Below the pieces are notes generated by a model. The model had not been told where the DNA came from and did no database searches. It was given only the letters and a program-made list of their open reading frames with translations. This document shows positions 1-64,000 of a stretch of DNA of 64,000 bases, piece after piece; within the stretch, counting starts at the first letter, position 1, and every line of letters starts with the position of its first letter. A program made the position numbers and the translations under genes. This stretch comes from Millionella massiliensis (GTDB lineage Bacteria; Bacteroidota; Bacteroidia; Bacteroidales; Rikenellaceae). The stretch is from NCBI RefSeq assembly GCF_900104655.1, contig NZ_FNWD01000002.1, positions 2,712,246 through 2,776,245 of the forward strand, in the 5' to 3' direction.

Positions 1-1
1 T

Positions 2-1786
2 CAGCGTCCGGACGGAGGGCCGATCGAGTGGACCACCTGGACCCCCGCCGAACAGAACGTCTATGTGATCGAGTGGAAGGGGGAGCGTCTGCCCGAGATT
101 ACGTTCGTTCCGGAGCTTTCGGCCTGTCCGCGTTTCACCTATCCCCGCAAGTATTACAAGGATGCCGGTGTTGAACATTACCGTCCCAATCCCGCCCCGA
201 CGATCTTCACCCGGGGCGAATACACCATTTGCAAGCAGCCGATGACGGCCGGAGGTGAATACACAACCGTATGGACGACGCGCGACGTTGCACCGGGCCG
301 CAAACTGCTGATTGCGTCGGTGGCCTATTCGCAGGAGCGTACCGACACCGAAAACGAGGCGATTGCCGATATCGAAGCCGTGCGGAACGTACCGCTCAAG
401 CGGGTCGAACAGTCGCACCGCGAGTGGTGGCACCGGTTCTATTCGCGGTGTTACATCTCGGTGGGCGAGGAGCGTTACGACCGTTTCTTCTGGATGCAGC
501 TCTACAAACTGGGGTCGGCCACGCGCAGCGACGGTTGTCCGATCGACCTGATGGGGCCGTGGTACTACAACGTGACCCCCTGGCCGGCCGTCTGGTGGAA
601 CCTCAATATCCAGCTGACCTATTCTCCGATGTGCGTCATCGGCCACAGTGAACTGTCCGAACCGATGCTCCGGATGCTCGACGAGCAGGTCGAGAATCTG
701 AAGCGGAACGTCCCGGCCGAATGTCCCTACCCGGCGATCGCCGTGGGGCGTACCAGTTCGTATGACTGCATCAGCCCGGTGGGCAAGGAGCACGGTCTGA
801 TGCTTTGGACGCTCTATTACTACTGGGAATACTGCCAGTACACGCAGAACGAACAGCGGATGCGCAAAGGGCTCTTCCCGCTGCTCAAACTGGCGGTCAA
901 TTACTACCGGTGGCTTCTGTTCGAGGGCGAAGACGGGTATCTCCACATGCCCAAAAGCCATTCGCCGGAGTATGCCGATGCCGAGGACTGCAACTTCGAG
1001 CTGTCCCTTCTGCGGTGGGGGTGCGAACGGTTGGTGGAGATCGACCGCCAGTACGCCATCGGTGACGAACTGTTGCCGGAATGGGAACGTATCCTGGAGA
1101 AGTTGACCCCTTATCCGCAGGACGAGAAGGAGGGGATGTTGATCGGCCGGGGAGTTCGTCTGGCTGCCGGTCATCGCCATTTCTCGCATTTGCTGATGTT
1201 CTATCCGTTGCAGACCCTCTCGTTGAACAATCCGGTGAACCGCGATCTGGCCAACCGGTCGATCAACCATTGGCTCGGTTACAGGGGGGGCTACTACTGC
1301 GGCTACACCTACAGCGGGGCGGCTTCGATGGCCACCCTGATGGGCGAGGGCGAGCGGGCTTATGGCTACCTGAACACCTATTTTGATAAATTCGCAGAGT
1401 TCAATACCCTGTACAAAGAGTCGGGGCCCTGTTTCGAGACGCCGATGGCGGTGCTGAAATCCTATACCGAGATGCTGCTTCTGAGCCGTGGCGAGGAGAT
1501 TCAGGTGATGCCTGCCGTTCCCGATGCGTGGCCCGATATTCATTACGAGGGGCTGCGGACGCAGTGCGGTTGCGAGGTGAGTGCCACCCGTCGGGGCGGC
1601 TTGACGTGCGAGGTGACGATTCGGAGCCTGTATGGCGGCACGTGTGAGGTTCGAACGGGGATTCCTGCCGAACAGCTGCGTGTGAAGGCGTCGAAACGGG
1701 TCGAGGTCTCCGAGGGTAAGCAGGCGGGGACGGTGCGGCTCAATATCCCTAAGGGAGAGACCGTGACACTGCTGAGAATGGAGTAG
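2..1786 (+). CDS. GH95-type alpha-L-fucosidase, 5'-truncated by window edge
   Basis: The reading frame is open from base 2, so the start and the N-terminal domain lie outside the window. What remains is the (alpha/alpha)6 catalytic barrel plus the C-terminal beta-domain typical of GH95 (1,2-alpha-L-fucosidase/galactosidase). Seen: WWHRFYSRCYISVG followed by RFFWMQLYKLGSATR, then TPWPAVWWNLNIQLTY, whose N-x-N pair matches the two asparagines that position water in GH95. SPEYADAED probably carries the general acid, and GHRHFSHLLMFYPL matches the conserved GH95 H-SHL-YP block. The C-terminal part (after VMPAVPDAWP) is the usual beta-sandwich. It is probably a secreted glycan-trimming enzyme, but the substrate cannot be read from sequence. 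It converges on the DUF5054 gene across a shared terminator. Confidence 0.85.
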   Translation, partial: QRPDGGPIEWTTWTPAEQNVYVIEWKGERLPEITFVPELSACPRFTYPRKYYKDAGVEHYRPNPAPTIFTRGEYTICKQPMTAGGEYTTVWTTRDVAPGRKLLIASVAYSQERTDTENEAIADIEAVRNVPLKRVEQSHREWWHRFYSRCYISVGEERYDRFFWMQLYKLGSATRSDGCPIDLMGPWYYNVTPWPAVWWNLNIQLTYSPMCVIGHSELSEPMLRMLDEQVENLKRNVPAECPYPAIAVGRTSSYDCISPVGKEHGLMLWTLYYYWEYCQYTQNEQRMRKGLFPLLKLAVNYYRWLLFEGEDGYLHMPKSHSPEYADAEDCNFELSLLRWGCERLVEIDRQYAIGDELLPEWERILEKLTPYPQDEKEGMLIGRGVRLAAGHRHFSHLLMFYPLQTLSLNNPVNRDLANRSINHWLGYRGGYYCGYTYSGAASMATLMGEGERAYGYLNTYFDKFAEFNTLYKESGPCFETPMAVLKSYTEMLLLSRGEEIQVMPAVPDAWPDIHYEGLRTQCGCEVSATRRGGLTCEVTIRSLYGGTCEVRTGIPAEQLRVKASKRVEVSEGKQAGTVRLNIPKGETVTLLRME

Positions 1787-1830
1787 GGCAGTCGGGACAT
1801 TCATAGATCTTTCCCGGGCTGAATATAAAA

Positions 1831-1866
1831 GCGCCTCCGTGTTATCCTGAGATAACACGGAGGCGC
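1831..1866. terminator. Bidirectional hairpin terminator
   Basis: A perfect 16-bp stem (1831-1846 with 1851-1866) closes a CTGA loop. It has an A-run on its left and TTGTTTTG on its right, between the convergent GH95 and DUF5054 genes, so it can serve both strands. Confidence 0.85.
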
Positions 1867-1940
1867 TTGTTTTGGGAGAGAGTCCTGTCGCGGTGTCCGT
1901 TTACAGACGGAGGCGGTATGCTGTTCTCCGGGAAGGACGG

Positions 1941-4589
1941 TTATTGCAGCAGGAAGCTGGCCGGAGCGTAGGCGGGCAACTCGATGTCGAACTGCCGGTC
2001 GGTGACGGTCAGCGGTTCGCCACTCTTTTCGCCGCGCAGATTCACCGGTGTGGCGGTGGAAACCTCGACTCCTTCCGGCAGGGTGACGGTCACCGTACCT
2101 CCGGCCCCGGCCTGTTCCCAGATGCGGAGCAGCGTGCCTGCATGGCCGTCCGGATCGGGACAGAAGGCCGTGACGGTGGCGCCCGGACGCGAAAGGGTTA
2201 CGCCGGCACGTGTGGAGGGCAGGGTGCCGTTTCCGTTCCCGCGTTCGATGGCCATGGCCTCCATCGGCTGGCGGGCTTCCAGCGCACGGGTCATGAACGA
2301 ACGGGTCCGTTCACTGGCGTCGGTTCCGGCATCGATGGTCCACAGACGGACGCGCGAACTCCAGGTGCCCGGATACCAGTAGCGGAAGTTGGTGTTCCAC
2401 TGGTTGTTGTAGAGGTTCAGATAGACGACCGGACGGGTCGGAACGTAATCTTCCGAATATTTCCAGCAGCCCGGGGTGCCGAGGCTCACCAGCGGATGGT
2501 CGATGGGGCAGACGGCTACGCCCGCTCCGTCGGCACCGGTGATCGTGACGCCGTTTTCAGCCGCATAGAGGTGGCGGTTTGCGCCGGGAAGGATCTCCGT
2601 TGCGGGATTCATCGTTCCCAGCTGGCGGTAGACCTGGAACTCGGGCTGGTCGATCCGGAAGGGCAGGCAGAGCCAGTCGGCTTCGGGCCAGTTGTCCTTG
2701 GGTTTGTCGCGCAGGGTGATCTCCAGATCGACGTAGGGCTGGTCGTCGTAGAGCGTGATCCGCAGGCTCGAGCCGGGCAGGTGGTTCGACGGGTCGCCGG
2801 GCATGGTCATCTCGGCGGTCTGGATGCCCCGCTCTTCGGTGATTTGCAGGGTGCCGCCGGCGCAGGTCGCGGCGCGATAGGGAACCTCCTTTTCGGAGAT
2901 CATGCCGGGTTTGTGCATCCCAGGGTGGGGCCATCCGCCGGCACGCCCCTGTTGGTAGGCCATCGTGTAGTTCAGGGTCTGTTCGAAGGTGAAGCGTTCG
3001 TTCAGGTACTGTCCCAGTCCCTGTGCGGCATTCGGATCGACCCATTCGCGACCGGTGCGTTTGTCGACCCACGAGGTGATGCTCCCCGACGACGGGTCGA
3101 GCACGATACGGTAGTATCGGTTTTCGATCGTGTTACCGGTCTTCTCCCGGGCCGGTTTTGCTTTCTTCTGCGGAATCACGCGGTATCCGCAGGCGGGAAT
3201 CTGGTCGGCATAGAGGCGGCGGCCGTCGATTTCAACCCATCCGGAGCGGCTCCACGGCAGCGGGTTGTAGACAAGATACGACGCGGATTTGCTCCGGACG
3301 TTGTCGGCAAGGCCGGTCAGCGCGTTTTGCAGGACGCTCTGCGTCGAGGCTGCTGCGCTGCGGACGTAGCCGGTCTTGTCTTCCCATGAGGCTTCCAGAT
3401 CGGCATACTGGTTGGCGGGCAGCTCTTCGAAGGCTTTACCATAAGCGTCGACCGAACCGGAGCCGCCCCAGGTGTGTTCGCCGTAGAGGCCCATCTTTTC
3501 ATAGGCGTCGGCGATCGGAGCACTGGCATCGGGCGTCGTCACACCCCACTGGTTGAGCTGGGTGTTGAGAATCTCGGCAGCGGGCAGCTGGGCGCGGGTC
3601 TCGCGGAAGAGACGGATGCCGCCCGGGTCGCACATCACGCCGTGGATCCAGGTGTCGGGCATGGCCGATTTGACCACCGGAATGTCGGGATTGTACCGCA
3701 TCAGGGCGTCGTAGAAGTCGTCCATTGTCCCCATGTGGATGTTGACGCCGGGCATCTTTTTCTTGGCGTCGGCAAAGAGTTCCTGAATCTGTTCGGCGGT
3801 GGGCGGGCCGGAGTTGTCGCCCGTTACGATGATGGCGGGCCACACTTTGTAGGGCCAGTCGGCCGATGGCAGCAGGTTGGGGCTGAGCATGGGGTCGGTG
3901 GCGCACTGCCACGACGGGGTCAGGGCGTAGCAGGTGCCGTAGCTCGGCGAGTAGAGCATCAGAATGCGCGAACCGTCGGGCCCTTCCCACCAGAACAGGC
4001 CGGGGGTTTTGACATAACCGCTGGGCCAGTTGCAGCCCACGTGCAGAAATTTCACGCCGGCCTGGGCCAGCACGGTGGCGAGGGCGGCGGTGTGCGACGG
4101 TTCGTCGGTCATCTTGCCCGAGCGCGAGAGCGGAAGGCCGTATTTGCGGCTCAGGTCAGACGAAAAATGCAGTCCGCGCACCATCTCTTCCAGACCGCAG
4201 ACGTCCGAAATCAGGGTGAAGGGTACGGCGTGGGAGATGATCTGGCCGTTACGGAATTTGGTGTCCAGAATCTGTTGTCGGGCGGGGTCCTGTCCGTCCC
4301 ACTCCTCCATGGTCTTGGCCAGCACCCAGCCGGGCAGGGTCCAGGCAAATTGCTGTTCGGCCGGGAGGTTGGCCGAGCGTTCCATGGCTTTCAGCGCGCG
4401 GTCGATCATCTCGGTGCGGTAGTACTGGACGATTTCGTTGACGCGGTGCGTGTAGCCGATGTCGAAGTGGGTCTTGCAGATGACGATGATCTCGTCCACC
4501 TGCGGCGGGGTGCCGGTCTGCTGCGGAGGACTGCTCCAGCCCAGCAGCGGGAGCAGGCTCAGCAACAGCGCGGTGGCTAATCGTTTCAT
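1941..4589 (-). CDS. DUF5054 / GH38-like glycoside hydrolase (alpha-mannosidase relative), secreted
   Basis: 882 residues when started at MKRLATALLL, which gives a clean signal peptide; an in-frame Met 32 codons upstream would put a polar leader in front of it. The N-terminal domain begins VDEIIVICKTHFDIGYT, where H41 and D43 correspond to the zinc-binding His/Asp of the GH38 barrel. Further conserved blocks are KMTDEPSHT, LHVGCNWPSGY, LFWWEGPDGSRILMLYS, TGDNSGPPT and HTWGGSGSVDAYGK (likely the last zinc His). A long beta-rich C-terminal domain follows, as in retaining alpha-mannosidases. DUF5054 members lack a settled substrate, so mannosidase activity is inference. The gene lies downstream of the GH36-like gene, but a hairpin stands between them. 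Confidence 0.82.
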   Translation of the reverse strand: MKRLATALLLSLLPLLGWSSPPQQTGTPPQVDEIIVICKTHFDIGYTHRVNEIVQYYRTEMIDRALKAMERSANLPAEQQFAWTLPGWVLAKTMEEWDGQDPARQQILDTKFRNGQIISHAVPFTLISDVCGLEEMVRGLHFSSDLSRKYGLPLSRSGKMTDEPSHTAALATVLAQAGVKFLHVGCNWPSGYVKTPGLFWWEGPDGSRILMLYSPSYGTCYALTPSWQCATDPMLSPNLLPSADWPYKVWPAIIVTGDNSGPPTAEQIQELFADAKKKMPGVNIHMGTMDDFYDALMRYNPDIPVVKSAMPDTWIHGVMCDPGGIRLFRETRAQLPAAEILNTQLNQWGVTTPDASAPIADAYEKMGLYGEHTWGGSGSVDAYGKAFEELPANQYADLEASWEDKTGYVRSAAASTQSVLQNALTGLADNVRSKSASYLVYNPLPWSRSGWVEIDGRRLYADQIPACGYRVIPQKKAKPAREKTGNTIENRYYRIVLDPSSGSITSWVDKRTGREWVDPNAAQGLGQYLNERFTFEQTLNYTMAYQQGRAGGWPHPGMHKPGMISEKEVPYRAATCAGGTLQITEERGIQTAEMTMPGDPSNHLPGSSLRITLYDDQPYVDLEITLRDKPKDNWPEADWLCLPFRIDQPEFQVYRQLGTMNPATEILPGANRHLYAAENGVTITGADGAGVAVCPIDHPLVSLGTPGCWKYSEDYVPTRPVVYLNLYNNQWNTNFRYWYPGTWSSRVRLWTIDAGTDASERTRSFMTRALEARQPMEAMAIERGNGNGTLPSTRAGVTLSRPGATVTAFCPDPDGHAGTLLRIWEQAGAGGTVTVTLPEGVEVSTATPVNLRGEKSGEPLTVTDRQFDIELPAYAPASFLLQ

Positions 4590-4650
4590 AGGTGAGGTTG
4601 GGTTTGGGTTTTTCGATCGGTGGTCGATCGGAGGGTCAATGATGACAAAA

Positions 4651-4703
4651 AATGCAGGGACTCTCGCGGAGAGGTGATCGGGCACTTCCGAAAGAATCCC
4701 TGC
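4651..4703 (-). terminator. Rho-independent terminator after the GH36-like gene
   Basis: The outer stem is GCAGGGA/TCCCTGC (4654-4660 with 4697-4703), with an inner CTCTC/GAGAG hairpin at 4661-4673. On the minus strand the stem is followed by ATTTTTTG. It would separate the GH36-like gene from the DUF5054 gene at least partly. Confidence 0.6.
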
Positions 4704-4715
4704 CGGTGAGCGGGT

Positions 4716-6788
4716 TTAGGGGAGAACTTTGTATTGCAGATAGGCGTAGTCGGCCGGTTGGTCGATGGTGAAGGTGGCGTAGCCTTCGGGGTTTACTTCG
4801 ACTTCGCGAACCGTCTGGTTACGCAGGTCGGTGATCTGAAGGGTCTTGCCGGCCACGAATTTCAGCTGTACGGAGTGGGTCGGCTGGGTGTTGTGCAGCT
4901 CGCGGAACAGTAGCAGGTAGCCGCTCTGTTGGGCGTCGTCGATGAATTGGAAACCGGCCCAGCTGGCGTTGGTGGGTGTCTCGCCGATCGGGAACGAGTA
5001 GCACGAGAACATCGCTTCACGGTGTTGCTTGTAGAGGGCGATCAGCTCTTTCAGTTCGGCACGACCGGGTTCGTCGAGGTACTGGGCGCTCTGGAAAAAG
5101 ACGGGAATGAAGGGCAGACCCATGGCGAAACAGTAGCCGTGGCCGTGCTGGTTGGCATCGCTGTACCGCGCATCGGCACGTTTGGGGTTCTGGAGCAGCA
5201 CCTGGAGCTTGTTGCTGTTGAAGTATTTGCTCATCAGCCAGTGTTGGCGCAGCACGTGGTACGGTACCATGATCAGGTGTTCGGGCAGGGCCTCCTGGAT
5301 GTTCTGGAAGTAGATGCTGCCGTACTCCTTGGCGTAGTACCAGCCGTAGCGCGGATCGGCATATTCGGGGCAGAACGAGAACTGGGTCTTCATCCAAGCG
5401 CTCTTCATGATCTCGCGGATGTTCTTGAAGCGGTTCTCAAAGGCGGCGCGGTTGTTGAGGTGGTCGAAGTCGACTTTCCAGGTTACGACGTTGGCCTCTT
5501 TGAGGTTGAGCAGCAGGTCTTGCTGTTTGGCGCGTTGGATGGCAACCCACAGACCGAGTTTCAGGTGGTTCTTGCGACAGGCTTCGGTGATGTTTTTCCA
5601 GCCGTCGGGATAGCTCGGACGGAATACCTCCTTGTCGCCGCCCCAGGGGTTGATCTGCCAGCCGTCGTCGATGCGCAGCACGTCGATACCCAGATCGGCC
5701 AGCAGGGGAATCTCCTTGAGCAGGTAGTCTTCCTGTGCGAATTGAGCTCCGCCGGGATTGGCCGGGCCCCAGGTGTCGTTGATAATCATGATGTCGCGTT
5801 CCGGGAAGACGGGGTAGCGGGCGCGGTCGAAGCGTTTGAGTGCCAGTTGCATGCCGTCATTGCCGCCGGCATAGACGATGGTCCAGTTGGCCCAGCATTC
5901 GCGGAAACGGTCGGGGACGATCTCCGACGGGGTCAGCCCCCAGCCGGTGACGAACAGCCCTTTCGGGCCGGCATAGAAACTGCCGGTGTTGTGGCCCTGC
6001 TGGTTGACGCACTTGTGCGACTCTTTGACCACGATCACCCCTTCGTCGCCGTATTCGGTGCTGATGCCGCTGGCCCAGTTGATGTCTTCGTCCTGGAAGA
6101 CGGGGTAGCCCACGACGACCTCTTCGCGAAGCATGTCACGGCTCTGGTCGTGGCGCGATCCGGGGTCGTTGTAGTAGCCCCAGTAGCGACGCTGGTTGGG
6201 CAGCGAGTAGTCGAGGGGCAGGTATTCGGCGCGGCCGCTGGGTACCGAGAGGGTGTGGCCGTAGTAGTTGCGGGTCGATTCGCTTTCGGGGAGTCCTTCG
6301 GGGTTGAACCCTTCGAGGGCTTTGGCGCGGAGTTGGACGCGCAGACCGGGCGCATCGGGGAAGAGCCACACGACGTGTTGCAACTCGAGGTGGGCCGAGT
6401 CGTAGCGGAATTGCGTGACAACCTCCAGATGGGGGTTGATGAATCCGTCGTCATCGCTCTTGCGGACGTCGAGTGAGACGAGGGTGGCGCGGCTGTCGGG
6501 GCCGATGGCGCCGGGCAGATCCCAGTCGCAGGCGATGGGGGTCTCTTTGCCCCAGGTCCGGTGGCGGGTGAGGTCGGTGACCGAGTGGGTCTTCAGACCG
6601 GCCGGGGTCAGTACCCATTTGCGCTCGATCTGTCCGGTCGAGGCGATCAACGTGTCGCCATCGACGCGGACGGCTGCGTTGCCGAGGTGTTTGTTGAGGC
6701 CGGCGGGGAGGCTCTGTGCCAAGGCCGGAGTGCTGCATAACAGGATGCCGCATACACTGGCCCAAAACGTTTTTTTCTTCATTTTCAT
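4716..6788 (-). CDS. Secreted clan GH-D (GH36-like) alpha-galactosidase family protein
   Basis: 690 residues with a signal peptide (MKMKKKTFWASVCG...ALAQ). Residues about 25-330 form the beta-supersandwich of GH36-type enzymes. The barrel then shows NDTWGPANPGG, IDVLRIDDGW (D374-D375), LGLWVAIQRAK and NVVTWKVDFD, where K438 and D440 fit the K-x-D nucleophile motif of clan GH-D. Where canonical GH36 has CSGGGRxD around the acid/base, this protein has FSFCPEYADPRYGW, so substrate or mechanism may differ. It is transcribed toward the DUF5054 gene. About 250 bp of mostly AT-rich DNA upstream (6789-7035) separates it from the RbsD-like gene and presumably holds its promoter, though no clear TAnnTTTG box was found. 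Alternative: a Bacteroidota GH36-like family of unknown specificity. Confidence 0.75.
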   Translation of the reverse strand: MKMKKKTFWASVCGILLCSTPALAQSLPAGLNKHLGNAAVRVDGDTLIASTGQIERKWVLTPAGLKTHSVTDLTRHRTWGKETPIACDWDLPGAIGPDSRATLVSLDVRKSDDDGFINPHLEVVTQFRYDSAHLELQHVVWLFPDAPGLRVQLRAKALEGFNPEGLPESESTRNYYGHTLSVPSGRAEYLPLDYSLPNQRRYWGYYNDPGSRHDQSRDMLREEVVVGYPVFQDEDINWASGISTEYGDEGVIVVKESHKCVNQQGHNTGSFYAGPKGLFVTGWGLTPSEIVPDRFRECWANWTIVYAGGNDGMQLALKRFDRARYPVFPERDIMIINDTWGPANPGGAQFAQEDYLLKEIPLLADLGIDVLRIDDGWQINPWGGDKEVFRPSYPDGWKNITEACRKNHLKLGLWVAIQRAKQQDLLLNLKEANVVTWKVDFDHLNNRAAFENRFKNIREIMKSAWMKTQFSFCPEYADPRYGWYYAKEYGSIYFQNIQEALPEHLIMVPYHVLRQHWLMSKYFNSNKLQVLLQNPKRADARYSDANQHGHGYCFAMGLPFIPVFFQSAQYLDEPGRAELKELIALYKQHREAMFSCYSFPIGETPTNASWAGFQFIDDAQQSGYLLLFRELHNTQPTHSVQLKFVAGKTLQITDLRNQTVREVEVNPEGYATFTIDQPADYAYLQYKVLP

Positions 6789-7035
6789 ATTGTTGAGTTT
6801 GGAATTTCGGGTGGAATTCTAAATGTATTTATTACAATATGTAGGTGTAAAAATTTTATCTTTTATAATATTGAATTATAAAATCAAGGCAATTTATAAA
6901 TAATATTTGGAATTAACAATAGGCGTGCGGGTCTTTTTGTGAAAAAAGCAAGTTGCGAGCCGGTCGATATCGGGTCGTGGTCGGACGAACGCCGCGCCTG
7001 ATTGGGGTAAAGCGGTGACGTTGCCTCAAACGGAA

Positions 7036-7067
7036 CGAGCCGGAATCCCTGATGGGATTCCGGCTCG
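7036..7067 (-). terminator. Hairpin terminator after the GH116/RbsD-like operon
   Basis: A perfect 14-bp stem (7036-7049 with 7054-7067) with a TGAT loop lies 33 bp past the stop of the RbsD-like gene. The T-tract is weak. Confidence 0.65.
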
Positions 7068-7099
7068 CGCCACGAAAGGATGGAGCAAATGAAGCGGGT

Positions 7100-7708
7100 T
7101 TAGGGTCGGGAGGTATTCCGACGTGCGGCCGCCTCCTGTTCCGGGGTCCAGTATTTACAGTCCAGTTCCAGGAAGGTGGTGGTGTAGGGCAGGGTCAGCT
7201 TGCTCTTGACGATGATGACGCGATAGAGGTTGCTGGCGCTGTCCAGCTTCCGGATCAGCGCTTCGTGGGGCAGGTAGGTGACCTTTGTTTCGCCCAGCGT
7301 GTTGTTCGTCTGGTTGCGGAACTCGTCGATGCCCGGGCAGGTCGTTTCGGTCAGCATCTCCGACTCACGATCTTGATAGACGTGGGCAAAAACGTGGGGC
7401 TGCTCTCTGATCGCGCTCCAGATGCTCTTCAGCGTCTCGCCGTACGATTCGCCGGAGTAGAGGGTCGTGATGCCGGGATTGGTCTGCAACGGGTAGGCCA
7501 TGTCGGCGATGACGATCCAGTTGCGGTGACCCAGCAGCGGAAGCTGGCTTTGCAGTTCCGCTTTCCAGTCCGCAGCAGAAGCTGCGGGGCTGGAGGAACA
7601 GGTGGCTGCGGGGCAGACGTTGTTTTCGGCATTGTTCCGGGAGGTGCCGTTGCAGGCTACGCTTCCCAGTGCGAGCAGGGCAAGCCCCGCGATGGTAAGT
7701 CGTCGCAT
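7100..7708 (-). CDS. Small lipoprotein resembling RbsD/FucU sugar mutarotases
   Basis: 202 residues. The N-terminus MRRLTIAGLALLALGSVAC is a lipoprotein signal with Cys19 as the lipidation site. The mature part begins with a Cys/Ser-poor linker and then LPLLGHRNWIVIADMAYPLQ, close to the GHG-DEIxIADxxFP block of RbsD/FucU pyranase/mutarotases. It ends with FLELDCKYWTPEQE. FucU and RbsD are cytosolic decamers that interconvert sugar anomers or ring forms; an exported, lipidated version would act in the periplasm or at the outer membrane. It starts 6 bp after the GH116 stop, so the two are surely co-transcribed, and a role in handling the glucose or other sugar freed by GH116 is a fair inference. 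Family membership rests on one motif and overall size. Confidence 0.55.
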   Translation of the reverse strand: MRRLTIAGLALLALGSVACNGTSRNNAENNVCPAATCSSSPAASAADWKAELQSQLPLLGHRNWIVIADMAYPLQTNPGITTLYSGESYGETLKSIWSAIREQPHVFAHVYQDRESEMLTETTCPGIDEFRNQTNNTLGETKVTYLPHEALIRKLDSASNLYRVIIVKSKLTLPYTTTFLELDCKYWTPEQEAAARRNTSRP

Positions 7709-7714
7709 GGCGGT

Positions 7715-10267
7715 CTACAGTTTATAGGTTTGCGATTGGCCGGCCGTGAGTTGTTTGGTCTTTGACTTGACGGTGCGGTCGCCCACCGTCAGGCCGCCGC
7801 CGATGTTCAGGTCGCCCTTGAGCACGGTCAGCGTGGCGTCGTTCTCCGTGATGCGGCAGGTGCCCCAGGCGTAGCCGTTGCTCCAGAAGTAGGTGCCCGG
7901 CGTGGCGGTGAAGTGCATCCGTCCTTCGACACCCGAGTAGCGGAAGTCGCTCCAGGCGATCAGACTGGCCCAGCTGGCCATCGAACGGGCATAGTGGTAA
8001 CCGCATTCGGGTTCGTTGAAGGGGTTGCGTTTGGCTCCGTCGAAACGGTCGCGGATCGCCTGGATGCAGGTCAGCGCGTCGTCGCTCATCCCTTCGTAGA
8101 TCATCCCTGCGGCGGCGGTGTATTCAAAACCGGTCATCACTTCGGCGAAGTAGGGGAATGGCACTTCGAGACGTCCGTGGGGCCACGAACCCATCAGCAG
8201 GCCGGCTTCGTTGCCCATGACGTACGAACGCATGTTGTTGAAGTGGCGGCTGAAGTCGGGCACGAAGTTGTACTTCATGATGCTGTGGAGGGTGGTTTGG
8301 ATATGTTCCTTGTTACCGAGGTAGCCCAGACCGCAGATGTGGGCCATGTATTGCCCTACGAGCTGGTCGACCAGACAGCCGCGGCCCAGCTGGAAGTCGG
8401 GAATCTGGACGTCGGCAGCGGTGGTGTCGATGAATTCGAAGGTCTCGGGATCGGTGATGCGGTGTTCGTAGTACTCGCCGTTGAAGAGGTTTTCGTCCAT
8501 CCACTGGCTGCCCTGTTCAAAGAGTTTGCGGCACTTGCGGGCGAACTCCTTGTCGTTCATCGCCTTGGCCATCTCTTCGGCGGCACGCAGCGCGCCCATG
8601 TACCAGAAACCCATCTGGGGATTCGGACCGTAGTAGTTGACGTCCATGGTGTTGTGCTGGCATCCCTCCATCACGCCGTCCTGATTGCCGTCCCAGCCCT
8701 TTTCGACCCAGGCGAACGAGAGGACGCGTTTGACGGGTTCCCAGTACTGTTTCAGAAACTCCTGGTCGCCCGAGAGTTGCCATTCGCGGTAGACCTTCAT
8801 GATGCAGCCCATCTGGCCGTCGGCAGCGGCGGCTCCGCCCGAAGCGGCATTGGCCAGCGGCAGGGCGGCGCGGAAGTTCATCAGCCCGTCGGGACGGGTG
8901 GCGTAGTTGAATTCGACGTCACGCATGGTGCGGGCCAGGTCGCCGAAGAGGAACGGGGTGGCCACTTCGTAGTTCCAGACGTGGGTGCAGGAACCCTGGC
9001 ACGAGCCGAAGCGGTCCATGATCCCTTCCCAACCCATCAGGTGGCCGCTGGGCAGGCGGAAGACGGTCTGCGAGCGGAGGGCGCAGAGGTTGAAGAGTGC
9101 GGCCTCTTTGATGACTTCCGGATAGGTGCTTTCGAGCAGGGCGCGGACGAACATCAGCGTTTCGTCTTCGAGTTCGGACAGCTGGGGCACGATCTTGCGG
9201 GCGGCATCCCAGGCGTCGGCGTACTGGGTGCTGTAGTAGTTGCCCACGACGGTCGGCGACCAGGCCTTGCGGTTGGGGAAGTTCCAGGTGAGGTAGAAGA
9301 CGAAGGTCTCGCTCTGGTGCGGGGCGATGGTCTTGCTGACGGCCAGCGAAGCCATCGGGTCGGGTTCCGGTGCCTTCTCGCGTTCGGTCATGATGCCGTC
9401 GTCGCTGAAGTCGTCCCAGAAGTTGAGGATGGCGTTGTTCCACGCGTCGGCTTTCGACGAGGTGCGGTAGCTGACCTGTCCGTCGGTGTCGTCGGTGGTC
9501 AGGGCGATGGTGCCCCAGGCCGGATCCTGCGGATCGACCCCTTCGGAGTAGAGGTAGATCCCTTTCAGACCGTCGCTCTCGCGGTATTCGTTGTTGTTGC
9601 GGTCGGCGCCCGTGGGGATGTAGTCGCCTTTCCAGTCGTTGTAGAATTTGCTGCCGTCCTTGCCGACGAAGTTACGCATCGAACCGCAGATCGAGACGGT
9701 CATCGGGGTGTCGCCCGTGTTGGTCACTTCGTAGGCGAGTACGGCGATCGGCATGCCGCTGGCATCGGCATCGCCCGGAACCAGCGGGTTGAATCCCTTG
9801 ATGCGTACGGTGGCGGGCAGCTGCGGGTCGGAGAGGTTCACCTGTCCGAAGGGGTAGGCGGCGTCGAAGGAGGCGTTGGCAAAGCGCGGAAAACCGTGGT
9901 GGTTCACCGGACGCCCTTCGTAGTGCATGTACTCCTGGCTGTAGAGTGGTCCTTCGAGCAGGCTGGTGGTCGAGGCGCCGCCTTCGGGTTTCATGTAGAT
10001 GGCAAAGAAGGGGGCGTTGTTACCGGTGGTCACGGTGCTGTATCGTTTGCCGGGCACGTTCATGATCTCCCAGTCGCGGAGTTCGCCGCGGCCGCCGAGC
10101 GATACGTTTCCGGTGCCGATGCCACCGAGCGGCAGGGCTACCTGATAGAGGTGTTCGCTGTCGTAGTGTTTCAGTACGGGCCATTCTGCCGGCGTCCAGT
10201 TGCTGGCCCCGGCACTCAGGATACTGCTTGCCCCAAGCAGTACGAGGAGGCGTTTTTTGGTGTTCAT
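7715..10267 (-). CDS. Secreted GH116 beta-glucosidase / glucosylceramidase-like enzyme
   Basis: 850 residues from MNTKKRLLVLLG, which starts the signal peptide; the longer in-frame start at 10342 would lie on top of the promoter box. The N-terminal beta-sandwich opens with LPLGGIGTGNVSLGG and ELRDWEIMN, hallmarks of GBA2-type GH116 proteins. The (alpha/alpha)6 barrel carries VWNYEVATPFLFGDL, whose Glu matches the GH116 nucleophile, and CQHNTMDVNYYGPNP, whose Asp matches the acid/base. Known GH116 enzymes cleave beta-glucosides, some beta-xylosides and glucosylceramide. Transcription probably starts at the TACCTTTG box at 10340-10347, overlapped upstream by a palindrome. The RbsD-like lipoprotein follows at 6 bp. 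Confidence 0.88.
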   Translation of the reverse strand: MNTKKRLLVLLGASSILSAGASNWTPAEWPVLKHYDSEHLYQVALPLGGIGTGNVSLGGRGELRDWEIMNVPGKRYSTVTTGNNAPFFAIYMKPEGGASTTSLLEGPLYSQEYMHYEGRPVNHHGFPRFANASFDAAYPFGQVNLSDPQLPATVRIKGFNPLVPGDADASGMPIAVLAYEVTNTGDTPMTVSICGSMRNFVGKDGSKFYNDWKGDYIPTGADRNNNEYRESDGLKGIYLYSEGVDPQDPAWGTIALTTDDTDGQVSYRTSSKADAWNNAILNFWDDFSDDGIMTEREKAPEPDPMASLAVSKTIAPHQSETFVFYLTWNFPNRKAWSPTVVGNYYSTQYADAWDAARKIVPQLSELEDETLMFVRALLESTYPEVIKEAALFNLCALRSQTVFRLPSGHLMGWEGIMDRFGSCQGSCTHVWNYEVATPFLFGDLARTMRDVEFNYATRPDGLMNFRAALPLANAASGGAAAADGQMGCIMKVYREWQLSGDQEFLKQYWEPVKRVLSFAWVEKGWDGNQDGVMEGCQHNTMDVNYYGPNPQMGFWYMGALRAAEEMAKAMNDKEFARKCRKLFEQGSQWMDENLFNGEYYEHRITDPETFEFIDTTAADVQIPDFQLGRGCLVDQLVGQYMAHICGLGYLGNKEHIQTTLHSIMKYNFVPDFSRHFNNMRSYVMGNEAGLLMGSWPHGRLEVPFPYFAEVMTGFEYTAAAGMIYEGMSDDALTCIQAIRDRFDGAKRNPFNEPECGYHYARSMASWASLIAWSDFRYSGVEGRMHFTATPGTYFWSNGYAWGTCRITENDATLTVLKGDLNIGGGLTVGDRTVKSKTKQLTAGQSQTYKL

Positions 10268-10339
10268 CGAGTGCTTAAGTGTTTGGTTCTGTGATGGGTG
10301 GAGGCCCTGCGCGGCGTTGCGTGGAGTCGGTCTCCACAG

Positions 10340-10373
10340 CAAAGGTAATGATTAGTTTGATTTTTGGAACAAA
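10340..10373 (-). promoter_or_regulatory. Bacteroidota-type promoter for the GH116 operon
   Basis: On the minus strand TACCTTTG (10340-10347) matches the -7 consensus TAnnTTTG. A TTTG element (10370-10373) lies 22 bp upstream, slightly wider than the usual 19-21. It is placed about 75 bp ahead of the GH116 start. Confidence 0.6.
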
Positions 10374-10383
10374 GTTCCAAAAA
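10361..10383. promoter_or_regulatory. Palindromic operator candidate
   Basis: A perfect inverted repeat of 10 bp (TTTTTGGAAC / GTTCCAAAAA, 10361-10370 with 10374-10383) has a 3-bp centre. It covers the -33 element of the GH116 promoter, the position expected of a repressor or activator site. It has no T-tract on the transcribed side and lies upstream, not downstream, of a gene, so a terminator reading is unlikely. Confidence 0.5.
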
Positions 10384-10512
10384 TAAATCTTCTTTTTATT
10401 ATCTGTGAGTTACGATCGTGCTGATAGGGGAGGGGTGATCTTCTCGGGGGGGAGTGTTTTGACCGGCAGGATGGGTGCGCTGCCGATTCCGCTGGTGTTT
10501 AAAATTCAACAG

Positions 10513-10549
10513 ATACGAAGCGTTTTGCTAAATACGGGGTGTTTCGTAT
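10513..10549. repeat. Imperfect inverted repeat ahead of the glycosidase-like lipoprotein gene
   Basis: ATACGAAGC (10513-10521) and GTTTCGTAT (10541-10549) pair at 8 of 9 positions across 19 bp, about 55 bp upstream of the next start. It could be an operator or a leader hairpin. No TAnnTTTG box was found beside it. Confidence 0.3.
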
Positions 10550-10603
10550 GAAATGCGGCCTCTTTTATATATCTTCAACAACTTTTGTTAAAATTCGTTG
10601 CTT

Positions 10604-12793
10604 ATGAAAATACATTGGTTCACTCGAGTCTCGCTGTTGCTCGGCGTTTCGTGTCTGTGCGCCTGCAGTAACAAGGTCGATAACGGATCGTTGTCGGTGA
10701 CGGTGGCGCCGGACGGCGAAATCGCTTCGATCGAGTATCAGGGTACGCAGTTCCGCGATGTGGCGGGCGACGTCACGCTGGACGGGTACGAAGTGCTGGA
10801 TGTGCTGGTCGATCGCCAGGCCGATACGGTCTGGGTGTCGAAAACCCTGGCCGACAGTACGGGTCGTACGGCGCAGGTGGTCGAAAGCATTTATCCCACC
10901 GAGAGTTCGGTGCGATGGACGTGTGAAGTGATTGGCGATGCCGATCCGTGCAGTGTTCCGATTCGGCTGGGGATGTCTATCCATACGGCCGACTCGGCGG
11001 GATTCTGGACCACTTGGGGACGACCGGGTATCCGCCTGGAGGAGATTGCCGACGAAGGCTTCCGGAACGAACTGAAGCTGATGAACACCCCGACGAATAA
11101 TTGGCTCGACCCGCTGGTTCCGATACCGTTTACCGATACCATATATTATTATGGAGCTCCGGCCGTAACCCCCGAAGCACCGCGGATTGGCTATTGCCCG
11201 TTGTCGGGCGACATCATTTCGGTGCCGGTGGCTGTGGCGATCGATCGTGAGCGCGGTGTGGGCATCTCGCTGGTACAGGCGCTGGACGATTACATTCAGG
11301 ACATGACGCTCGAAACGACCCGCGACGGGCGGATGGTCTTCACGCGGCTCAACCATCGACTGGTCGAGACCAATCCGATCTGCTTCTCGTGCGATATTGT
11401 CGGTCACGGGGCCAACTGGCGGGAGTCGCTGGCGTGGATCTGTAACCGCTATCCCGAGTTCTTCGAACCGGAAAACCCGCTGGCTCAAACCATGGGTGGT
11501 ACGGCGGCCTATACGAACCACGACGTGGATTTCGATGTGGAGAAAATGAAGCGAATGGCGTTCCGCGTGAACTGGCGTGCCAGCTTCGACTTCCCGTATA
11601 TGGGGATGTTCCTGCCGCCGGTGGATCGGAACGAGGAGTGGACTCGTTTTGGCGGGGGTAAAACCTCGCAGGCCGGGATGGCTGACTATGCAGCCCGCAT
11701 GAAAGAGATGGGATTTTGTGTTCTGAACTATTTTAACGTCACGGAATTCGGTGCACGTGTTTCCGAACAGGTGCCGCCGCGTTCGACCGCACCGGGTGAG
11801 GAGTGGAAAAACAGTGACGACTATCTGTACGGTGTGCTGCGGCCGGCGATTCTGCGCGTTCCCGATTCGATGAACGTCCAGGGAACGATATATTCCAAAG
11901 TCCGGAATGGCGGCATGTTCTATACCTGGGAAGACGGGGTGGTGATGGACTGCGGTGTGCCGGTCTATGCCGATTTCCTGCTGGAGCAGACGGATCGTCA
12001 CCTGCAGCAGATTCCCGATGCCTATGGGTTCTGCATCGACCGGATGGACTGGCTGCGCATGTTCAATCTGGATCGGGACGACGGCCGGAGCTGGTTCAAC
12101 GATCAGCCGGCCGGTTCGCTGATTCTCTCCTGGCATTCGTTCATGGATCGTTTCGCCGAGAAGGTGCACGGTGCCGGGAAGGTGATCTTCGTGAACAACC
12201 ACACCAAACGTATCGACCTGCTGCGGCATGCGGACGGGATTCTCGACGAGTTCACCAATTACGAGAGTGCGCTCAATGCAACGGCATTCCTGGTGCTGAA
12301 AAAGCCGTTCCTGGGCTGGACTCCTTCGGTCGGCGATCTGCAGGTGGACGGGCCGGACAACTTCTTCCAGAAGTACCTCTATATGGGAGCTTTCCCCATG
12401 TGTCCTTTCCCGGGCAACGACCATTCCATCCGTCCCGACGAGTGGGGCGACCGGCAGTATCTCGATTATGGACCGCTGATGAAACAGCTTGAGGGTCGCC
12501 AGTGGGTGCTCAGCGCGACTCCCGTGGAGGTCGTTGCGGATAATGCGAAGGCCAATGTATTCGAAGTGCCCGACGGCTATGTCGTTCCGGTTGTCTATGC
12601 GCGTGACAGTACGGTCGGTGTGGATCTGGGGGTATTGAACGGGGGCGGTGAATGGTCTGTGGAGGCATGGCATCCCGGAAAAGATATGCCGCAATCGCTG
12701 CCCGTCGTGCGTAATGCAGCGGGTGAGACTCCCCGGATCGATGTGCCTGTGGTACGCGGTTGCGTCGTGCTGCACATCCGGAAAAACAGTTGA
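10604..12793 (+). CDS. Lipoprotein of unknown family, probable (beta/alpha)8 glycosidase
   Basis: 729 residues from the ATG at 10604; a TTG two codons upstream is less likely. The signal MKIHWFTRVSLLLGVSCLCAC ends in a clear lipobox. Residues about 30-280 are a beta-rich domain (SLSVTVAPDGEIASIEYQG) like the N-terminal sandwich of GH31/GH36/GH97-type enzymes. The second half reads as a barrel: VNWRASFDFPYMGMF, MGFCVLNYFNVTEFG, DCGVPVYADFLLEQ, DAYGFCIDRMDWLRMFN, VIFVNNHTKRIDLLRHADG and DEFTNYES. D/E residues in IDRMDW and LDEFTNYE are candidates for catalysis. No numbered GH family was recognised. It stands alone on this strand, divergent from the GH116 operon and followed by a strong hairpin. 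Confidence 0.6.
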   Translation: MKIHWFTRVSLLLGVSCLCACSNKVDNGSLSVTVAPDGEIASIEYQGTQFRDVAGDVTLDGYEVLDVLVDRQADTVWVSKTLADSTGRTAQVVESIYPTESSVRWTCEVIGDADPCSVPIRLGMSIHTADSAGFWTTWGRPGIRLEEIADEGFRNELKLMNTPTNNWLDPLVPIPFTDTIYYYGAPAVTPEAPRIGYCPLSGDIISVPVAVAIDRERGVGISLVQALDDYIQDMTLETTRDGRMVFTRLNHRLVETNPICFSCDIVGHGANWRESLAWICNRYPEFFEPENPLAQTMGGTAAYTNHDVDFDVEKMKRMAFRVNWRASFDFPYMGMFLPPVDRNEEWTRFGGGKTSQAGMADYAARMKEMGFCVLNYFNVTEFGARVSEQVPPRSTAPGEEWKNSDDYLYGVLRPAILRVPDSMNVQGTIYSKVRNGGMFYTWEDGVVMDCGVPVYADFLLEQTDRHLQQIPDAYGFCIDRMDWLRMFNLDRDDGRSWFNDQPAGSLILSWHSFMDRFAEKVHGAGKVIFVNNHTKRIDLLRHADGILDEFTNYESALNATAFLVLKKPFLGWTPSVGDLQVDGPDNFFQKYLYMGAFPMCPFPGNDHSIRPDEWGDRQYLDYGPLMKQLEGRQWVLSATPVEVVADNAKANVFEVPDGYVVPVVYARDSTVGVDLGVLNGGGEWSVEAWHPGKDMPQSLPVVRNAAGETPRIDVPVVRGCVVLHIRKNS

Positions 12794-12906
12794 TCGAGTT
12801 GCGTGACCGATACGGATGGCCCACTGCGTAAGAATGGCTCCCGTTGTCGGTCGAAGCGATAATCTTTTTTGGGAAAAGTAGATGGGGATTGTCCCCATGC
12901 TGTTGT

Positions 12907-12945
12907 ATTCGAGCGTTCCGGGAACCAAACCCGGAACGCTCGAAT
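12907..12945 (+). terminator. Hairpin terminator after the lipoprotein gene
   Basis: A perfect 16-bp stem (12907-12922 with 12930-12945) with a 7-base loop lies 113 bp past the stop. The 3' flank GTTAT is only weakly T-rich. Confidence 0.6.
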
Positions 12946-12999
12946 GTTATATGGCGGAGCCTTGGGGCACGAATGGGAATGGACGGTTGTGGTGGAGGA

Positions 13000-13361
13000 C
13001 TATGGCACAGCCGGAAACTCGCGGATGCGTCGGATCAGTGCGTCTATGTTGGGATTGTCGTGCAGCGGTACGATAAATTGCATGCGCGACGGTGCAAGCA
13101 CGCGTCCCGACCCGCACGCTCAACCCCGAACAGCATGGGGTCGCCCTGGTAGATCGGGAAGATGAAATTGAAGATCGGGGCGGTTAGGGTGATACCCTGC
13201 AGATCGGCCAGCCCCGGTTCCCCCTTCACGAAGTAGCGGATGTGGTCTAACTGTCGCACAACCGCTAAAGAGTCGGTGTCGAGCAGTGGCCAGCAGATGA
13301 GGACCAGACCGAACAGACATTGTGGGAGAGCGCTGGGATGTCGAGTCGGAATCATCGACAT
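13000..13361 (-). pseudogene. Frameshifted small ORF of unknown function
   Basis: From the ATG at 13361 the frame runs through a hydrophobic segment (CLFGLVLICWPLL), then FVKGEPGLADLQG, TLTAPIFNFIFPIYQGDP and MLFGVE. Near 13115-13122 the sensible frame changes: the original frame goes on into Arg/Cys-rich sequence, while the +2 frame reads GSGRVLAPSRMQFIVPLHDN and then PNIDALIRRIREFPAVP, with a stop at 13000-13002. The second stretch looks like real protein, so one base was probably lost or two gained. Family unknown. A sequencing error would give the same picture. Confidence 0.5.
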
Positions 13362-13483
13362 ACGTATCTCTTTAGTTTAATGAGATTCCATACATTGTGG
13401 TGGTATGGTGGAGCAATGTAACACGAAGCACAAAATAGAGCGCGTGTCGCGCACTCGTTTCATGCCATTCTATGAATAATATA

Positions 13484-13538
13484 ATTCCCGGCTTGGTCCG
13501 TCGCCTGTCTCAAAAAATGACGGCTCCAAGCCGGGAAT
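13484..13538 (-). terminator. Hairpin downstream of the 13547-14032 gene
   Basis: The 13-bp arms ATTCCCGGCTTGG (13484-13496) and its complement (13526-13538) enclose 29 bases, followed on the minus strand by an AT-rich tail. Confidence 0.5.
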
Positions 13539-13546
13539 GTCAGTCC

Positions 13547-14032
13547 CTATTGTCGCCTCATCTCAAAATCACTTACATCAGTAACGATGTAATCTTTGAT
13601 TCGGTCATATAATTTAGGTCCGAGTGTTTCGTTTTCCGAATCTTGAAGATGATAAATGTCCCATATATTATCATGGTATGGGGGAGCCAGGGAGATGTTG
13701 AGTATGGTATATGGTTTTTTTTGCATGTCTCTTAATCCCAGCTCTTCATTGGTAATAAAGTACAAGGCAATACCATTAATCAACTCTGCTTTGCTTGTAT
13801 CTCGTTTCCATCCCGTGTCACTGAAGATTAGTTTCCCAACGGGAAGCTGGCTTCTCCACTCGTCCAATATGAGCGAAACAGGTTGCCCGATAAAACGTTG
13901 CTTGCCTTCTACGAAATTTTTCTTGAGATAGGCAACGGTATCTCCGTTGCACTCTGCGAGTGTTGTTTTCTGTTGTGCCTGCGCCAAGGTGATGCAACCC
14001 AGGGCGAGCAGTGATAAAATCAAACGTTTCAT
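13547..14032 (-). CDS. Small secreted protein, unknown function
   Basis: 161 residues starting MKRLILSLLALGCITLAQAQQ, a typical Sec signal peptide with cleavage after AQA. The mature part is soluble and mixed alpha/beta, with GQPVSLILDEWRSQLPVGKL and KPYTILNISLAPPYHD. No family was recognised. The gene is clearly richer in AT than the glycosidase block. It is followed by a hairpin and preceded by another orphan secreted protein on the same strand. Confidence 0.65.
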   Translation of the reverse strand: MKRLILSLLALGCITLAQAQQKTTLAECNGDTVAYLKKNFVEGKQRFIGQPVSLILDEWRSQLPVGKLIFSDTGWKRDTSKAELINGIALYFITNEELGLRDMQKKPYTILNISLAPPYHDNIWDIYHLQDSENETLGPKLYDRIKDYIVTDVSDFEMRRQ

Positions 14033-14099
14033 GACAATCTGATTAGTAAATCTCTAATTATTTGACTTAAAACCAGTGTGTTGAAGTCAGTGCTGTGTG

Positions 14100-14690
14100 T
14101 TATTTTATCATATTTAGATAATAATGTATGGTACCTATGCCTTTACACCATCGGTAATATTTATCAGGTTTAGCGTACGGATTCGGGGAAAATGAAACAT
14201 AATTTAAAATTTTCTGTCGAAGCGTGATAAATCTGGTAATAGGGATTGTATTGGCTGGTACTTTATTTTCAAAAGCAAAACCAACATCAACGGGTTGCAT
14301 TTCCCCGGTAAGAATGATTTCAATTGACAGCCAGACATCCCCATATTTTACTTGTTCTTCGGGAAGGAATGTCTCCTCAAAAGCTCGTTTGAAAATAGAG
14401 TAATCATCGGGATCGGCTGTAACGGAGCTGGATATTTTATCAAAGTCATATTTATTGCTGTTTTGCAATCCGATATGATTTTTAAAAATTGAACATTCCC
14501 ATGTAGTAGAGTCATTTATATGGAAATGAATTCCATTTCTATAGTCGTTCTGCGCAATTGCCGATACAGACATTATTACCGCAATCATTGAAAGTAGCGT
14601 CCTCGTGGCCGTTTTATTTTTGAGCGTTATCAACCGCTTTAAATTCCCAATTGGGATTACCTGCGGGATATTGGGTACAATATTCACCAT
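14100..14690 (-). CDS. Secreted protein, unknown function
   Basis: Up to 196 residues. The signal-like segment TLLSMIAVIMSVSAIAQ sits at residues about 31-47, so the true start may be internal (the Met just before IAVIM, or a non-ATG codon). The first ATG overlaps the stop of an upstream remnant (ATGGTGA), which could mean translational coupling to a gene now lost. The mature part holds NGIHFHINDSTTWECSIF and GEMQPVDVGFAFENKV; it resembles small exported Bacteroidota proteins but no domain was recognised. AT-rich and flanked by decayed sequence. Confidence 0.5.
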   Translation of the reverse strand: MVNIVPNIPQVIPIGNLKRLITLKNKTATRTLLSMIAVIMSVSAIAQNDYRNGIHFHINDSTTWECSIFKNHIGLQNSNKYDFDKISSSVTADPDDYSIFKRAFEETFLPEEQVKYGDVWLSIEIILTGEMQPVDVGFAFENKVPANTIPITRFITLRQKILNYVSFSPNPYAKPDKYYRWCKGIGTIHYYLNMIK

Positions 14691-14854
14691 AATCTTGAGA
14701 TTAAAGTATCCTTAGCTTCAGGAGTCAACGTTTGCGTGAAATTGTTAGTTTGAATTTTCAGGTCATTAACAAATGCTGTTATAATATTTTGTGGCGTTTC
14801 GCTTCCCAAAGGATTCAAATAATTAATCGATCCTGGTAGTGCGGAACTGATTGA
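14684..14854 (-). pseudogene. C-terminal remnant of a lost gene
   Basis: A stop-to-stop open frame of about 56 codons without a start. It contains INYLNPLGSETPQNIITAF and QTLTPEAKDTLISRLW before TGA. The composition is protein-like, but the 5' part is gone. Its stop overlaps the start of the next ORF. Confidence 0.4.
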
Positions 14855-15249
14855 TTACAATAGTTCCATACACTCTTGCTTCAAATTTCATGCAACATAC
14901 GGATTATCGAAAAGGATAAATTGATATGCATGGGAATGTATCCTCAATCAATCCGTTTCGCAATCCGTCTGCATCGACGTTGATGTATTTAATGTAGTGG
15001 TATTTGTAGCTTTAGTATACGTGGCTACTGAGTGTTCGTACAGTCGTGATTAGTACCCCTGTTACCGTTATTTGTATTGCCATTTTTACCCTTGATTTTC
15101 AAAGTCACCAATACAGTATTCGAAGCCGCAAAGCGGACAGTAGTCCTGAGTATTTGGACCAACTACAGTCACCTCATCTGTTATAGTGGGATCTTCTTCT
15201 GTCCTGATATAATTTCATATTTGTTATGTAAGGATGTGGGCCTAAAAAT
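14855..15249. other. Gene-free AT-rich stretch with short coding scraps
   Basis: No intact gene is visible. On the minus strand 15086-15214 is open for about 43 codons and includes TITDEVTVVGPNTQDYCPLC followed by GFEYCIGDF, a Cys-containing tail. The overlapping frame ends in the Asn-rich KGKNGNTNNGNRGTNHDC. Both lack starts and look like debris of an exported protein. Confidence 0.3.
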
Positions 15250-15294
15250 TACCCTGTATTCTATTCTCTGGGTTGCGGCGAGGAATACAGGGTA
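15250..15294 (-). terminator. Terminator of the adaptor-TolC-ATPase operon
   Basis: The 12-bp stem TACCCTGTATTC (15250-15261) pairs with 15283-15294. On the minus strand it is followed by AATTTTTAGG, a good T-tract, 40 bp after the adaptor gene stop. Confidence 0.75.
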
Positions 15295-15333
15295 AAAAAG
15301 GTGTGAAGTGTGGGCGTCGGGGGGCGGACGGGA

Positions 15334-16581
15334 TCACTCCCGGATTTTGATTTTGGTGTCGTCGCGGAAGCGGCTCATGTCGCTGACGATAACGGTTTCG
15401 CCGGGTTCCAACCCTTCGAGCACTTCGACAAATTCGTAACTGCTCTCGCCGAGCACGACGTTCCGTTTGTAGGCCTTGCCGTCCGACACGACCCACATTT
15501 CGTAGTTTCCGGGGCCGTGGTAGAACGAGCGGTTGGCCAGCCGGATGACGTCGTCCTTGACCGAGTTGATCACAAACACGTCGGCTTTGAGACCCGACCG
15601 GAGCTTGGGATCGTCGTTGACTTCGAGGGTCACGGTGAATCGGATGGTTCCGTTGTCGACGGCCGGCACGACGTTACCGACGATGCCCGCGAGCCGGGTG
15701 TTTCCGATCTCGACCACGACCTGGTTGCCCGGGGTCACCTTGTCGGCATAGGTGTCGGCGATCTCGGCGTCGATCTTGAAGTGCGACAGGTCGGAGACGA
15801 TGGCCAACTGTTCGCCCTGTCCGACAGTGGCTCCGATCTGGTCGTTGACCCAGGTGAGGGTTGCGGCACGCGGGGCACGCACCTGGGCATCACCCATTGT
15901 TTTCTGGGCCAGTGCGAAGTTCTTCTGGGCAATATTGTAGTCCAGTTCCGAGACGCGCAGGTTGGCCTCCGTGTTCTTGACCAGGTTGGCGTATTTGAGT
16001 TTGAGCTGGTCGTACTGCATGGCCTGTACGGCGAGTTCGAGTTCAGCCTGGCGGATCTTGTCGGGGGTGCTGGCTCCGATGCTGTCCATGTATTTTTCGT
16101 TGAGCAGCTGGACTTCGGACCGTTCGAGACGCATGCTGTCGATGCGGATCTGCATGGCCATTTCGGAGAGTTGGGTTTCGGCGTCGGAGATCTGCTGTTC
16201 GATCTGGCTGCGTTTCATTTCGAGTTCGTCGCGTTGCCGTTCGAAGTCGGTGTTGGTGGCGGCCAGGTCGAGCTTGAGGATGGTGTCGCCCTCCTGGAGT
16301 TGTTCGCCGGAGCGGCGGTACACTTCGAGCACTTTGGACGAGACGGGCGAGGCGATGATCTCTTCGAAGAGAGGGACGACCTTGCCGGAGGCGGTGACGG
16401 AGACTTCGAGCGATCCCAGGTCTGTCGTGGCGGTGCTGATCGACGAGGCGTCGATGCCGGAGCGGAGCACGCTCACCAGCACGATGAACAGCACGAGGAC
16501 GACGGTGCCGATCGAGGCCAGTCGGATGATCTGTTTGCGTTTGCGTTGTCGGATGATCTCCTGGGGTAGTTGTGTATCCAT
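15334..16581 (-). CDS. HlyD/MacA-type periplasmic adaptor (membrane fusion protein)
   Basis: 415 residues. A single N-terminal membrane anchor (residues about 20-41, ASIGTVVLVLFIVLVSVL) follows a basic cytosolic tip. The lipoyl/barrel-sandwich half-motifs SLEVSVTASGKVVPLFEEII and VRAPRAATLTWVNDQIGATV flank a long alpha-helical hairpin (about 100-220, ERQRDELEMKRSQIEQQ). Beta-barrel and membrane-proximal domains follow. In tripartite systems this protein bridges the inner-membrane ABC permease and TolC. It is the last gene of ATPase-tolC-adaptor, 18 bp after the TolC gene. Confidence 0.9.
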   Translation of the reverse strand: MDTQLPQEIIRQRKRKQIIRLASIGTVVLVLFIVLVSVLRSGIDASSISTATTDLGSLEVSVTASGKVVPLFEEIIASPVSSKVLEVYRRSGEQLQEGDTILKLDLAATNTDFERQRDELEMKRSQIEQQISDAETQLSEMAMQIRIDSMRLERSEVQLLNEKYMDSIGASTPDKIRQAELELAVQAMQYDQLKLKYANLVKNTEANLRVSELDYNIAQKNFALAQKTMGDAQVRAPRAATLTWVNDQIGATVGQGEQLAIVSDLSHFKIDAEIADTYADKVTPGNQVVVEIGNTRLAGIVGNVVPAVDNGTIRFTVTLEVNDDPKLRSGLKADVFVINSVKDDVIRLANRSFYHGPGNYEMWVVSDGKAYKRNVVLGESSYEFVEVLEGLEPGETVIVSDMSRFRDDTKIKIRE

Positions 16582-16599
16582 AGGGTCGGGGGACGGGAT

Positions 16600-18096
16600 T
16601 TACTTGGGTTGGAAATTATAGACGATATTGCTTTGGGTACCAAAGTCGTAGAGGGTGATCTGGCGCAGGTTGTAGAGGTAGAGCCAGGAGTAGTAGAGCT
16701 GGTTGATATAGTTTCGTTTGGCAGTGTTTTCTTCGGTCTGCGCGGAGTTGATGTCCAGCACGTTGATCTGTCCCATCACGAAGGTTTCGAAGGCGGTTCG
16801 GTAGCGGCGCTGGGCGACGGTGTCGGCCATGCGGTAGACGGAGGTCAGTCCGGCCTGGTCCTGGTATCGCTGTACGGCCAGGGTCACACTCTGTTCGAAG
16901 TCGAGGTTGTCCTGTCGCACCTGGTTCTTTTCGACTTCGGCCTGCGACTTGGCCAGCTGGACGCGTCCTTTGCCCTGTCCCCAGTCGAGGATCGGGATGC
17001 GTACTCCGAGGCTGGCTACCTGATAGTTCTTCAGGTTGCGGTAGCTGTCGGTGAAGGTTTTGTCGCTGCCGGTGAAGCCGATCGAGGCGTAGACGTTCAC
17101 CTGGAAACCGCGGTTGGCACGGGCGTTGGCGATGATCTGCTGGGCTTCGAGCAGGCGGCGGCGGGTGTTGTGGTTGATGGGGTTGTTCCGTTTGGCCAGC
17201 TCCATCACCTGATCCAGCGTAATGTCGTAGGTGGGGGCTTCGTCGGGTACGTCGACATTGATCCACATGTCGTTGTTGAAACCCAGGAAGTTGCGGAACG
17301 AGTAGACGTTCTCCTTGTAACTCTGCAAGGCGGTGACCACACCGGCTTCGGCGTTGAGCTTGCCGAGTTTGAGCTGCAGCAGGTCGTTGTCCGAGATCAG
17401 TCCGCGTTCCTTTTTGGCTTGTGCGATTTCGTAGAGCTGGGTGGCGTTGGCGAGGTTCTGTTCGGCGATCTCCTTGTTGACGATCGAGAGCAGCAGGTTG
17501 AAGTAGTATTGGATGGTCTTGATGGAGACGGTCTCCATGTCGACAGCAAACTGCTGGATGGCCGCTTTGTAGCGTTCGGGTTCGATCTTCATCGACCAGT
17601 ACAGCGGGCGCGAGGTGATCAGGGGTTGTTCGAGGCTGATGACTGCCGGTACGCTGAGCCAGCTGGTCAGGGGGGCTCCGTCGAGCTGCTGGATGCGTTG
17701 CAGCTGCGACTGGATCGAGATCGTACCGCCGGTGTAGGGGATATTCTGGGTGATGGAGATGCCGGCGCTGCCCGAGAGCGAACTGCTGGGGATGAATTCA
17801 TAGGTTCCGTCCTCTTTCTGGTAGTTGGTGAGCGAGCGGTTCAGGCTGGGGAGGGTGCCGCTGAAGGTCATCGAGGGGAGCAGGTCGGCTTTGTAGTTGC
17901 GGTAGGTCCAGTAGGCCGATTCCAGCGTATTCTTGGCGATCATGGCGTCGATGGACTGCACCGATGCGATGGCCAGTGCCTGATCGAGTGTCAGCCGCAT
18001 GGTGTCGACGCTCGTCTGGGTTTGGGCGTGGCACTCGGCCAGACTTGTGCCGAGTGCCGCACCAAACAGTAGCAGGAGTATCTTTGTTTTCTTCAT
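16600..18096 (-). CDS. TolC-family outer-membrane efflux protein
   Basis: 498 residues. The signal MKKTKILLLLFGAALGTSLA-ECHAQ is followed by the repeated OEP pattern: DTMRLTLDQALAIASVQS near the start and DITLDQVMELAKRNNP in the second half, with long helices and YYFNLLLSIVNKEIAEQNLA. It forms the outer-membrane/periplasmic duct for the adaptor and ABC permease. Its first 26 codons plus the upstream DNA recur at 27300-27426, showing that this operon once existed in, or was copied to, the second efflux locus. Confidence 0.9.
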   Translation of the reverse strand: MKKTKILLLLFGAALGTSLAECHAQTQTSVDTMRLTLDQALAIASVQSIDAMIAKNTLESAYWTYRNYKADLLPSMTFSGTLPSLNRSLTNYQKEDGTYEFIPSSSLSGSAGISITQNIPYTGGTISIQSQLQRIQQLDGAPLTSWLSVPAVISLEQPLITSRPLYWSMKIEPERYKAAIQQFAVDMETVSIKTIQYYFNLLLSIVNKEIAEQNLANATQLYEIAQAKKERGLISDNDLLQLKLGKLNAEAGVVTALQSYKENVYSFRNFLGFNNDMWINVDVPDEAPTYDITLDQVMELAKRNNPINHNTRRRLLEAQQIIANARANRGFQVNVYASIGFTGSDKTFTDSYRNLKNYQVASLGVRIPILDWGQGKGRVQLAKSQAEVEKNQVRQDNLDFEQSVTLAVQRYQDQAGLTSVYRMADTVAQRRYRTAFETFVMGQINVLDINSAQTEENTAKRNYINQLYYSWLYLYNLRQITLYDFGTQSNIVYNFQPK

Positions 18097-18144
18097 GGGG
18101 GAGAACCGGTAGGGGGCTTATTCGTTATGGGGTGCTTCGGCGGG
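18019..18144 (-). repeat. Direct repeat, copy 1: TolC start plus permease-end stump
   Basis: About 126 bp covers the first 26 codons of the TolC gene, its leader, and a stump encoding PAEAPHNE-stop, the last codons of an ABC permease whose body is absent here. The same block is at 27300-27426, where the permease is intact and TolC is the stump. The two copies are collinear with a few base changes. Confidence 0.85.
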
Positions 18145-18152
18145 GCGTGGGA

Positions 18153-18821
18153 CTACGCCTGTATTTTTCCGTCGGCCATGCGCACGATGCGGGAGGTCTG
18201 GGCGGCGATTTTCTCGTCGTGGGTCACCATCACGATGGTGGTTCCGTCGGCGTTGAGCTGCTTGAGGATGGCCATGATTTCGGCACCCATCTTGGAGTCG
18301 AGGTTACCGGTCGGTTCGTCGGCGAGGATCACTTCGGGTGCCCCCATCAGGGCGCGGGCTATGGCCACACGCTGGCACTGACCGCCCGAGAGCTGGGTGG
18401 GGAAGTGTTTCATGCGGTGGGCCAGGTCGACCTTGGCGAGCACCTCTTCGGCCCGTTTGCGCATCTGTGCGGAACTCATCTCCCGGGGGCGGTAGAGCAT
18501 GGGCAGCAACACGTTGTCCAGCACGTTCAAGGCCGGAATCAGGTGGAAACTCTGGAAGATGAATCCGAGTTTTCGGTTGCGCAGGGCGGCGAGTTGTTTG
18601 TCGGTCATGCCGGCGCTGTTGACGCCGTCGATGGTCAGCGAGCCGGATGTGGGTTCGTCGAGCAGCCCCATGATGTTGAGCATGGTGGATTTGCCGCATC
18701 CGGAGGGCCCCATGATAGAGACGAACTCTCCCTTTTCGATGGTCAGGCTTACGCCGTCGAGTGCTTTGGTTTGTACTTCACTGGTATAGAATGTTTTGCA
18801 GATGTTGTCAAGGGTAATCAT
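18153..18821 (-). CDS. MacB/LolD-type ABC transporter ATPase, copy 1
   Basis: 222 residues. Walker [11 protein letters not shown]-loop FIFQSFHL, signature [15 protein letters not shown], Walker [10 protein letters not shown] and H-loop VMVTHDE are all intact. It differs from the ATPase at 29857-30525 at only three residues (D/E at 5, S/N at 14, M/L at 72). It would energise MacB-like permeases, but no permease lies next to it: directly after its stop comes the permease-end stump and then TolC. Either it works with the permeases 9 kb away or it is redundant. Confidence 0.9.
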   Translation of the reverse strand: MITLDNICKTFYTSEVQTKALDGVSLTIEKGEFVSIMGPSGCGKSTMLNIMGLLDEPTSGSLTIDGVNSAGMTDKQLAALRNRKLGFIFQSFHLIPALNVLDNVLLPMLYRPREMSSAQMRKRAEEVLAKVDLAHRMKHFPTQLSGGQCQRVAIARALMGAPEVILADEPTGNLDSKMGAEIMAILKQLNADGTTIVMVTHDEKIAAQTSRIVRMADGKIQA

Positions 18822-19002
18822 CGGCGGGAGAGGATTTAGGGATGAATTTTTGATGTTCCTATATTTTCGATGCTAAGAGGACGTGAGTTGTACCACGTTC
18901 AAATTTGTTTTGTTGGTTACGATATAAAAATCGATAAGGATAAGCGTCTTGTTTTTTATACTGTGCGGGTTGTTGTGCTGTTTGTTTGTCGTATTTATTT
19001 AT

Positions 19003-19296
19003 TTATCTGTTAGCGAGTGTATCTCCCGGAGCAAGTGTGAGCGAGCGTTTCAAGTAGCGGATGCCGTTGCTCGTATCTGCTTGTGCACAAGCGATTGCAC
19101 CCATGTAGCACCAGGGGCTGCACAAGTTGGGTAGTGCCTCGACGGCCTGGTTTAGCAGGGAAAGAGATGTTTCCCATTGGTTGAAGATAAACATTATTTT
19201 TCCATAATGTGCAAACTTTATAACATTATTAGGTGTATTTTTTTTAGAATCCTGTGGATTGTTGTAGGTGGAGGGGGTTATTGTATGGCTTGAAGA
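19003..19296 (-). pseudogene. TPR-protein remnant
   Basis: The frame is open for 97 codons but has no plausible start in its first half. The translated part shows a tetratricopeptide-like pattern: FAHYGKIMFIFNQWETSLSL, LNQAVEALPNLCSPWCYMG and AIACAQADTSNGIRYLKRSL, then TLAPGD. It is probably the decayed end of a TPR protein; a short real ORF from Met at 19194 cannot be excluded. It lies upstream of ATPase copy 1 on the same strand. Confidence 0.45.
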
Positions 19297-19419
19297 TTAG
19301 ATTGTTAGCCTGTATGTTAAATAGTTCTGATATTTTTGCAAACATGGCCGTATCCGTTTGGCGTATGGCCTGCCATAGCGGGGTCTCCAACAGGGACGGG
19401 GGAACTCGTTGGTTTTCAT
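19244..19419 (-). pseudogene. Frameshifted short ORF
   Basis: It starts MKTNEFPRP at 19419. The better frame then continues as LETPLWQAIRQTDTAMFAKI and SELFNIQANNLIFKPYNN to a stop at 19244, so a frameshift near 19390 is needed to join them. Both halves read like protein. It overlaps the open end of the TPR remnant in another frame. Function unknown. Confidence 0.35.
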
Positions 19420-19598
19420 GTGTGATTTGTTTTTTTTAGTCCATGCTATAATCAACACCTGAAAACGATCGGCTTTCAGGGAGTGTATTTTGATTTCCTG
19501 GGTGATTGCGGCATGCAAAAATATGTTTGATATGGATAGCCTGATACTTTATAATTCGGCAAAAATGATTAATATTGTGTATAATATTTATCAAATTA

Positions 19599-20725
19599 TT
19601 GTGCCGTGAGAGGAAAATTTTATGTATTATGTTTGCCTTATGTGGCTGCATCGCACGGGCGCAAAATGCGAGGGGCGAAACAAAAGTGCTCACTCTCTTC
19701 GAAGGAAAAGCAATCGAACAACTGGACATCAAAGGACAATTCGATGTCGAAATTCGACAGGGTACAACGCCTGGTTTCACCATCGAGGTCCCGGCAGAAG
19801 TTGTGGTGGACACGAGTTGGCATCCGGACGACTGGGAAATCCGTTCGGAAAATCCCTCCCAACCCAACCGCACCTTGTACTGCCGTCTGGATGCAGGCCG
19901 GCTGCGTCTGGACAACCACTGCAAGGTTCTCGAGAAGCAGGAACGCGGCTCACGAATGTGGTATGCGACCGACTTCTGCGGGCATCTGATTGTTACGGTC
20001 CCAAAGCTGAACGTTCTGCGATTCACGATGCGGAAGGGGGGAAGTCTGAGTGTGGACGACCATCTGCCCGTCACGTCGATGGAACTGAAAGTTTGGGGAA
20101 CTTCGACAAACATCAGCGGTGCAAACTGAAAGCCACCGAATCGATCTCCGTCGAAGTCTTTAACAGCAGCCAATTTGCAGCCGAAATCTGCAATACGCCG
20201 AACGTCCGAATCAAAGTGTTCAACAAAGGCTCGGGGCAACTCAAAGTGGACAGCGTCGCCCAGCTGCAGGCCGAAGCGTTTAATAGCGGGACGCTCGACC
20301 TGAATGTCGCGAATTGCAGTGTGGCTAACGTCAAGGTCTTCAACAAAGGACAGATAAGCGTCAGTGGCCAAATTGGGGCGCTAACCCAAAAGGCTTTCCA
20401 GAACGGAGTGTTGGATATCAGTAACTTGCAGGTCGACAAACTCATCAACGAACAGCAGGTGGTCGTCGCCGGAAAAGTGCAAGCCGGGAACTTGTCCATC
20501 GTCTCAAGCGGAGGAAGTTTCAGCTTCGGAAATAAGTCCTGCGTTGTTCAGGCCGCAGACGGCTGCGTATACATCTATGAAGTCGATCAAGCGGCTCAAG
20601 ACTTGCCTAAGGCTGGGAACCAGCAAAAGATCACGATGGATATCGGTACGTCGGTAATCATCACTGGCGGAGGCTACCAGGTGACCCAGCAGGACGGGAA
20701 AATTATTCTGACAAGACTAAAATAA
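19599..20725 (+). pseudogene. GIN-domain (DUF2807) putative adhesin, disrupted by a one-base frameshift
   Basis: The first frame encodes a signal-like segment (RKILCIMFALCGCIARAQ), then VLTLFEGKAIEQLDIKGQFD and VEIRQGTTPGFTIEVPAEV, the usual opening of head-GIN-domain proteins. It reaches GTSTNISGAN and stops at 20127-20129. The +1 frame continues at once as LKATESISVEVFNSSQFAAE, followed by repeated NV-VKVFNKGQISVSG-like strands, to a stop at 20725. Adding one C at about 20127 restores a single beta-helix-like protein of roughly 375 residues. The start is unclear: TTG at 19599, or ATG at 19629 with a short signal. Either a recent pseudogene, phase variation or a sequencing error. Confidence 0.7.
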
Positions 20726-20747
20726 TACAGTTTGTCTGTTAACAATG

Positions 20748-20778
20748 CGGGGAGAGCGCCGTTAGACGTCTCTCCCCG
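20748..20778 (+). terminator. Hairpin after the GIN-domain gene
   Basis: A 9-bp stem CGGGGAGAG/CTCTCCCCG (20748-20756 with 20770-20778) has a 13-base loop and lies 22 bp past the stop. No clear T-tract. Confidence 0.5.
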
Positions 20779-21138
20779 TGATGTTTACGCGGTTGTTTAT
20801 TTCGGATGGTGGATGATTAGAAAATCGTACTTTACCGGTTCTGATAAAACTTTTACGCAAGGGGCCTTGTTGGTCTGAGTATATGTATGTGCAAGGATTC
20901 GCACCTCGATAATCGGCGCATTCAAACCGCTCATGTCTCAGCGGTTCGAATGTACCCATCAATACCAAACCGATCCTTCGCTGGTGGTGTCGGCCATGAA
21001 GGGCCGTTGTCAGGTATTATCTCAGGGACCGCGAAGCCAGTAAATACCTTCGGCAGGAATATCCTTGAAGCGTGTCCGATAGTTGGGGGCAGATCCCGAC
21101 TGCGTCGAAACCTTCGCTATTGTGACTTCAGTTTTCAG
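20779..21138. other. Stretch without a recognisable gene
   Basis: Only short frames are present. On the minus strand, directly after the stop of the thioredoxin-like gene and in its frame, about 39 codons stay open (KVSTQSGSAPNYRTRFKDIP...YWLRGP). This may be the remains of a longer C-terminus or chance. Confidence 0.3.
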
Positions 21139-21747
21139 TTACTGCTCCGCCTCTTCTTTAGGTATGATTCCTTCACTTGTTTCCAGACGCGCAATCGTAT
21201 TTTTATATAATTCCCACATCTTCGGATTACCGATTGGCGAACCAGCCAGAACTACCCGATTGTTCCGATCCAACAGAAAGACATGAAATATTGTCTCATG
21301 GGGCAACTGTGGGTTGCTTCGTTCGAATGAATATGCCGTATCAATGAGTATGGGATGCGTAAATCGCATACTGTACGCAATTTGATCTAACTCCTGAGGT
21401 GTTGCATTATCTGCGTTTAGGATGAAGGCGAAACGGGTATGTTTGGCCTGATCATATGCTGTGATCAGTGATTCCCAGGTTAAAAGTTCTTTTAATTTGC
21501 AAGGTGTACAGCCCTCTGCATTGTAGTAGATAACCATTCGTGCATAAGTTGTCGTATCGAACGCCGTCCACACGATATCGCGTCCGTCGGCATGAACGAC
21601 AAAATCGTCTGGCAACGTCACCGATGAGCCGATCCACTGTTGCAGTGTGTCTGTACCGGATCGTCTCGCTCCGCATGCGTATAGCAGTACAATCGCGACA
21701 GCGGGGAAAAGAGAACGATAAATATAGCCCATAAATCTAATTCTCAT
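21139..21747 (-). CDS. Thioredoxin-fold lipoprotein with CxxC motif
   Basis: 202 residues. The N-terminal signal ends VAIVLLYACGARRSG (lipobox LYAC). The mature domain has a thioredoxin-like core: ARMVIYYNAEGCTPCKLKEL, with the redox pair C-T-P-C, RFAFILNADNATPQELDQI, HPILIDTAYSF and a cis-Pro-like region FHVFLLDRNNRVVLAGSPIG. Such TlpA-like lipoproteins act as periplasmic reductases or oxidases. Its ATG overlaps the end of the propeller gene by 11 bp, so the two are translationally coupled. Together with the Cys-rich NVEALA-like peptide upstream it suggests disulfide handling, which is inference. Confidence 0.75.
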   Translation of the reverse strand: MRIRFMGYIYRSLFPAVAIVLLYACGARRSGTDTLQQWIGSSVTLPDDFVVHADGRDIVWTAFDTTTYARMVIYYNAEGCTPCKLKELLTWESLITAYDQAKHTRFAFILNADNATPQELDQIAYSMRFTHPILIDTAYSFERSNPQLPHETIFHVFLLDRNNRVVLAGSPIGNPKMWELYKNTIARLETSEGIIPKEEAEQ

Positions 21748-22891
21748 GATGATTCGGGTCTGCTACATTAAACACAACAAGGATGGGATTCTGATATTCG
21801 GAATTGGCAGACATCAATGAATCTAATGTCGAGCTATGGGAAATGTGTCCTTTCTCAATATCTTCATTTGCATACAATGGATCGACTTGCATCGCGATAC
21901 GTCGATGCTGGTAAGCCAGAGGCACATATCCCCACGGATTGATTGTCAAACCTTCGCAAACCGGGATATCCTGTATCCGACGAACTTCACCGTCGGTCAA
22001 ATCGACCAAAAGATAATTTCCACCGGTCCCCACCATCAACTGCTGACCGATCTGACACGGTCGGGCCGCATGGAAAACCTTATTTTCCTTACGTGCATTC
22101 ATGATGACCTCGACATCGTTGATTCCGTCAGTATAACTCTCTGGTATATTTCCGTTGCCAAAATCAAACTCGAAAACAGGTTCCGGGCCGTTGTTCTGCG
22201 GATCAATCCGGTAAACCCGGTTGTCGAACGGGCGGCTGATCCAAATGATTCCGCTGTCGGCGACGCTTTGATAAGCACCACCGGCTATCGATGCCGGACA
22301 ATTTTCACGTGGCAGATACGGTGTATCCAGACCGCTGTCAATACGCCTTACCGTATACCCCGACTCACCCCGATTGCACGATGATACACCGTAAATCTTG
22401 CCGCCGCTGCACGCAATCCCTTTATTGAAAACAACACTCTCGGTCGGCTCGTCCCGTAAGAAATTGCCGTTCTTATCGAAAAACATCAACCGATGCGGGA
22501 GAATCGAACCAAGAACCAGTTCCTCTCCGTTCAAGCCTATCCCTCCAAGCTGGACATACTCATGCGGGCCTTTCCCCTGCGCTCCCACCGGGCATATCAA
22601 TTGCCCAAGCGTGTCGAACAAGTAAACTTTTTCCTGTTTCTGATCATAGATGACATAACGGTCTCCCCAATCCAAAATCTGTTCGATTTGACCCAACAAA
22701 ACGCCACGTAAAACGACATAAGAGGGATCGGTAAATATCTGCCCTGCTTCCTCTTCAGACAGGGCAGCCATGTCCAAATCGACACGGACAACCGGCACAA
22801 CAGGCTCTTCCGTCTGTTTCGTGCCACAAGAGGCCACACCAATGACGCAGACTGCGACGATCGCAATTCGTAAAAAAAATGTCTTCATCAT
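21737..22891 (-). CDS. 6-bladed beta-propeller lipoprotein (BF3351/DUF4934-like)
   Basis: 384 residues from the first of two tandem ATGs. The signal FFLRIAIVAVCVIGVASCG is a lipoprotein type. The mature part repeats propeller strands of the type DRYVIYDQKQEKVYLFDTLG, followed by GQGKGPHEYVQLG-like turns, SILPHRLMFFDKNGNFLRDE, ISRPFDNRVYRIDPQNNGPE and NYLLVDLTDGEVRRIQDIPV. Proteins of this class are common surface lipoproteins in Bacteroidales, often near NVEALA-type peptides, and their function is unknown. It is the middle gene of peptide-propeller-thioredoxin, 47 bp after the peptide gene. Confidence 0.8.
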   Translation of the reverse strand: MMKTFFLRIAIVAVCVIGVASCGTKQTEEPVVPVVRVDLDMAALSEEEAGQIFTDPSYVVLRGVLLGQIEQILDWGDRYVIYDQKQEKVYLFDTLGQLICPVGAQGKGPHEYVQLGGIGLNGEELVLGSILPHRLMFFDKNGNFLRDEPTESVVFNKGIACSGGKIYGVSSCNRGESGYTVRRIDSGLDTPYLPRENCPASIAGGAYQSVADSGIIWISRPFDNRVYRIDPQNNGPEPVFEFDFGNGNIPESYTDGINDVEVIMNARKENKVFHAARPCQIGQQLMVGTGGNYLLVDLTDGEVRRIQDIPVCEGLTINPWGYVPLAYQHRRIAMQVDPLYANEDIEKGHISHSSTLDSLMSANSEYQNPILVVFNVADPNHHEN

Positions 22892-22938
22892 ACTATGTAT
22901 TTTAAGGAGACAGGGACAAAATCCCTGTCTCCTTGTCG

Positions 22939-23130
22939 TTAACAACATATAAGCGTACCGTCACCGCTACACTCACAATAAATTGTTAAAGAACCATCCT
23001 GGTGCTCTTCAGTAATCTTTTCCACCGTCTGATAACCTGTGCTTTCTTCAACTTTTGCCATGGCCTCGATGTTGGCCAGCAGCATGTCGGAATTACTCCC
23101 GTCTTGTGGCTGTAAGTGAGACATCCACAC
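22939..23130 (-). CDS. NVEALA-like exported Cys-rich peptide (start unclear)
   Basis: 63 residues from GTG at 23130. The block SNSDMLLANIEAMAKVEEST matches the NVEALA-family pattern (DxLLxNVEALA), and the tail LTIYCECSGDGTLICC has four cysteines at the C-terminus. Upstream in the same frame lies a perfect signal-anchor segment (KSKIKILLFVVSGTILLGGG, from 23190), which NVEALA proteins need, but the codon before it is TAT and no ATG/GTG/TTG precedes it. Either translation starts at a rare codon, or the start was lost, or a base is missing near 23190. First gene of the operon, with its own promoter. Confidence 0.7.
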   Translation of the reverse strand: MWMSHLQPQDGSNSDMLLANIEAMAKVEESTGYQTVEKITEEHQDGSLTIYCECSGDGTLICC

Positions 23131-23255
23131 GCCTCCACCTAACAGAATTGTTCCTGATACTACAAACAGGAGTATTTTGATTTTGCTTTTATAATGTTAA
23201 ATTTTTTAAAATAATTAATTTGTGTTTATCTGGCATCTTCACCAGACTGTTACAT

Positions 23256-23286
23256 CAAATATAGTATAAAGCTGAATAATAAACAA
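23256..23286 (-). promoter_or_regulatory. Bacteroidota-type promoter for the NVEALA-propeller-thioredoxin operon
   Basis: The minus strand reads TTG, 20 bp, TATATTTG (box at 23256-23263), a good match to TTTG-N19/21-TAnnTTTG. The -33 end lies inside the hairpin that terminates the upstream lepB gene. Confidence 0.65.
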
Positions 23287-23325
23287 CAAAAAGAAATAAA
23301 AATATTTTTTATTTCTTTTTGTTGT
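23283..23325. terminator. AT-only hairpin, terminator of the lepB gene
   Basis: A perfect 20-bp stem (23283-23302 with 23306-23325) with a 3-base loop lies 34 bp after the lepB stop. Long A and T runs on both arms give a T-tract on either strand. Confidence 0.75.
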
Positions 23326-23358
23326 GCATCTATAGACAAGATAATGCAAATAATCGAC

Positions 23359-24240
23359 TTAGTGCAGTTTTTTCCCGTATCGGGACCATTGGCGTTCGCC
23401 GGTCACCGGATCATGCGAGTCCCATATCCGCGTTGCCACGCCGACAATGTAGTTCTCCGGGACAAAACCGAAATACCGCGAATCGAACGACGACAGCGCG
23501 TTGTCACCCGCTACGAAGTAATAGTTCTCCCGGAAGCGGTAGTGTGTAACCGGATGTCCGTCAATTCGGAACACACCCGTCGAATCGGTTGTCACGGAGC
23601 AGCCGGTCTCGCGTTGTATGATCGGGCGGTAGAGCCAGTACGACACGCTGTCCAGCCGTACCGTCGCACCACTGCGCGGCACATAGACCGGCCCGAAATC
23701 GCGGATGGTCCACTGAGGTATGCACCAGGGGTAGATCCGGTTTGGATTAGACCGTACATCGTTGTCGGACAGTCGTGCGATCATTCGCTGCGCGGGCAGG
23801 TATCCGACCGTGTCGCTGCGTCCCGCAATGCGGTAGAAGCCGCCTGCTACCGACAGGGTATCGCCCGGCAGTCCCACAATCCGTTTTACGAAAGCCTGGT
23901 TGATCCGGAACCAAATACCCTGTTCGCCGATGTTGGGAAAGTTGAACACCACGATGTCGTTGTGTTTCAGATTGCGCCATCCCGGCATTCGGAACACCCG
24001 CGGTTCCGAGGTGTCGGCGATGAAATCGGTCGATCGATAGATTCGTGCCCCGAAAATAAGCTTGTTGACCATGATCCGGTCACCCGGCCGGATGGTAGGG
24101 TACATCGACTCGGTGGGCACCGGGTAGCGATCCCATACAAAAATCCATAACACGTATTTCAGGACAATAAGTGTTATGAATACAAGGATAAGACGAAAAA
24201 TCCACGTTAGAATTCTGTCGATTTTATGCTGATCCATCAT
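23359..24240 (-). CDS. lepB: Signal peptidase I (S26 family)
   Basis: 293 residues. One N-terminal membrane segment (about 13-37, IFRLILVFITLIVLKYVLWI) is followed by the S26 boxes: VPTESMYPTIRPGD with nucleophile S45, DRIMVNKLIFG, INQAFVKRIVGLPGD with general base K119, and GDNALSSFDSRYFGFVP. It releases exported proteins from their signal peptides at the periplasmic face. A housekeeping lepB usually sits elsewhere in these genomes, so this copy, divergent from the ligase-like gene and upstream of the NVEALA operon, may be a dedicated accessory enzyme (inference). Confidence 0.9.
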   Translation of the reverse strand: MMDQHKIDRILTWIFRLILVFITLIVLKYVLWIFVWDRYPVPTESMYPTIRPGDRIMVNKLIFGARIYRSTDFIADTSEPRVFRMPGWRNLKHNDIVVFNFPNIGEQGIWFRINQAFVKRIVGLPGDTLSVAGGFYRIAGRSDTVGYLPAQRMIARLSDNDVRSNPNRIYPWCIPQWTIRDFGPVYVPRSGATVRLDSVSYWLYRPIIQRETGCSVTTDSTGVFRIDGHPVTHYRFRENYYFVAGDNALSSFDSRYFGFVPENYIVGVATRIWDSHDPVTGERQWSRYGKKLH

Positions 24241-24284
24241 GAAGATGCTTGCTTTTAACCGAAATGTCCGGTATCTTTAACAAT

Positions 24285-24292
24285 CAAAATTA
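24285..24292 (-). promoter_or_regulatory. -7 box for lepB
   Basis: TAATTTTG on the minus strand fits TAnnTTTG, 45 bp ahead of the lepB start. It overlaps the start codon of the divergent ligase-like gene. No good -33 element is seen. Confidence 0.4.
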
Positions 24293-26121
24293 TGAAAAAA
24301 ACTTCGCAAAAAGATATTTTCGACTGGATAATTGCAGGGTGTGCTTCGGCTGTCCTGTACGTGATCCCCGTCGTGTCGCAAACGCTGCAAAACGGCCTGG
24401 TGACCGCCAAATACTTCACGCTGTTGCTCTGCATGCTTCCTTTTGCAGTTGCCGTAACGCTCTATCTGTTAATCCGAAGAAATAGGTTCCGGCAGGTCCG
24501 ACTGACCTGGATCGACGGCATCGCCGTGGGCGGAACCATTTATTACACCCTGAACGTCTGTCTGACAGGTAACGGCGATCCGATGCGCCTGATCTTTGCC
24601 GGCATGATGCTCGTTTGGTACTGGGGTTTGAGAATGCTCTTTACGTCGGAACGGATTTTTCACATCCTCCGCCTGCTTTTTCTGTGTGTGGCAGGCTATG
24701 AAGCATTGCTCGGCATTATACAATGCTATGGGGGAGCTGCTTCGCATCATTCGCTGTATGCCGCCACGGGAAGTTTTTACAACCCCGGACCATTCGGTGG
24801 TTTTCTGGCTCTTTTTGCCCCCGTTGCCCTTTACGGAATGCTCGCCCGCGACAAACGACATGTCGTCGAACGGTGGGTTGCGACCGGCGTCTTTTTCCTG
24901 ATACTTGTCGTACTTCCGGTCACCATGAGCCGCACGGCCTGGGCCGCAGCGCTCGTCGGCTGCGCCGCCACGCTGGTCCACTGCTATGCCGAACCTCTCA
25001 AACAGTGGGTCGTCCGACATCGGACTGTCTGCATCGCGGCAGGGATAGCGGCCGGAATCGTTCTTCTGGTCGGTTGCGTGGCGGCGTGGCATTTGAAACG
25101 CGATTCGGCCGACGGACGGATGCTGATCTGGAAAACCACGGCCGGAATAATCGGACGTTATCCGCTGACCGGCTGCGGTTTTGGCCATTTCGGAGGCGCA
25201 TACGGACAGCAGCAGGCCGAACGGTTCGCACACAACGGCTTTTCCGGCCGTGAGGTGCACGTTGCGGGGGCTCCCGAAGATGCTTTCAACGAGTACCTGC
25301 AAATCACGGCCGAAGGAGGAATAATCGGGGGGGGACTGTTTGTATCGGCCGCAGGCGCGGGAGTGTGGGGACTGTGGCGCCGGCGCGCAGTTACCGGAGG
25401 GCTCTGCTTCGGAGCTCTCGCTCTCCTGATTTTCGCATGTGCTTCGTACCCTTTTTCGCTGGCCGAATTTATCCTGACGAGCCTCTTCTTACTGGCTGCC
25501 GCGGCTCCTGCGGCACGCGGCATCACTCTTCCCGGTCGCCTGCTGTGGGTGGTCTGGACGCTTGCCGCATGGCCTGCGGTATACCTGTGCTGGCGCCACG
25601 AACTTCCCCGTGCCGAAGCCTATCGGGCCTGGCGGACGGATCACGTCATGTACGACATGAAACTTTACGAACAGGTTGCCCAAAGCGCTGCAGCGCAATA
25701 TATCTATCTCAAGGCCGAACCCCGTTTCCTGTACGAATATGGCCACGCGCTGCATTTCACGGGCGAATACGCACGGAGCAATGCACTGTTGTCGGAAGGG
25801 GCTGCACAAAGCGCCGATCCGATGTTTTGGAATGTAATGGGCAATAATTACAAGGCCATGGGTGAGTCTGCCGAGGCCGAACGTTGCTATCGGCAGGCTT
25901 ACAATATCCTTCCGAATCGGCTTTATCCGCTCTATCTGCTGGCACGGCTTTACCGCGATACGGACCAGCGGGACAAGTGTCTTTCGATGTGTGACCGGAT
26001 TCTGAAATTTCAGGAAAAAATTACCTCTCCGGCCACGGCTGAGATCAAGCGCAACGTGTCGCAATGGCAAATCGAGATGACCGCTCCGGCTGGTTCTGAA
26101 AAAAACCGAAGCGAACAATAG
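24292..26121 (+). CDS. O-antigen ligase-like polytopic membrane protein with C-terminal TPR repeats
   Basis: 609 residues. About ten hydrophobic segments fill residues 15-420. Between them lie GSFYNPGPFGGFLALFAPVA and LPVTMSRTAWAAALVG, typical of the WaaL/PglL/Wzy (Wzy_C) fold, and a large periplasmic loop with TGCGFGHFGGAYGQQQAERF and EDAFNEYLQITAEGGIIGGG. The C-terminal 190 residues hold TPR units (FLYEYGHALHFTGEYARSNA, DPMFWNVMGNNYKAMGESAE, NRLYPLYLLARLYRDTDQRD). Members transfer or polymerise lipid-linked glycans; a protein O-oligosaccharyl role is possible. It is divergent from lepB with 51 bp between starts. Confidence 0.75.
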   Translation: MKKTSQKDIFDWIIAGCASAVLYVIPVVSQTLQNGLVTAKYFTLLLCMLPFAVAVTLYLLIRRNRFRQVRLTWIDGIAVGGTIYYTLNVCLTGNGDPMRLIFAGMMLVWYWGLRMLFTSERIFHILRLLFLCVAGYEALLGIIQCYGGAASHHSLYAATGSFYNPGPFGGFLALFAPVALYGMLARDKRHVVERWVATGVFFLILVVLPVTMSRTAWAAALVGCAATLVHCYAEPLKQWVVRHRTVCIAAGIAAGIVLLVGCVAAWHLKRDSADGRMLIWKTTAGIIGRYPLTGCGFGHFGGAYGQQQAERFAHNGFSGREVHVAGAPEDAFNEYLQITAEGGIIGGGLFVSAAGAGVWGLWRRRAVTGGLCFGALALLIFACASYPFSLAEFILTSLFLLAAAAPAARGITLPGRLLWVVWTLAAWPAVYLCWRHELPRAEAYRAWRTDHVMYDMKLYEQVAQSAAAQYIYLKAEPRFLYEYGHALHFTGEYARSNALLSEGAAQSADPMFWNVMGNNYKAMGESAEAERCYRQAYNILPNRLYPLYLLARLYRDTDQRDKCLSMCDRILKFQEKITSPATAEIKRNVSQWQIEMTAPAGSEKNRSEQ

Positions 26122-26167
26122 TCTCGTTTCATGTTTTGTTTTGCAGGTTACAGTCGGTGGGGGTGTC

Positions 26168-27175
26168 TTACTCCGAAGATTTATTTTCCTGTATGAATTT
26201 TTCAGTAGCTTTCTTTCCCCATCCGTTATATTCGATGTCGATATTACGGATATTCACTCCGACTTTCGTCCCGTTTTTATATTGGAAATCATACTGGATC
26301 GATGTGGGAGCATACATGGCAGGCATTTTAAAAGCCTTTTTTTCGGTCGTTCTTATGGTTGCTCGATCATGGGTTACCGATCCGTCGTTCAGGTCTGCAA
26401 TGTTAACCTCTATCTCTTTCACCTCTCTTGTCTCCTGATCTGCTTTCAGCAATATCTGGTAACTGATTCCGGGCTGAATCTCGGCATAGCTGATACGGAA
26501 TATCCGATTGCCATCCTGTTTCCCAAGGTATCCGAATGAGGGTTTCCATGTCCCTGCCGCCGGCTGGGAGGCAACGTACAATGCGGTATGCAGGCTTGTT
26601 AAGGCATAGGTCAAGTCTGATTTGAGGTACCATGAAAGACCGGTGGTGTCGCTCGAAGTGATGATTTTACGGGGTATTTTAGTCTCAAATCCCATGATGT
26701 ATGGGAATTTAATCTTTCCGATGACGGGATATTTCTTGCCATCCGGAGTTTTTATTTGCATATTAAAATCAGCAGTCCAAAGACTCATATAGTAATAGGC
26801 GCGCCGCTGTTCCACGTTTTTGCGGTATAGTTTTTCGATGTCGGCTTTGACAACGACTTCGTCGGTCACCAGAGCATTGTATTTCTCAGGCAGTACAAAA
26901 GCATACTCCCCGACCTGTTGCAGTGTTTTGTCGTACACGATGCGCTGGGTTTCGGTACCAACATACGACACCGAAACGGTATCCCCGATCTTGAGTTTCT
27001 CCTCAGGCACCTGCGCAAAGCCCAACGTATCGGTCACGGCTACTGTCCGTCCATTCACGTAAACGTAGGCATACCACAGCGCCTCATTGGTATTGCTGCG
27101 AACACTCAACTTTAACGGGGAAGCCTGAACAGAGCAAAATCCAATCAATCCGATTAAAAATAATATCTTCTTCAT
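26168..27175 (-). CDS. Secreted protein with carboxypeptidase-regulatory-like N-terminal domain
   Basis: 335 residues; signal MKKILFLIGLIGFCSVQA. Residues about 20-100 look like a CarboxypepD_reg-like beta-sandwich (NTNEALWYAYVYVNGRTVAV, TDTLGFAQVPEEKLKIGDTV, SVSYVGTETQRIVYD). The rest, with RRAYYYMSLWTADFNMQIKT, ITSSDTTGLSWYLKSDLTYA and FRISYAEIQPGISYQILLKA, matches exported Bacteroidota proteins of unknown function. It converges on the ligase-like gene with 46 bp between and no obvious hairpin. Confidence 0.65.
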   Translation of the reverse strand: MKKILFLIGLIGFCSVQASPLKLSVRSNTNEALWYAYVYVNGRTVAVTDTLGFAQVPEEKLKIGDTVSVSYVGTETQRIVYDKTLQQVGEYAFVLPEKYNALVTDEVVVKADIEKLYRKNVEQRRAYYYMSLWTADFNMQIKTPDGKKYPVIGKIKFPYIMGFETKIPRKIITSSDTTGLSWYLKSDLTYALTSLHTALYVASQPAAGTWKPSFGYLGKQDGNRIFRISYAEIQPGISYQILLKADQETREVKEIEVNIADLNDGSVTHDRATIRTTEKKAFKMPAMYAPTSIQYDFQYKNGTKVGVNIRNIDIEYNGWGKKATEKFIQENKSSE

Positions 27176-27254
27176 CGAGTAAGGTGAAATCCCATGACTC
27201 TAAAGTTGGTTGGAGAATGATTATAGGTAAAGATTTAGTCTATCCAAGTTATCG

Positions 27255-27377
27255 TCACGGTGCAATGTTTGCCTTCGCTCGCTGGGTAGTATCTGTCCTG
27301 GTTTGGGCGTGGCACCCGGCCCAAACTGTGCCGAGTGCCGCACCAAACAGTAGCAGGAGTATCTTTGTTTTCTTCAT
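27255..27377 (-). pseudogene. TolC N-terminal stump
   Basis: An ATG at 27377 opens 40 codons encoding MKKTKILLLLFGAALGTVWA, GCHAQTRTDTTQ and then unrelated sequence to a stop at 27255. The first 26 codons match the TolC gene at 18096. It sits right after the permease gene, where a TolC gene would be expected. It is the truncated partner of the intact TolC 9.3 kb away. Confidence 0.8.
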
Positions 27378-27426
27378 GGGGGAGAATCGGTAAGGGGACT
27401 TATTCGTTATGGAGTGCTTCGGCGGG
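27300..27426 (-). repeat. Direct repeat, copy 2: TolC start plus permease end
   Basis: About 127 bp, nearly identical and in the same orientation as 18019-18144. Here the permease end (PAEALHNE-stop) belongs to an intact permease and the TolC part is the stump. The two copies bracket 9.15 kb. Confidence 0.85.
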
Positions 27427-28575
27427 ACTGACGCGGGATACCTTCCATGCGGGGTACCAGGCGCTGAAGACCGAGAAGAGCAGCATCACGGCGAGTGTGG
27501 CCCCGACTCCGATAACCACCACCCCGTCCCATGAATAGATGAAACCGGCCAACACCAGCCCCGGTATCGCAGCCAGCAGGGTCAGCACAACGCTTTCGGT
27601 CATGACCATCCCCACGAGTCGGTTTTTGGTTGCGCCGATGGCACGCCGCAGGGCGAACTCTTCCAGTCGTTTCCTGGAGTAGAGCCAGAACAGACCGAAA
27701 GTCCCGATAAATCCGAAAATCAGGAAAAAACCAGTCGGTACGGAGCGGAAAATCAGGCCTAATGTGGTTGTAATTAGCATGTTGTTTTTTTGCTTATCCA
27801 AATCTCCCATGGAAGGTTCCACATTGGGCAGGGTAATATTTTTGTGAAATTCCTGGATATAATCCTTGAAAAACTCATCTTGCATATTGGGCTTCAGTCG
27901 GGCCCCGTATTCCATGTACCGGGACATTTGCATAGTGAGTGGTCCGGATATGATGATTGTTGGAGCAGATTCGTCGAACGGCGCGATTTTCTTCCCTTCG
28001 ATCAAGCCAACAGCAGTAAAAGGTTTGGAAAACAGCTGGATCTTACGTCCAACAGTCTGTTGCCACCCTACAGCATCAGCCAGCTGGCGGGTGATTACAC
28101 TGGGATAACTTCCGTCGGGGAGCATTTTATCGGTCAGCCATTCACCTTCGATGAGTTTGGGGCGGAGCACCTGCCACCCGAATTGGTCCGAGCCACAGAT
28201 TTCGACCTCGACTTTGCGTTGGTCTATGGTAATGGAGTCTTTGCCGTAAAGTTCGCGCAGGTATGGTAAAAAACCATAACTTTCAGAAATGGCGGCTACA
28301 TAGGGTTTTTCACGTAAATTATGAATGACATTCTGCATCTGTTTGCCCATTTCGTCATATTGGGACTGGGAACTGGGGCGATCTTGACGGAACATATATC
28401 CGAAATATACCGTGTGATCGGTTTGCAACAATCCCGGCGAATAATACTGGACACCTTTTTGAGCGACCGATACCATGCAAAGCATCAGGATGATGAAGAT
28501 CAGTAATTGTTCGACAAAAATACCTGCAAAGTATTTTCGCTGACTCCATAGCATTTTGAAAATGTGCTGAATCAT
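27400..28575 (-). CDS. MacB/FtsX-type ABC permease (permease 4)
   Basis: 391 residues. One N-terminal membrane segment (YFAGIFVEQLLIFIILMLCM) is followed by a periplasmic MacB-PCD-like domain of about 240 residues and three C-terminal segments in FtsX style (FLIFGFIGTFGLFWLYSRKR, SVVLTLLAAIPGLVLAGFIY, LAVMLLFSVFSAWYPAWKVS). The coupling motif RRAIGATKNRL and the end RVSPAEALHNE are typical. Its start overlaps the stop of the preceding permease by 4 bp, so the pair likely forms a heterodimer. The substrate of such Bacteroidota exporters is usually unknown. Confidence 0.88.
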   Translation of the reverse strand: MIQHIFKMLWSQRKYFAGIFVEQLLIFIILMLCMVSVAQKGVQYYSPGLLQTDHTVYFGYMFRQDRPSSQSQYDEMGKQMQNVIHNLREKPYVAAISESYGFLPYLRELYGKDSITIDQRKVEVEICGSDQFGWQVLRPKLIEGEWLTDKMLPDGSYPSVITRQLADAVGWQQTVGRKIQLFSKPFTAVGLIEGKKIAPFDESAPTIIISGPLTMQMSRYMEYGARLKPNMQDEFFKDYIQEFHKNITLPNVEPSMGDLDKQKNNMLITTTLGLIFRSVPTGFFLIFGFIGTFGLFWLYSRKRLEEFALRRAIGATKNRLVGMVMTESVVLTLLAAIPGLVLAGFIYSWDGVVVIGVGATLAVMLLFSVFSAWYPAWKVSRVSPAEALHNE

Positions 28576-29801
28576 GACTTGGCCCCTCCTTTAAGCGTAT
28601 AGGCAATATTCTGGCGAGAAATTTTGTAGGCTGGAATACCTCCGGACAGAAGACTGAAGAGCATGCAAAGGGGAAGAATCTCGTACAGAATGATCCAGTA
28701 ATTCATACTCCCCAGGAGCGTCACTCCTTCGACCGACATTGCACTGAGGATTTTGGTTTCGAAGAGCGAGATGGTGGGATAAACCAAAATCCAGCCAAGA
28801 ATCATGCCGAGTATGACCAATAGAAAATGTTCGGATATTTTTTGGACAAATATGGACTTCTGGGAAGCTCCCAGAGCCCGGCGGATGGCGATTTCCGTAG
28901 CCTGGGTATTGGCATTTGCCACACTCAGACTCACGATATTGATGGCCGGAATGATCAGGAGCAGCAAAATGACCAATCCGGTTCCGTAGGTTATTGCGCG
29001 ATCTCCGAATCTGACCATTTGTTCCTCTTTCAACGTCCTAATCTGGAGAGAATCCGGGTCCACGTTCGTCTCCGCCAGTTCGAAATAGTACTGAAGTGCG
29101 CGTGTTACGTTCTGTTTCATGACTGATGTCAGCATTTGTTCAGGAAACAGGTACAGGACGGTATAGCTGGTGACTCCCGATGGTACGTATTTATTGTATT
29201 TGTATGGAACCCACATACTTGAAAAGTCGTTGGCGAAAAATGAACAATCAGCCACGACTCCGACGATTTGATAGGTGTTGCCTTGAAATTCCACATTTTG
29301 TCCGACGGCCGTTTGGGCTCCGAAGCAGGCACGCGCATAGCTTTCCTTGATTACAGCAACGGGTGTGGCTGCTGCATAGTCTTCCTGGGTGAAGGGGCGA
29401 CCGTCGATAAATTCGAAGTTATAGACCTGCCAGTAATTGGAATTAATAAAATTAACCAGTCCCGGTTTGATGCGGTCGTTCGCCTGTAGCACTCCGTTTT
29501 CTGTATGTGTAATGGCAAAAACCTCATAATCTTTGACCAGGTCGCGCATCTGGAGGATTCCCGGAAGCATCAGACCATCAATCGATTGACCTGATCGGTC
29601 CACAAATTTATCGCCAATACGAATGATGCGATGCGAGTTGGAGAGCGGGGGTGTGTCGTTATTGATGATATAGCTCAGCTGGAGTAGGATGATGATGAAG
29701 ACGAAGGTCAGCGCCGTCCCGAAAATACAGAAAACGGCATAGGCAGTATTGTGCCGGATATTGTAGAGCCCGGTGCGCAGATAGCCGGATAGTTGCTTCA
29801 T
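28572..29801 (-). CDS. MacB/FtsX-type ABC permease (permease 3)
   Basis: 409 residues. The N-terminal segment YAVFCIFGTALTFVFIIILL is followed by a periplasmic domain (IRIGDKFVDRSGQSIDG, FEFIDGRPFTQEDYAAATPV, FQGNTYQIVGVVADCSFFAN). C-terminal membrane segments contain VILLLLIIPAINIVSLSVAN, RRALGASQKSIF and HFLLVILGMILGWILVYP, ending NIAYTLKGGAKS. It lies 55 bp downstream of ATPase copy 2 and overlaps permease 4 by 4 bp; these three form one transcription unit. Confidence 0.88.
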   Translation of the reverse strand: MKQLSGYLRTGLYNIRHNTAYAVFCIFGTALTFVFIIILLQLSYIINNDTPPLSNSHRIIRIGDKFVDRSGQSIDGLMLPGILQMRDLVKDYEVFAITHTENGVLQANDRIKPGLVNFINSNYWQVYNFEFIDGRPFTQEDYAAATPVAVIKESYARACFGAQTAVGQNVEFQGNTYQIVGVVADCSFFANDFSSMWVPYKYNKYVPSGVTSYTVLYLFPEQMLTSVMKQNVTRALQYYFELAETNVDPDSLQIRTLKEEQMVRFGDRAITYGTGLVILLLLIIPAINIVSLSVANANTQATEIAIRRALGASQKSIFVQKISEHFLLVILGMILGWILVYPTISLFETKILSAMSVEGVTLLGSMNYWIILYEILPLCMLFSLLSGGIPAYKISRQNIAYTLKGGAKS

Positions 29802-29856
29802 AGGATCACACCTTAGGTGAATACAGTATGTTAAGCCGTGAAGGTGGGCGTGGGGG

Positions 29857-30525
29857 TTACGCCTGTATTTTTCCGTCGGCCATGCGCACGATGCGGGAGG
29901 TCTGGGCTGCTATTTTCTCGTCGTGGGTCACCATCACGATGGTGGTTCCGTCGGCGTTGAGCTGCTTGAGGATAGCCATGATTTCGGCCCCCATCTTGGA
30001 GTCGAGGTTACCGGTCGGTTCGTCGGCGAGGATCACTTCGGGTGCCCCCATCAGGGCGCGGGCTATGGCCACACGTTGGCACTGGCCGCCAGAGAGCTGG
30101 GTGGGAAAATGTTTCATGCGGTGGGCCAGGTCGACCTTGGCGAGCACCTCTTCGGCCCGTTTGCGCATTTGTGCGGAACTCATCTCCCGTGGGCGGTAGA
30201 GCATGGGCAGCAGCACGTTGTCCAGCACGTTCAGAGCCGGAATCAGGTGGAAGCTCTGGAAGATGAATCCGAGTTTCCGGTTGCGCAGGGCGGCGAGTTG
30301 TTTGTCGGTCAAGCCGGCGCTGTTGACGCCGTCGATGGTCAGCGAGCCGGATGTGGGTTCGTCGAGCAGCCCCATGATGTTGAGCATGGTGGATTTGCCG
30401 CATCCGGAGGGCCCCATGATGGAGACGAACTCTCCCTTTTCGATGGTCAGGCTTACGCCGTCGAGTGCTTTGGTTTGTACTTCGTTGGTATAGAATGTTT
30501 TGCAGATGTTTTCAAGGGTAATCAT
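29857..30525 (-). CDS. MacB/LolD-type ABC transporter ATPase, copy 2
   Basis: 222 residues with every ABC motif intact ([33 protein letters not shown]). 219 of 222 residues equal copy 1 at 18153-18821, and the DNA is also nearly identical over the coding region, while sequences just before the ATG and just after the stop differ. This is the copy with permeases beside it (3 and 4 downstream, 1 and 2 upstream behind a terminator). Confidence 0.92.
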
Positions 30526-30687
30526 GGCGTGTGTGGGTTTTTGCAGGAGGGGTTGTCTGGGGCAGGATGGTTGCCGTGCGGCTAGCTGCGGGCGAGGACA
30601 GGTCCTCCGGATGGAGAATAATTTAGGAATGTTTATATACGATTGTAAAGCAAGTTACAAAAAACAATCGGATTTGAGCGGGTGAAA

Positions 30688-30729
30688 ATAGCCCGTCGTT
30701 ATTGTTCTGCTGGATTTCCGACGGGCTAT
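30688..30729 (-). terminator. Terminator between permease 2 and ATPase copy 2
   Basis: The 11-bp stem ATAGCCCGTCG/CGACGGGCTAT (30688-30698 with 30719-30729) lies 36 bp after the permease 2 stop, followed on the minus strand by TTTC. It suggests permeases 1-2 form their own transcript. Confidence 0.6.
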
Positions 30730-30764
30730 GGGGTGTATCCCGGGGAGCTTCGAAAAGATGGTGT

Positions 30765-31955
30765 TTATTCTTGTCGGAGCACTTCGGCGGGATTGATGCT
30801 GGCGATTTTCCGGGCGGGATAATAGGAACTGATCAATGAGAACAGGAGCATGATGGCCAGTGCCACGGCGGTTGCCAGGATATGGTCGAGCGTGACGGCG
30901 AAGATGAACAGCGAGAGGATGAGCCCGGGAACCGAAGCGACCAGGGTCAGCAGCAGGCTTTGAAGGATCATCATCTGCATCTGTTGCCGTTTGGATGCAC
31001 CGATGGCGCGGTGAAGTCCGAATTCGGGCGTGCGTTTCTTGACATGCAGCATGAGCAGCCCCAGGGTGCCGATGAAGGCGAAGATCAGTAGGAAAATGGT
31101 CGGAATGGCCAGCATCTTCAGCCGGGAGGTGACCGGGAACATGATCTTCGTTTTTAGATTGTCCATGCTGTTGTTGAACACCTCCATGCGGTCGAAGTAG
31201 GGCAGCTGGCGTTTGAGCTCGCGATAGCTTGCGCTGCAGAACTCCTGGACGTGTCCGGGTTTAACGCGGGCGCAAAGTTCCCGGTAAGTCTTGTTATTTT
31301 GCTCTTCGTAGGGGCCTATCGGTCGAATAATGCAAGGCTCGGGTTTGGCAAAAACATCTTCGGATTTGATTCCGGCGGTGATTCCGGTGATCCGGTAGGT
31401 ACGATTGCTGTTGCGCATACGTACCGTTGTGCCGATCAGTTCTTGGTCAGTGAGTCCGGTCAGTTCGGCCAACTGCCGCGAGATCACGGCGGGTTGAGTT
31501 TCGTCGGATGTTGCGGGCAGCCATTCGCCGCACTCCATTTCGATGCCAAAAACAAGCTGGGCCTCCTGGTCTGCCGTCTTGCTTTGGGCTTCGTAGGTTT
31601 TGCCGGCGATGATCACCGAGTCGCGGTAATACATTTCCCGCAGGTAGGGAATCAGCGACGAACTTTCGGATATGCCTTCGACGTAGTCCCACTGGAGCAT
31701 GCGTTCGAGCGAGGCGTTCAGAGCCTGATTAATCTCGTGACGCACCGGGGTGTATGTCTGCCTGTTCGGAATCATGTAACCGAATTCGACGACATTGTCC
31801 GTGTCAAGCAGACCGGGCTCCCGGTATCGTTGATACATGTCGTTGAGCGAGACGACGCAGATCAGCAGGACGATGAAGACCAGCATCTGTTCGAGAATAA
31901 TCCCGGTAAATCGTCGCCGGTCGTTCCACAGGATGGTCAGCAGGTACTTAATCAT
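30765..31955 (-). CDS. MacB/FtsX-type ABC permease (permease 2)
   Basis: 396 residues. N-terminal segment FTGIILEQMLVFIVLLICVV; periplasmic core with ESSSLIPYLREMYYRDSVII and QPAVISRQLAELTGLTDQEL; C-terminal segments PTIFLLIFAFIGTLGLLMLH, LQSLLLTLVASVPGLILSLF and ATAVALAIMLLFSLISSYYP; coupling motif HRAIGASKRQQM. It ends with SINPAEVLRQE, the MacB-like tail. It shares architecture, and clear similarity around LIPYLRE and P(A)E(A/V)L, with permease 4, so pairs 1-2 and 3-4 are related by duplication. Its start overlaps the permease 1 stop by 8 bp. Confidence 0.87.
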   Translation of the reverse strand: MIKYLLTILWNDRRRFTGIILEQMLVFIVLLICVVSLNDMYQRYREPGLLDTDNVVEFGYMIPNRQTYTPVRHEINQALNASLERMLQWDYVEGISESSSLIPYLREMYYRDSVIIAGKTYEAQSKTADQEAQLVFGIEMECGEWLPATSDETQPAVISRQLAELTGLTDQELIGTTVRMRNSNRTYRITGITAGIKSEDVFAKPEPCIIRPIGPYEEQNNKTYRELCARVKPGHVQEFCSASYRELKRQLPYFDRMEVFNNSMDNLKTKIMFPVTSRLKMLAIPTIFLLIFAFIGTLGLLMLHVKKRTPEFGLHRAIGASKRQQMQMMILQSLLLTLVASVPGLILSLFIFAVTLDHILATAVALAIMLLFSLISSYYPARKIASINPAEVLRQE

Positions 31956-33186
31956 GGGAGCCTCCTTTCAGCATGGACGAGATGTTTTTGCGAGTAATCA
32001 TATAGGCCGGGATTCCGCCCGAAATCAGTGAAAAGACGATGCACAACGGAATGAGCATCAGTATCTGCGGGATGGAGATCGAGTCGGTGAGCAGGGTGGC
32101 GCTCAGTCCTTCGGCTCCGCTTTGGAAAAAGAGACGCTCGATCCAGCCGATGGCGGGCCGGGTGCACAGCAGTCCGATCACGAAACCGCTCCCCACCAGG
32201 ATCAGGTTTTCGACCATCACCAGCGAGAAGATGGATCGTTTGGTGGCTCCGCAGGCGCGTCGCATGGCCAGCTCTTCCATTCGGTTCTGGGTGCTCGACT
32301 CGCTCAGGGTGATGATGTTGATGGCCGGGATGAGCAGCAGCAGGAGCAGAACCACGCTCACGCCGATATAGAGGCCGTTGTCGCCGTACTGTTCGATGCG
32401 CAGCTCTCGCTGGGTTTTGAGCTGGTCGACCGACATGTCCAGTTCGAAGCCTCGGTTTTTGTAGAAGGTACGCAGGGCGAAGAGCAGGTCTTGTTTGCAT
32501 GTTTCCAGCGGTACCCCTTCCGGGAACAGGATGTCGATGGTGTAGACCGTTTGGGCGGACGGAAGGAATTTGTTGGTTGTGTAGGGCAGCCAAAGGTATA
32601 CGGTCTCTTTTGTAGTCGAGAAGAGGGAGTAGTCCCGGATGACGCCCACGATCGTATAGGTATTGCCCTGTACGTCGACCTGTTTGCCGACCACCGATGT
32701 GGTGTTGAAGCACTGAAGGGCCAGTTTCTCCGAGATGACGGCCGGTTTGTTGACCTCCTGGGCCTCTTCGTCGTCGAAGGGCCTTCCTTCGATGAATTCG
32801 AAATCGTTGATGGTGAAGTAGTCCCGACCGACAAACAGAACCCGGTTGCTGGCCAGTCTTTCCTCGGCCAGGATCGACACTTGTTCGGGATTGGAGATGG
32901 CGTATTTTTCGTAATTGCGCAGTCCCTGGAGGAATGTTTTGATGTACGGAGCGGGAACACCGTCCAGATAGCGTCCGTCGGTATCGTAGAATTCATCCGT
33001 AAAGCTGATGACCCGGCTGGCATTAGAAAACGGGGGCGTGTCGTTTCGGATGACGGAGGTCAGTTGCAGCACCACGTACATGAACATGCAGGCGAAGGCT
33101 GAGACAATGACGCAAAACAGCGAGAACAACTTGTTATGCAGGATGTTGTTCCATGCCAGTTTAAAATAAACGTGTAATTTTTTCAT
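31948..33186 (-). CDS. MacB/FtsX-type ABC permease (permease 1)
   Basis: 412 residues, first gene of the run. N-terminal segment LFCVIVSAFACMFMYVVLQL; periplasmic domain with VISFTDEFYDTDGRYLDGVP, FEFIEGRPFDDEEAQEVNKP and VQGNTYTIVGVIRDYSLFST, mirroring permease 3; C-terminal segments VSVVLLLLLLIPAINIITLS, MVENLILVGSGFVIGLLCTR and IPQILMLIPLCIVFSLISGG; coupling motif RRACGATKRSIF. It ends with NISSMLKGGSHD. A -7 box lies 66 bp upstream. Confidence 0.87.
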   Translation of the reverse strand: MKKLHVYFKLAWNNILHNKLFSLFCVIVSAFACMFMYVVLQLTSVIRNDTPPFSNASRVISFTDEFYDTDGRYLDGVPAPYIKTFLQGLRNYEKYAISNPEQVSILAEERLASNRVLFVGRDYFTINDFEFIEGRPFDDEEAQEVNKPAVISEKLALQCFNTTSVVGKQVDVQGNTYTIVGVIRDYSLFSTTKETVYLWLPYTTNKFLPSAQTVYTIDILFPEGVPLETCKQDLLFALRTFYKNRGFELDMSVDQLKTQRELRIEQYGDNGLYIGVSVVLLLLLLIPAINIITLSESSTQNRMEELAMRRACGATKRSIFSLVMVENLILVGSGFVIGLLCTRPAIGWIERLFFQSGAEGLSATLLTDSISIPQILMLIPLCIVFSLISGGIPAYMITRKNISSMLKGGSHD

Positions 33187-33251
33187 AGGCTTGACAAGGA
33201 TAGATGGTGAGGGGGCGTGTCCTGTAGTCCTTATATGAAATTCAGTGAAAA

Positions 33252-33259
33252 CAAATATA
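33252..33259 (-). promoter_or_regulatory. -7 box for the permease 1-2 operon
   Basis: TATATTTG on the minus strand matches TAnnTTTG and would give a leader of about 55-60 bases before the permease 1 ATG. No clear -33 element. Confidence 0.45.
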
Positions 33260-33467
33260 ATATTTTACGTTGATTTTCTGAAGCATTATGGCTTGACTTT
33301 CTGAAATATTACAATCTGGGGCGGGGTGTTTCTGCTGACTGGGTGATGGATTTGTTCGGTAAGGATAAGGTAGTGTTGAGAATGGCTTTTGGGTAGGAAA
33401 GCAAGCGGAGCGTGCAGAGGTCTGGTACGAGGTGGCCGAGAGGGGGTGTGAATGGTGGCAGTACAAA

Positions 33468-33507
33468 CAGAAAAGAGGTCGAGGAGTTCTCCTCGACCTC
33501 TTTTCTG
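33468..33507 (-). terminator. Terminator of the GH3 gene
   Basis: A perfect stem of about 19 bp (33468-33486 with 33489-33507) has a minimal loop and A/T runs at the outer ends. It lies 115 bp after the GH3 stop. Confidence 0.75.
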
Positions 33508-33622
33508 TTGAGCCGCGCAAGAGAGGGTGAACTCTCTATGGGATGATTGCAGAGCGAAATCATTTGATTTTACGCGATTTATTGCAATAAACTGAAGTGA
33601 TGTTTTAGTGACTTGTCGCCGG

Positions 33623-36313
33623 TTATTCTCTCGGGCCCTGGCAGTCGGTTACCGTCAGGTTGCCGCGCAAACGGATGTCTTTGCTCGATGAGCCGACCAT
33701 AAACCGGAACTCGCCGGGTTCGACCGTCCATTTCATGTTGGCATCCAGCAGTTTCAGCATGTCGGGCGTAATGTCGAACACCACCTCTTTCTCTTCGCCC
33801 GGCTTGAGGGTAACCTTCTCGAACGCTTTGAGTTGCGTTACGGGCTGGGACAGCGAGGCCAAGACGTCTTTCATGTAAAGCTGTACGACTTCGGCTCCTT
33901 CCATGTCTCCGGTGTTTTTCACCTTGAGGCGCAGTTTGGTCGAGCCGTTCTTGCCGATCTCTGCGTCGTCCAGCTTGAAGTCCGAGTATTCGAAAGTGGT
34001 GTAGCTCAGTCCGTAGCCGAACGGATACATGGGCTGTCCGCTCAGGTTGTTGTAGTTGTCGCCGCGTCCGGTCGGCTTGTGGTTGTACACCAGCGGAAGC
34101 TGGCCTTCGTGGAGCGGGAAGGTGATCGGCAGTTTGCCCGACGGTGCGTATTTGCCGGTCAGCACTTCAGCCACGGCGTAGCCACCCTCGTCGCCCGGAT
34201 ACCAGATGTCCATCACGGCATCCACGTTGTCGATCCAGTTGTCCATCGTGACGGCGCTGCCGCCGACAATCAGCACGACCACGGGCTTGCCGGTGGCTGC
34301 CACGGCATTGACCATCTCTTCCTGCTTGCCCTGCAGCGACAGTTTGGCACGGTCGCTGAACTCGCCCTCCTGGATGCCGACGGTCACGATGGCGATGTCG
34401 GAGGCCTTGGCTGCCGCTACGGCTTCCTGAATCCGTTTCTCCCACGACTGGTCGACGCCTACGTTCCATACCAGACTGAAGGTGGCGTTACCGGCCGTTT
34501 CGTAGTATTCTACCTTGATGTCGTACTCTTTGTCCTTGACGAAGTTGAAGGGTGCGGTGTGGGTGCCGAAAGAGACTTTGCGCCAGTTGTCGACCAGCAG
34601 TTTGCCGTCGATCCAGATGCGGTAGCCGTCGTTGCCGGTGGCTCCGAGTTCGTAGCGTCCCGAGACGGGGGATTTGATCTTGCCGGTCCACCGGATCGAA
34701 TAGCTGTCGTAGGGAATGAGCTCGGCGCTGGGGGAGTAGAGCGACCAGTTGAAGCTCAGGCTGTTGTTTTGCTGGGTCATTACCGGCTCGCCTTCGAAAT
34801 CGGAATTGGCCCAGTATTCGCCTTTCAGACCCTCTTTCTGCTCTCCGTCCACAACCGTCGAGAGGGCCGACGAGGGTACGCCGACATAATCGGAGTGGGC
34901 GAGCCCGACCCCTTCGGCATGATTGATCTTGACATTGGCCGGGAGTATCTCCTTCATCCCCTGCAGGATGGTGATCGTGTTGGTTCCCGGTCCGAAATAT
35001 CCGCCCAGCCGTCCGGCAGCCACGTCGTGGCCGATCAGCGCGACGGATTTGATATCGGGCGAGAGGGGCAGGGTCTTGTTGTTGTTCTTGAGCAGCACGA
35101 AGGATTCGCGGGCCATGCGGCGGGCGACTTCGCGGTGTTCCGGCGTGTTGTTCAGGGATTCGGCGGCATCCGCATCGACGTACGGGTTCTCGAACAGTCC
35201 CAACTCGAACTTGATGCGAAGCACGCGGGCAACGGCATCGTCGATGCGGGCCGGATCGATCATCTTTTTGTCGAACGCCTCCTTAAAGAGTGGATAGTGG
35301 TCGTACGAGGTTTGGAAGATCACGTCCAGTCCGTTTTCGATCCCCATTTTCGTTGACCCGGCGTAATCCTTGGAGGTCATGTGCAGTGCGTTGCTGCCGC
35401 CGAGCGCGCAGGCATCGGTAATCACGAAGCCTCGGAAACCGATCTCTTCTTTCAGGATTTTACGCAGCAGCCAGTCGTTGGCCGAACACATCGATCCGTC
35501 GAGCGAGTTGTAGGCGGTCATGACCGAACGGCTCCCTCCGCGCTGAAAGCTCGCTTTGAACGGGGGCAGGGTGTATTCCTTGATGTAGCGTTCGTTCGAC
35601 GAGATCGGGTAGCTGTCGCGTCCCCCGTCGCCCACGTTGGAGATGAAGTGCTTGGGGGTGGTGATGACGCCTCGTTTCTCAAATTCCGACACGAAGGCGA
35701 CGGCCATCTCCGACGAGAGGAACGGGTCTTCGCCATAGGTCTCTTCCGTGCGGCCCCAGCGGACGTCGGTTGCCAGGTTGACTACCGGCGAGAGAATATC
35801 CCGGATGCCGCGCGATTTGGTCTCCACGGCAATGGCGGCAGAGGCTTCGCGCATCAGATCGGGATTGAACGAGGCGGCCATGCCGATCGATTGTGGAAAG
35901 ACGACGGCTCCGCGGCTGCATAATCCGTGGAGCGCTTCGTGGAAAATGATCAGCGGTATCCCCAGGCGGGTCTCTTCGACAAAATATTTCTGTATTTCAT
36001 TGATTTTGGCTGCCATCTCATAGGCGTTGCTTTCGGGACTATATCTTAAGATCTGTCCCGTCGCGCCGTCCCCTTCGGCCGCTCCGATCTGGAAACCGAA
36101 GATCCCGTCTTTGTACTTCTCCATATCCTGGCTCAGGTCGCCGGGAATCATGAACAGCTGCCAGAACTTCTCGTCGGGGGTCATCCGCGAGAGCAGATCC
36201 TGGGTCCGGACCTCGATCGGCTGCGTGGGGTCTTTATAAAGCGGCTCTTTCTCCTGGGCACGTACGCCGTTCCATGTGAGTGCAAGGGCGCAGGCAAGTG
36301 TAAAAAATCTCAT
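33623..36313 (-). CDS. Secreted GH3 beta-glucosidase with PA14 domain
   Basis: 896 residues; signal MRFFTLACALALTWNGVRAQ. The N-terminal TIM barrel shows LGIPLIIFHEALHGLCSRGA, FPQSIGMAASFNPDLMREAS, LSPVVNLATDVRWGRTEETY and TPKHFISNVGDGG. The nucleophile Asp is in FRGFVITDACALGG. The second domain begins ARESFVLLKNNNKTLPLSPD. A PA14 insert (about residues 480-620) starts GLKGEYWANSDFEGEP and ends YYETAGNATFSLVW. VGIQEGEFSDRAKLSLQGKQ likely carries the acid/base Glu. The protein closes with a fibronectin-III-like domain. PA14-bearing GH3 enzymes act on oligosaccharides with beta-gluco or beta-xylo linkages; the substrate is not readable. Confidence 0.92.
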   Translation of the reverse strand: MRFFTLACALALTWNGVRAQEKEPLYKDPTQPIEVRTQDLLSRMTPDEKFWQLFMIPGDLSQDMEKYKDGIFGFQIGAAEGDGATGQILRYSPESNAYEMAAKINEIQKYFVEETRLGIPLIIFHEALHGLCSRGAVVFPQSIGMAASFNPDLMREASAAIAVETKSRGIRDILSPVVNLATDVRWGRTEETYGEDPFLSSEMAVAFVSEFEKRGVITTPKHFISNVGDGGRDSYPISSNERYIKEYTLPPFKASFQRGGSRSVMTAYNSLDGSMCSANDWLLRKILKEEIGFRGFVITDACALGGSNALHMTSKDYAGSTKMGIENGLDVIFQTSYDHYPLFKEAFDKKMIDPARIDDAVARVLRIKFELGLFENPYVDADAAESLNNTPEHREVARRMARESFVLLKNNNKTLPLSPDIKSVALIGHDVAAGRLGGYFGPGTNTITILQGMKEILPANVKINHAEGVGLAHSDYVGVPSSALSTVVDGEQKEGLKGEYWANSDFEGEPVMTQQNNSLSFNWSLYSPSAELIPYDSYSIRWTGKIKSPVSGRYELGATGNDGYRIWIDGKLLVDNWRKVSFGTHTAPFNFVKDKEYDIKVEYYETAGNATFSLVWNVGVDQSWEKRIQEAVAAAKASDIAIVTVGIQEGEFSDRAKLSLQGKQEEMVNAVAATGKPVVVLIVGGSAVTMDNWIDNVDAVMDIWYPGDEGGYAVAEVLTGKYAPSGKLPITFPLHEGQLPLVYNHKPTGRGDNYNNLSGQPMYPFGYGLSYTTFEYSDFKLDDAEIGKNGSTKLRLKVKNTGDMEGAEVVQLYMKDVLASLSQPVTQLKAFEKVTLKPGEEKEVVFDITPDMLKLLDANMKWTVEPGEFRFMVGSSSKDIRLRGNLTVTDCQGPRE

Positions 36314-37203
36314 TTCGTATGCTATTTTGGGTTATTATCCTGTTGGCTGCGATGCGCGGGCATCATTTATAGTTGTTGTCCGGCACCGTGGTTGTTCGGG
36401 TTGGTTGGTGTCCGGTTCTATTGTTGTGTGTGGCGGGACACTGTGTGGTAAACAACAGACTCCCGATTTGGACGCATGCAGGACGTGGCAACGGGATTGT
36501 GCGAATCGAACCTGCAGTTCATGTTCTCGGCGGTAAAATCCGGGTTGTCGGTCTTCATAACAATTCCCCAGCACAGGTTCAGTTCTCTTCCTATGCTCCC
36601 GGTTAATGTCATGTGCCTGGGCTAATTTATCTGTCCAGGTACATGGAACCTGTATGTGGTGTTACTGTTGTTTTTTGACAGATTCCGTGTGCCTGTATTA
36701 GGTAATCGATTCCTTGACGTTGCGGTAGTTGTCGTAGCTATGGAATCTTCAGTTTCTGTCGTTGGGTGTGGTGCTGTTTTAGTCCCGTTGCTTGTAAATC
36801 TACTCATATTTTATTGTTCCTCAAAATCTTTCCGGTTTACAGCGGTGGGGTTGTCGAGACTTCAAGAATGACAGTATCAGCTTCGGGAACAGGTGGAGTG
36901 TGGCGAAAAAACTTACTCTCGGTTTCCGTTGCTCAAGATTATAGACGTGGCCGATCGAAACGTCGCGAATTGATGCTATCATGGGGGGGGCGTCTCGAGA
37001 AGGTGGGGGCTGTGAGGATGTGAAGGGTGTTGGCTTGTCGAGCGATTACTTACGAAGTGTGGATATTCGCCCGAAGACGGGGAGTGCGTTACAAACCCAT
37101 TACGGGACGGTGCGAAATGCGATCCAGAAAAGGCAGAATTGATAGCGGGAGGCCGAGGCACATACGAGAGGTGCGCGTGCAGATTGTTTGCAGGGGTAAA
37201 GAA
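36314..37203. other. Gene-poor stretch upstream of the GH3 gene
   Basis: About 890 bp without a convincing gene; frames longer than 60 codons have low-complexity or Arg/Thr-rich translations. A near-perfect inverted repeat (36610-36620 with 36635-36645, one mismatch, 14-base loop) is the only ordered element. The GH3 promoter must lie near 36314-36400, but no TAnnTTTG match was found. Confidence 0.4.
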
Positions 37204-37233
37204 AAAGGGTTGCGGAGAATTCCGTAACCCTTT
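37204..37233 (-). terminator. Terminator of the tRNA gene
   Basis: A 13-bp stem with one G-T pair (37204-37216 with 37221-37233) and a GAAT loop starts 11 bp beyond the tRNA 3' end and is followed on the minus strand by TTTTTC. Confidence 0.75.
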
Positions 37234-37243
37234 GATTTCTAAG

Positions 37244-37317
37244 TAGCGAGAGAGAGACTTGAACTCTCGACCTCATGATTATGAATCATGCGCTCTAACC
37301 AGCTGAGCTACCTCGCC
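37244..37317 (-). tRNA. tRNA with CAU anticodon (Met elongator, or Ile2)
   Basis: 74 bases fold into a full cloverleaf: acceptor GGCGAGG with two wobble pairs, D-arm GCTCAGCTGGTTAGAGC, anticodon arm CATGATTCATAATCATG with CAT at 37281-37283, variable loop AGGTC, T-arm GAGAGTTCAAGTCTCTC, discriminator A. CCA is not encoded. The T-A and G-T features do not fit initiator tRNA. Telling elongator Met from lysidine-modified Ile2 needs comparison to known sets. Confidence 0.9.
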
Positions 37318-37418
37318 ATAATAGATTTTATCTCCCAATTACTCCCCCCTTCTCTCCTTCGCAACCTCCCTCTCAGTCTCTCCGGCGGCCCGGCGAGTGT
37401 CTCTCTTGGAAGACGGTG

Positions 37419-37449
37419 CAAAGGTAGTGAATGATTCCGAATTTCCAAA
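37419..37449 (-). promoter_or_regulatory. Consensus promoter of the tRNA gene
   Basis: The minus strand reads TTTG (37446-37449), exactly 19 bp, then TACCTTTG (37419-37426), a perfect match to the Bacteroidota housekeeping sigma consensus. Transcription would start about 90 bases before the tRNA. Confidence 0.8.
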
Positions 37450-37512
37450 TGTTTGGGGTGCTTTTTTGTGCTTTTTTTGCGGGAAGACGCTGCGCGGACT
37501 CGACGCGACGGA

Positions 37513-38460
37513 TCAGTAGGCCATGCGCCAAATCAGGTACCAGGCCGACCGGGCAATGTCTAACATTTTGGGGTAGTTGATCTTATCGGCCGTATCGGTC
37601 GGTTTGTTGTAGTCGGGGTGACCGTCCGTATGGTACCAGACAATCGGAATGCCGGCACGAGCAAAAGGCGTGTTGTCGCTGCCGCCGATGGTTCGGTCGC
37701 AGGGGCGAAAGTCCGCCTCCAGATTTTCCAGACGACCGACACTGACCGACTGGTCGAACCATGTGCGCAACTGGGGTTCGCTGGCGGTGTAGAAGTAGCG
37801 GAACACGCGCGGGCGGCTCTCGTCGTTGTTGCGGCCTACCATGTCGAAGTTGATGTAGTAGTCGATCGAGGCAGTGTCACGACCCAGTGTGGAGACATAG
37901 TGTCGTGAGCCGAGCAGACCGCGCTCCTCGCCGTCCCAGAAGGCCAGAATCAGCGTGTGGGCCGGTTGAATGGCGGCAGCCTGTGCTGCACGGGCCAATT
38001 CGAGCATGACGACTGTCCCGCTGGCGTTGTCGTCAGCCCCATGGTAGATGGCTCCGTTTTTGGTCCCCTCGTGGTCGAAGTGGGCTCCCACGATCACTTT
38101 ACGGGTGGTGTCGCGGCCCGGAATGGTGACCAGAATGTTACGCAGCGATTCTCCTTTGCGCCCGGTGAAGGGTTGTTCGGCGATGCGGCCGGCATAACCC
38201 ATCTGTTCGAGTTCCGAGATCAGGTATTGGGCCGTGATGTGGCCTTCGGAGGAGCCGGCCAGCCGACCCTGCATTACGTCTGAGGCCAAAAAACGCAACG
38301 ATGCTTCGGCGTTCTGACGCGTGATGGCTTCCAGCCCGTGGCGGAAGGGTTTGGCGGGCTGACGGCGGGGTTCGTGAGCCTGGGAGGTGCCGACCATACC
38401 GGCTGCGAGCAGGCAGTAGAGGGCCGGGCGTAGGAATCGGTGGAGCGGACGCAACATCAT
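37513..38460 (-). CDS. Secreted M28-family zinc aminopeptidase
   Basis: 315 residues; N-terminal signal segment HRFLRPALYCLLAAGMVGTS. The M28 metal ligands are in order: VIVGAHFDHEG (His, Asp), YHGADDNASGTVVMLELARA (bridging Asp), FWDGEERGLLGSRHY (catalytic Glu-Glu), YINFDMVGRN (Asp) and VWYHTDGHPDYNKPTDTADK (His). It removes N-terminal residues from peptides in the periplasm or outside the cell. It starts 13 bp after the OstA-like gene, so it ends the envelope operon. Confidence 0.92.
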   Translation of the reverse strand: MMLRPLHRFLRPALYCLLAAGMVGTSQAHEPRRQPAKPFRHGLEAITRQNAEASLRFLASDVMQGRLAGSSEGHITAQYLISELEQMGYAGRIAEQPFTGRKGESLRNILVTIPGRDTTRKVIVGAHFDHEGTKNGAIYHGADDNASGTVVMLELARAAQAAAIQPAHTLILAFWDGEERGLLGSRHYVSTLGRDTASIDYYINFDMVGRNNDESRPRVFRYFYTASEPQLRTWFDQSVSVGRLENLEADFRPCDRTIGGSDNTPFARAGIPIVWYHTDGHPDYNKPTDTADKINYPKMLDIARSAWYLIWRMAY

Positions 38461-38473
38461 GGTGTGGTGTAAA

Positions 38474-40849
38474 TCAGAACAGGTATTGGTAGTCGTTCAG
38501 GTGGAGGATACGGTTGTCGAGCAGTTCGCTGCGGTCGCGCCAGCTGCCGCCCTGGAGCAGGGCTTCGCGGGTTGCGTTGAACCGCTCTTCGATCGGGAAG
38601 ACCGGCAGTGCATAGCCTTCGACGATGTGGCGGCGCGAGGGACGGATCGACCGCAGGGTGATATCGTACCGGTTGCGGGGTTTACGTTCGGGTTCCCAAC
38701 TGAAGCCGGGCAGCCGTTGGCTTTGGCCGGAGGGAATCTTGTTGATGGGGTCGATATACCAGTTCCCCTGTCCTCCCCAGTTGAGACGAACGGGCTCCTG
38801 ATCTTCGAAATCGATGGTCAGGCTGGCGCAGGTGAGCACCATGAAATCGGTGGGGGGCAGGCTGTCTTCGCCGCGGTAGTAGTAGTTCGAAACGTTGCCG
38901 GTCATAATGGCGCGGCTGATCTCGTTGTTGCGGAACCAGGTCTGCAACAGGCGTCCTGTTGCCTGGTTGAAGAGTGTGTCTGCATTTTCGACCTGCTGGG
39001 TAACGAAGGGGGTGCCGATAAATTCAGCGTAATCGAGTTCTTCGTTGCGGCTGTACAGGTCGATTCGGTCGGCCGTGAGCTGGTTGGGGCCGTTCCAAAT
39101 CAGCGGACGGCCGAAAAGGCTGGAGGTGGAATCGACGCTGTATGCGATCATCGAGTCGCAGACGCTCTGCATGTCGCTGCGCCACATGCGAACGTTGTGG
39201 CGGGCGCGGATGACGCGTTCCAATGTATCTTTTTTCCCGGTTGCCGGTGTGGTCGGCTGGGCAGCGAGCAGCGTGCTGTCCGGTCCGGTGGGATGCGGAG
39301 GTTCTTCGACACCGATCATCGGACGAACCGTCGAACTGTCGTCGACAGGCTGGTCGGGTTCTATCGGGGTTCCGGTTATCGCGACGGGCTGAGGTACGTT
39401 TGCTGTCTGTCGGTTCCCAGTCAATGTGTCGGTATTCGGCAGTTGAGCAGCGGGATTTGATCCTTCCGGATGGGGGGCTTGGGACAGGGAGTCTGCCGAC
39501 GTTACGGTGGCAAGTAGCGTCGTGTCGCCCGTAGGTACAGGAAGTGTTTGCAGGTTAATACTGTCCTGTTGGGCGATGCTGTCTGTCTGTGTCGCTATGG
39601 TCGGGGCTGGCTGTTGTACTGCGGGCTGAGGCTTGGGTTTCGATTGGCCGGGGGGATAGCTGTCGAACAGAATGGTGTCGGCGCGGGCAAACGAGGAGTC
39701 GGGCTGAATGGTGTCTCGTCGCACGACGGGCGGAATGATCCGGGGCTGCCGTGCAGTAAGCGAGTCGGCTTCGACTTGCCGGGTGGAGTCGGCTGTTGCG
39801 GGGGCCAGCTGTGCAGAGTCTGCGGATACGGTTTGCAGGCTGGTACCGGCTGTGATCAGGCTGTCTGGTGCGGGCAGGGTGTCCTGACGGACGACAAGGG
39901 TGTCGTACAGGATCAGGGCGGGGTTGTCGGTGAGAAGCCCGTTCTTGAGGGAGTCGTTGTAGTAGCCGTAGTCGCCCAGACCGATGGAACGTTGCGCGGT
40001 GTCGAGGATCTGGAGGTTGCTGCGCATGGTGACCTTCCTGATGGCGCTCTCGTAGTTCATGGTGTCGGCCCAGAACTCCTGGTCGGGGGTCATGGCGTAC
40101 GCGTTGCGGGTGAAGTGGTAGGTCGAGGTGGCACGCACGTAATCGCCGCGCTCGGCGGTCAGGAAGTCCCGCTCTTTGTTCCAGATGTAGGCGCGGGTGA
40201 GGAAGGTGACGATTTCGTTGTCGAAGTCGTAGCGTACCGAGTCGGTGCGGATCTTGTAGTCGTCGTTGCGCATGGCGACGTGGCCGACGAAGGTGATGGT
40301 CGAGGAGTCACCGCTGAAGATGCCCCGGTCGGACTCCATCAAGTTGTCGCGCTGGGTGATGACGGCCCCTTCGTTGTATTCGCCGATGTTGGTCTGGGTA
40401 TTGAACTCCATGTAGTTGAATACCCACATGGTAGCGTCGCCGTTGACCACTTTCAGCAGCGGGGAGTAGATCTTGGCGATGCTGGTGTGGCCGTCGTAGC
40501 TGGCGCGGTCGCCGTAGATGTAGGTGGAGTCCTTGTTGATCACGACATTACCGAAGCACTCCATGCGGTATTCGTCGTAACGTTTGGCGCTGTCGCACTG
40601 AATGTAGGTCCCGTTGTGGTAGAACACGACGCTGTCGATCAGATACAGAATGGTATCCGAAGGCAGTTGGGTCATCAGTTCGCCGTAGTATTGCACGATA
40701 GCGGTCTGGGCTTCGGGCTGTGCGGGCGGCGGAGCTGGTGTCGTCTGAATCTGGTCCTGCTGGGGGGGCTGTTGGGCGTGCAGCACGAAGGGCAGCAGGA
40801 ACAACAGAACGAGGCTCCGGCGGAGAAGTATGCGACGGCGTGGGGTCAT
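38474..40849 (-). CDS. OstA-like (LptA/LptD N-domain) lipopolysaccharide transport protein
   Basis: 791 residues; signal RSLVLLFLLPFVLHAQQ. Residues about 50-315 repeat the OstA/LptA beta-jellyroll pattern: VVFYHNGTYIQCDSAKRYDE, CFGNVVINKDSTYIYGDRAS, GIFSGDSSTITFVGHVAMRN and RAYIWNKERDFLTAERGDYV. Residues about 316-540 are a Pro/Thr/Gln/Ser-rich, probably disordered insert, after which the jellyroll resumes (LERVIRARHNVRMWRSDMQS, GRPLIWNGPNQLTADRIDLY). OstA-like proteins of Bacteroidota are thought to bind lipid A and bridge the periplasm. It follows the two parvulins in one operon with gaps of 25-41 bp. Confidence 0.85.
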   Translation of the reverse strand: MTPRRRILLRRSLVLLFLLPFVLHAQQPPQQDQIQTTPAPPPAQPEAQTAIVQYYGELMTQLPSDTILYLIDSVVFYHNGTYIQCDSAKRYDEYRMECFGNVVINKDSTYIYGDRASYDGHTSIAKIYSPLLKVVNGDATMWVFNYMEFNTQTNIGEYNEGAVITQRDNLMESDRGIFSGDSSTITFVGHVAMRNDDYKIRTDSVRYDFDNEIVTFLTRAYIWNKERDFLTAERGDYVRATSTYHFTRNAYAMTPDQEFWADTMNYESAIRKVTMRSNLQILDTAQRSIGLGDYGYYNDSLKNGLLTDNPALILYDTLVVRQDTLPAPDSLITAGTSLQTVSADSAQLAPATADSTRQVEADSLTARQPRIIPPVVRRDTIQPDSSFARADTILFDSYPPGQSKPKPQPAVQQPAPTIATQTDSIAQQDSINLQTLPVPTGDTTLLATVTSADSLSQAPHPEGSNPAAQLPNTDTLTGNRQTANVPQPVAITGTPIEPDQPVDDSSTVRPMIGVEEPPHPTGPDSTLLAAQPTTPATGKKDTLERVIRARHNVRMWRSDMQSVCDSMIAYSVDSTSSLFGRPLIWNGPNQLTADRIDLYSRNEELDYAEFIGTPFVTQQVENADTLFNQATGRLLQTWFRNNEISRAIMTGNVSNYYYRGEDSLPPTDFMVLTCASLTIDFEDQEPVRLNWGGQGNWYIDPINKIPSGQSQRLPGFSWEPERKPRNRYDITLRSIRPSRRHIVEGYALPVFPIEERFNATREALLQGGSWRDRSELLDNRILHLNDYQYLF

Positions 40850-40874
40850 AGGGTGTCGGTGACGCGTGTGGGCG

Positions 40875-42311
40875 TTATTCTTTGAGCCAGTTGTGCTCGA
40901 ACTTGATGTTGCGGTACTCGGGGGCTACCCAGATGTACATCTTTTTGATGGTCTCGACGAGCCATTTTTCGAGCGCGATGTTTTGTTTGTTCTGGAGGGC
41001 GAATTCGGCGATGATTTCGTAGTCTTCGGTCAGGCTGGCGCGGTGCGAGGGAATAATGCGGTTCAGACGCACGATTTTATAGACGGTGCTGCCGGTCGAG
41101 AGGTCTATGGCTTCATAGGGAGCCGAAACTTCCCCCTCTTTCAGCTGCGACAGCGGAATGTAGTCCTGCGGGTTGAGGTTGTCCAGCATGAAGCGCGGCG
41201 AGGCTTTCTTGGCGTCGAACTCTTGTTTGGCGCGTTGGAGGTCGAACACGATACCGCCGTTCTGGTTGGTCTCTTTGTCCATGGAGTAGAGCGGCACGGC
41301 TTTTTCAAAGGCCTCTTTGTCGGTGCCGATGGCTTTGGCCAGACTGTCGAGTAGGTGGATCTCCTTTTCGGTCTCTTCGACGGTGAACTGGGGTTTGAGC
41401 AGGATCTGACGGAAATGTACCATGTTGCCTTTCATCGAGATCAGTTCGACGAGGTGGTAGCCGTATTCGGATTCGACGATTTCAGATACTTTTCCGGGCT
41501 GGAGGCTTTCGAGGGCTTCGGCAACGGGATAGACCAGCTGGTTGATGTCGCCGGGGCCCCATTCGCCGCCGTTGCGTGACGTACCGGGGTCCATCGAGTA
41601 GAGACGTGCCAGGGCACCGAGGCTTTCCCCTTTGAGGATGCGTTCGCGGAATTCGAGCAGACGCTGACGCACTTCGAATTTACGCTCTTCGGTTTCGGGC
41701 GGGAAACGGACGATCTGGGCGTAGGTGTACTGGGCGGGAACCATCTCGAGCGAGTCGAGAGGCAGGGTGCTGAAGAATTCGGCCACTTCGGGGTAGGTGA
41801 CGCTGATCTTGTCCATCACTTTGCTCTGCATGAGGCTAGCCAGCTGCATGTCTTCTGCCTGGTGTTTAAGATCGTCTTTGATCGAGAAGATCTCTTTGCC
41901 GAATTTCTTTTCGAGGGCTTTGACCGAACCGACCTCATCGACCATTTGCTGAATCTGTTGTTCGACCTGATCGTCGAGGCTGCCGAGGTCTTTGTCCAGC
42001 GAGTCGGCACGAGCCTGCTCGGCGAGCAGCTTCTGGAGCAGCAGGGTTTCGAAGGCCTCTTCACGGGCGGGACGGTTCGAAAGCTGGCCGTATTGCTGGC
42101 GCTGGTGGAGTACCTCTTCAGTGGTGCGGTCGATGTCGGACATCAGGATCTGGCTGCTGCCTACGATGGCGGTGACTTCGTCGGCGACGTAGTGGTCGTC
42201 GGTGATGGTCGTGCGGACCGTGCTGTCTGAGGTCTGGGCCGAGGCGCTGAGGCCCAGCAGGCTGGTGGCGCAGAGGGTCGCGCCGGTGCGGATCAGGGTG
42301 GCTATTCTCAT
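40875..42311 (-). CDS. SurA-like periplasmic peptidyl-prolyl cis-trans isomerase
   Basis: 478 residues; signal ending TSLLGLSASAQT. An N-terminal chaperone region begins VADEVTAIVGSSQILMSDID. Two PpiC/parvulin domains follow: about 170-290 (YTYAQIVRFPPETEERKFEV, LGALARLYSMDPGTSRNGGE, VSEIVESEYGYHLVELISMK) and 290-405 (VHFRQILLKPQFT, PLYSMDKETNQNGGIVF). The C-terminus KKMYIWVAPEYRNIKFEHNW completes the SurA-like chaperone core. It assists folding of outer-membrane barrels. It sits between a parvulin-like lipoprotein and the OstA-like gene. Confidence 0.9.
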   Translation of the reverse strand: MRIATLIRTGATLCATSLLGLSASAQTSDSTVRTTITDDHYVADEVTAIVGSSQILMSDIDRTTEEVLHQRQQYGQLSNRPAREEAFETLLLQKLLAEQARADSLDKDLGSLDDQVEQQIQQMVDEVGSVKALEKKFGKEIFSIKDDLKHQAEDMQLASLMQSKVMDKISVTYPEVAEFFSTLPLDSLEMVPAQYTYAQIVRFPPETEERKFEVRQRLLEFRERILKGESLGALARLYSMDPGTSRNGGEWGPGDINQLVYPVAEALESLQPGKVSEIVESEYGYHLVELISMKGNMVHFRQILLKPQFTVEETEKEIHLLDSLAKAIGTDKEAFEKAVPLYSMDKETNQNGGIVFDLQRAKQEFDAKKASPRFMLDNLNPQDYIPLSQLKEGEVSAPYEAIDLSTGSTVYKIVRLNRIIPSHRASLTEDYEIIAEFALQNKQNIALEKWLVETIKKMYIWVAPEYRNIKFEHNWLKE

Positions 42312-42352
42312 AGGTTGGCTGTGCGTCTGTGTGGATTACTCCTTGCGGGGTT

Positions 42353-43225
42353 CTATTGTTTGATCTTTATCTCGAATTGTTGATTGTTGCGTGCGGTGGT
42401 GTAGAGGCTGTCCTCCAGTTGGGTGAGCAGGCTCTGACGGCGTTTGTTGAGGATGATTTTCCGAATGTTCTCGGTCTCGCGCTCCATCGGCGAGTAGTCG
42501 CCGGTCGGACGGAATGCGTCGATCGCCATCATGTATTTGTACTGGTCGTCTTCGACTTCGTAGTAGCTCCGGCTGCGGAGAAATTCGTCGAAGTTGCTTT
42601 GTGAGAAGGGTATGTGGCGAATCACGGTACTGAAGTCGGTCCACTCGGTGCTGAAGTCGTCGGTTCGGTACTGGTTCTTCTGGCAGATGTTCTGGAAGTC
42701 GTTGCGATCCTCTTCCTTCGTGGAGCGGAACATCTCCTCGAGTTTGCGGCTTTGGCGCAGACCGGCCGGAATGCGGGCGATGCGGGCCTTGACGATCGGA
42801 CCTGCCAGTCGGAACACGTTGCGATTGGCTTCGTAGTATTCGTTGATTTGTGCCGTGGTGACGGTGGTGTCGAGGCGGTCGTTGAGCCACTCCTGTTCGT
42901 ATTTGTAGGTGAGCAGGGCGCTGCGGTATTGGGCGACCATCTCTTCGATGTCGTGGCCGTGGCCCGAGATGGCGGCTTCGGCGGCGGCGGTTTTGATCTC
43001 TTTGCGTACCCAAGTGTCGACGATCGACTGCAGGGCGGCCAGACTGTCTTCCAGCGGCTGGCCGGGTTCGATCAGACTGGCTATGTCGTTGGCGTAGAGT
43101 TCGTGTTCGCCGACGGTGGCGAGCACTTCTCCCTTATCGACGGTATAGAGTTTCAGCTTGTTGCATCCGGTTGCCAGGATCAGTGCGGACAGTAGTACGG
43201 CTATGTTCGGTAGGATATGTTTCAC
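42353..43225 (-). CDS. Parvulin-related lipoprotein (SurA N-domain-like)
   Basis: 290 residues. Lipoprotein signal NIAVLLSALILATGCNK. Residues 30-130 resemble the SurA N-terminal helical domain (GEVLATVGEHELYANDIASL, IVDTWVRKEIKTAAAEAAIS). The middle (AQINEYYEANRNVFRLAGPI) leads into a short, degenerate parvulin-like part without the usual catalytic His/Asp signature, so it is more likely a chaperone than an isomerase. First gene of the foldase-OstA-peptidase run. Confidence 0.72.
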   Translation of the reverse strand: MKHILPNIAVLLSALILATGCNKLKLYTVDKGEVLATVGEHELYANDIASLIEPGQPLEDSLAALQSIVDTWVRKEIKTAAAEAAISGHGHDIEEMVAQYRSALLTYKYEQEWLNDRLDTTVTTAQINEYYEANRNVFRLAGPIVKARIARIPAGLRQSRKLEEMFRSTKEEDRNDFQNICQKNQYRTDDFSTEWTDFSTVIRHIPFSQSNFDEFLRSRSYYEVEDDQYKYMMAIDAFRPTGDYSPMERETENIRKIILNKRRQSLLTQLEDSLYTTARNNQQFEIKIKQ

Positions 43226-43260
43226 TGCGGGTCCTCTTCTTTTCGTATGATGCTAACGAG

Positions 43261-43268
43261 CAAAAGTA
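43261..43268 (-). promoter_or_regulatory. -7 box for the foldase operon
   Basis: TACTTTTG on the minus strand fits TAnnTTTG, 36 bp before the lipoprotein ATG. It separates this operon from the biotin/CPBP genes. No clean -33. Confidence 0.5.
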
Positions 43269-43288
43269 ACGATTCTTTTGTGAAACCC

Positions 43289-44119
43289 CTAATTTTCGAT
43301 CGATTCGGTGTTTTTCGTCGCACTTTTGCTCTGTCGCCGGCGGATCAGATGCAGGGCACGGAGGGCGCTCAGCACCATCACCACGGCGGCGATGGCGTAG
43401 GCCCAGTGCCAGAGTGTGCCGTGGCCGAGGATCTTGTGTTCGAGCGAGCTGGAGGTCCCGAACACCATGTAGAGCAGCGAGGTAAGGCCGTTGTTGACGA
43501 AGTGGACGGCAATGGAGCCGTTGAGCGATCCGGTGAGGTAGTAGATCGTGCCGAGAATCACACCGAGACAGCTGGCGTAGAGGATCTGCTGGGGGATGAG
43601 GTGGACGGCGCCGAAGATCAGTGCACCGAGCAGGATGCCGGGCACGGGGCCGAGCCGATTGACCAGATTCTTCTGGATGATGCCGCGGAAGAGGAACTCT
43701 TCGAGCACCGGTGCGGCGATCACGGCCGTGAACATGGGCCAGAAACCGCCCTGCATGTAGCTGTCGAGCTGTTCGATGTATTGGGCGGGCATCAGTTCGA
43801 GCAGCGGGGTCAGCAGAATGCCGGTGGCGAACATCAGGATCACGCCGGCTGCGATCAGCCGGGGGCTGGCGATCCACTTGCTGGGGTGGAACGAGGGAAA
43901 GTCGAGTCCCTGATGGCGGCTCAGGAACAGGGCGTAACCGATGGTAATTCCGAAGCTGGCCACGTAGATGACGAAGTTCCAGAAGGTGGGGTCCGAGACG
44001 GCTCCCAGCGGGCTGAGCATCAGATGGAACAGCAGGGTGCTGGCAAAGTAGAGCGCTACGATGCTGAGGATCGTGAACCAGAGGCTGCGCAAGATGGGTG
44101 ATGTCGGGTTTTGTTGCAT
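43289..44119 (-). CDS. CPBP-family intramembrane metalloprotease (CAAX protease-like)
   Basis: 276 residues from MQQNPTSPIL; an upstream in-frame ATG at 44161 is polar and 10 bp from bioD. About eight membrane segments. The three CPBP motifs are present: VLEEFLFRGIIQKNLV with the catalytic EE, LGALIFGAVHLIPQQ with the motif-2 His, and SIAVHFVNNGLTS with the motif-3 His/Asn. Such proteins process prenylated or bacteriocin-like peptides or act in immunity; the role here is unknown. It is the last gene after the biotin cluster, 51 bp from bioD. Confidence 0.88.
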   Translation of the reverse strand: MQQNPTSPILRSLWFTILSIVALYFASTLLFHLMLSPLGAVSDPTFWNFVIYVASFGITIGYALFLSRHQGLDFPSFHPSKWIASPRLIAAGVILMFATGILLTPLLELMPAQYIEQLDSYMQGGFWPMFTAVIAAPVLEEFLFRGIIQKNLVNRLGPVPGILLGALIFGAVHLIPQQILYASCLGVILGTIYYLTGSLNGSIAVHFVNNGLTSLLYMVFGTSSSLEHKILGHGTLWHWAYAIAAVVMVLSALRALHLIRRRQSKSATKNTESIEN

Positions 44120-44170
44120 GGGCGTTTGAAGGGGACTGTCCGGACGCAGGGCAGGCGGCACGGCGCGGAG

Positions 44171-44845
44171 TTAGTCGGCTTTCGGGATGTCGATGATACG
44201 GGCTTGGGGCCAGTAGCGGTGCAGGTAGGCGGCGATGTAGGCGCGGGTGTCGGCGGCGATGATGGGGTCGCCTTCGGGGTAGAGTTTCCAGAGCACGGCG
44301 GCCACTTCGATGTTCCGGGCGCGGCATGCTTCGAAACTGAGTAGGGTGTGGTTCAAGCTGCCCAGTCTGGCCGAGGTGACAAACAGCAGGGGCATGTGCT
44401 GTTCGGCCACGTAGTCGATGGTCAGGTATTCGTGAGGGGTGTGGTCGGGGTCGAACGGCGTGATGGGGACCATCAGTCCGCCGGCGCCTTCGACCAGCAC
44501 GATGTCGTATTGCGACCGAAGCCGTTCGGTGGCGGCCGTGATCACCGACGTGTCGACGCGGGTCCCTTCGAGGGCAGCCGAGAGGTGGGGCGAGGCCGGG
44601 AATCGGTAGATGATGGGGCTGGTCGTATGGTCGAGATCGACCGGCTGCAGGGGGATGCCCATCAGTCGGCGGTGCAGTTCGATATCTTCGGAGCGGCCGG
44701 TGTTACCGGTCTGGATGAATTTCTGGGTGATGACCCGTTCGCCCTGTTCGGCGAGCATGCGGGCGAGGATGCCGGTGGCGTAGCTTTTGCCGGCGTCGGT
44801 GTCGATGCCGCTGACGAAATAGGTCCCGTGGGGTAGTTGGCTCAT
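44171..44845 (-). CDS. bioD: Dethiobiotin synthetase
   Basis: 224 residues from MSQLPHGTYFVSG; the 4-bp overlap with bioC (ATGA) fixes the start. P-loop GIDTDAGKSYATG, catalytic-lysine segment QKFIQTG, and VEGAGGLMVPITP for Mg-ATP and substrate binding. It closes the ureido ring of 7,8-diaminopelargonate with CO2 and ATP to give dethiobiotin in the cytosol. Confidence 0.93.
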   Translation of the reverse strand: MSQLPHGTYFVSGIDTDAGKSYATGILARMLAEQGERVITQKFIQTGNTGRSEDIELHRRLMGIPLQPVDLDHTTSPIIYRFPASPHLSAALEGTRVDTSVITAATERLRSQYDIVLVEGAGGLMVPITPFDPDHTPHEYLTIDYVAEQHMPLLFVTSARLGSLNHTLLSFEACRARNIEVAAVLWKLYPEGDPIIAADTRAYIAAYLHRYWPQARIIDIPKAD

Positions 44846-45633
44846 GGTTTTCGCGCGATTAGGATAATCGGATGGAAGGTCAAAGTTACGTATTCCGTTT
44901 CGTTTTTCTCCGTTGGGTCGGGATGCCGGGTGAAGGCGGCGCGGTAGTCGCTTTCGAACTGTCGCAGCCGGCGGTGGGTCCATGATTCGGAGGTGACGGC
45001 GTTGACGCCGGTCAGCCGCAGGTGGCGGAGCACTTCGACCGGCGAGGGGTAGTGCTGCTGTTCGACCCATTCGCACTGGAAGAGGAGCTCCATCCCCTCT
45101 TGGCGGCACAGGGCGGAGAGCTGGTCGGCGGGGAGGTAGGCGAGTCCCTGGCCGGTGGTGGCGGTGATTTCGCGGAAGTTCTCGGGGCCGAAGGTGGTCA
45201 GTGCGAGGAGTCCGCCCGGGGCAAGTCCGGCGACGCTTCGGGCGATAAAGGCGGGCAGGTCGTCGAACCACTGTACGGCGGAGGCGCTGGCGATCAGGTC
45301 GTAGCGTGATTGTCCGAAATCGAAGGCTTCGCCGTCGCCGGGTGTGAAGCGGACGGGCGTTCCGGTGCCGGTAACTGGTGGCAGATATTCGCGGCTGGCG
45401 GGAACGAGGTCGTTGACGGTCCATTCGGCGGCAGGGAAGAGGCGGACCAGGTGGCGCGTCAGAAAGCCGGTTCCAGCTCCGATCTCGACACCGCGACGGA
45501 TGACGGGCGGATCGATGACGGCGAGTTCGCTGCCGAGGCGGTCGGCAATCGAACGCTGGACCACGGCCAGTGTGTCGTAGGTGCGCAGGTTGCGCGAGAA
45601 ACGTCTCTGTAACAGTTCTTTATCGTGTTTCAT
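44842..45633 (-). CDS. bioC: Malonyl-[ACP] O-methyltransferase
   Basis: 263 residues. The opening RRFSRNLRTYDTLAVVQRSI is the BioC N-terminal signature. SAM motif I is VEIGAGTGFLTRHL, followed by WTVNDLVPAS, DLIASASAVQWFDDLPAFIA and GGLLALTTFGPENFREI. It methylates malonyl-ACP so that fatty-acid synthesis can build the pimeloyl chain. It overlaps bioG by 14 bp and bioD by 4 bp. Confidence 0.92.
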   Translation of the reverse strand: MKHDKELLQRRFSRNLRTYDTLAVVQRSIADRLGSELAVIDPPVIRRGVEIGAGTGFLTRHLVRLFPAAEWTVNDLVPASREYLPPVTGTGTPVRFTPGDGEAFDFGQSRYDLIASASAVQWFDDLPAFIARSVAGLAPGGLLALTTFGPENFREITATTGQGLAYLPADQLSALCRQEGMELLFQCEWVEQQHYPSPVEVLRHLRLTGVNAVTSESWTHRRLRQFESDYRAAFTRHPDPTEKNETEYVTLTFHPIILIARKP

Positions 45634-46333
45634 CGGAGACGGCGGAGGTGAATATCCCGGACTCGTAGAGCGGGTAGTGAGGCATGTCGGGACGGAGGGT
45701 CACGGGGACCCGGGCTTCGTTCCAGTAACGTTCCATGTTGTCGGGGGGGAAGATGGCGTCGTGACCGCCGACGATGGCCCGTGTCCAGAAACTTGCGGCG
45801 GGAGGCGTGGGCGTTTCGGCGAGTGCCTGCCGCTGGAGCGAGGTCAGTTCGTCGTAGATCTCGTCGAGCGGACGGGTCGAGCGGTGACGGTAGTATTCGC
45901 GCAGGATCTCGGGCGTGCCGCACATGCGTTCGAGGAATTTGGTGATACCGGCGCCGCCGATGCTGCGGACGGTAACGGCAAAGGCGCGGGCCGGAATGCC
46001 GTATGCGTCGTCGATGGGGCGGGGCGTCCCGCCGATGGCGGTGGCGGTGGTCCACTCCAGCGGCTCTTGCTGAAAGAGTTGGCTGGCGGCCCATACGCCG
46101 AATGACCAGGCGATGAGGTGGTGCTGCCGGTAGGGGGACAGTTCGGAGACCAGGGCTCGGAGTTCCGTCGCGGAGGGCAGGGTGCGGTAGTCGAACAGGC
46201 AGAGCAGGTCGTGGCCTGCGGGCAGGGGCAGGTGGCGGACGAGCTGGTCGGAACCGGCCCAGCCGGCTGCAAAGACGATGACGCTTTTCTCAGCGTCGGG
46301 GCGTGCGTGTCGGGTTATCCAAGTTGCCTGCAT
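45620..46333 (-). CDS. bioG: Pimeloyl-[ACP] methyl ester esterase, BioG type (DUF452)
   Basis: 237 residues from the ATG at 46333. Alpha/beta-hydrolase fold: VIVFAAGWAGSDQLVRHLPL, HHLIAWSFGVWAASQL with the nucleophile in WSFG, and VGGHDAIFPPDN with PHYPLY near the C-terminus for Asp and His. BioG replaces BioH in many Bacteroidota and frees pimeloyl-ACP from its methyl ester. It overlaps bioF by 19 bp. Confidence 0.9.
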   Translation of the reverse strand: MQATWITRHARPDAEKSVIVFAAGWAGSDQLVRHLPLPAGHDLLCLFDYRTLPSATELRALVSELSPYRQHHLIAWSFGVWAASQLFQQEPLEWTTATAIGGTPRPIDDAYGIPARAFAVTVRSIGGAGITKFLERMCGTPEILREYYRHRSTRPLDEIYDELTSLQRQALAETPTPPAASFWTRAIVGGHDAIFPPDNMERYWNEARVPVTLRPDMPHYPLYESGIFTSAVSDETR

Positions 46334-47496
46334 AGGGTGGCGAATTGTTCGATTTCGGTCGGGGTGTGGCTGGCGCAGAGCGAAACGCGCAGACGGGCTT
46401 CGCCTTGCGGAACGGTGGGGTGGCGGATGGCGGTGGTCCAGTAGCCGGCCTCGCGCAGCGCGGCGGCCATCCGCAGGGCATTTTCGTTGCTGCCGGCCAT
46501 GATCGGAATGATTTGCGACCGGTAGGGAACGGCGGGGGCGAGGCGGGTGTTGATGAGTTCGATCAGCCGGTGGAGTTGTTGTCGGCGGGGTTCGAATTCG
46601 GCGAGTCGTTCGATCAGGTAGCGGGTCCACTCCAGCGAGATGTCGGGCAGGGCCGTGGAGAAGATCAGGGGGCGCATCCGGTTGACGAGCAGCTCTTTGG
46701 TCGCACGCGAGCAGATCAGCGCGGCGCCGACCGACGCCAGTGCCTTGCCGAAGGTGACCACGTGGTATTCGGCGCGCAGGGGGGCATCGGGATGGGCGGC
46801 GTTGTAGGCGGCGAGCAGTCCCGTTCCCGGGCGGCTCGCGGGGCCGTAGACGCCGAAGGAGTGGGCTTCGTCGAGGTAGAGCAGGAAACCGTACTGTTGT
46901 TGCAGCTCGGCCAGCGTCCCGAGCGGGGCGAAGTCGCCGTCCATGCTGAAGAGACTCTCGGTCACGACGATGATGCGCTGGTAGCCTTTGCCCTGCGCTT
47001 TCCGGAGCAGGGTGGCCAGGTGGTTCATGTCGTTGTGGCGGTAGCGTTGCCACTCGGTGCCGTCGCAGAGCCGCAGACCGTCGATCAGGCTGGCGTGTAC
47101 GAGTTTGTCGGCCAGTATGAGGTCTCCCTTCTCGGTGACGGCGGGGAGTACGCCGCTGTTGACGGCAAAACCGGAGCCGAGCACCAGGGCGGTTTCTGCG
47201 CCGACCGACTGGGCGAGCGTGGTTTCGAGCCGATCGTAGGCCGGGCTGTTGCCGGTCATCAGCCGCGACGAGGGGTTGCCCAGCAGGTAACGGCCTGTGG
47301 TGTCAAGGCTCTCCAGAAAATCGTGCTGAAGAGCGAGGTCGGCGAGCCCGAGGTAGTCGTTCGACGACAGGTTGCAGTAGTCCCGGCCGTCGTCCGTGGT
47401 GGTGCAGAGGCGGGTGCCTTGCGTGCGCAGGGTCTTGAGACTGCGCAGGTTGCCCTGCGCGGCCAGTCGGTCGAGGATGTCGGTTTCGCGGGTCAT
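46315..47496 (-). CDS. bioF: 8-amino-7-oxononanoate synthase
   Basis: 393 residues of the alpha-oxoamine synthase family. NLSSNDYLGLADLALQHDFL and GNPSSRLMTGNSPAYDRLE form the N-terminal part; ETALVLGSGFAVNSGVLPAV and LLYLDEAHSFGVYGP bind PLP; VVTFGKALASVGAALICS carries the Schiff-base Lys. It condenses pimeloyl-ACP with alanine. It starts 3 bp after the DUF2007 gene stop. Confidence 0.93.
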   Translation of the reverse strand: MTRETDILDRLAAQGNLRSLKTLRTQGTRLCTTTDDGRDYCNLSSNDYLGLADLALQHDFLESLDTTGRYLLGNPSSRLMTGNSPAYDRLETTLAQSVGAETALVLGSGFAVNSGVLPAVTEKGDLILADKLVHASLIDGLRLCDGTEWQRYRHNDMNHLATLLRKAQGKGYQRIIVVTESLFSMDGDFAPLGTLAELQQQYGFLLYLDEAHSFGVYGPASRPGTGLLAAYNAAHPDAPLRAEYHVVTFGKALASVGAALICSRATKELLVNRMRPLIFSTALPDISLEWTRYLIERLAEFEPRRQQLHRLIELINTRLAPAVPYRSQIIPIMAGSNENALRMAAALREAGYWTTAIRHPTVPQGEARLRVSLCASHTPTEIEQFATLCRQLG

Positions 47497-47499
47497 GGG

Positions 47500-47742
47500 T
47501 TACTCCTTCTCCTTGGGCAGCGCGGCGCCGGGAACGATCTCCACGGCTCGGGCTGCGTCGGCTTCGGCTACCACCAATCGCACCTGTCCCTGAATGAAGG
47601 GCAGCATGGTGCCTCCGATGGCCCCTTCGACGCAGCATTCGATGCCGTTGTTGCGGAGCAGTTCGGCGTCGATGTAGGCTTCGCCGGGGGTGGTGTAGCG
47701 TTTGATGGTGGTCAGTTTGCTCGGATCGTTGTGGGTTGTCAT
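47500..47742 (-). CDS. DUF2007-family small protein
   Basis: 80 residues. YTTPGEAYIDAELLRNNGIE, CCVEGAIGGTMLPFIQGQVR and LVVAEADAARAVEI match DUF2007 (putative signal-transducing or effector-binding, ferredoxin-like fold). It overlaps comB by 4 bp (ATGA) and sits 3 bp before bioF, so it is embedded in the biotin operon. Function unknown. Confidence 0.82.
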   Translation of the reverse strand: MTTHNDPSKLTTIKRYTTPGEAYIDAELLRNNGIECCVEGAIGGTMLPFIQGQVRLVVAEADAARAVEIVPGAALPKEKE

Positions 47743-48479
47743 GGTCTGATTCCTCCCTCTTTAGTGATGTGCGGGGTGGTGGTCATGACGTTCCGGTGCA
47801 GGCACCAGGCAATGTCTTCGCTCCATCGGTTCTTGATGGTGTGGTAGTGGAGACAGTGGTCGAGGGCGCCCTGCAGGTCGTTTTCGTAGCGTTCGTAGAC
47901 TTCGGCGCACCACCACGCGAAATCGGTGAGTCTGTATCCGTAATTGCGGGCCAAATATTGTGCCATCATGCCGGCGCAGAGCGAGTCTTCGATGGTGAAG
48001 CGGTTGTGGCGTCCGGAGCAAACGAGGGCCACGTCGCGGTCGAGGCTGCCGAGGCGGTCGGCCACGGCGTCGGCGTTGAGCAGCGCGGCGATGTAGATTT
48101 CGTTGGCGAGACCCTGGGCGCAGTTTACGGCGCGGGTTCCGTTGGTGGTGCTCATGACGATGGTGGCGTCGCGTACCACTTCGGGCGTGTAGCGCAGCGG
48201 CGAGTTGTCGAGGTCGAAGCCTTCGATAATGACGGTGTTGCGTTCGCCGCCGAGCAGGACGGGACCTGGGTCTCCCTGCTGTCGGTGTTCGGCGACGAGG
48301 CGGTCGCGCAGCCGGAAGCTCTCTTCGATGCCGGTCATGGGGATAATCTCGCGGGCACCGTTGCCCAGTGCGGTCACCATGACGGAGGTGGCCCGAAAGA
48401 CGTCGATCACGGCGACGTTGCGTCCTTCGACGCGTTCGGGACTTACTTCGGCGGCTGTGCCGATGATGTCGATTTCCAT
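47739..48479 (-). CDS. comB: ComB-family 2-phosphosulfolactate phosphatase homologue
   Basis: 246 residues. VAVIDVFRATSVMVTALGNG is the ComB signature, followed by GPVLLGGERNTVIIEGFDLD, NSPLRY, IVMSTTNGTRAVNCAQG and VALVCSGRHNRFTIEDSLCA. Characterised ComB removes phosphate from 2-phosphosulfolactate in coenzyme M synthesis; Bacteroidota homologues have no proven role and coenzyme M is not expected here. First gene of the operon, with AAGGAG-like SD close to its ATG. Confidence 0.88.
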   Translation of the reverse strand: MEIDIIGTAAEVSPERVEGRNVAVIDVFRATSVMVTALGNGAREIIPMTGIEESFRLRDRLVAEHRQQGDPGPVLLGGERNTVIIEGFDLDNSPLRYTPEVVRDATIVMSTTNGTRAVNCAQGLANEIYIAALLNADAVADRLGSLDRDVALVCSGRHNRFTIEDSLCAGMMAQYLARNYGYRLTDFAWWCAEVYERYENDLQGALDHCLHYHTIKNRWSEDIAWCLHRNVMTTTPHITKEGGIRP

Positions 48480-48546
48480 GTTTTCTCTCCTTGAGAACTA
48501 CCCGCAGCCCTCTTTCCCCCGTTTCTGCCGGGAAGGAACCCGTGAA

Positions 48547-48674
48547 GTGTACTTTTTGAGAAGCGTTTTTCCCAAACAGTGCCTCTTTTGAGAAGTGTTT
48601 TTTCGGGAAATGTGCTTCTTGAGAAGCGTTCTTCCTGATCAGTGTTCCTTCCGAAAAAGCGTGCTTTCCGAAAA
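48547..48674. repeat. Degenerate tandem repeat, unit about 32 bp
   Basis: Three near-full units start GTG(T/C)... at 48547 (32 bp), 48579 (33 bp) and 48612 (30 bp), each with TTGAGAAG(C/T)GTT in the middle. Two shortened units at 48642 (19 bp) and 48661 (14 bp) follow. It lies between the divergently decayed ends of argF (downstream side) and the comB upstream region. Confidence 0.65.
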
Positions 48675-48733
48675 GTGTGCTTTCGGCGGGGTCGTTGCGT
48701 CTCCCTACGGAAGCGGAGCTGCGGTGTGCCGGG

Positions 48734-49732
48734 TTACAGGGTGGTTTCGGGTTGCTGGCTCAGGGTGGCGACCATCACGGCCTTGATGGTGTGCATCCGG
48801 TTTTCGGCTTCGTCGAATACGATCGAGGCGGGCGATTCGAACACTTCGTCGGTCACCTCCATCTCGCGCAGTCCGTACTGGCGGTAGATCTCTTCGCCGA
48901 CGACGGTTTCGAGGTCGTGGAAGGCGGGCAGACAGTGCATGAATTTGCAGTCGGGATTGCCGGTCAGCTCCATCATCCGGCGGTTGACCTGATACGGGCG
49001 GAGCAGTTTGATGCGTTCGTCCCAGATCTCGGCCGGTTCGCCCATCGACACCCATACGTCGGTGTAGATGATGTCGGCGTCTTTCACGGCGGTGGCGATG
49101 TCATCCGTAATGGTGATGCGGGCGCCCTCTTCGCGGCGGAGCTTTTCGACGAGTTCCGGAGCGGGGTGATAGGCCGCGGGGGCTGCGGCGGCGTACTGCA
49201 TACCCATCTTGGCACACCCGACCATCAGCGACAGGGCGACGTTGTTGTCGGCCGTCCCGGCGAAACATACCTTGATCTGGTCGAGGGGTTTCGGGCAGTG
49301 CTCCATGATGGTGAGCAGGTCGGCCAGGAACTGGGTCGGGTGGCTCTCGTTGGTCAGTCCGTTCCAGACGGGAACGCCGGAGTATTCGGCCAGCGTGTTG
49401 ACGATCTCCTGTCCGTAGCCACGGTATTCGATGCCGTCGTACATGCGTCCGAGTACGCGGGCGGTGTCTTTGATGGACTCTTTCTTGCCCATCTGCGATC
49501 CGCTCGATCCGATATAGGTGACGTTGGCTCCCTGGTCGTGGGCGCCGACTTCGAACGAACAGCGGGTGCGGGTCGAGTCTTTGGCGAACAGCAGTACGAT
49601 GTTCTTACCCTTGAGGTATTGTTGTTCGGTGCCGGCTTTTTTCTCGGCTTTCAGTCGTTTGGCCAAGCGGATAAGGCCTTCGATCTCCTCTTTGCGGAGC
49701 GATCCGATGTCCAGAAAACTTTTCTTATACAT
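48734..49732 (-). CDS. argF: Ornithine carbamoyltransferase
   Basis: 332 residues from [10 protein letters not shown]. Carbamoyl-phosphate loop [17 protein letters not shown], then [33 protein letters not shown], ornithine loop DVWVSMGE and HCLPAFHD. These are canonical OTCase motifs rather than the N-acetyl- or N-succinyl-ornithine variants common in Bacteroides. It converts ornithine and carbamoyl phosphate to citrulline. It stands alone, without other arg genes, so the biosynthetic or degradative direction cannot be told. Confidence 0.9.
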
Positions 49733-49911
49733 AGTATCTTGCGTGTGGGTCGTTGTTTCGTGGTTGGGGTATGGCGCGGGCGGTTTCATGCAGTTGAGCG
49801 GCCGCGGTGCGAGTAGGGGTGGTTAGACCTGCCGGCGGAGCGGCGGTTGGGGCGGGTTATCGGCAAAACGGCTGTCTGTGGGGCCCCGATTGCCACTCTC
49901 CGGATTCCAAA

Positions 49912-49939
49912 GCGCCCGGCCATCCAACGGACCGGGCGG
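49912..49939 (-). terminator. Hairpin after the lytic transglycosylase gene
   Basis: A CGCCCGG/CCGGGCG stem with extra flanking pairs (49913-49919 with 49932-49938) lies 35 bp after the stop; weak T-tract. Confidence 0.45.
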
Positions 49940-49973
49940 CTTCGGAGCGGACATGTTGTGTGCCGCGTGGGGG

Positions 49974-51314
49974 TCACTTGCGGTAGATGACAAGGGTCTG
50001 TCCCACGCGCAGCGCTTTGGCGTTTTTGATGTTGTTCCAGCTCATCAGCTGTTTGACGGTCACGTTGTAGCGCGAGGCGATGCGGCCCAGAATATCACCG
50101 CTTTTTACCTTGTAGGTAATCTTGGTGCCTTTGGACGACGTGCTGTTGTTACGCGACGAGCTGGCCGTGAGGTTCTCTTGCGACAGGTTGCTGATGTTGA
50201 GGTATTTGGCCAGGTAAAGGGTGTCCTTGCCGTAGATTTCGGAGCTTTCGCGCACGAACGAGGCGGCGTATTCCTGGGGCAGGGTCAGGGTGTAGGTTTG
50301 GGTTTTGGCCGGCACCACGTCGACGGAGTACTGGGGGTTGAGGCCGCGGAGCACTTCGAGCGGAATGTTCAGTGTGGTGGCGACCTGTTCGAGGTGCATC
50401 ATGCGGTTGACGTGCACGGTGTCGGTGGCCAGCGGGTGCCACGGAATGGTGGGGTTCAGGTCGTGGGCCTTGTAGTAGGTGTAGGCGTAGGTGGCGGCGA
50501 TGAAAGCGGGCATGTAGCCGCGGGTCTCGCGGGGCAGGTATTCGTAGATGTCCCAGTAGGTTTTGGCTTCGGTGCCGCCGTGGGCCGAGCGGTAGCGTTC
50601 GAGGGCTTTGTTGACGTTGCCGGGGCCGCAGTTGTACGAGGCGATCACCAGGGTCCAGTCGCCGTAGATCTTGTACATGTCCTGCAGGTATTTGCAGGCG
50701 GCTTCGGTCGATTTGACGGGGTCGCACCGCTCGTCGACGAAGGAGTTGATCTCGAGGCCGTAGTATTTGCCGGTGCGGAGCATGAACTGCCACAGTCCGA
50801 CGGCCGATGCTTTCGATTCGGCGCGGGGGATCAGGGCGGACTCGATCACGGGCAGCATCTTGAGCTCCATGGGGAGCTTGTAGCGATACAGGGCCTCTTC
50901 GAAGATCGGGAAGTAGTATTGGGCGAGGCCGAGCACGCGCTCCATGACGCCTCCCTTGCGGGTGTAGATCTGGATGTAGCGTTTGACCACGTCGTTGTAG
51001 GGGAGTTGCACTTCGGTGGCCATCATCTTGAGGCGCTGGGCATAGACGGTGTCGGGCAGGGCGTTGCTCATGTCGACGTTGTCCAGGTCGACGTCGATGA
51101 ATTCGTTGACGAAGGTCTCGTACGATTCGACGACGTTCTGGCGGGTGTAGTTGGCCAGCAGCGAGTCGTAGGTCGTGGCGCTCGAACCGTTCAGGGCCAG
51201 CGTCCCAAAACTGCGGGTGTCGCCGGTCTGTGCGTGGCTGATGCCGGTGGTGCCGAGGATCGCTGCTGCCCCCAGTGCGATCAGGCGAAATAGGTTCTGT
51301 CGTTGTTTCTGCAT
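49974..51314 (-). CDS. Membrane-bound lytic murein transglycosylase (MltD-like) with LysM domain
   Basis: 446 residues from MQKQRQNLFRLIALGAAA, a signal peptide. SLT domain at about 105-250: LKMLPVIESALIPRAESKAS with catalytic Glu, AVGLWQFMLRTGKYYGLEIN, CDPVKSTEAACKYLQDMYKI, LVIASYNCGPGNVNKALERY and YMPAFIAATYAYTYY. One clear LysM at the C-terminus: TYKVKSGDILGRIASRYNVT followed by WNNIKNAKALRVGQTLVIY. It cleaves peptidoglycan to 1,6-anhydro products. Confidence 0.92.
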   Translation of the reverse strand: MQKQRQNLFRLIALGAAAILGTTGISHAQTGDTRSFGTLALNGSSATTYDSLLANYTRQNVVESYETFVNEFIDVDLDNVDMSNALPDTVYAQRLKMMATEVQLPYNDVVKRYIQIYTRKGGVMERVLGLAQYYFPIFEEALYRYKLPMELKMLPVIESALIPRAESKASAVGLWQFMLRTGKYYGLEINSFVDERCDPVKSTEAACKYLQDMYKIYGDWTLVIASYNCGPGNVNKALERYRSAHGGTEAKTYWDIYEYLPRETRGYMPAFIAATYAYTYYKAHDLNPTIPWHPLATDTVHVNRMMHLEQVATTLNIPLEVLRGLNPQYSVDVVPAKTQTYTLTLPQEYAASFVRESSEIYGKDTLYLAKYLNISNLSQENLTASSSRNNSTSSKGTKITYKVKSGDILGRIASRYNVTVKQLMSWNNIKNAKALRVGQTLVIYRK

Positions 51315-51489
51315 GTTTGGTTTCTGCGGTTTTAGGTCGTGCAATGAATGCGCTTGTGCGTGTTGTGAGCAGGTTCCCCGGTGCGTTGGACGGTCTCTGT
51401 CGCACGGCTCTCCACGGATTGTTCGGTGGGCGGTCTTGCTTTTCCAAACAGGTGTGAGCGTGGCGGTGTCCAGGGGGGCACCGGCGGGG

Positions 51490-52959
51490 TCAGAAGCGTA
51501 CCTTCAGGGCGAGTCCGTAGGAGCTTCCCTGCGAGGGGCTCACGGTTCGTCCGTTGAAGCGGGTGTCGATCATGGTCGGCTGGACGCGGACGGTCAGGTC
51601 TTCGTCGACGTCCCAGTTCTTGAGTGAGGCGATCACGTAGGTGTCGATCACGCTGAGCAGGTAGGTGGCGGCCATCCCGATGATGGCCAGGTCGCGGTCG
51701 CGACGGTAGGCGTTCCGCACGTCGGCGAGCAGCTCGGCCGAGTAACGGCCGTTGAATTCGTCGACGGTGGAGGGGTTGCCGTCGGTCAGGGCGTTGTACG
51801 CTGTTTTGTAGCGCTGGTAGTTGCGGTTGTTGTAGTCGATGACGGTGGCCAGGGCGATGAATCCGCCGTAGTAGACCGGGATCCTCCAGTAGGTCTTGGT
51901 GTAGACGAAGCCCATGCCGGGGAAGACGGCGGCCAGGGTGGTGGCCTTGCGGACAGGATCGATCGGGCCGCGGTAGTTGAACACGGCGTCGGCTACGAAG
52001 TAGAGGTACGTGGCGCCGGCCATGGCGAACATGATGGTTTGTCCGCTGCCGGCGTTGCGCATTCGGGTGCGGGCCTGTTTCTGGGCTTCGGGCGGGAGGC
52101 GCAGATCGACGGCACGCTGATAGTCGGCTTTATACTCCTTGTATTTGCTGTGGAACAGCAGGCCGCCGGTGAGGAACCCTCCCACGCCGCCGTAGAGGAT
52201 GGGAAGTTTCCAGGGCTGACGGTTGTAGATCTGTCCGAAGCCAGGGGCTACGAGCGACAGGATGGTGTGTTTGCCGGCCGAGATGGTGTCCTGCGTGATG
52301 CGGAATTTCGGTTTGAAGAGCAGGGCGGAGTCGGCGGCGGTGAGCAGTCGTCCCGAGGCGCCGAGGTGTGCCGTATCGACTGTGGGGTATTCCAGACCGG
52401 TCAGCCGGAACGGTGCGCGCCACAGCACGGAGTCGGGATAGGCGGCGATGAGCAGCGAGTCGCTGAACTGTTGGGCGATGATCGAGTCTGCAGCCTGGCG
52501 ATAGGCCGGGAGGTCGGCGAAGCCGGCCTGTTGCACCACGAGGCTGTCGGGGCGCAGGGTGGTGCGGACGTAGCGGGCGCGGCGGGCGATACTGTCCTGA
52601 ATGGCGTCGAGTGGATTGCCTTTCTGGCCGGACGTGACGCGAACGTGTTGGCCGACGGCCAGTCCGTCCATCTCCTTGACCCGTTCGTTGAGTTGTTTGC
52701 GCTGGTCGTGGGTCAGGTCCTGTTTCATCAACCGTTTGATCTGCTGTTTCCGGGCTTTTTCTTCGGCTTTGCGGAGCTTGCGGAGGCTCTTGGCATCCAG
52801 CGTGGTGCTGTCCTGCGGCAGGTCGAGCGCGGGTACGGTGATGGGATTTCCGTCGGCTGCTGCGGGGGTGGCCAGGCAGGCCAACAGCAACAGCAGACTG
52901 ACCCCGAACAGCAGTGCGGGGTGACGGCGGGGCGGGTATGTGGTGCGGCGGTGGCGCAT
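51490..52959 (-). CDS. DUF5683 membrane protein
   Basis: 489 residues. An N-terminal signal/anchor (LLFGVSLLLLLACLATPAAA) is followed by a charged coiled-coil stretch (LRKLRKAEEKARKQQIKRLM) and a linker. The DUF5683 core begins near residue 225: ILSLVAPGFGQIYNRQPWKL and PILYGGVGGFLTGG, then a second copy of the motif at TLAAVFPGMGFVYTKTYWRI and PVYYGGFIALATVIDYNN. The end carries two more hydrophobic segments. The function is unknown. Its ATG overlaps the parB stop (TAATG), and in Bacteroidota this gene routinely follows parAB and precedes a LysM transglycosylase. Confidence 0.82.
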   Translation of the reverse strand: MRHRRTTYPPRRHPALLFGVSLLLLLACLATPAAADGNPITVPALDLPQDSTTLDAKSLRKLRKAEEKARKQQIKRLMKQDLTHDQRKQLNERVKEMDGLAVGQHVRVTSGQKGNPLDAIQDSIARRARYVRTTLRPDSLVVQQAGFADLPAYRQAADSIIAQQFSDSLLIAAYPDSVLWRAPFRLTGLEYPTVDTAHLGASGRLLTAADSALLFKPKFRITQDTISAGKHTILSLVAPGFGQIYNRQPWKLPILYGGVGGFLTGGLLFHSKYKEYKADYQRAVDLRLPPEAQKQARTRMRNAGSGQTIMFAMAGATYLYFVADAVFNYRGPIDPVRKATTLAAVFPGMGFVYTKTYWRIPVYYGGFIALATVIDYNNRNYQRYKTAYNALTDGNPSTVDEFNGRYSAELLADVRNAYRRDRDLAIIGMAATYLLSVIDTYVIASLKNWDVDEDLTVRVQPTMIDTRFNGRTVSPSQGSSYGLALKVRF

Positions 52960-53897
52960 TAGTTCTGTCCGGAGAGTTGTTCGAGGCGGCTGAGTATCTC
53001 TTTTACCTGGTCGTCGGATTCGAAGTCGATGACGATTTTGCCTTGTACGGTGGTCTGACCGTTTTTACCGGCGGTCGATTTGCGTTTGATGCTGATCCGG
53101 CTGCCGACCAGCGGTTCGAGGCGTTCGACCAGTCGGGAGTAGTATTCCGGGTATTCGGTGTTGTCTTTGCCGGTTCGGGCCTTGGCGGGGGCCAGGGCCT
53201 GTTGGACGGCGATTTCGGTCTGACGCACGGAGAGGTGCCCCTTCACGATGCGGGCGAGCATGGCGAGCTGCTGGCGTTCGCCGGGCAGACCGAGCAGGGC
53301 GCGGGCGTGGCCCATGGTGATCATGTCGTTGTTCAGGGCGCTTTGGATCTGGGCGGGCAGGCGCAGCAGGCGGATGTAGTTGGCGATGGTGGAGCGTTTC
53401 TTGCCGACGCGTTCGGCCAGGATCTCCTGCGTGAGGGAGCATTCGTCGATCAGCCGCTGGAGCGACAGGGCCACTTCGATGGCGCCGAGGTCTTCGCGCT
53501 GGATGTTTTCGACCAGCGCCATCTCGAGCAGGGTCTGGTCGTTGGCTTCGCGGATGTAGGCGGGGATGGTGTCCATGCCGGCCATCTGCGAGGCGCGGAA
53601 ACGGCGTTCGCCGCTGATGATCATGTATTCGGGACCGTTTTCGGCCGGGTTCTCGATGCGTTTGACGGTGATGGGCTGGATCACGCCCAGACGAGAGATG
53701 GATTGGGCCAGCTCGTCGAGGGTCTCTTCGTCGAACAGCGTGCGGGGTTGGGCGGGGTTGGGGGTGATGCGGCTGAGCTCGATGTCGGCCACAGTGTTGT
53801 CGCGTCGCGAGGCGGCGGTCTGTTTGGGGATGTTCAGCTCTTCGATTTCGAATATGGCGCCCAGTCCTTTGCCGAGCCCGGTGGTTTTCGGTTTCAT
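52959..53897 (-). CDS. parB: Chromosome-partitioning protein ParB
   Basis: 312 residues. The N-terminal tip is GLGKGLGAIFEIEE. CTPase/ParB boxes are ITPNPAQPRTLFDEETLDEL, VIQPITVKRIE and YMIISGERRFRASQMAG. HTH: LTQEILAERVGKKRSTIANY. The C-terminal dimerisation helix is KEILSRLEQLSG. It binds parS and spreads as a CTP clamp. No parS-like palindrome was noticed in the window. Confidence 0.95.
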   Translation of the reverse strand: MKPKTTGLGKGLGAIFEIEELNIPKQTAASRRDNTVADIELSRITPNPAQPRTLFDEETLDELAQSISRLGVIQPITVKRIENPAENGPEYMIISGERRFRASQMAGMDTIPAYIREANDQTLLEMALVENIQREDLGAIEVALSLQRLIDECSLTQEILAERVGKKRSTIANYIRLLRLPAQIQSALNNDMITMGHARALLGLPGERQQLAMLARIVKGHLSVRQTEIAVQQALAPAKARTGKDNTEYPEYYSRLVERLEPLVGSRISIKRKSTAGKNGQTTVQGKIVIDFESDDQVKEILSRLEQLSGQN

Positions 53898-53953
53898 AGG
53901 TTGTATACTCTCGTGCCTGTTGTCGGGGTGTTGGGTTGGTTAAATATGAGGGG

Positions 53954-54721
53954 TTATGCGTTGCCGTTGCGTTCGAGGAACTCACGGGCCAGGTTCAGGT
54001 AGTTGATGCTGCCGCTGCTGGAGGCGTCGTACGTGATGACGGGTTTGCCATAGCTGGGCGATTCACTTAAACGGGTATTGCGCTGAATAATTGTGCGGAA
54101 TACGAGGTTTCCGAAGTGGTTGCGCACTTCGCCCACCACCTGGTTGGCCAGCCGCAGACGCGAGTCGTACATCGTCAGCAGGAATCCTTCGATCTCCAGA
54201 CCGGGGTTCAGACCGGCTTTGACCATCTTGATGGTATTGAGCAGTTTGCCAAGTCCTTCGAGGGCGAAGTATTCGCACTGGACGGGGATGATGACGCTGT
54301 CGGCGGCGATCAGCGCGTTGAGGGTGAGCATCCCCAGCGAGGGCGAGCAGTCGATGACGATATAGTCGTAGTCGCCCCGGACGGTGTCGAGCAGGCTTTT
54401 CATCCGGAACTGGCCGCCTTCCATGCCGGCGAGCTCGGTCTCGGCTCCCACGAGGTTGATGTTCGAGGGGAGCAGGTGGAGGTTGGCGATTTCGGGCGAG
54501 GGGAGGATCGAGGGGATCAGTTCGGCCTGACCGGTCAGCACGGTGTAGGTGTTGAACTCGCCGGGCTCGAAACCGAGACCGGAGGTGGAGTTGGCCTGCG
54601 GGTCGGCGTCGACCAGCAGCACGCGTTTCTCCAGTACGGCCAGCGAGGCGGCCAGGTTGATGGAGGTGGTGGTCTTTCCGACACCTCCTTTCTGGTTGGC
54701 AAGGGCAACGATTTTTCCCAT
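53954..54721 (-). CDS. parA: Chromosome-partitioning ATPase ParA (Soj)
   Basis: 255 residues from MGKIVALANQKGGVGKTTTS, with an AGAGGAAAG-like SD upstream. Deviant Walker A QKGGVGKTT, RVLLVDADPQANSTSGLGF, YDYIVIDCSPSLGMLTLNAL and PVQCEYFALEGLGKLLNTIK. An in-frame upstream extension to 55051 is Arg/Pro-rich and not protein-like. The gap to parB is 56 bp; same operon. Confidence 0.95.
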   Translation of the reverse strand: MGKIVALANQKGGVGKTTTSINLAASLAVLEKRVLLVDADPQANSTSGLGFEPGEFNTYTVLTGQAELIPSILPSPEIANLHLLPSNINLVGAETELAGMEGGQFRMKSLLDTVRGDYDYIVIDCSPSLGMLTLNALIAADSVIIPVQCEYFALEGLGKLLNTIKMVKAGLNPGLEIEGFLLTMYDSRLRLANQVVGEVRNHFGNLVFRTIIQRNTRLSESPSYGKPVITYDASSSGSINYLNLAREFLERNGNA

Positions 54722-54792
54722 ATCTCTTCTCTTTCCTCTGAATGCAACTAAACGAATGTTCTGACGCGGACGGCGCGGGGGGGCCGATCTTT

Positions 54793-54828
54793 GTGCTGTG
54801 CCGGTTCTCTGTGCTGTGCCGGTGCTCA
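54793..54828. repeat. 18-bp tandem duplication in the parA leader
   Basis: Two copies of GTGCTGTGCCGGTTCTCT (54793-54810) and GTGCTGTGCCGGTGCTCA (54811-54828) lie side by side, 70 bp ahead of parA. Confidence 0.6.
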
Positions 54829-55065
54829 GCGGGGCGGTTCTCTGCGGGGACGGTGCCCATAAGGGGACGCTCACTCGACGGGGCATCGGCTTCTGTCTCA
54901 CGGGTTTGAATCCGATACCCGTTCGAACGGCCTGCGGCTCTTTTGGGGGTGTCCGGAGACCTTTTGTGTGCCCGTTCGGGCACTTTCCCAATGCTCTGTT
55001 CGCGTTTTCGGGGCACGAAATCGAACGGCTGGCGCGTCGTTGAAAGAACATTTTATTTCAAATTA

Positions 55066-55073
55066 CAAAAATA
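55066..55073 (-). promoter_or_regulatory. Possible -7 box for parA
   Basis: TATTTTTG on the minus strand fits TAnnTTTG and marks the border between AT-rich and GC-rich DNA, but it would give a leader of about 340 bases. No -33 element seen. Confidence 0.3.
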
Positions 55074-55669
55074 GCTTTTTTCCCGGACTTCGCGTCTATG
55101 CTTTTTTCGTTGGCGGCGAATATGCGTTCCGAACGTTCGGTTTTACAGGGAGATCGGCGTTCGAATGATTTTGTGGAGAGCAGAGCTGAAGACGGAGAGG
55201 GTGTAACGGAAGTTGGATTGAGAATTCTTCAACCTCGAGAAACGAGGCTGCGGTTGAAATTTGGGGTGGGGCAGCTCGTCGGGCGATTGTACGGCTTTCT
55301 GGACTGCATGGGAAACTTGGGCGCACAACGCAACCAAAACAGAAACAGAACATGACGAAAGAATTTGGGCATGATTGTGTATGGGGGCATAGTCGAGTGT
55401 ATTGGGATGCTGAAAATTTGTGGGTTTTGTCTCGAGGCGCGTGGCGAAAAGTTACGGTGTCGGATTATCGGACCCCAAAAATATGGGGGGTGAAAAATCA
55501 AATTTTTTCGGAGCGGCGTCGGCTGCTCTGATGAATGGCCGCAGGACTTGGAAAATCGGACTGTTTCGGGATTGCGGTGTCGTTCCGGGGGCTTGGAATA
55601 TTTCCGTTTTTGTGTGCCGTGAAAGGTGAAAGACCTGAATTTTGGTCGAAAAGTCCGGACAGGTTTTCG
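55074..55669. other. Gene-free stretch between parA and the kinase gene
   Basis: About 600 bp without a credible ORF on either strand; the longest frames are Arg/Ser-rich. No replication-origin features (DnaA-box clusters) or parS palindromes were recognised, though this position beside parAB would make them worth searching for. Confidence 0.4.
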
Positions 55670-55677
55670 TACTTTTG
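55670..55677 (+). promoter_or_regulatory. -7 box for the diacylglycerol-kinase-like gene
   Basis: TACTTTTG fits TAnnTTTG, 23 bp before the ATG at 55700. A TTTG lies 25 bp upstream (55641), wider than usual. Confidence 0.5.
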
Positions 55678-55699
55678 CGACAGCAAGCAAAAAACGAAG

Positions 55700-56668
55700 A
55701 TGCCGATGAGTTTCGACCTATCGCAACGGTGGGCGGCAATTGTCAACCCCGTGGCCGGCAGCGGCCGGGGACTGACCGACTGGCCGCAGATCAGCGGTCT
55801 GCTCCGCGACGAGGGGATCGCCGTGGATGCCATGTTCACGCTGCACAAGTACCACGCCACCGAACTGACCGTAACGGCCATTCGGCAGGGCTACCGTCGT
55901 ATTATCGTCGTGGGCGGCGACGGGACGATACACGAGACGGTCAACGGCATTTTCATTCAGCAGGAGTGCCCCACGACCGACGTACTGATCGCCGTGATCG
56001 CCGTCGGTACCGGTAACGACTGGATCCGGATGTTCGGCATTCCGCGCAACTACCGTGATGCCATTCGCTCGATCAAGGCCGGTCACGCTTTCCTGCAGGA
56101 TGTCGGTCGCGTGAGCTACTACGAATCGAAGGTGCACCAGGTCCGCTATCAGGCCAATGTGGCCGGCGTGGGCTACGACGCCGCCGTCTGTCGGGGATTC
56201 AACCGGCTGAAGGAGAAAGGGTGTCGGGGCAAGTGGATATACGTCTTCAGCGCGTTTCGCGAAGCGGTGCGTTACCGCACGCGCCGGGTGCGGATCGAGG
56301 TGGACGGCGAGGAGGTCTTTAATGGAAAACTTTTCACCGGCACGATCGGTATCTGCAAATACACCGCCGGCGGGTTGACCCAAACCCCCAACGCCGTGGC
56401 CGACGACGGGCTGTTCGACCTGACTGTGATTCCGGCCATGAACCGGGTGCGGCTCTTCAGCCGTTTCCGCGTGGTCTACACCGGTGACATCTACGATATT
56501 CCGCGCATTTCGCTCTTCCGCGGGGGAAACATCCGGATTCATGCCGATCGTCCCATCCGGCTGGAGATTGACGGCGAGATTCTGGGGTATTCCGATTTTG
56601 AATTTCAGATCGTGGAACGGGCCGTGCGTGTGGTCGTAAGCGAGAAGTTTATTCGCGATCAGTTGTAA
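55700..56668 (+). CDS. Diacylglycerol/lipid kinase family protein (YegS-like)
   Basis: 322 residues from MPMSFDLSQRW; the longer frame upstream overlaps the promoter. The N-terminal catalytic domain shows AAIVNPVAGSGRGLTDWPQI, RIIVVGGDGTIHETVNGIF with the GGDGT ATP motif, and VIAVGTGNDWIRMFGIP. The C-terminal beta-domain has YQANVAGVGYDAAVCRGFN, GICKYTAGGLTQTPNAVADD and GLFDLTVI. It phosphorylates diacylglycerol or a related lipid at the inner membrane. Transcribed alone on this strand after parA. Confidence 0.9.
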   Translation: MPMSFDLSQRWAAIVNPVAGSGRGLTDWPQISGLLRDEGIAVDAMFTLHKYHATELTVTAIRQGYRRIIVVGGDGTIHETVNGIFIQQECPTTDVLIAVIAVGTGNDWIRMFGIPRNYRDAIRSIKAGHAFLQDVGRVSYYESKVHQVRYQANVAGVGYDAAVCRGFNRLKEKGCRGKWIYVFSAFREAVRYRTRRVRIEVDGEEVFNGKLFTGTIGICKYTAGGLTQTPNAVADDGLFDLTVIPAMNRVRLFSRFRVVYTGDIYDIPRISLFRGGNIRIHADRPIRLEIDGEILGYSDFEFQIVERAVRVVVSEKFIRDQL

Positions 56669-56684
56669 ACCCGACCGGGGCGTT

Positions 56685-56713
56685 GCGGGGCTGTGCGTTT
56701 TGCGGAGCCCCGC
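56685..56713 (+). terminator. GC-rich hairpin after the kinase gene
   Basis: A GCGGGGCT/AGCCCCGC stem (56685-56692 with 56706-56713) lies 17 bp after the stop. No T-tract, so termination is uncertain. The remaining 250 bp to the next gene hold nothing recognisable. Confidence 0.4.
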
Positions 56714-56968
56714 CGGTGAAAGAGATAGAGGAGAACAACTGGGCGGGGAGAATGCTTGCAGCAGGGGATTCTGAAAGGAGCTTGCGCAACGGGGTAGTGA
56801 AGACGCTCTTCGGGGCGTTGTGGGTGGGGAAACTGCCGGTGGTAATACAGTGAGGCTGGTGTGTCTCAACCGTTGTATGTCGAAAACTCGGCGGCTCTTT
56901 AATGAGCGGCCCCCCAATGATTAGTCCCCAAGATAATAGTTTGGGATATAGAATAACGCGAACCGGAT

Positions 56969-57937
56969 ATGAAAAAGATCGTATGGAGCCTCTGTCTGTT
57001 GCTGTCGGCGTGGAGCATGGCGCTTTGTGCCGCCGAGAAGGTGCGCTTTGTGCTTTACACCGATCTGCACCAGGATCTGATTCCGGGGCGAGCCGAGGCG
57101 TTGCGCGAGATTGTTCGTGTGGCGGAAAAAAACAGAGCCGATTTTTTGATCGATCTAGGCGATCTGGCCTTTCCGCAGCCTGCGAACCGAGTGATTCGCG
57201 AGATTCTCGACTCATCGTCCGTCCCGGTCTATCACGTACTGGGCAACCACGATATGGATCGTTCCGACAAACAGACCTATATGGACTTTTTCAGCATGAG
57301 CGCCGCGAATTATGCCTTCGACATCGGTTCGTTCCGCTTCATTGTGCTCGATACCAACTATTTCCTCGACAGCGAGGGACGGGAACACCCCTATGCCAAC
57401 AGTAACTATTACGGTCAACCGAAACTCGGCCTGGTAGGAGGCGGACAACTGGAGTGGCTGCGCGGCTTGTTGGCCGATACCTCCAAGATTGTCATGATCT
57501 TCAGCCACACGCCGCTTAACGACCGTTATGATCATGTCGAGCAGTACGCATTCATCCATCGGATGCTGCTCGAGGCCCGCGACCGGGGGGTGCGGATTGC
57601 AGCCGTGGTCGGCGGACACAACCACAGTGACAACCATTTTGAGATCGACGGAATCCACTACCTGCAGATGAACAGCGTCAGCTACATTTGGGGTGGAGAA
57701 GCCTTCGCCAGTCGGGAACACTATCCCGATTCGGTCTATCGAAAATACTCCAATCTGCAATATTGTGTGCCGTATGCCGTTCCTTTATATGCGATTTTCA
57801 CGATCGATACGCGCGGGCGTCTGACGATCGAAGGCGTCGAGGGACGCTACCTGCCCCCGCTGCCCGATACCGCGAAGCTGGCCGAACAGCCCTACTACTA
57901 TTCGCCCTCGCAAGATGATCGCAAACTGAGATTCTGA
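56969..57937 (+). CDS. Secreted calcineurin-like metallophosphoesterase
   Basis: 322 residues; signal MKKIVWSLCLLLSAWSMALC. Metal-binding blocks in order: FVLYTDLHQD (D-x-H), DFLIDLGDLAFP (GD), VYHVLGNHDMD (GNHD), IVMIFSHTPLND (H) and VGGHNHSDN (GH-x-H). It is a periplasmic or extracellular phosphatase or phosphodiesterase of unknown substrate, like the purple-acid-phosphatase-type proteins of Bacteroidota. It is followed after 37 bp by the serine hydrolase gene on the same strand. Confidence 0.9.
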   Translation: MKKIVWSLCLLLSAWSMALCAAEKVRFVLYTDLHQDLIPGRAEALREIVRVAEKNRADFLIDLGDLAFPQPANRVIREILDSSSVPVYHVLGNHDMDRSDKQTYMDFFSMSAANYAFDIGSFRFIVLDTNYFLDSEGREHPYANSNYYGQPKLGLVGGGQLEWLRGLLADTSKIVMIFSHTPLNDRYDHVEQYAFIHRMLLEARDRGVRIAAVVGGHNHSDNHFEIDGIHYLQMNSVSYIWGGEAFASREHYPDSVYRKYSNLQYCVPYAVPLYAIFTIDTRGRLTIEGVEGRYLPPLPDTAKLAEQPYYYSPSQDDRKLRF

Positions 57938-57974
57938 CCCCCAAAAAAAAGATTTGCCGAACCCCCTGAACCCC

Positions 57975-59447
57975 ATGAGTCACCGTCCCGTATACAAACC
58001 CTATCCGCCTCGAGCTTCCTATACGCCACCCGGTCCTGCACCGATCAATCAGCCGGCCGGTCCCGGAGCCGGTCCGCACCGTCCCAGACCGTCGAAGCGG
58101 AAAAAAAGAAGACTGAAAAAGAGTGTCAAACGCTTCTTTTGGATTGCCGGGACATTGATTCTAATTCTGATCGTTCGTCCGTGGCGCTGGTTGGCTTCCG
58201 AAGAACGGCAGCAGGTGGCCGCGACGCCCCAACCCGTACAGGTCGATCCGGTGCCGTTGAACAAGATTCTCAGCAACGCTGACAGCGAGTTGCCCGAAGC
58301 GGTGAAGTTCGACCGGGCCGTGATGGCCTTCCTGCGTAAATGGGATCTGACCGGCGCATCGCTGGCCATCATGAAGGACGGCAACCTGATTTATGCCAAA
58401 GGTTACGGGTGGGCCGACCGCGAGGATGGCGAACCGATGGAGGTGCGACACATCCTGCGCGTGGCGTCGATTTCGAAACTGATCACGGCCACGGCGGTCA
58501 TGAAGCTCTGGGAACAGGGAAAGCTGCAACTTGAAGGGCAGGTGTTTGGCCCGAACGGAATTCTGAATGACGAGCGTTTCAGCCACTATACGGACAAACG
58601 GATGGAACAGGTGACGGTCGAGCAGTTGTTGAGGCATCGGGGCGGGTTCTCGGTACGTGCCGGCGATCCGATGTTCAACTGGCAGCTCGTGGAGCGGGTG
58701 TTGAAACGCCAGCCCCCATACGATATGAATGATTACGTGGAGTATGCCACCCGCAGCGGGTTGGGTTACCGGCCCGGTGGGCGTACCTATTATTCGAACC
58801 TGGGGTATGTGGTGCTGTCGAAGGTGATCGAGAAGGTGTCGGGCGTGCCTTATGAACGGTATGTGCAGGACAGCATTCTTGCGCCGGCCGGTTGCTACGA
58901 TATGCACATCGGGCGGAGTCGCCACGAGGATAAGTTCCCCAACGAGGTCCGTTATTACGAGACGAAGGAGGCCGAACCGGTGCCTGCCTGCGACGGCTCG
59001 GGCCAGATGGTGGCCAAGAGTAACGGCGGCAACGATATTTCGGGGCTGAGCGGTGCCGGTGGATGGGTTGCTTCGCCGACCGAATTGCTGCGTTTTGTGG
59101 CGGCCATTGACGGAGACCCGTCGCGGAAGGATATTCTCAAACCGGAGACCGTTCGCCGCATGACGCAGGAGACGAAAGGGATGTTGCCGATCGGGTGGAT
59201 GCACGCGAAGGCCGACGGAACGTGGTCGCGCACGGGCTCGATGTCGGGAACGAACGCCCTTTTGCGCAAGCAGAGCAACGGGTATGTTTGGGTGTTCGTA
59301 ACCAATACGAGCAGTTGGAAAGGATCGCGTTTCCACGGTTATATCAGTTCGATGTTGCGTCAGGCATTCGGCAAAGTGGAGGAGTGGCCCGAAAAGGATA
59401 TGTTCGAGGCCGACAGTCTGATGGGGTCGGAAAACGAGATGCCGTAA
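57975..59447 (+). CDS. Beta-lactamase-fold serine hydrolase (class C/PBP4-like), membrane-anchored
   Basis: 490 residues from the ATG at 57975; a TTG seven codons upstream is less likely. A Pro-rich cytosolic tail (PAPINQPAGPGAG) leads to a basic stretch (SKRKKRRLKKSVKRF) and a membrane segment (FWIAGTLILILIV). The catalytic domain shows RVASISKLITATAVMKLWEQ with S-x-S-K, RTYYSNLGYVVLSKVIEKVS with Y-S-N, and WSRTGSMSG where class C enzymes have KTG/HTG. It is probably a D-aminopeptidase, esterase or peptidoglycan hydrolase rather than a beta-lactamase. Confidence 0.88.
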   Translation: MSHRPVYKPYPPRASYTPPGPAPINQPAGPGAGPHRPRPSKRKKRRLKKSVKRFFWIAGTLILILIVRPWRWLASEERQQVAATPQPVQVDPVPLNKILSNADSELPEAVKFDRAVMAFLRKWDLTGASLAIMKDGNLIYAKGYGWADREDGEPMEVRHILRVASISKLITATAVMKLWEQGKLQLEGQVFGPNGILNDERFSHYTDKRMEQVTVEQLLRHRGGFSVRAGDPMFNWQLVERVLKRQPPYDMNDYVEYATRSGLGYRPGGRTYYSNLGYVVLSKVIEKVSGVPYERYVQDSILAPAGCYDMHIGRSRHEDKFPNEVRYYETKEAEPVPACDGSGQMVAKSNGGNDISGLSGAGGWVASPTELLRFVAAIDGDPSRKDILKPETVRRMTQETKGMLPIGWMHAKADGTWSRTGSMSGTNALLRKQSNGYVWVFVTNTSSWKGSRFHGYISSMLRQAFGKVEEWPEKDMFEADSLMGSENEMP

Positions 59448-59460
59448 TTCGAGGGGGTAG

Positions 59461-59530
59461 TCGGATAGCCTGAAACGGATAGTTCGGAACGGATGGCTTG
59501 CGTCAGATGGCTCGCGTCGGATTGTTTGAA
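59461..59530 (+). repeat. Five tandem 14-bp repeats after the serine hydrolase gene
   Basis: Units TCGGATAGCCTGAA, ACGGATAGTTCGGA, ACGGATGGCTTGCG, TCAGATGGCTCGCG and TCGGATTGTTTGAA follow without spacers. Looser copies (GGATAGTCTG, GAATGGCTGG) continue to about 59620. Confidence 0.65.
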
Positions 59531-59894
59531 AGTGGCGAGGCCGAATTGCTGGCGGAGGGTCCGGAATTGGCTGGCTCGAATGGTTGGAGCGGATAGTCTG
59601 GGAATGGCTGGCCTGAATTGATCCTCTGCGCTCTGTTACCGAGAAAAATGAGGAATGTTCTCTACTCCTGATTTGCTAATCTGATTCAGTTTGCTGACGC
59701 GGGCTTGTTTTTCCCGGACTTCGCAGTTCTCTTTTAGATAAGTTTTACAATAACGGAGTCGGTGTCCTGTAAACCGCCCGGTGAAAGTGCTTTTTGTCGG
59801 TGCAGCTTCAGATCCTGCTACCCGATGACCGGAGAACAATAATATGAGATTATACCTTACGTGAGTGAGGTGAATGATGCGTGAGGTGAATGAA
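59531..59894. other. Gene-free stretch
   Basis: Degenerate continuation of the GGATxGCTTG-like repeats to about 59620, then AT-rich DNA without a credible gene. A 17-base string TTTTTCCCGGACTTCGC at 59708 also occurs at 55078. Confidence 0.4.
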
Positions 59895-59935
59895 ACGAGA
59901 GCCCCGAAAGGAATGGTTCCTTTCGGGGCTCTCGT
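59895..59935. terminator. Strong bidirectional hairpin terminator
   Basis: A perfect 19-bp stem (59895-59913 with 59917-59935) with a TGG loop, TTTGA on the right and A-runs on the left, lies 41 bp after the stop of the sugar-binding lipoprotein gene. Confidence 0.8.
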
Positions 59936-59976
59936 TTTGAATTAAGCTGTTGGTCGTGAAAACAGGCCGCGGCAGG

Positions 59977-60909
59977 TTATCGTACCGTTTCGACCGGGGT
60001 GTAGGTGATGGTCTCGCCGAACGACTCGTTTCGGATGGCCTTCATCAACCGGTCGATCCCGCCTGTCACCATGGCTTCGAAATCCTGCCGGATGGCGGCG
60101 CAATGGGGACGGGTCTGTACAAACGAGATGATCTCGTCGGAGGTGTCGAAAAAGACGGCGGCTGCGGCGGCTCCTTCGTTGTCGGTCGTCGGGCGGCAGA
60201 GGCTATCGAGGCGTTCGATCGAGCCGGGACCGTTGACCACGGTGCTGCTGGAGAGAAATACGACGCCATTCACGGGCAGCGTCGCGTTCTCGGTCAGGAA
60301 ATCGGTCACCTGTGTCGCGCCGGTCGAGACGACGTCGCCGGACCACACGAGGGCTGCGGTGTCGGGAATTACGGTGAGAAAATTCTTCAGCCGTGCCTGC
60401 ATGGCGGTATCGCCGGCAACGCCTCCAAACAGACCGATTCCGGTGGCGGGGCGTCCGGCTTCGTCACAGAGCGACTGGAGGGTCGTGGCGGCCAGCGTAC
60501 CGGCCGCTTCGTTGTCGGACCCGATATAGAAGCTGCGGCTGCTTTCGGGACAGTCGGAGTCGAAGGTCCCCACCTTGACGCCGGCCTGAACGGCCTTGTC
60601 GATGGCAGCACGAACGCCGTCGGCATCGATACAGCTGATGAGAATTCCGTCGACCCCGGCGCTTACCAGCTTCTCGATCAGCTCGATCTGCGATTCGGCA
60701 GTGGGGTTGCGCGATACGTCCCAGCGCACCTGGATGTCGTAGGTGTCGCTGGCGGCCAGCGCGACGGCTTTGGCTGCGGCGACCGAGGCGTCGTCCACTT
60801 TGGGGACTACGGCGATGGTCGTCTTCTCTTTCGTCCCCTGGAGGCAGGAGACGTTGCCGAGCAGGCATCCTGCCGCAAACAGGCCGACGGTTAGGGCACG
60901 GAATCTCAT
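59977..60909 (-). CDS. RbsB-like substrate-binding lipoprotein (periplasmic-binding protein type 1)
   Basis: 310 residues. The N-terminus MRFRALTVGLFAAGCLLG could be lipidated at Cys15 or at Cys22 (LLGNVSC); the second fits better. TIAVVPKVDDASVAAAKAVA, QIELIEKLVSAGVDGILISC, AIDKAVQAGVKVGTFDSDCP, SFYIGSDNEAAGTLAATTLQ and NGVVFLSSSTVV follow the Peripla_BP_4 pattern of ribose/galactose binders. No ABC transporter genes accompany it, so it may act as a sensor or sugar scavenger. It starts 17 bp after the alaS stop and may be its operon partner. Confidence 0.85.
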   Translation of the reverse strand: MRFRALTVGLFAAGCLLGNVSCLQGTKEKTTIAVVPKVDDASVAAAKAVALAASDTYDIQVRWDVSRNPTAESQIELIEKLVSAGVDGILISCIDADGVRAAIDKAVQAGVKVGTFDSDCPESSRSFYIGSDNEAAGTLAATTLQSLCDEAGRPATGIGLFGGVAGDTAMQARLKNFLTVIPDTAALVWSGDVVSTGATQVTDFLTENATLPVNGVVFLSSSTVVNGPGSIERLDSLCRPTTDNEGAAAAAVFFDTSDEIISFVQTRPHCAAIRQDFEAMVTGGIDRLMKAIRNESFGETITYTPVETVR

Positions 60910-60926
60910 GACGGTATCTCTCTCTT

Positions 60927-63554
60927 CTATGCTTGCAGTTTGGTGCGGATGATCTCCTGAGCGGCAGCCATGGCGGCTTCGAGACCCTGGCTGTTTTTAC
61001 CTCCGGCCGTTGCGTAGTGGGGTTGTCCGCCCCCGCCGCCCTGGATCTGTTTGGCGGCTTCGCGGACGATGGCACCGGCGTTGAGTCCCTGGGCCACGGC
61101 CGAGTCGCTGAGGGCTACGGTCAGGGTCGGTTTGCCGCCGAAGTTGCTGCCGAATACCACGGCCACGTTTTCGATGCGGTTACGCAACTCGAAGGCGATG
61201 TTTTTGACCGATTCGGGTACGATGTCGAGCTGGCGCGAAATCAGACGGAAGTCGCCGACCTGTTCGCCGAAGTCCATCAGTTTTTCGATCATGAAGCTGT
61301 CGCGGGCCTGGCGAACCTGTACCATCTGTTTGGCCATTTCGGCGTTTTCGTCGGCGAGCTTCTTGATGGCCGTTACGACCTGGTTGGTGCGCAGGGCGGC
61401 CATCATCTCTTTGATGATGTCGTCCTGTTGTTCACTGTACTCTTCGGCGGTGCGGCCGGTGATGGCTTCGATGCGTCGGATGCCGGCTGCGCTCGACTCT
61501 TCGGCCACGATACGGAACTGGCCGATGTTGCCGGTGGCGGGAACGTGCAGACCCCCGCAGAGCTCAACCGACTGGCCGTATTTGACTACGCGCACGGTGT
61601 CGCCGTATTTTTCACCGAAGAGCATCATGGCGCCCATCTCTTTGGCCTGATCCATGGTGCAGTGGCGGTTCTCTTCGAGCGGGAAGTTGGCGCGGATGGC
61701 GGCGTTGACTTTGCGTTCGACCTGTCGGAGTTCTTCGTTGGTGAGCTTCTGGAAGTGCGAGAAGTCGAAACGAAGGTAGTCGGGGGTTACGAGCGAACCT
61801 TTCTGTTCGACGTGGGTGCCGAGCACTTCGCGCAGCGCCTGGTGCATCAGGTGGGTGGCGGTGTGGTTGGCTGCCGAGGCCATGCGGCGTTCGGCGTTCA
61901 CGACGGCTTCGAAGGGTGCCTTCACGTCGGCCGGCAGCGAGGGGGCGATGTGGACGGTCAGGTTGTTCTCCTTCTGGGTGTCGGTAATGAGGGTCTTCTC
62001 GCCGTCCGGAGCGATCAGGTAGCCGGTGTCGCCGACCTGGCCCCCCATGTTGCCGTAGAAGGGAGTGTGGTCGAGCACGATCTGGTAGTGGGTCTTGCCT
62101 TTGCTGGTGACGCGGCGATAGCGGGCGATGTGGACGTCGGGGCAGGAGGTGTGGTCGTAGCCGACGAATTCGGACTGTTCGACGGGCAGCACTTCAACCC
62201 AGTCGTCGGTTTCGACGGCCGAGGCGTTGCGCGAACGGTTCTTCTGGGCTTCGAGCTCTTTTTCGAAGCCGGGGATGTCGACCGTCACGCCCTGTTCCGA
62301 GGCGATCAACTGGGTCAGGTCGATCGGGAAGCCGAACGTGTCGTAGAGGGTGAAGGCGTCGCTGCCGCTGATGACTTTACGATCGGCCGGGAGTTTCTTG
62401 ATGATGCTGTCGAGCAGGTTGATCCCGGTGGCGAGGGTGCGCAGGAACGAACCTTCCTCTTCGGCGATCACCTTCTCGATGAGTTGCTGCTGGGCTTTGA
62501 TCTCGGGGAACTGGCCGCCCATCTGTTCGACCAGGGTGGGAACCAGCTGGCAGATGAAGGGTTCGGTGAAACCGAGGTAGGTGTAGCCGTAGCGTACGGC
62601 ACGGCGCAGGATGCGGCGGATGACGTAGCCGGCTTTAACATTGCTGGGCAGCTGGCCGTCGGCAATGGAGAAGGCGATGGCACGCAGGTGGTCGGCAATC
62701 ACGCGCATGGCGATGTCCTTTTTGGGGTCACTGCCGTAGGCTACGGAGGCCATGCCTGCGATTTTCTGGAGCAGGGGCTGGAAGACGTCGGTGTCGTAGT
62801 TCGACTGTTTGCCCTGGATCACCATGCAGAGGCGTTCGAAGCCCATGCCGGTGTCGACGTGTTTGGCGGGCAGCGGTTCGAGCGATCCGTTGGCCTTGCG
62901 GTTGAACTGCATGAAGACCAGGTTCCAGATCTCGATCACCTGCGGATGATCTTTGTTGACCAGTTCGGCCCCGTCGATGCGGGCGCGTTCGTCGTCGCTG
63001 CGCAGGTCGAAGTGGATCTCGGAGCAGGGGCCGCAGGGACCGGTGTCGCCCATCTCCCAGAAGTTGTCGTGTTTGTTGCCTTTGAGGATGTGCGAGGCGG
63101 GCAGGCGTTCGGCCCAGAAGTCATAGGCTTCGCTGTCGAAGGGCACTCCTTCTTCCGGCGAGCCTTCGAAGACGGTGGCGTACAGACGGTCGGTGGGGAG
63201 TTTGTAGCGTTCGGTGAGCAGTTCCCAGGCCCAGGCGATGGCCTCTTTCTTGAAGTAGTCGCCGAAGCTCCAGTTGCCGAGCATCTCGAACATGGTGTGG
63301 TGGTAGGTGTCGTGGCCCACCTCTTCCAGGTCGTTGTGTTTGCCGCTCACGCGGAGGCATTTCTGGGTGTCGGCCGCGCGGTGCCATTTGGCGGGCTGGT
63401 TGCCCAGGAAGATGTCCTTGAACTGGTTCATCCCGGCGTTGGTGAACATCAGCGTGGGGTCGTTCTTGACCACCATCGGGGCCGACGGAACGATCTGGTG
63501 TTGCTTCTCGTGGAAAAAGTCGAGGAAGACTTGACGGATTTCGTTGGAGTTCAT
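60927..63554 (-). CDS. alaS: Alanyl-tRNA synthetase
   Basis: 875 residues, full length. Class II motif 1 region: [20 protein letters not shown] and [20 protein letters not shown]; then [20 protein letters not shown] and [33 protein letters not shown]; editing domain [20 protein letters not shown] with [21 protein letters not shown]-terminal C-Ala with [14 protein letters not shown]. It charges tRNA-Ala and edits mischarged Ser and Gly. It is divergent from the gene at the right edge. Confidence 0.97.
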
Positions 63555-63596
63555 ATATCTTTTTTTCGCTTTTGTCCGTTAATAGAGGTGAAGTTG

Positions 63597-63604
63597 CAAA
63601 ATTA
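63597..63604 (-). promoter_or_regulatory. -7 box for alaS
   Basis: TAATTTTG on the minus strand fits TAnnTTTG, 43 bp before the alaS ATG; no clear -33. Confidence 0.5.
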
Positions 63605-63845
63605 CGATATTTTTCGATTCCGCAGGAGTTCTCGGCGCGATTTGTCGACGGGACGGGTGCCGCTCGGAAACCGGCGGTCGATGATTCTGTGCCGGAGCGA
63701 CTCTCTCGGGGAGTCCTGTACCCGTTGCGAACGGCATGCGGAGTGGTTGCCGTCGGCCGATGCAAGAGAAGAGCGGACGAGTTGCCCTCCTGTGTGATCC
63801 GGGTGGCTTTCGGAACCGGAATCGGAGAGTTTCGCTAAAAATTGT

Positions 63846-63853
63846 TATTTTTG
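63846..63853 (+). promoter_or_regulatory. -7 box for the right-edge gene
   Basis: TATTTTTG fits TAnnTTTG, 29 bp before the ATG at 63882. Confidence 0.5.
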
Positions 63854-63881
63854 CCTGATTGAAATCCCTGTACCGAGGCGA

Positions 63882-64000
63882 ATGGATTCACCGCAGTCGT
63901 CATATTATACGCTCTACCACTTCTTCCGCGAGCGGTTCGTGTTGCCCCTGCGGCAATGGCTGTTCCGTTTTGTCCGGATGGTGCTGGTGGTATTCATCGC
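63882..64000 (+). CDS. N-terminus of a membrane protein, probably an M23 endopeptidase (cut by window edge)
   Basis: 39 codons from the ATG at 63882: MDSPQSSYYTLYHFFRERFV, then a basic patch and a hydrophobic run (RMVLVVFI) that looks like the start of a membrane anchor. In Bacteroidota the gene divergent from alaS is commonly an M23 murein endopeptidase with such an N-terminal anchor; this identity rests on context only. Confidence 0.5.
   Translation, partial: MDSPQSSYYTLYHFFRERFVLPLRQWLFRFVRMVLVVFI

What the first reader, a model, noticed from the sequence alone, without database searches (positions are those of the whole stretch)
21139..26121. Compact cassette around a Cys-rich NVEALA-like peptide: propeller, thioredoxin, signal peptidase I and O-antigen-ligase-like TPR protein
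One operon encodes a short exported peptide with a four-Cys C-terminus, a propeller lipoprotein and a CxxC thioredoxin-fold lipoprotein whose start overlaps the propeller gene. Directly upstream, back to back, are an intact signal peptidase I and a WaaL/PglL-like membrane protein with TPR repeats. The parts needed to export (lepB), oxidise or reduce (thioredoxin fold) and perhaps glycosylate (ligase-like) a small secreted peptide lie within 5 kb. I know of no described pathway for NVEALA peptides; that the five genes form one system is inference from proximity and coupling.
Basis: partly seen in the sequence, partly recalled or inferred. Interest (0 to 1): 0.72.

Follow-up and report, generated by a model that had tools for sequence, protein, structure and literature searches.

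The report
Bacteroidales secreted-peptide maturation gene system
Gut bacteria of the order Bacteroidales carry an apparently undescribed set of genes that seems to export, cut and oxidise small cysteine-rich peptides, each paired with its own partner protein; what the peptides do is still unknown.

Summary
The genome has a second signal peptidase I. The window's peptidase paralog occurs in 13 of 61 family genomes, 11 of which carry NVEALA peptides. A scan seeded only on the ligase-like protein gave 79 loci; of 31 with 5 kb on both sides, 26 have the peptidase, 20 a propeller, 15 an NVEALA peptide, 15 the thioredoxin and 16 an RND pump. Twenty arbitrary stretches gave 0, 2, 0, 0 and 1.

The peptides look like leader-core precursors: signal segment, conserved NVEALA motif with signal-peptidase-like small residues, then a variable acidic core with mostly even cysteine numbers. 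Propellers track the core, hardly the leader. Likely function: periplasmic maturation and export of disulfide-rich peptides, each with a cognate propeller (immunity protein or receptor).

Corrections: the window's own peptide frame has no standard start codon before its signal segment, and the WaaL-fold protein lacks a histidine that I recall as catalytic, so glycosylation is doubtful. Antagonism is inferred, not shown.

The parts
21139..21747 (-). Thioredoxin-fold (TlpA/ResA-like) lipoprotein, CxxC; no Pfam or NCBIfam model above cut-off
   Evidence: C80 and C83 invariant in 14 sequences; StoA 3erw E 3.5e-6
21737..22894 (-). Six-bladed beta-propeller lipoprotein (PF17170), start ATG 22894 (longer alternative from 22948)
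   Evidence: Cys23 invariant in 38 sequences; 4raa Z 28.3
22939..23196 (-). NVEALA peptide frame: hydrophobic segment, NIEAMA motif, 4-Cys core; no standard start codon before the signal segment
23359..24240 (-). Signal peptidase I paralog of the system, catalytic Ser and Lys conserved
24292..26121 (+). WaaL-fold membrane protein with C-terminal TPR domain (Wzy_C + TPR); Phe at the aligned WaaL His position
   Evidence: 7tpg Z 22.6
15337..18872 (-). HlyD-like adaptor, TolC-like outer-membrane protein and ABC ATPase downstream; candidate exporter, link to the cassette not shown

Best explanation
A secreted-peptide maturation and export system of Bacteroidales. NVEALA genes encode precursors: an N-terminal Sec-type hydrophobic segment, a linker ending in the motif N-[VIL]-E-A-[LMI]-[A/S/T/G], and a short acidic core with mostly even numbers of cysteines. 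The precursor enters the periplasm by Sec. The dedicated signal peptidase I paralog cuts, most likely after the NVEALA motif, freeing the core; the thioredoxin-fold lipoprotein (sometimes with a MauE/DoxX-type membrane partner) makes or reshuffles its disulfides; the WaaL-fold/TPR protein, usually encoded next to the peptidase, is a membrane partner that docks or modifies the precursor. An RND-adaptor-TolC pump (in this window perhaps a MacB-type ABC pump) carries the mature peptide out. Each peptide has a propeller lipoprotein, encoded just downstream, that recognises its core; I think it most likely an immunity protein or receptor for a peptide used against, or sensed by, close relatives. 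Shown: gene set, order, co-occurrence, motif, cysteine pattern, propeller-core matching. Inferred: cleavage site, oxidation, export route, role. In this window the peptide copy is probably dead; other NVEALA-propeller pairs in the genome would be the substrates.
For: Gene order recurs. S lies within 3 kb of L in 57 of 79 loci, on the same strand in 55 of those 57 and within 160 nt (stop-to-stop frames) in 54 of 57. Of 31 loci with 5 kb on both sides: S 26, P 20, N 15, T 15, G 16, RND 16; without the 7 whose genomes also fed the profiles, of 24: S 19, P 17, N 13, T 10, G 13, RND 11; 20 control stretches: 0, 2, 0, 0, 0, 1. Five generic Wzy_C-TPR paralogs under 300 bits (L226-L230) have no S, P, N or T nearby. 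Genome co-occurrence: NVEALA in 19 of 21 ligase-clade genomes (family, 150 genomes), 10 of 16 (order, 295 genomes), 11 of 13 peptidase genomes (61). Motif: -3 Ala 138 and Val 7 of 153; -1 A/S/T/G 140 of 153. Cys 8.3% of core against 0.85% of leader; Cys counts even in 99, odd in 21, zero in 1 of 121 non-redundant cores. Propeller downstream in 124 of 132 peptides. Core-similar pairs have similar propellers (14 of 16 above the background 99th percentile; 0 of 5000 permutations), leader-similar core-different pairs seldom do (3 of 79). Leaders are genome-specific (0 of 2000 permutations), cores are not (930 of 2000). PMC6671954 (passages) says that Bacteroides lack the general disulfide machinery and that a locus-encoded thiol oxidoreductase likely serves bacteroidetocins.
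Against: No experiment. The window's peptide frame lacks a start codon. Many NVEALA-propeller pairs stand far from S and L, including those elsewhere in this genome. 8 of 27 NVEALA genomes in the family sample had no ligase-clade match, and 4 of 14 (over cut-off) in the order sample no match at E 1e-90; some of these assemblies are incomplete. Conversely 6 of the 16 order-level ligase genomes have no NVEALA over cut-off, and of the fetched ligase loci L232 (410 bits) shows none of the partners and L231 (454 bits) only a propeller; 10 of the 79 loci show no S, P or N within 10 kb, several on short contigs. The hydrophobic-segment centre lies a median 30 residues before the putative cut, farther than in ordinary signal peptides (recalled), so cleavage nearer the signal is possible. 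Cores are acidic (median net charge -3), unlike many pore-forming bacteriocins (recalled). Two of 16 core-matched pairs have propellers not above the background percentile, and the small leader effect (3 of 79) is itself reached by only 167 of 5000 permutations, so propeller and leader are not wholly independent. An RND gene was not found within 5 kb in 15 of 31 loci.
Confidence: 0.6

Rival explanations
1. The WaaL-fold protein is an active ligase that transfers an undecaprenyl-linked glycan (or other lipid-linked group) to the peptide or propeller, so the system makes glycopeptides on the cell surface.
For: WaaL fold, Z 22.6 over 363 residues; Wzy_C 56.5 bits; two Arg and a Lys invariant in 89 of 89; TPR domain.
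Against: The residue aligned to the WaaL 'AHN' histidine is Phe in 89 of 89 members. I recognised no glycosyltransferase by eye among the 45 neighbour clusters listed, but did not test for one. That this His is catalytic in WaaL is recalled, not read here.
Confidence: 0.2
2. Peptide and propeller are two subunits of one periplasmic or surface protein, the disulfide-rich small subunit docking on the propeller as in methylamine dehydrogenase (small Cys-rich MauA, propeller MauB, thioredoxin-like MauD, MauE); nothing is secreted as a free effector.
For: A propeller gene follows nearly every peptide gene (124 of 132); MauE-family proteins in two loci; propeller matched to core.
Against: Cores are highly variable; RND genes lie within 5 kb in 16 of 31 loci. 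The mau comparison is recalled.
Confidence: 0.15
3. A cell-cell signalling system: peptide pheromone with a propeller lipoprotein as its receptor.
For: Ligand-receptor-like matching of core and propeller; the propeller model resembles LRP6 propellers that bind disulfide-constrained peptides (8dvm Z 18.0), though a shared fold shows no function.
Against: Few regulators among recurrent neighbours: of the 45 clusters listed, judged by eye, only one histidine-kinase-like (4 members) and one response-regulator-like (3 members).
Confidence: 0.2
4. Chance neighbourhood: lepB and an O-antigen-ligase gene are housekeeping genes beside an unrelated peptide cassette.
For: Seven of eight NVEALA matches in this genome lie away from this lepB and ligase.
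Against: Recurrent operons in many genera, a second lepB in the genome, and the controls.
Confidence: 0.03

Closest known systems
Bacteroidetocins (class II-like peptide toxins of Bacteroidetes; PMC6671954, passages seen)
   Same: Small four-Cys peptides of Bacteroidales with a leader, a locus-encoded thiol oxidoreductase and a membrane protein.
   Different: Leader of 15-16 residues cut at a double glycine by an ABC exporter with a peptidase domain, and no immunity protein found; here a Sec-type hydrophobic segment plus NVEALA motif, a signal peptidase I paralog, a WaaL-fold/TPR partner, often an RND pump, and a cognate propeller.
NVEALA protein family, Pfam PF14055
   Same: The peptides are members by score (window frame 27.7 bits, cut-off 27).
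   Different: Pfam gives a name only; no pathway or partner came up in the papers searched.
WaaL / Wzy_C O-antigen ligases (7tpg)
   Same: Membrane fold, two conserved Arg.
   Different: Phe at the aligned His; added TPR domain; gene lies beside a signal peptidase.
Methylamine dehydrogenase maturation (mau) genes, recalled
   Same: Small disulfide-rich chain, propeller, thioredoxin-like protein, MauE.
   Different: No sequence link tested apart from the MauE family; highly variable cores, dedicated signal peptidase and export pump here.
B. thetaiotaomicron BT0662-BT0669 (table rows in PMC10434189, passages seen)
   Same: Named O-antigen ligase, propeller, signal peptidase I and RND adaptor within eight locus numbers: probably this system in a model strain.
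   Different: Listed only as separate rows of an iron stimulon table; its sequence was not examined here.

Membership tests
NVEALA (PF14055) | Pfam gathering score reached | tested here: met
   27.7 against 27 bits for the frame; 26.6 in the genome search, so borderline
Signal peptidase I (S26) | S26 profile and catalytic Ser/Lys dyad | tested here: met
   PF10502 112 bits, TIGR02227 97 bits; S45 and K119 invariant in 14; activity not tested
O-antigen ligase (WaaL) | WaaL fold and Wzy_C profile | tested here: met
   Wzy_C 56.5 bits; 7tpg Z 22.6
O-antigen ligase (WaaL) | Histidine of the WaaL 'AHN' stretch (catalytic role recalled) | tested here: not met
   Phe in 89 of 89 system members
Thioredoxin / TlpA-ResA | CxxC and thioredoxin-family profile relationship | tested here: met
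   CxxC invariant in 14; StoA E 3.5e-6, ResA weaker; no Pfam model above cut-off
Bacteroidetocin / class II bacteriocin | Double-glycine leader | tested here: not met
   -2 is L/M/I/F in all 153, -1 is A/S/T/G in 140
Bacteroidetocin / class II bacteriocin | Peptidase-containing ABC exporter at the locus | tested here: inconclusive
   of the two ABC ATPases flanking the window cassette one was scanned and has no peptidase domain; other loci were not scanned for it
Bacteriocin in the functional sense | Kills relatives, with self-protection | not testable with these tools
   needs culture assays

The most novel reading that the evidence does not exclude
A new class of leader-directed secreted peptides in Gram-negative bacteria: Sec-delivered precursors are cut in the periplasm by a dedicated signal peptidase I working with a WaaL-derived TPR protein, oxidised by their own thioredoxin relay, pumped out by an RND-TolC complex, and each is recognised by a matching member of a diversified beta-propeller repertoire, giving Bacteroidales a modular peptide weapon or kin-recognition code.
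Probability: 0.5. Interest if true: 0.88.

Novelty: categorically new. Interest (0 to 1): 0.8.

Why it matters
The ligase-like marker of the system turns up in many genera of Bacteroidales, among them Alistipes, Butyricimonas, Odoribacter and Tannerella forsythia, and probably in B. thetaiotaomicron (by gene names only), yet no paper in the searched library was found to describe it. If right, it gives a function to the NVEALA family, to a share of the many Bacteroidales propeller lipoproteins, to a second signal peptidase I and to a group of RND pumps, and shows a route for secreting disulfide-rich peptides in bacteria said to lack general disulfide machinery. It can be tested with knock-outs and mass spectrometry in tractable commensals.

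Tried and rejected
Rejected: that lepB and ligase are chance neighbours (my first expectation after seeing a lepB-free paralogous cassette in L023) - overturned. Not supported: a known defence system (no PADLOC hit for 7 proteins at E 0.01). Weakened: glycosylation, by the Phe in place of His. Led nowhere: the global rank correlation of core and propeller similarity over all pairs is near zero (0.04), because most pairs are at background; only the matched tail carries signal. The window's ABC pump is not conserved beside the system: among 166 loci searched with its proteins only L082 has a fairly close ATPase (48%; the others listed 28-35%), next to a peptide-propeller pair. Foldseek alone listed TPR and similar helical-repeat proteins in its 50 rows for the ligase-like model; WaaL came from the VIA-align second look.

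Literature: ten searches; 'NVEALA' found in 0 papers; accessions and DUF names of the families gave 6 papers, none bearing on this judging by the listing, and 0. The library lacks most subscription journals, so absence there is not proof. PMC10352776 (RiPP mining in Bacteroidales) holds none of six terms looked for. PMC4602095 (passages) did not settle the WaaL histidine.

Choices that affect counts: profiles were home-made from family clusters, so relatives that fed them match by construction. Of 82 peptide seeds five were dropped by eye as false; two more that look false (one in L127, the MauE-like frame in L139) stayed in. Peptides: 167 hits, 139 with the motif, 132 unique; the motif counts quoted come (153 frames, motif not forced). 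124 had a downstream propeller, 114 were long enough, 110 after one per propeller. Eight of the 79 ligase loci come from genomes already in the family sample; without them 71 loci give S 51, P 44, N 32 within 10 kb, and the 31 flank-complete loci become 24. The 440-bit cut and the 520-bit cut were chosen after seeing the scores. The 16 core-matched pairs are not independent (some peptides occur in more than one; 3 pairs lie within one genome). Fisher values treat genomes as independent. The 20 control stretches were picked at round coordinates, not drawn at random, and come from five genomes of the window's family, whereas the 79 loci span the order.
Full report
What is there. The cassette lies in a 2.89 Mb genome whose nearest named relative in the scan is an uncultured Rikenella sp. 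(ligase-like protein 60% identical). On the minus strand run a signal peptidase I (S), an NVEALA peptide frame (N), a six-bladed propeller lipoprotein (P) and a thioredoxin-fold lipoprotein (T); on the plus strand, starting 51 nt from S, a Wzy_C-TPR membrane protein (L). The propeller model (pLDDT 85) is closest to the B. fragilis exported protein BF0058 (4raa, Z 28.3, rmsd 3.0, 329 residues). The L model (pLDDT 84) matches WaaL 7tpg (Z 22.6, rmsd 4.5, 363 residues) plus TPR proteins. The window's T has no Pfam or NCBIfam match above cut-off but its family carries an invariant CxxC and a conserved C-terminal stretch and matches StoA at E 3.5e-6.

A flaw in the observation. The N frame has no ATG, GTG or TTG before its hydrophobic segment. 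The corresponding peptide in genome G048 is frameshifted. This copy is therefore probably decayed, or the sequence has an error. The genome has seven further PF14055 matches at E<=1, the weakest of them not significant by E-value; six of the seven have a propeller directly downstream on the same strand, and one (L023) has the full N-P-T series without S or L.

Is it a system? I first expected coincidence. But a search with the window's S protein (E<=1e-30) found it in 13 of 61 family genomes, and 11 of those 13 also have NVEALA (14 of the 61 do; Fisher 6e-8). Reading the loci showed operons: N-P-T-L-S in L079, N-P-T-L-S-G with TolC, adaptor and RND genes in L104, and rearranged or partial versions in L076, L127, L136, L137, L139, L140 and L142. 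G is a protein of about 650 residues with a Transglut_core match above cut-off in two of the six members scanned. MauE-family proteins sit in L076 and L139, the only two candidates tested.

L was then used alone as the seed. In 150 family genomes its scores are bimodal; the high clade (524 bits or more for the best match) occurs in 21 genomes, 19 with NVEALA (27 of 150 have NVEALA; Fisher 7e-16); at the search threshold (E<=1e-30) 20 of 30. In 295 genomes of the order, 16 have L at E<=1e-90, 14 have NVEALA over cut-off, 10 have both (6e-12, or 8e-11 without the window's genome). These tests ignore phylogeny. A genome-contig scan gave 79 loci, among them Alistipes, Odoribacter, Butyricimonas, Tannerella forsythia, Proteiniphilum, Petrimonas, Bacteroides and Candidatus Symbiothrix. 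S lies within 3 kb of L in 57 of 79, on the same strand in 55 of those 57 and within 160 nt in 54 (stop-to-stop frames). Of the 31 loci with 5 kb on both sides, 26 have S, 20 P, 15 N, 15 T, 16 G and 16 RND. Leaving out the 7 from genomes that also fed the profiles, of 24: 19, 17, 13, 10, 13 and 11. Twenty 11.5-kb stretches from five genomes of the window's family gave S 0, P 2, N 0, T 0, G 0, RND 1. Five generic Wzy_C-TPR paralogs under 300 bits (L226-L230) have no S, N, P or T within about 7 kb; two have G. Against: L232 (410 bits) has none of the partners, L231 (454 bits) only P, and 10 of the 79 loci have no S, P or N within 10 kb.

What the peptides look like. Over 153 peptide frames aligned to the profile without forcing the motif, N is at -6 in 150, E at -4 in 145, Ala at -3 in 138 (Val in 7), L/M/I/F at -2 in all, and A/S/T/G at -1 in 140. 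This small-large-small pattern is what signal peptidase I accepts (recalled), and a signal peptidase I paralog is part of the system; hence the proposal that it cuts there. The hydrophobic segment's centre lies a median 30 residues before that point (5th-95th percentile 25-33, n=112). Cores have a median of 47 residues and net charge -3, 8.3% Cys against 0.85% in leaders, and even Cys counts in 99 of 121 non-redundant cores (21 odd, 1 without Cys).

Leader, core and propeller. In 124 of 132 unique peptides a propeller follows on the same strand within 700 nt. Of 110 pairs (one per propeller), 16 comparisons have similar cores; propeller similarity in these has median 0.39 against 0.03 for permuted data, and 14 of 16 exceed the background 99th percentile (0 of 5000 permutations). 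In 79 comparisons with similar leaders but different cores the median is 0.035, about background, and 3 of 79 exceed that percentile; 167 of 5000 permutations reach this, so a slight leader effect is possible. Thirteen of the 16 are between genomes, 11 of these above background; 7 of the 13 have dissimilar leaders, 5 of these above. Leaders are more alike within a genome than between genomes (0 of 2000 permutations); cores are not (930 of 2000). So the leader follows the genome, and hence perhaps its shared machinery, while the propeller follows the core. That is the pattern of a shared processing handle and cognate core-propeller pairs.

The ligase-like protein. Two Arg and a Lys are invariant in 89 of 89 members, but the residue aligned to the His of the WaaL 'AHN' stretch is Phe in all 89; of 13 lower-scoring relatives it is F in 9, Y in 3 and H in 1. 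The catalytic role of that His is recalled. The protein keeps the fold, but glycan ligation cannot be assumed.

Known or new? PMC6671954 (passages) describes bacteroidetocins: four-Cys peptides with a 15-residue leader cut at a double glycine, an ABC transporter with a peptidase domain, a membrane protein and a thiol oxidoreductase; it notes that Bacteroides lack the general disulfide machinery. The logic is similar, the parts are not. PMC10434189 (passages) lists BT0662 O-antigen ligase, BT0664 propeller, BT0667 signal peptidase I and BT0669 RND adaptor in B. thetaiotaomicron as separate table rows; this is probably the system in a model strain (inference from names and numbers; sequence not checked). 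No paper found in ten searches describes the system.

Verdict. That N, P, T, S and L belong to one system is strongly supported (my estimate 0.9). That they mature and export disulfide-rich peptides with cognate propellers is the best reading (0.6). Among roles, immunity/antagonism is my first choice (about 0.4); signalling and subunit roles remain open. I rate the novelty as categorically new because the combination of Sec-type leader, dedicated signal peptidase I, WaaL-derived partner, RND export and propeller repertoire matches no described system that I could find; if the peptides prove to be plain bacteriocins it would become a new variant of that kind.

Noticed in passing
window 18153-18821 and 29857-30525; 27400-29801 and 30765-33186: Two nearly identical ABC ATPase genes and two pairs of permease-like genes (the first pair MacB/FtsX by Pfam) flank the cassette, pointing to a duplicated MacB-type transporter.
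   Followed up: partly
window 27255-27377 (-): Short ORF whose first residues copy the start of the TolC-like protein encoded at 18096..16600, probably the remnant of a duplicated gene.
   Followed up: no
L076:2542-3277: Transposase-like ORFs (judged by eye) lie inside an array of NVEALA-propeller genes, a possible route of shuffling.
   Followed up: no
L195 (Tannerella forsythia ATCC 43037): Two ligase-peptidase copies with peptide-propeller pairs around them in one 21-kb stretch.
   Followed up: no
   Followed up: partly
L148, L161, L188, L203: Records labelled Tissierellia, Tepidanaerobacteraceae, Lachnospiraceae and Patescibacteria carry the ligase-like gene; probably misassigned Bacteroidales contigs.
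   Followed up: no
G000:C1:2310764 and 2687630: Two generic Wzy_C-TPR paralogs (240 and 232 bits) without peptidase, peptide or propeller nearby; function unknown.
   Followed up: partly
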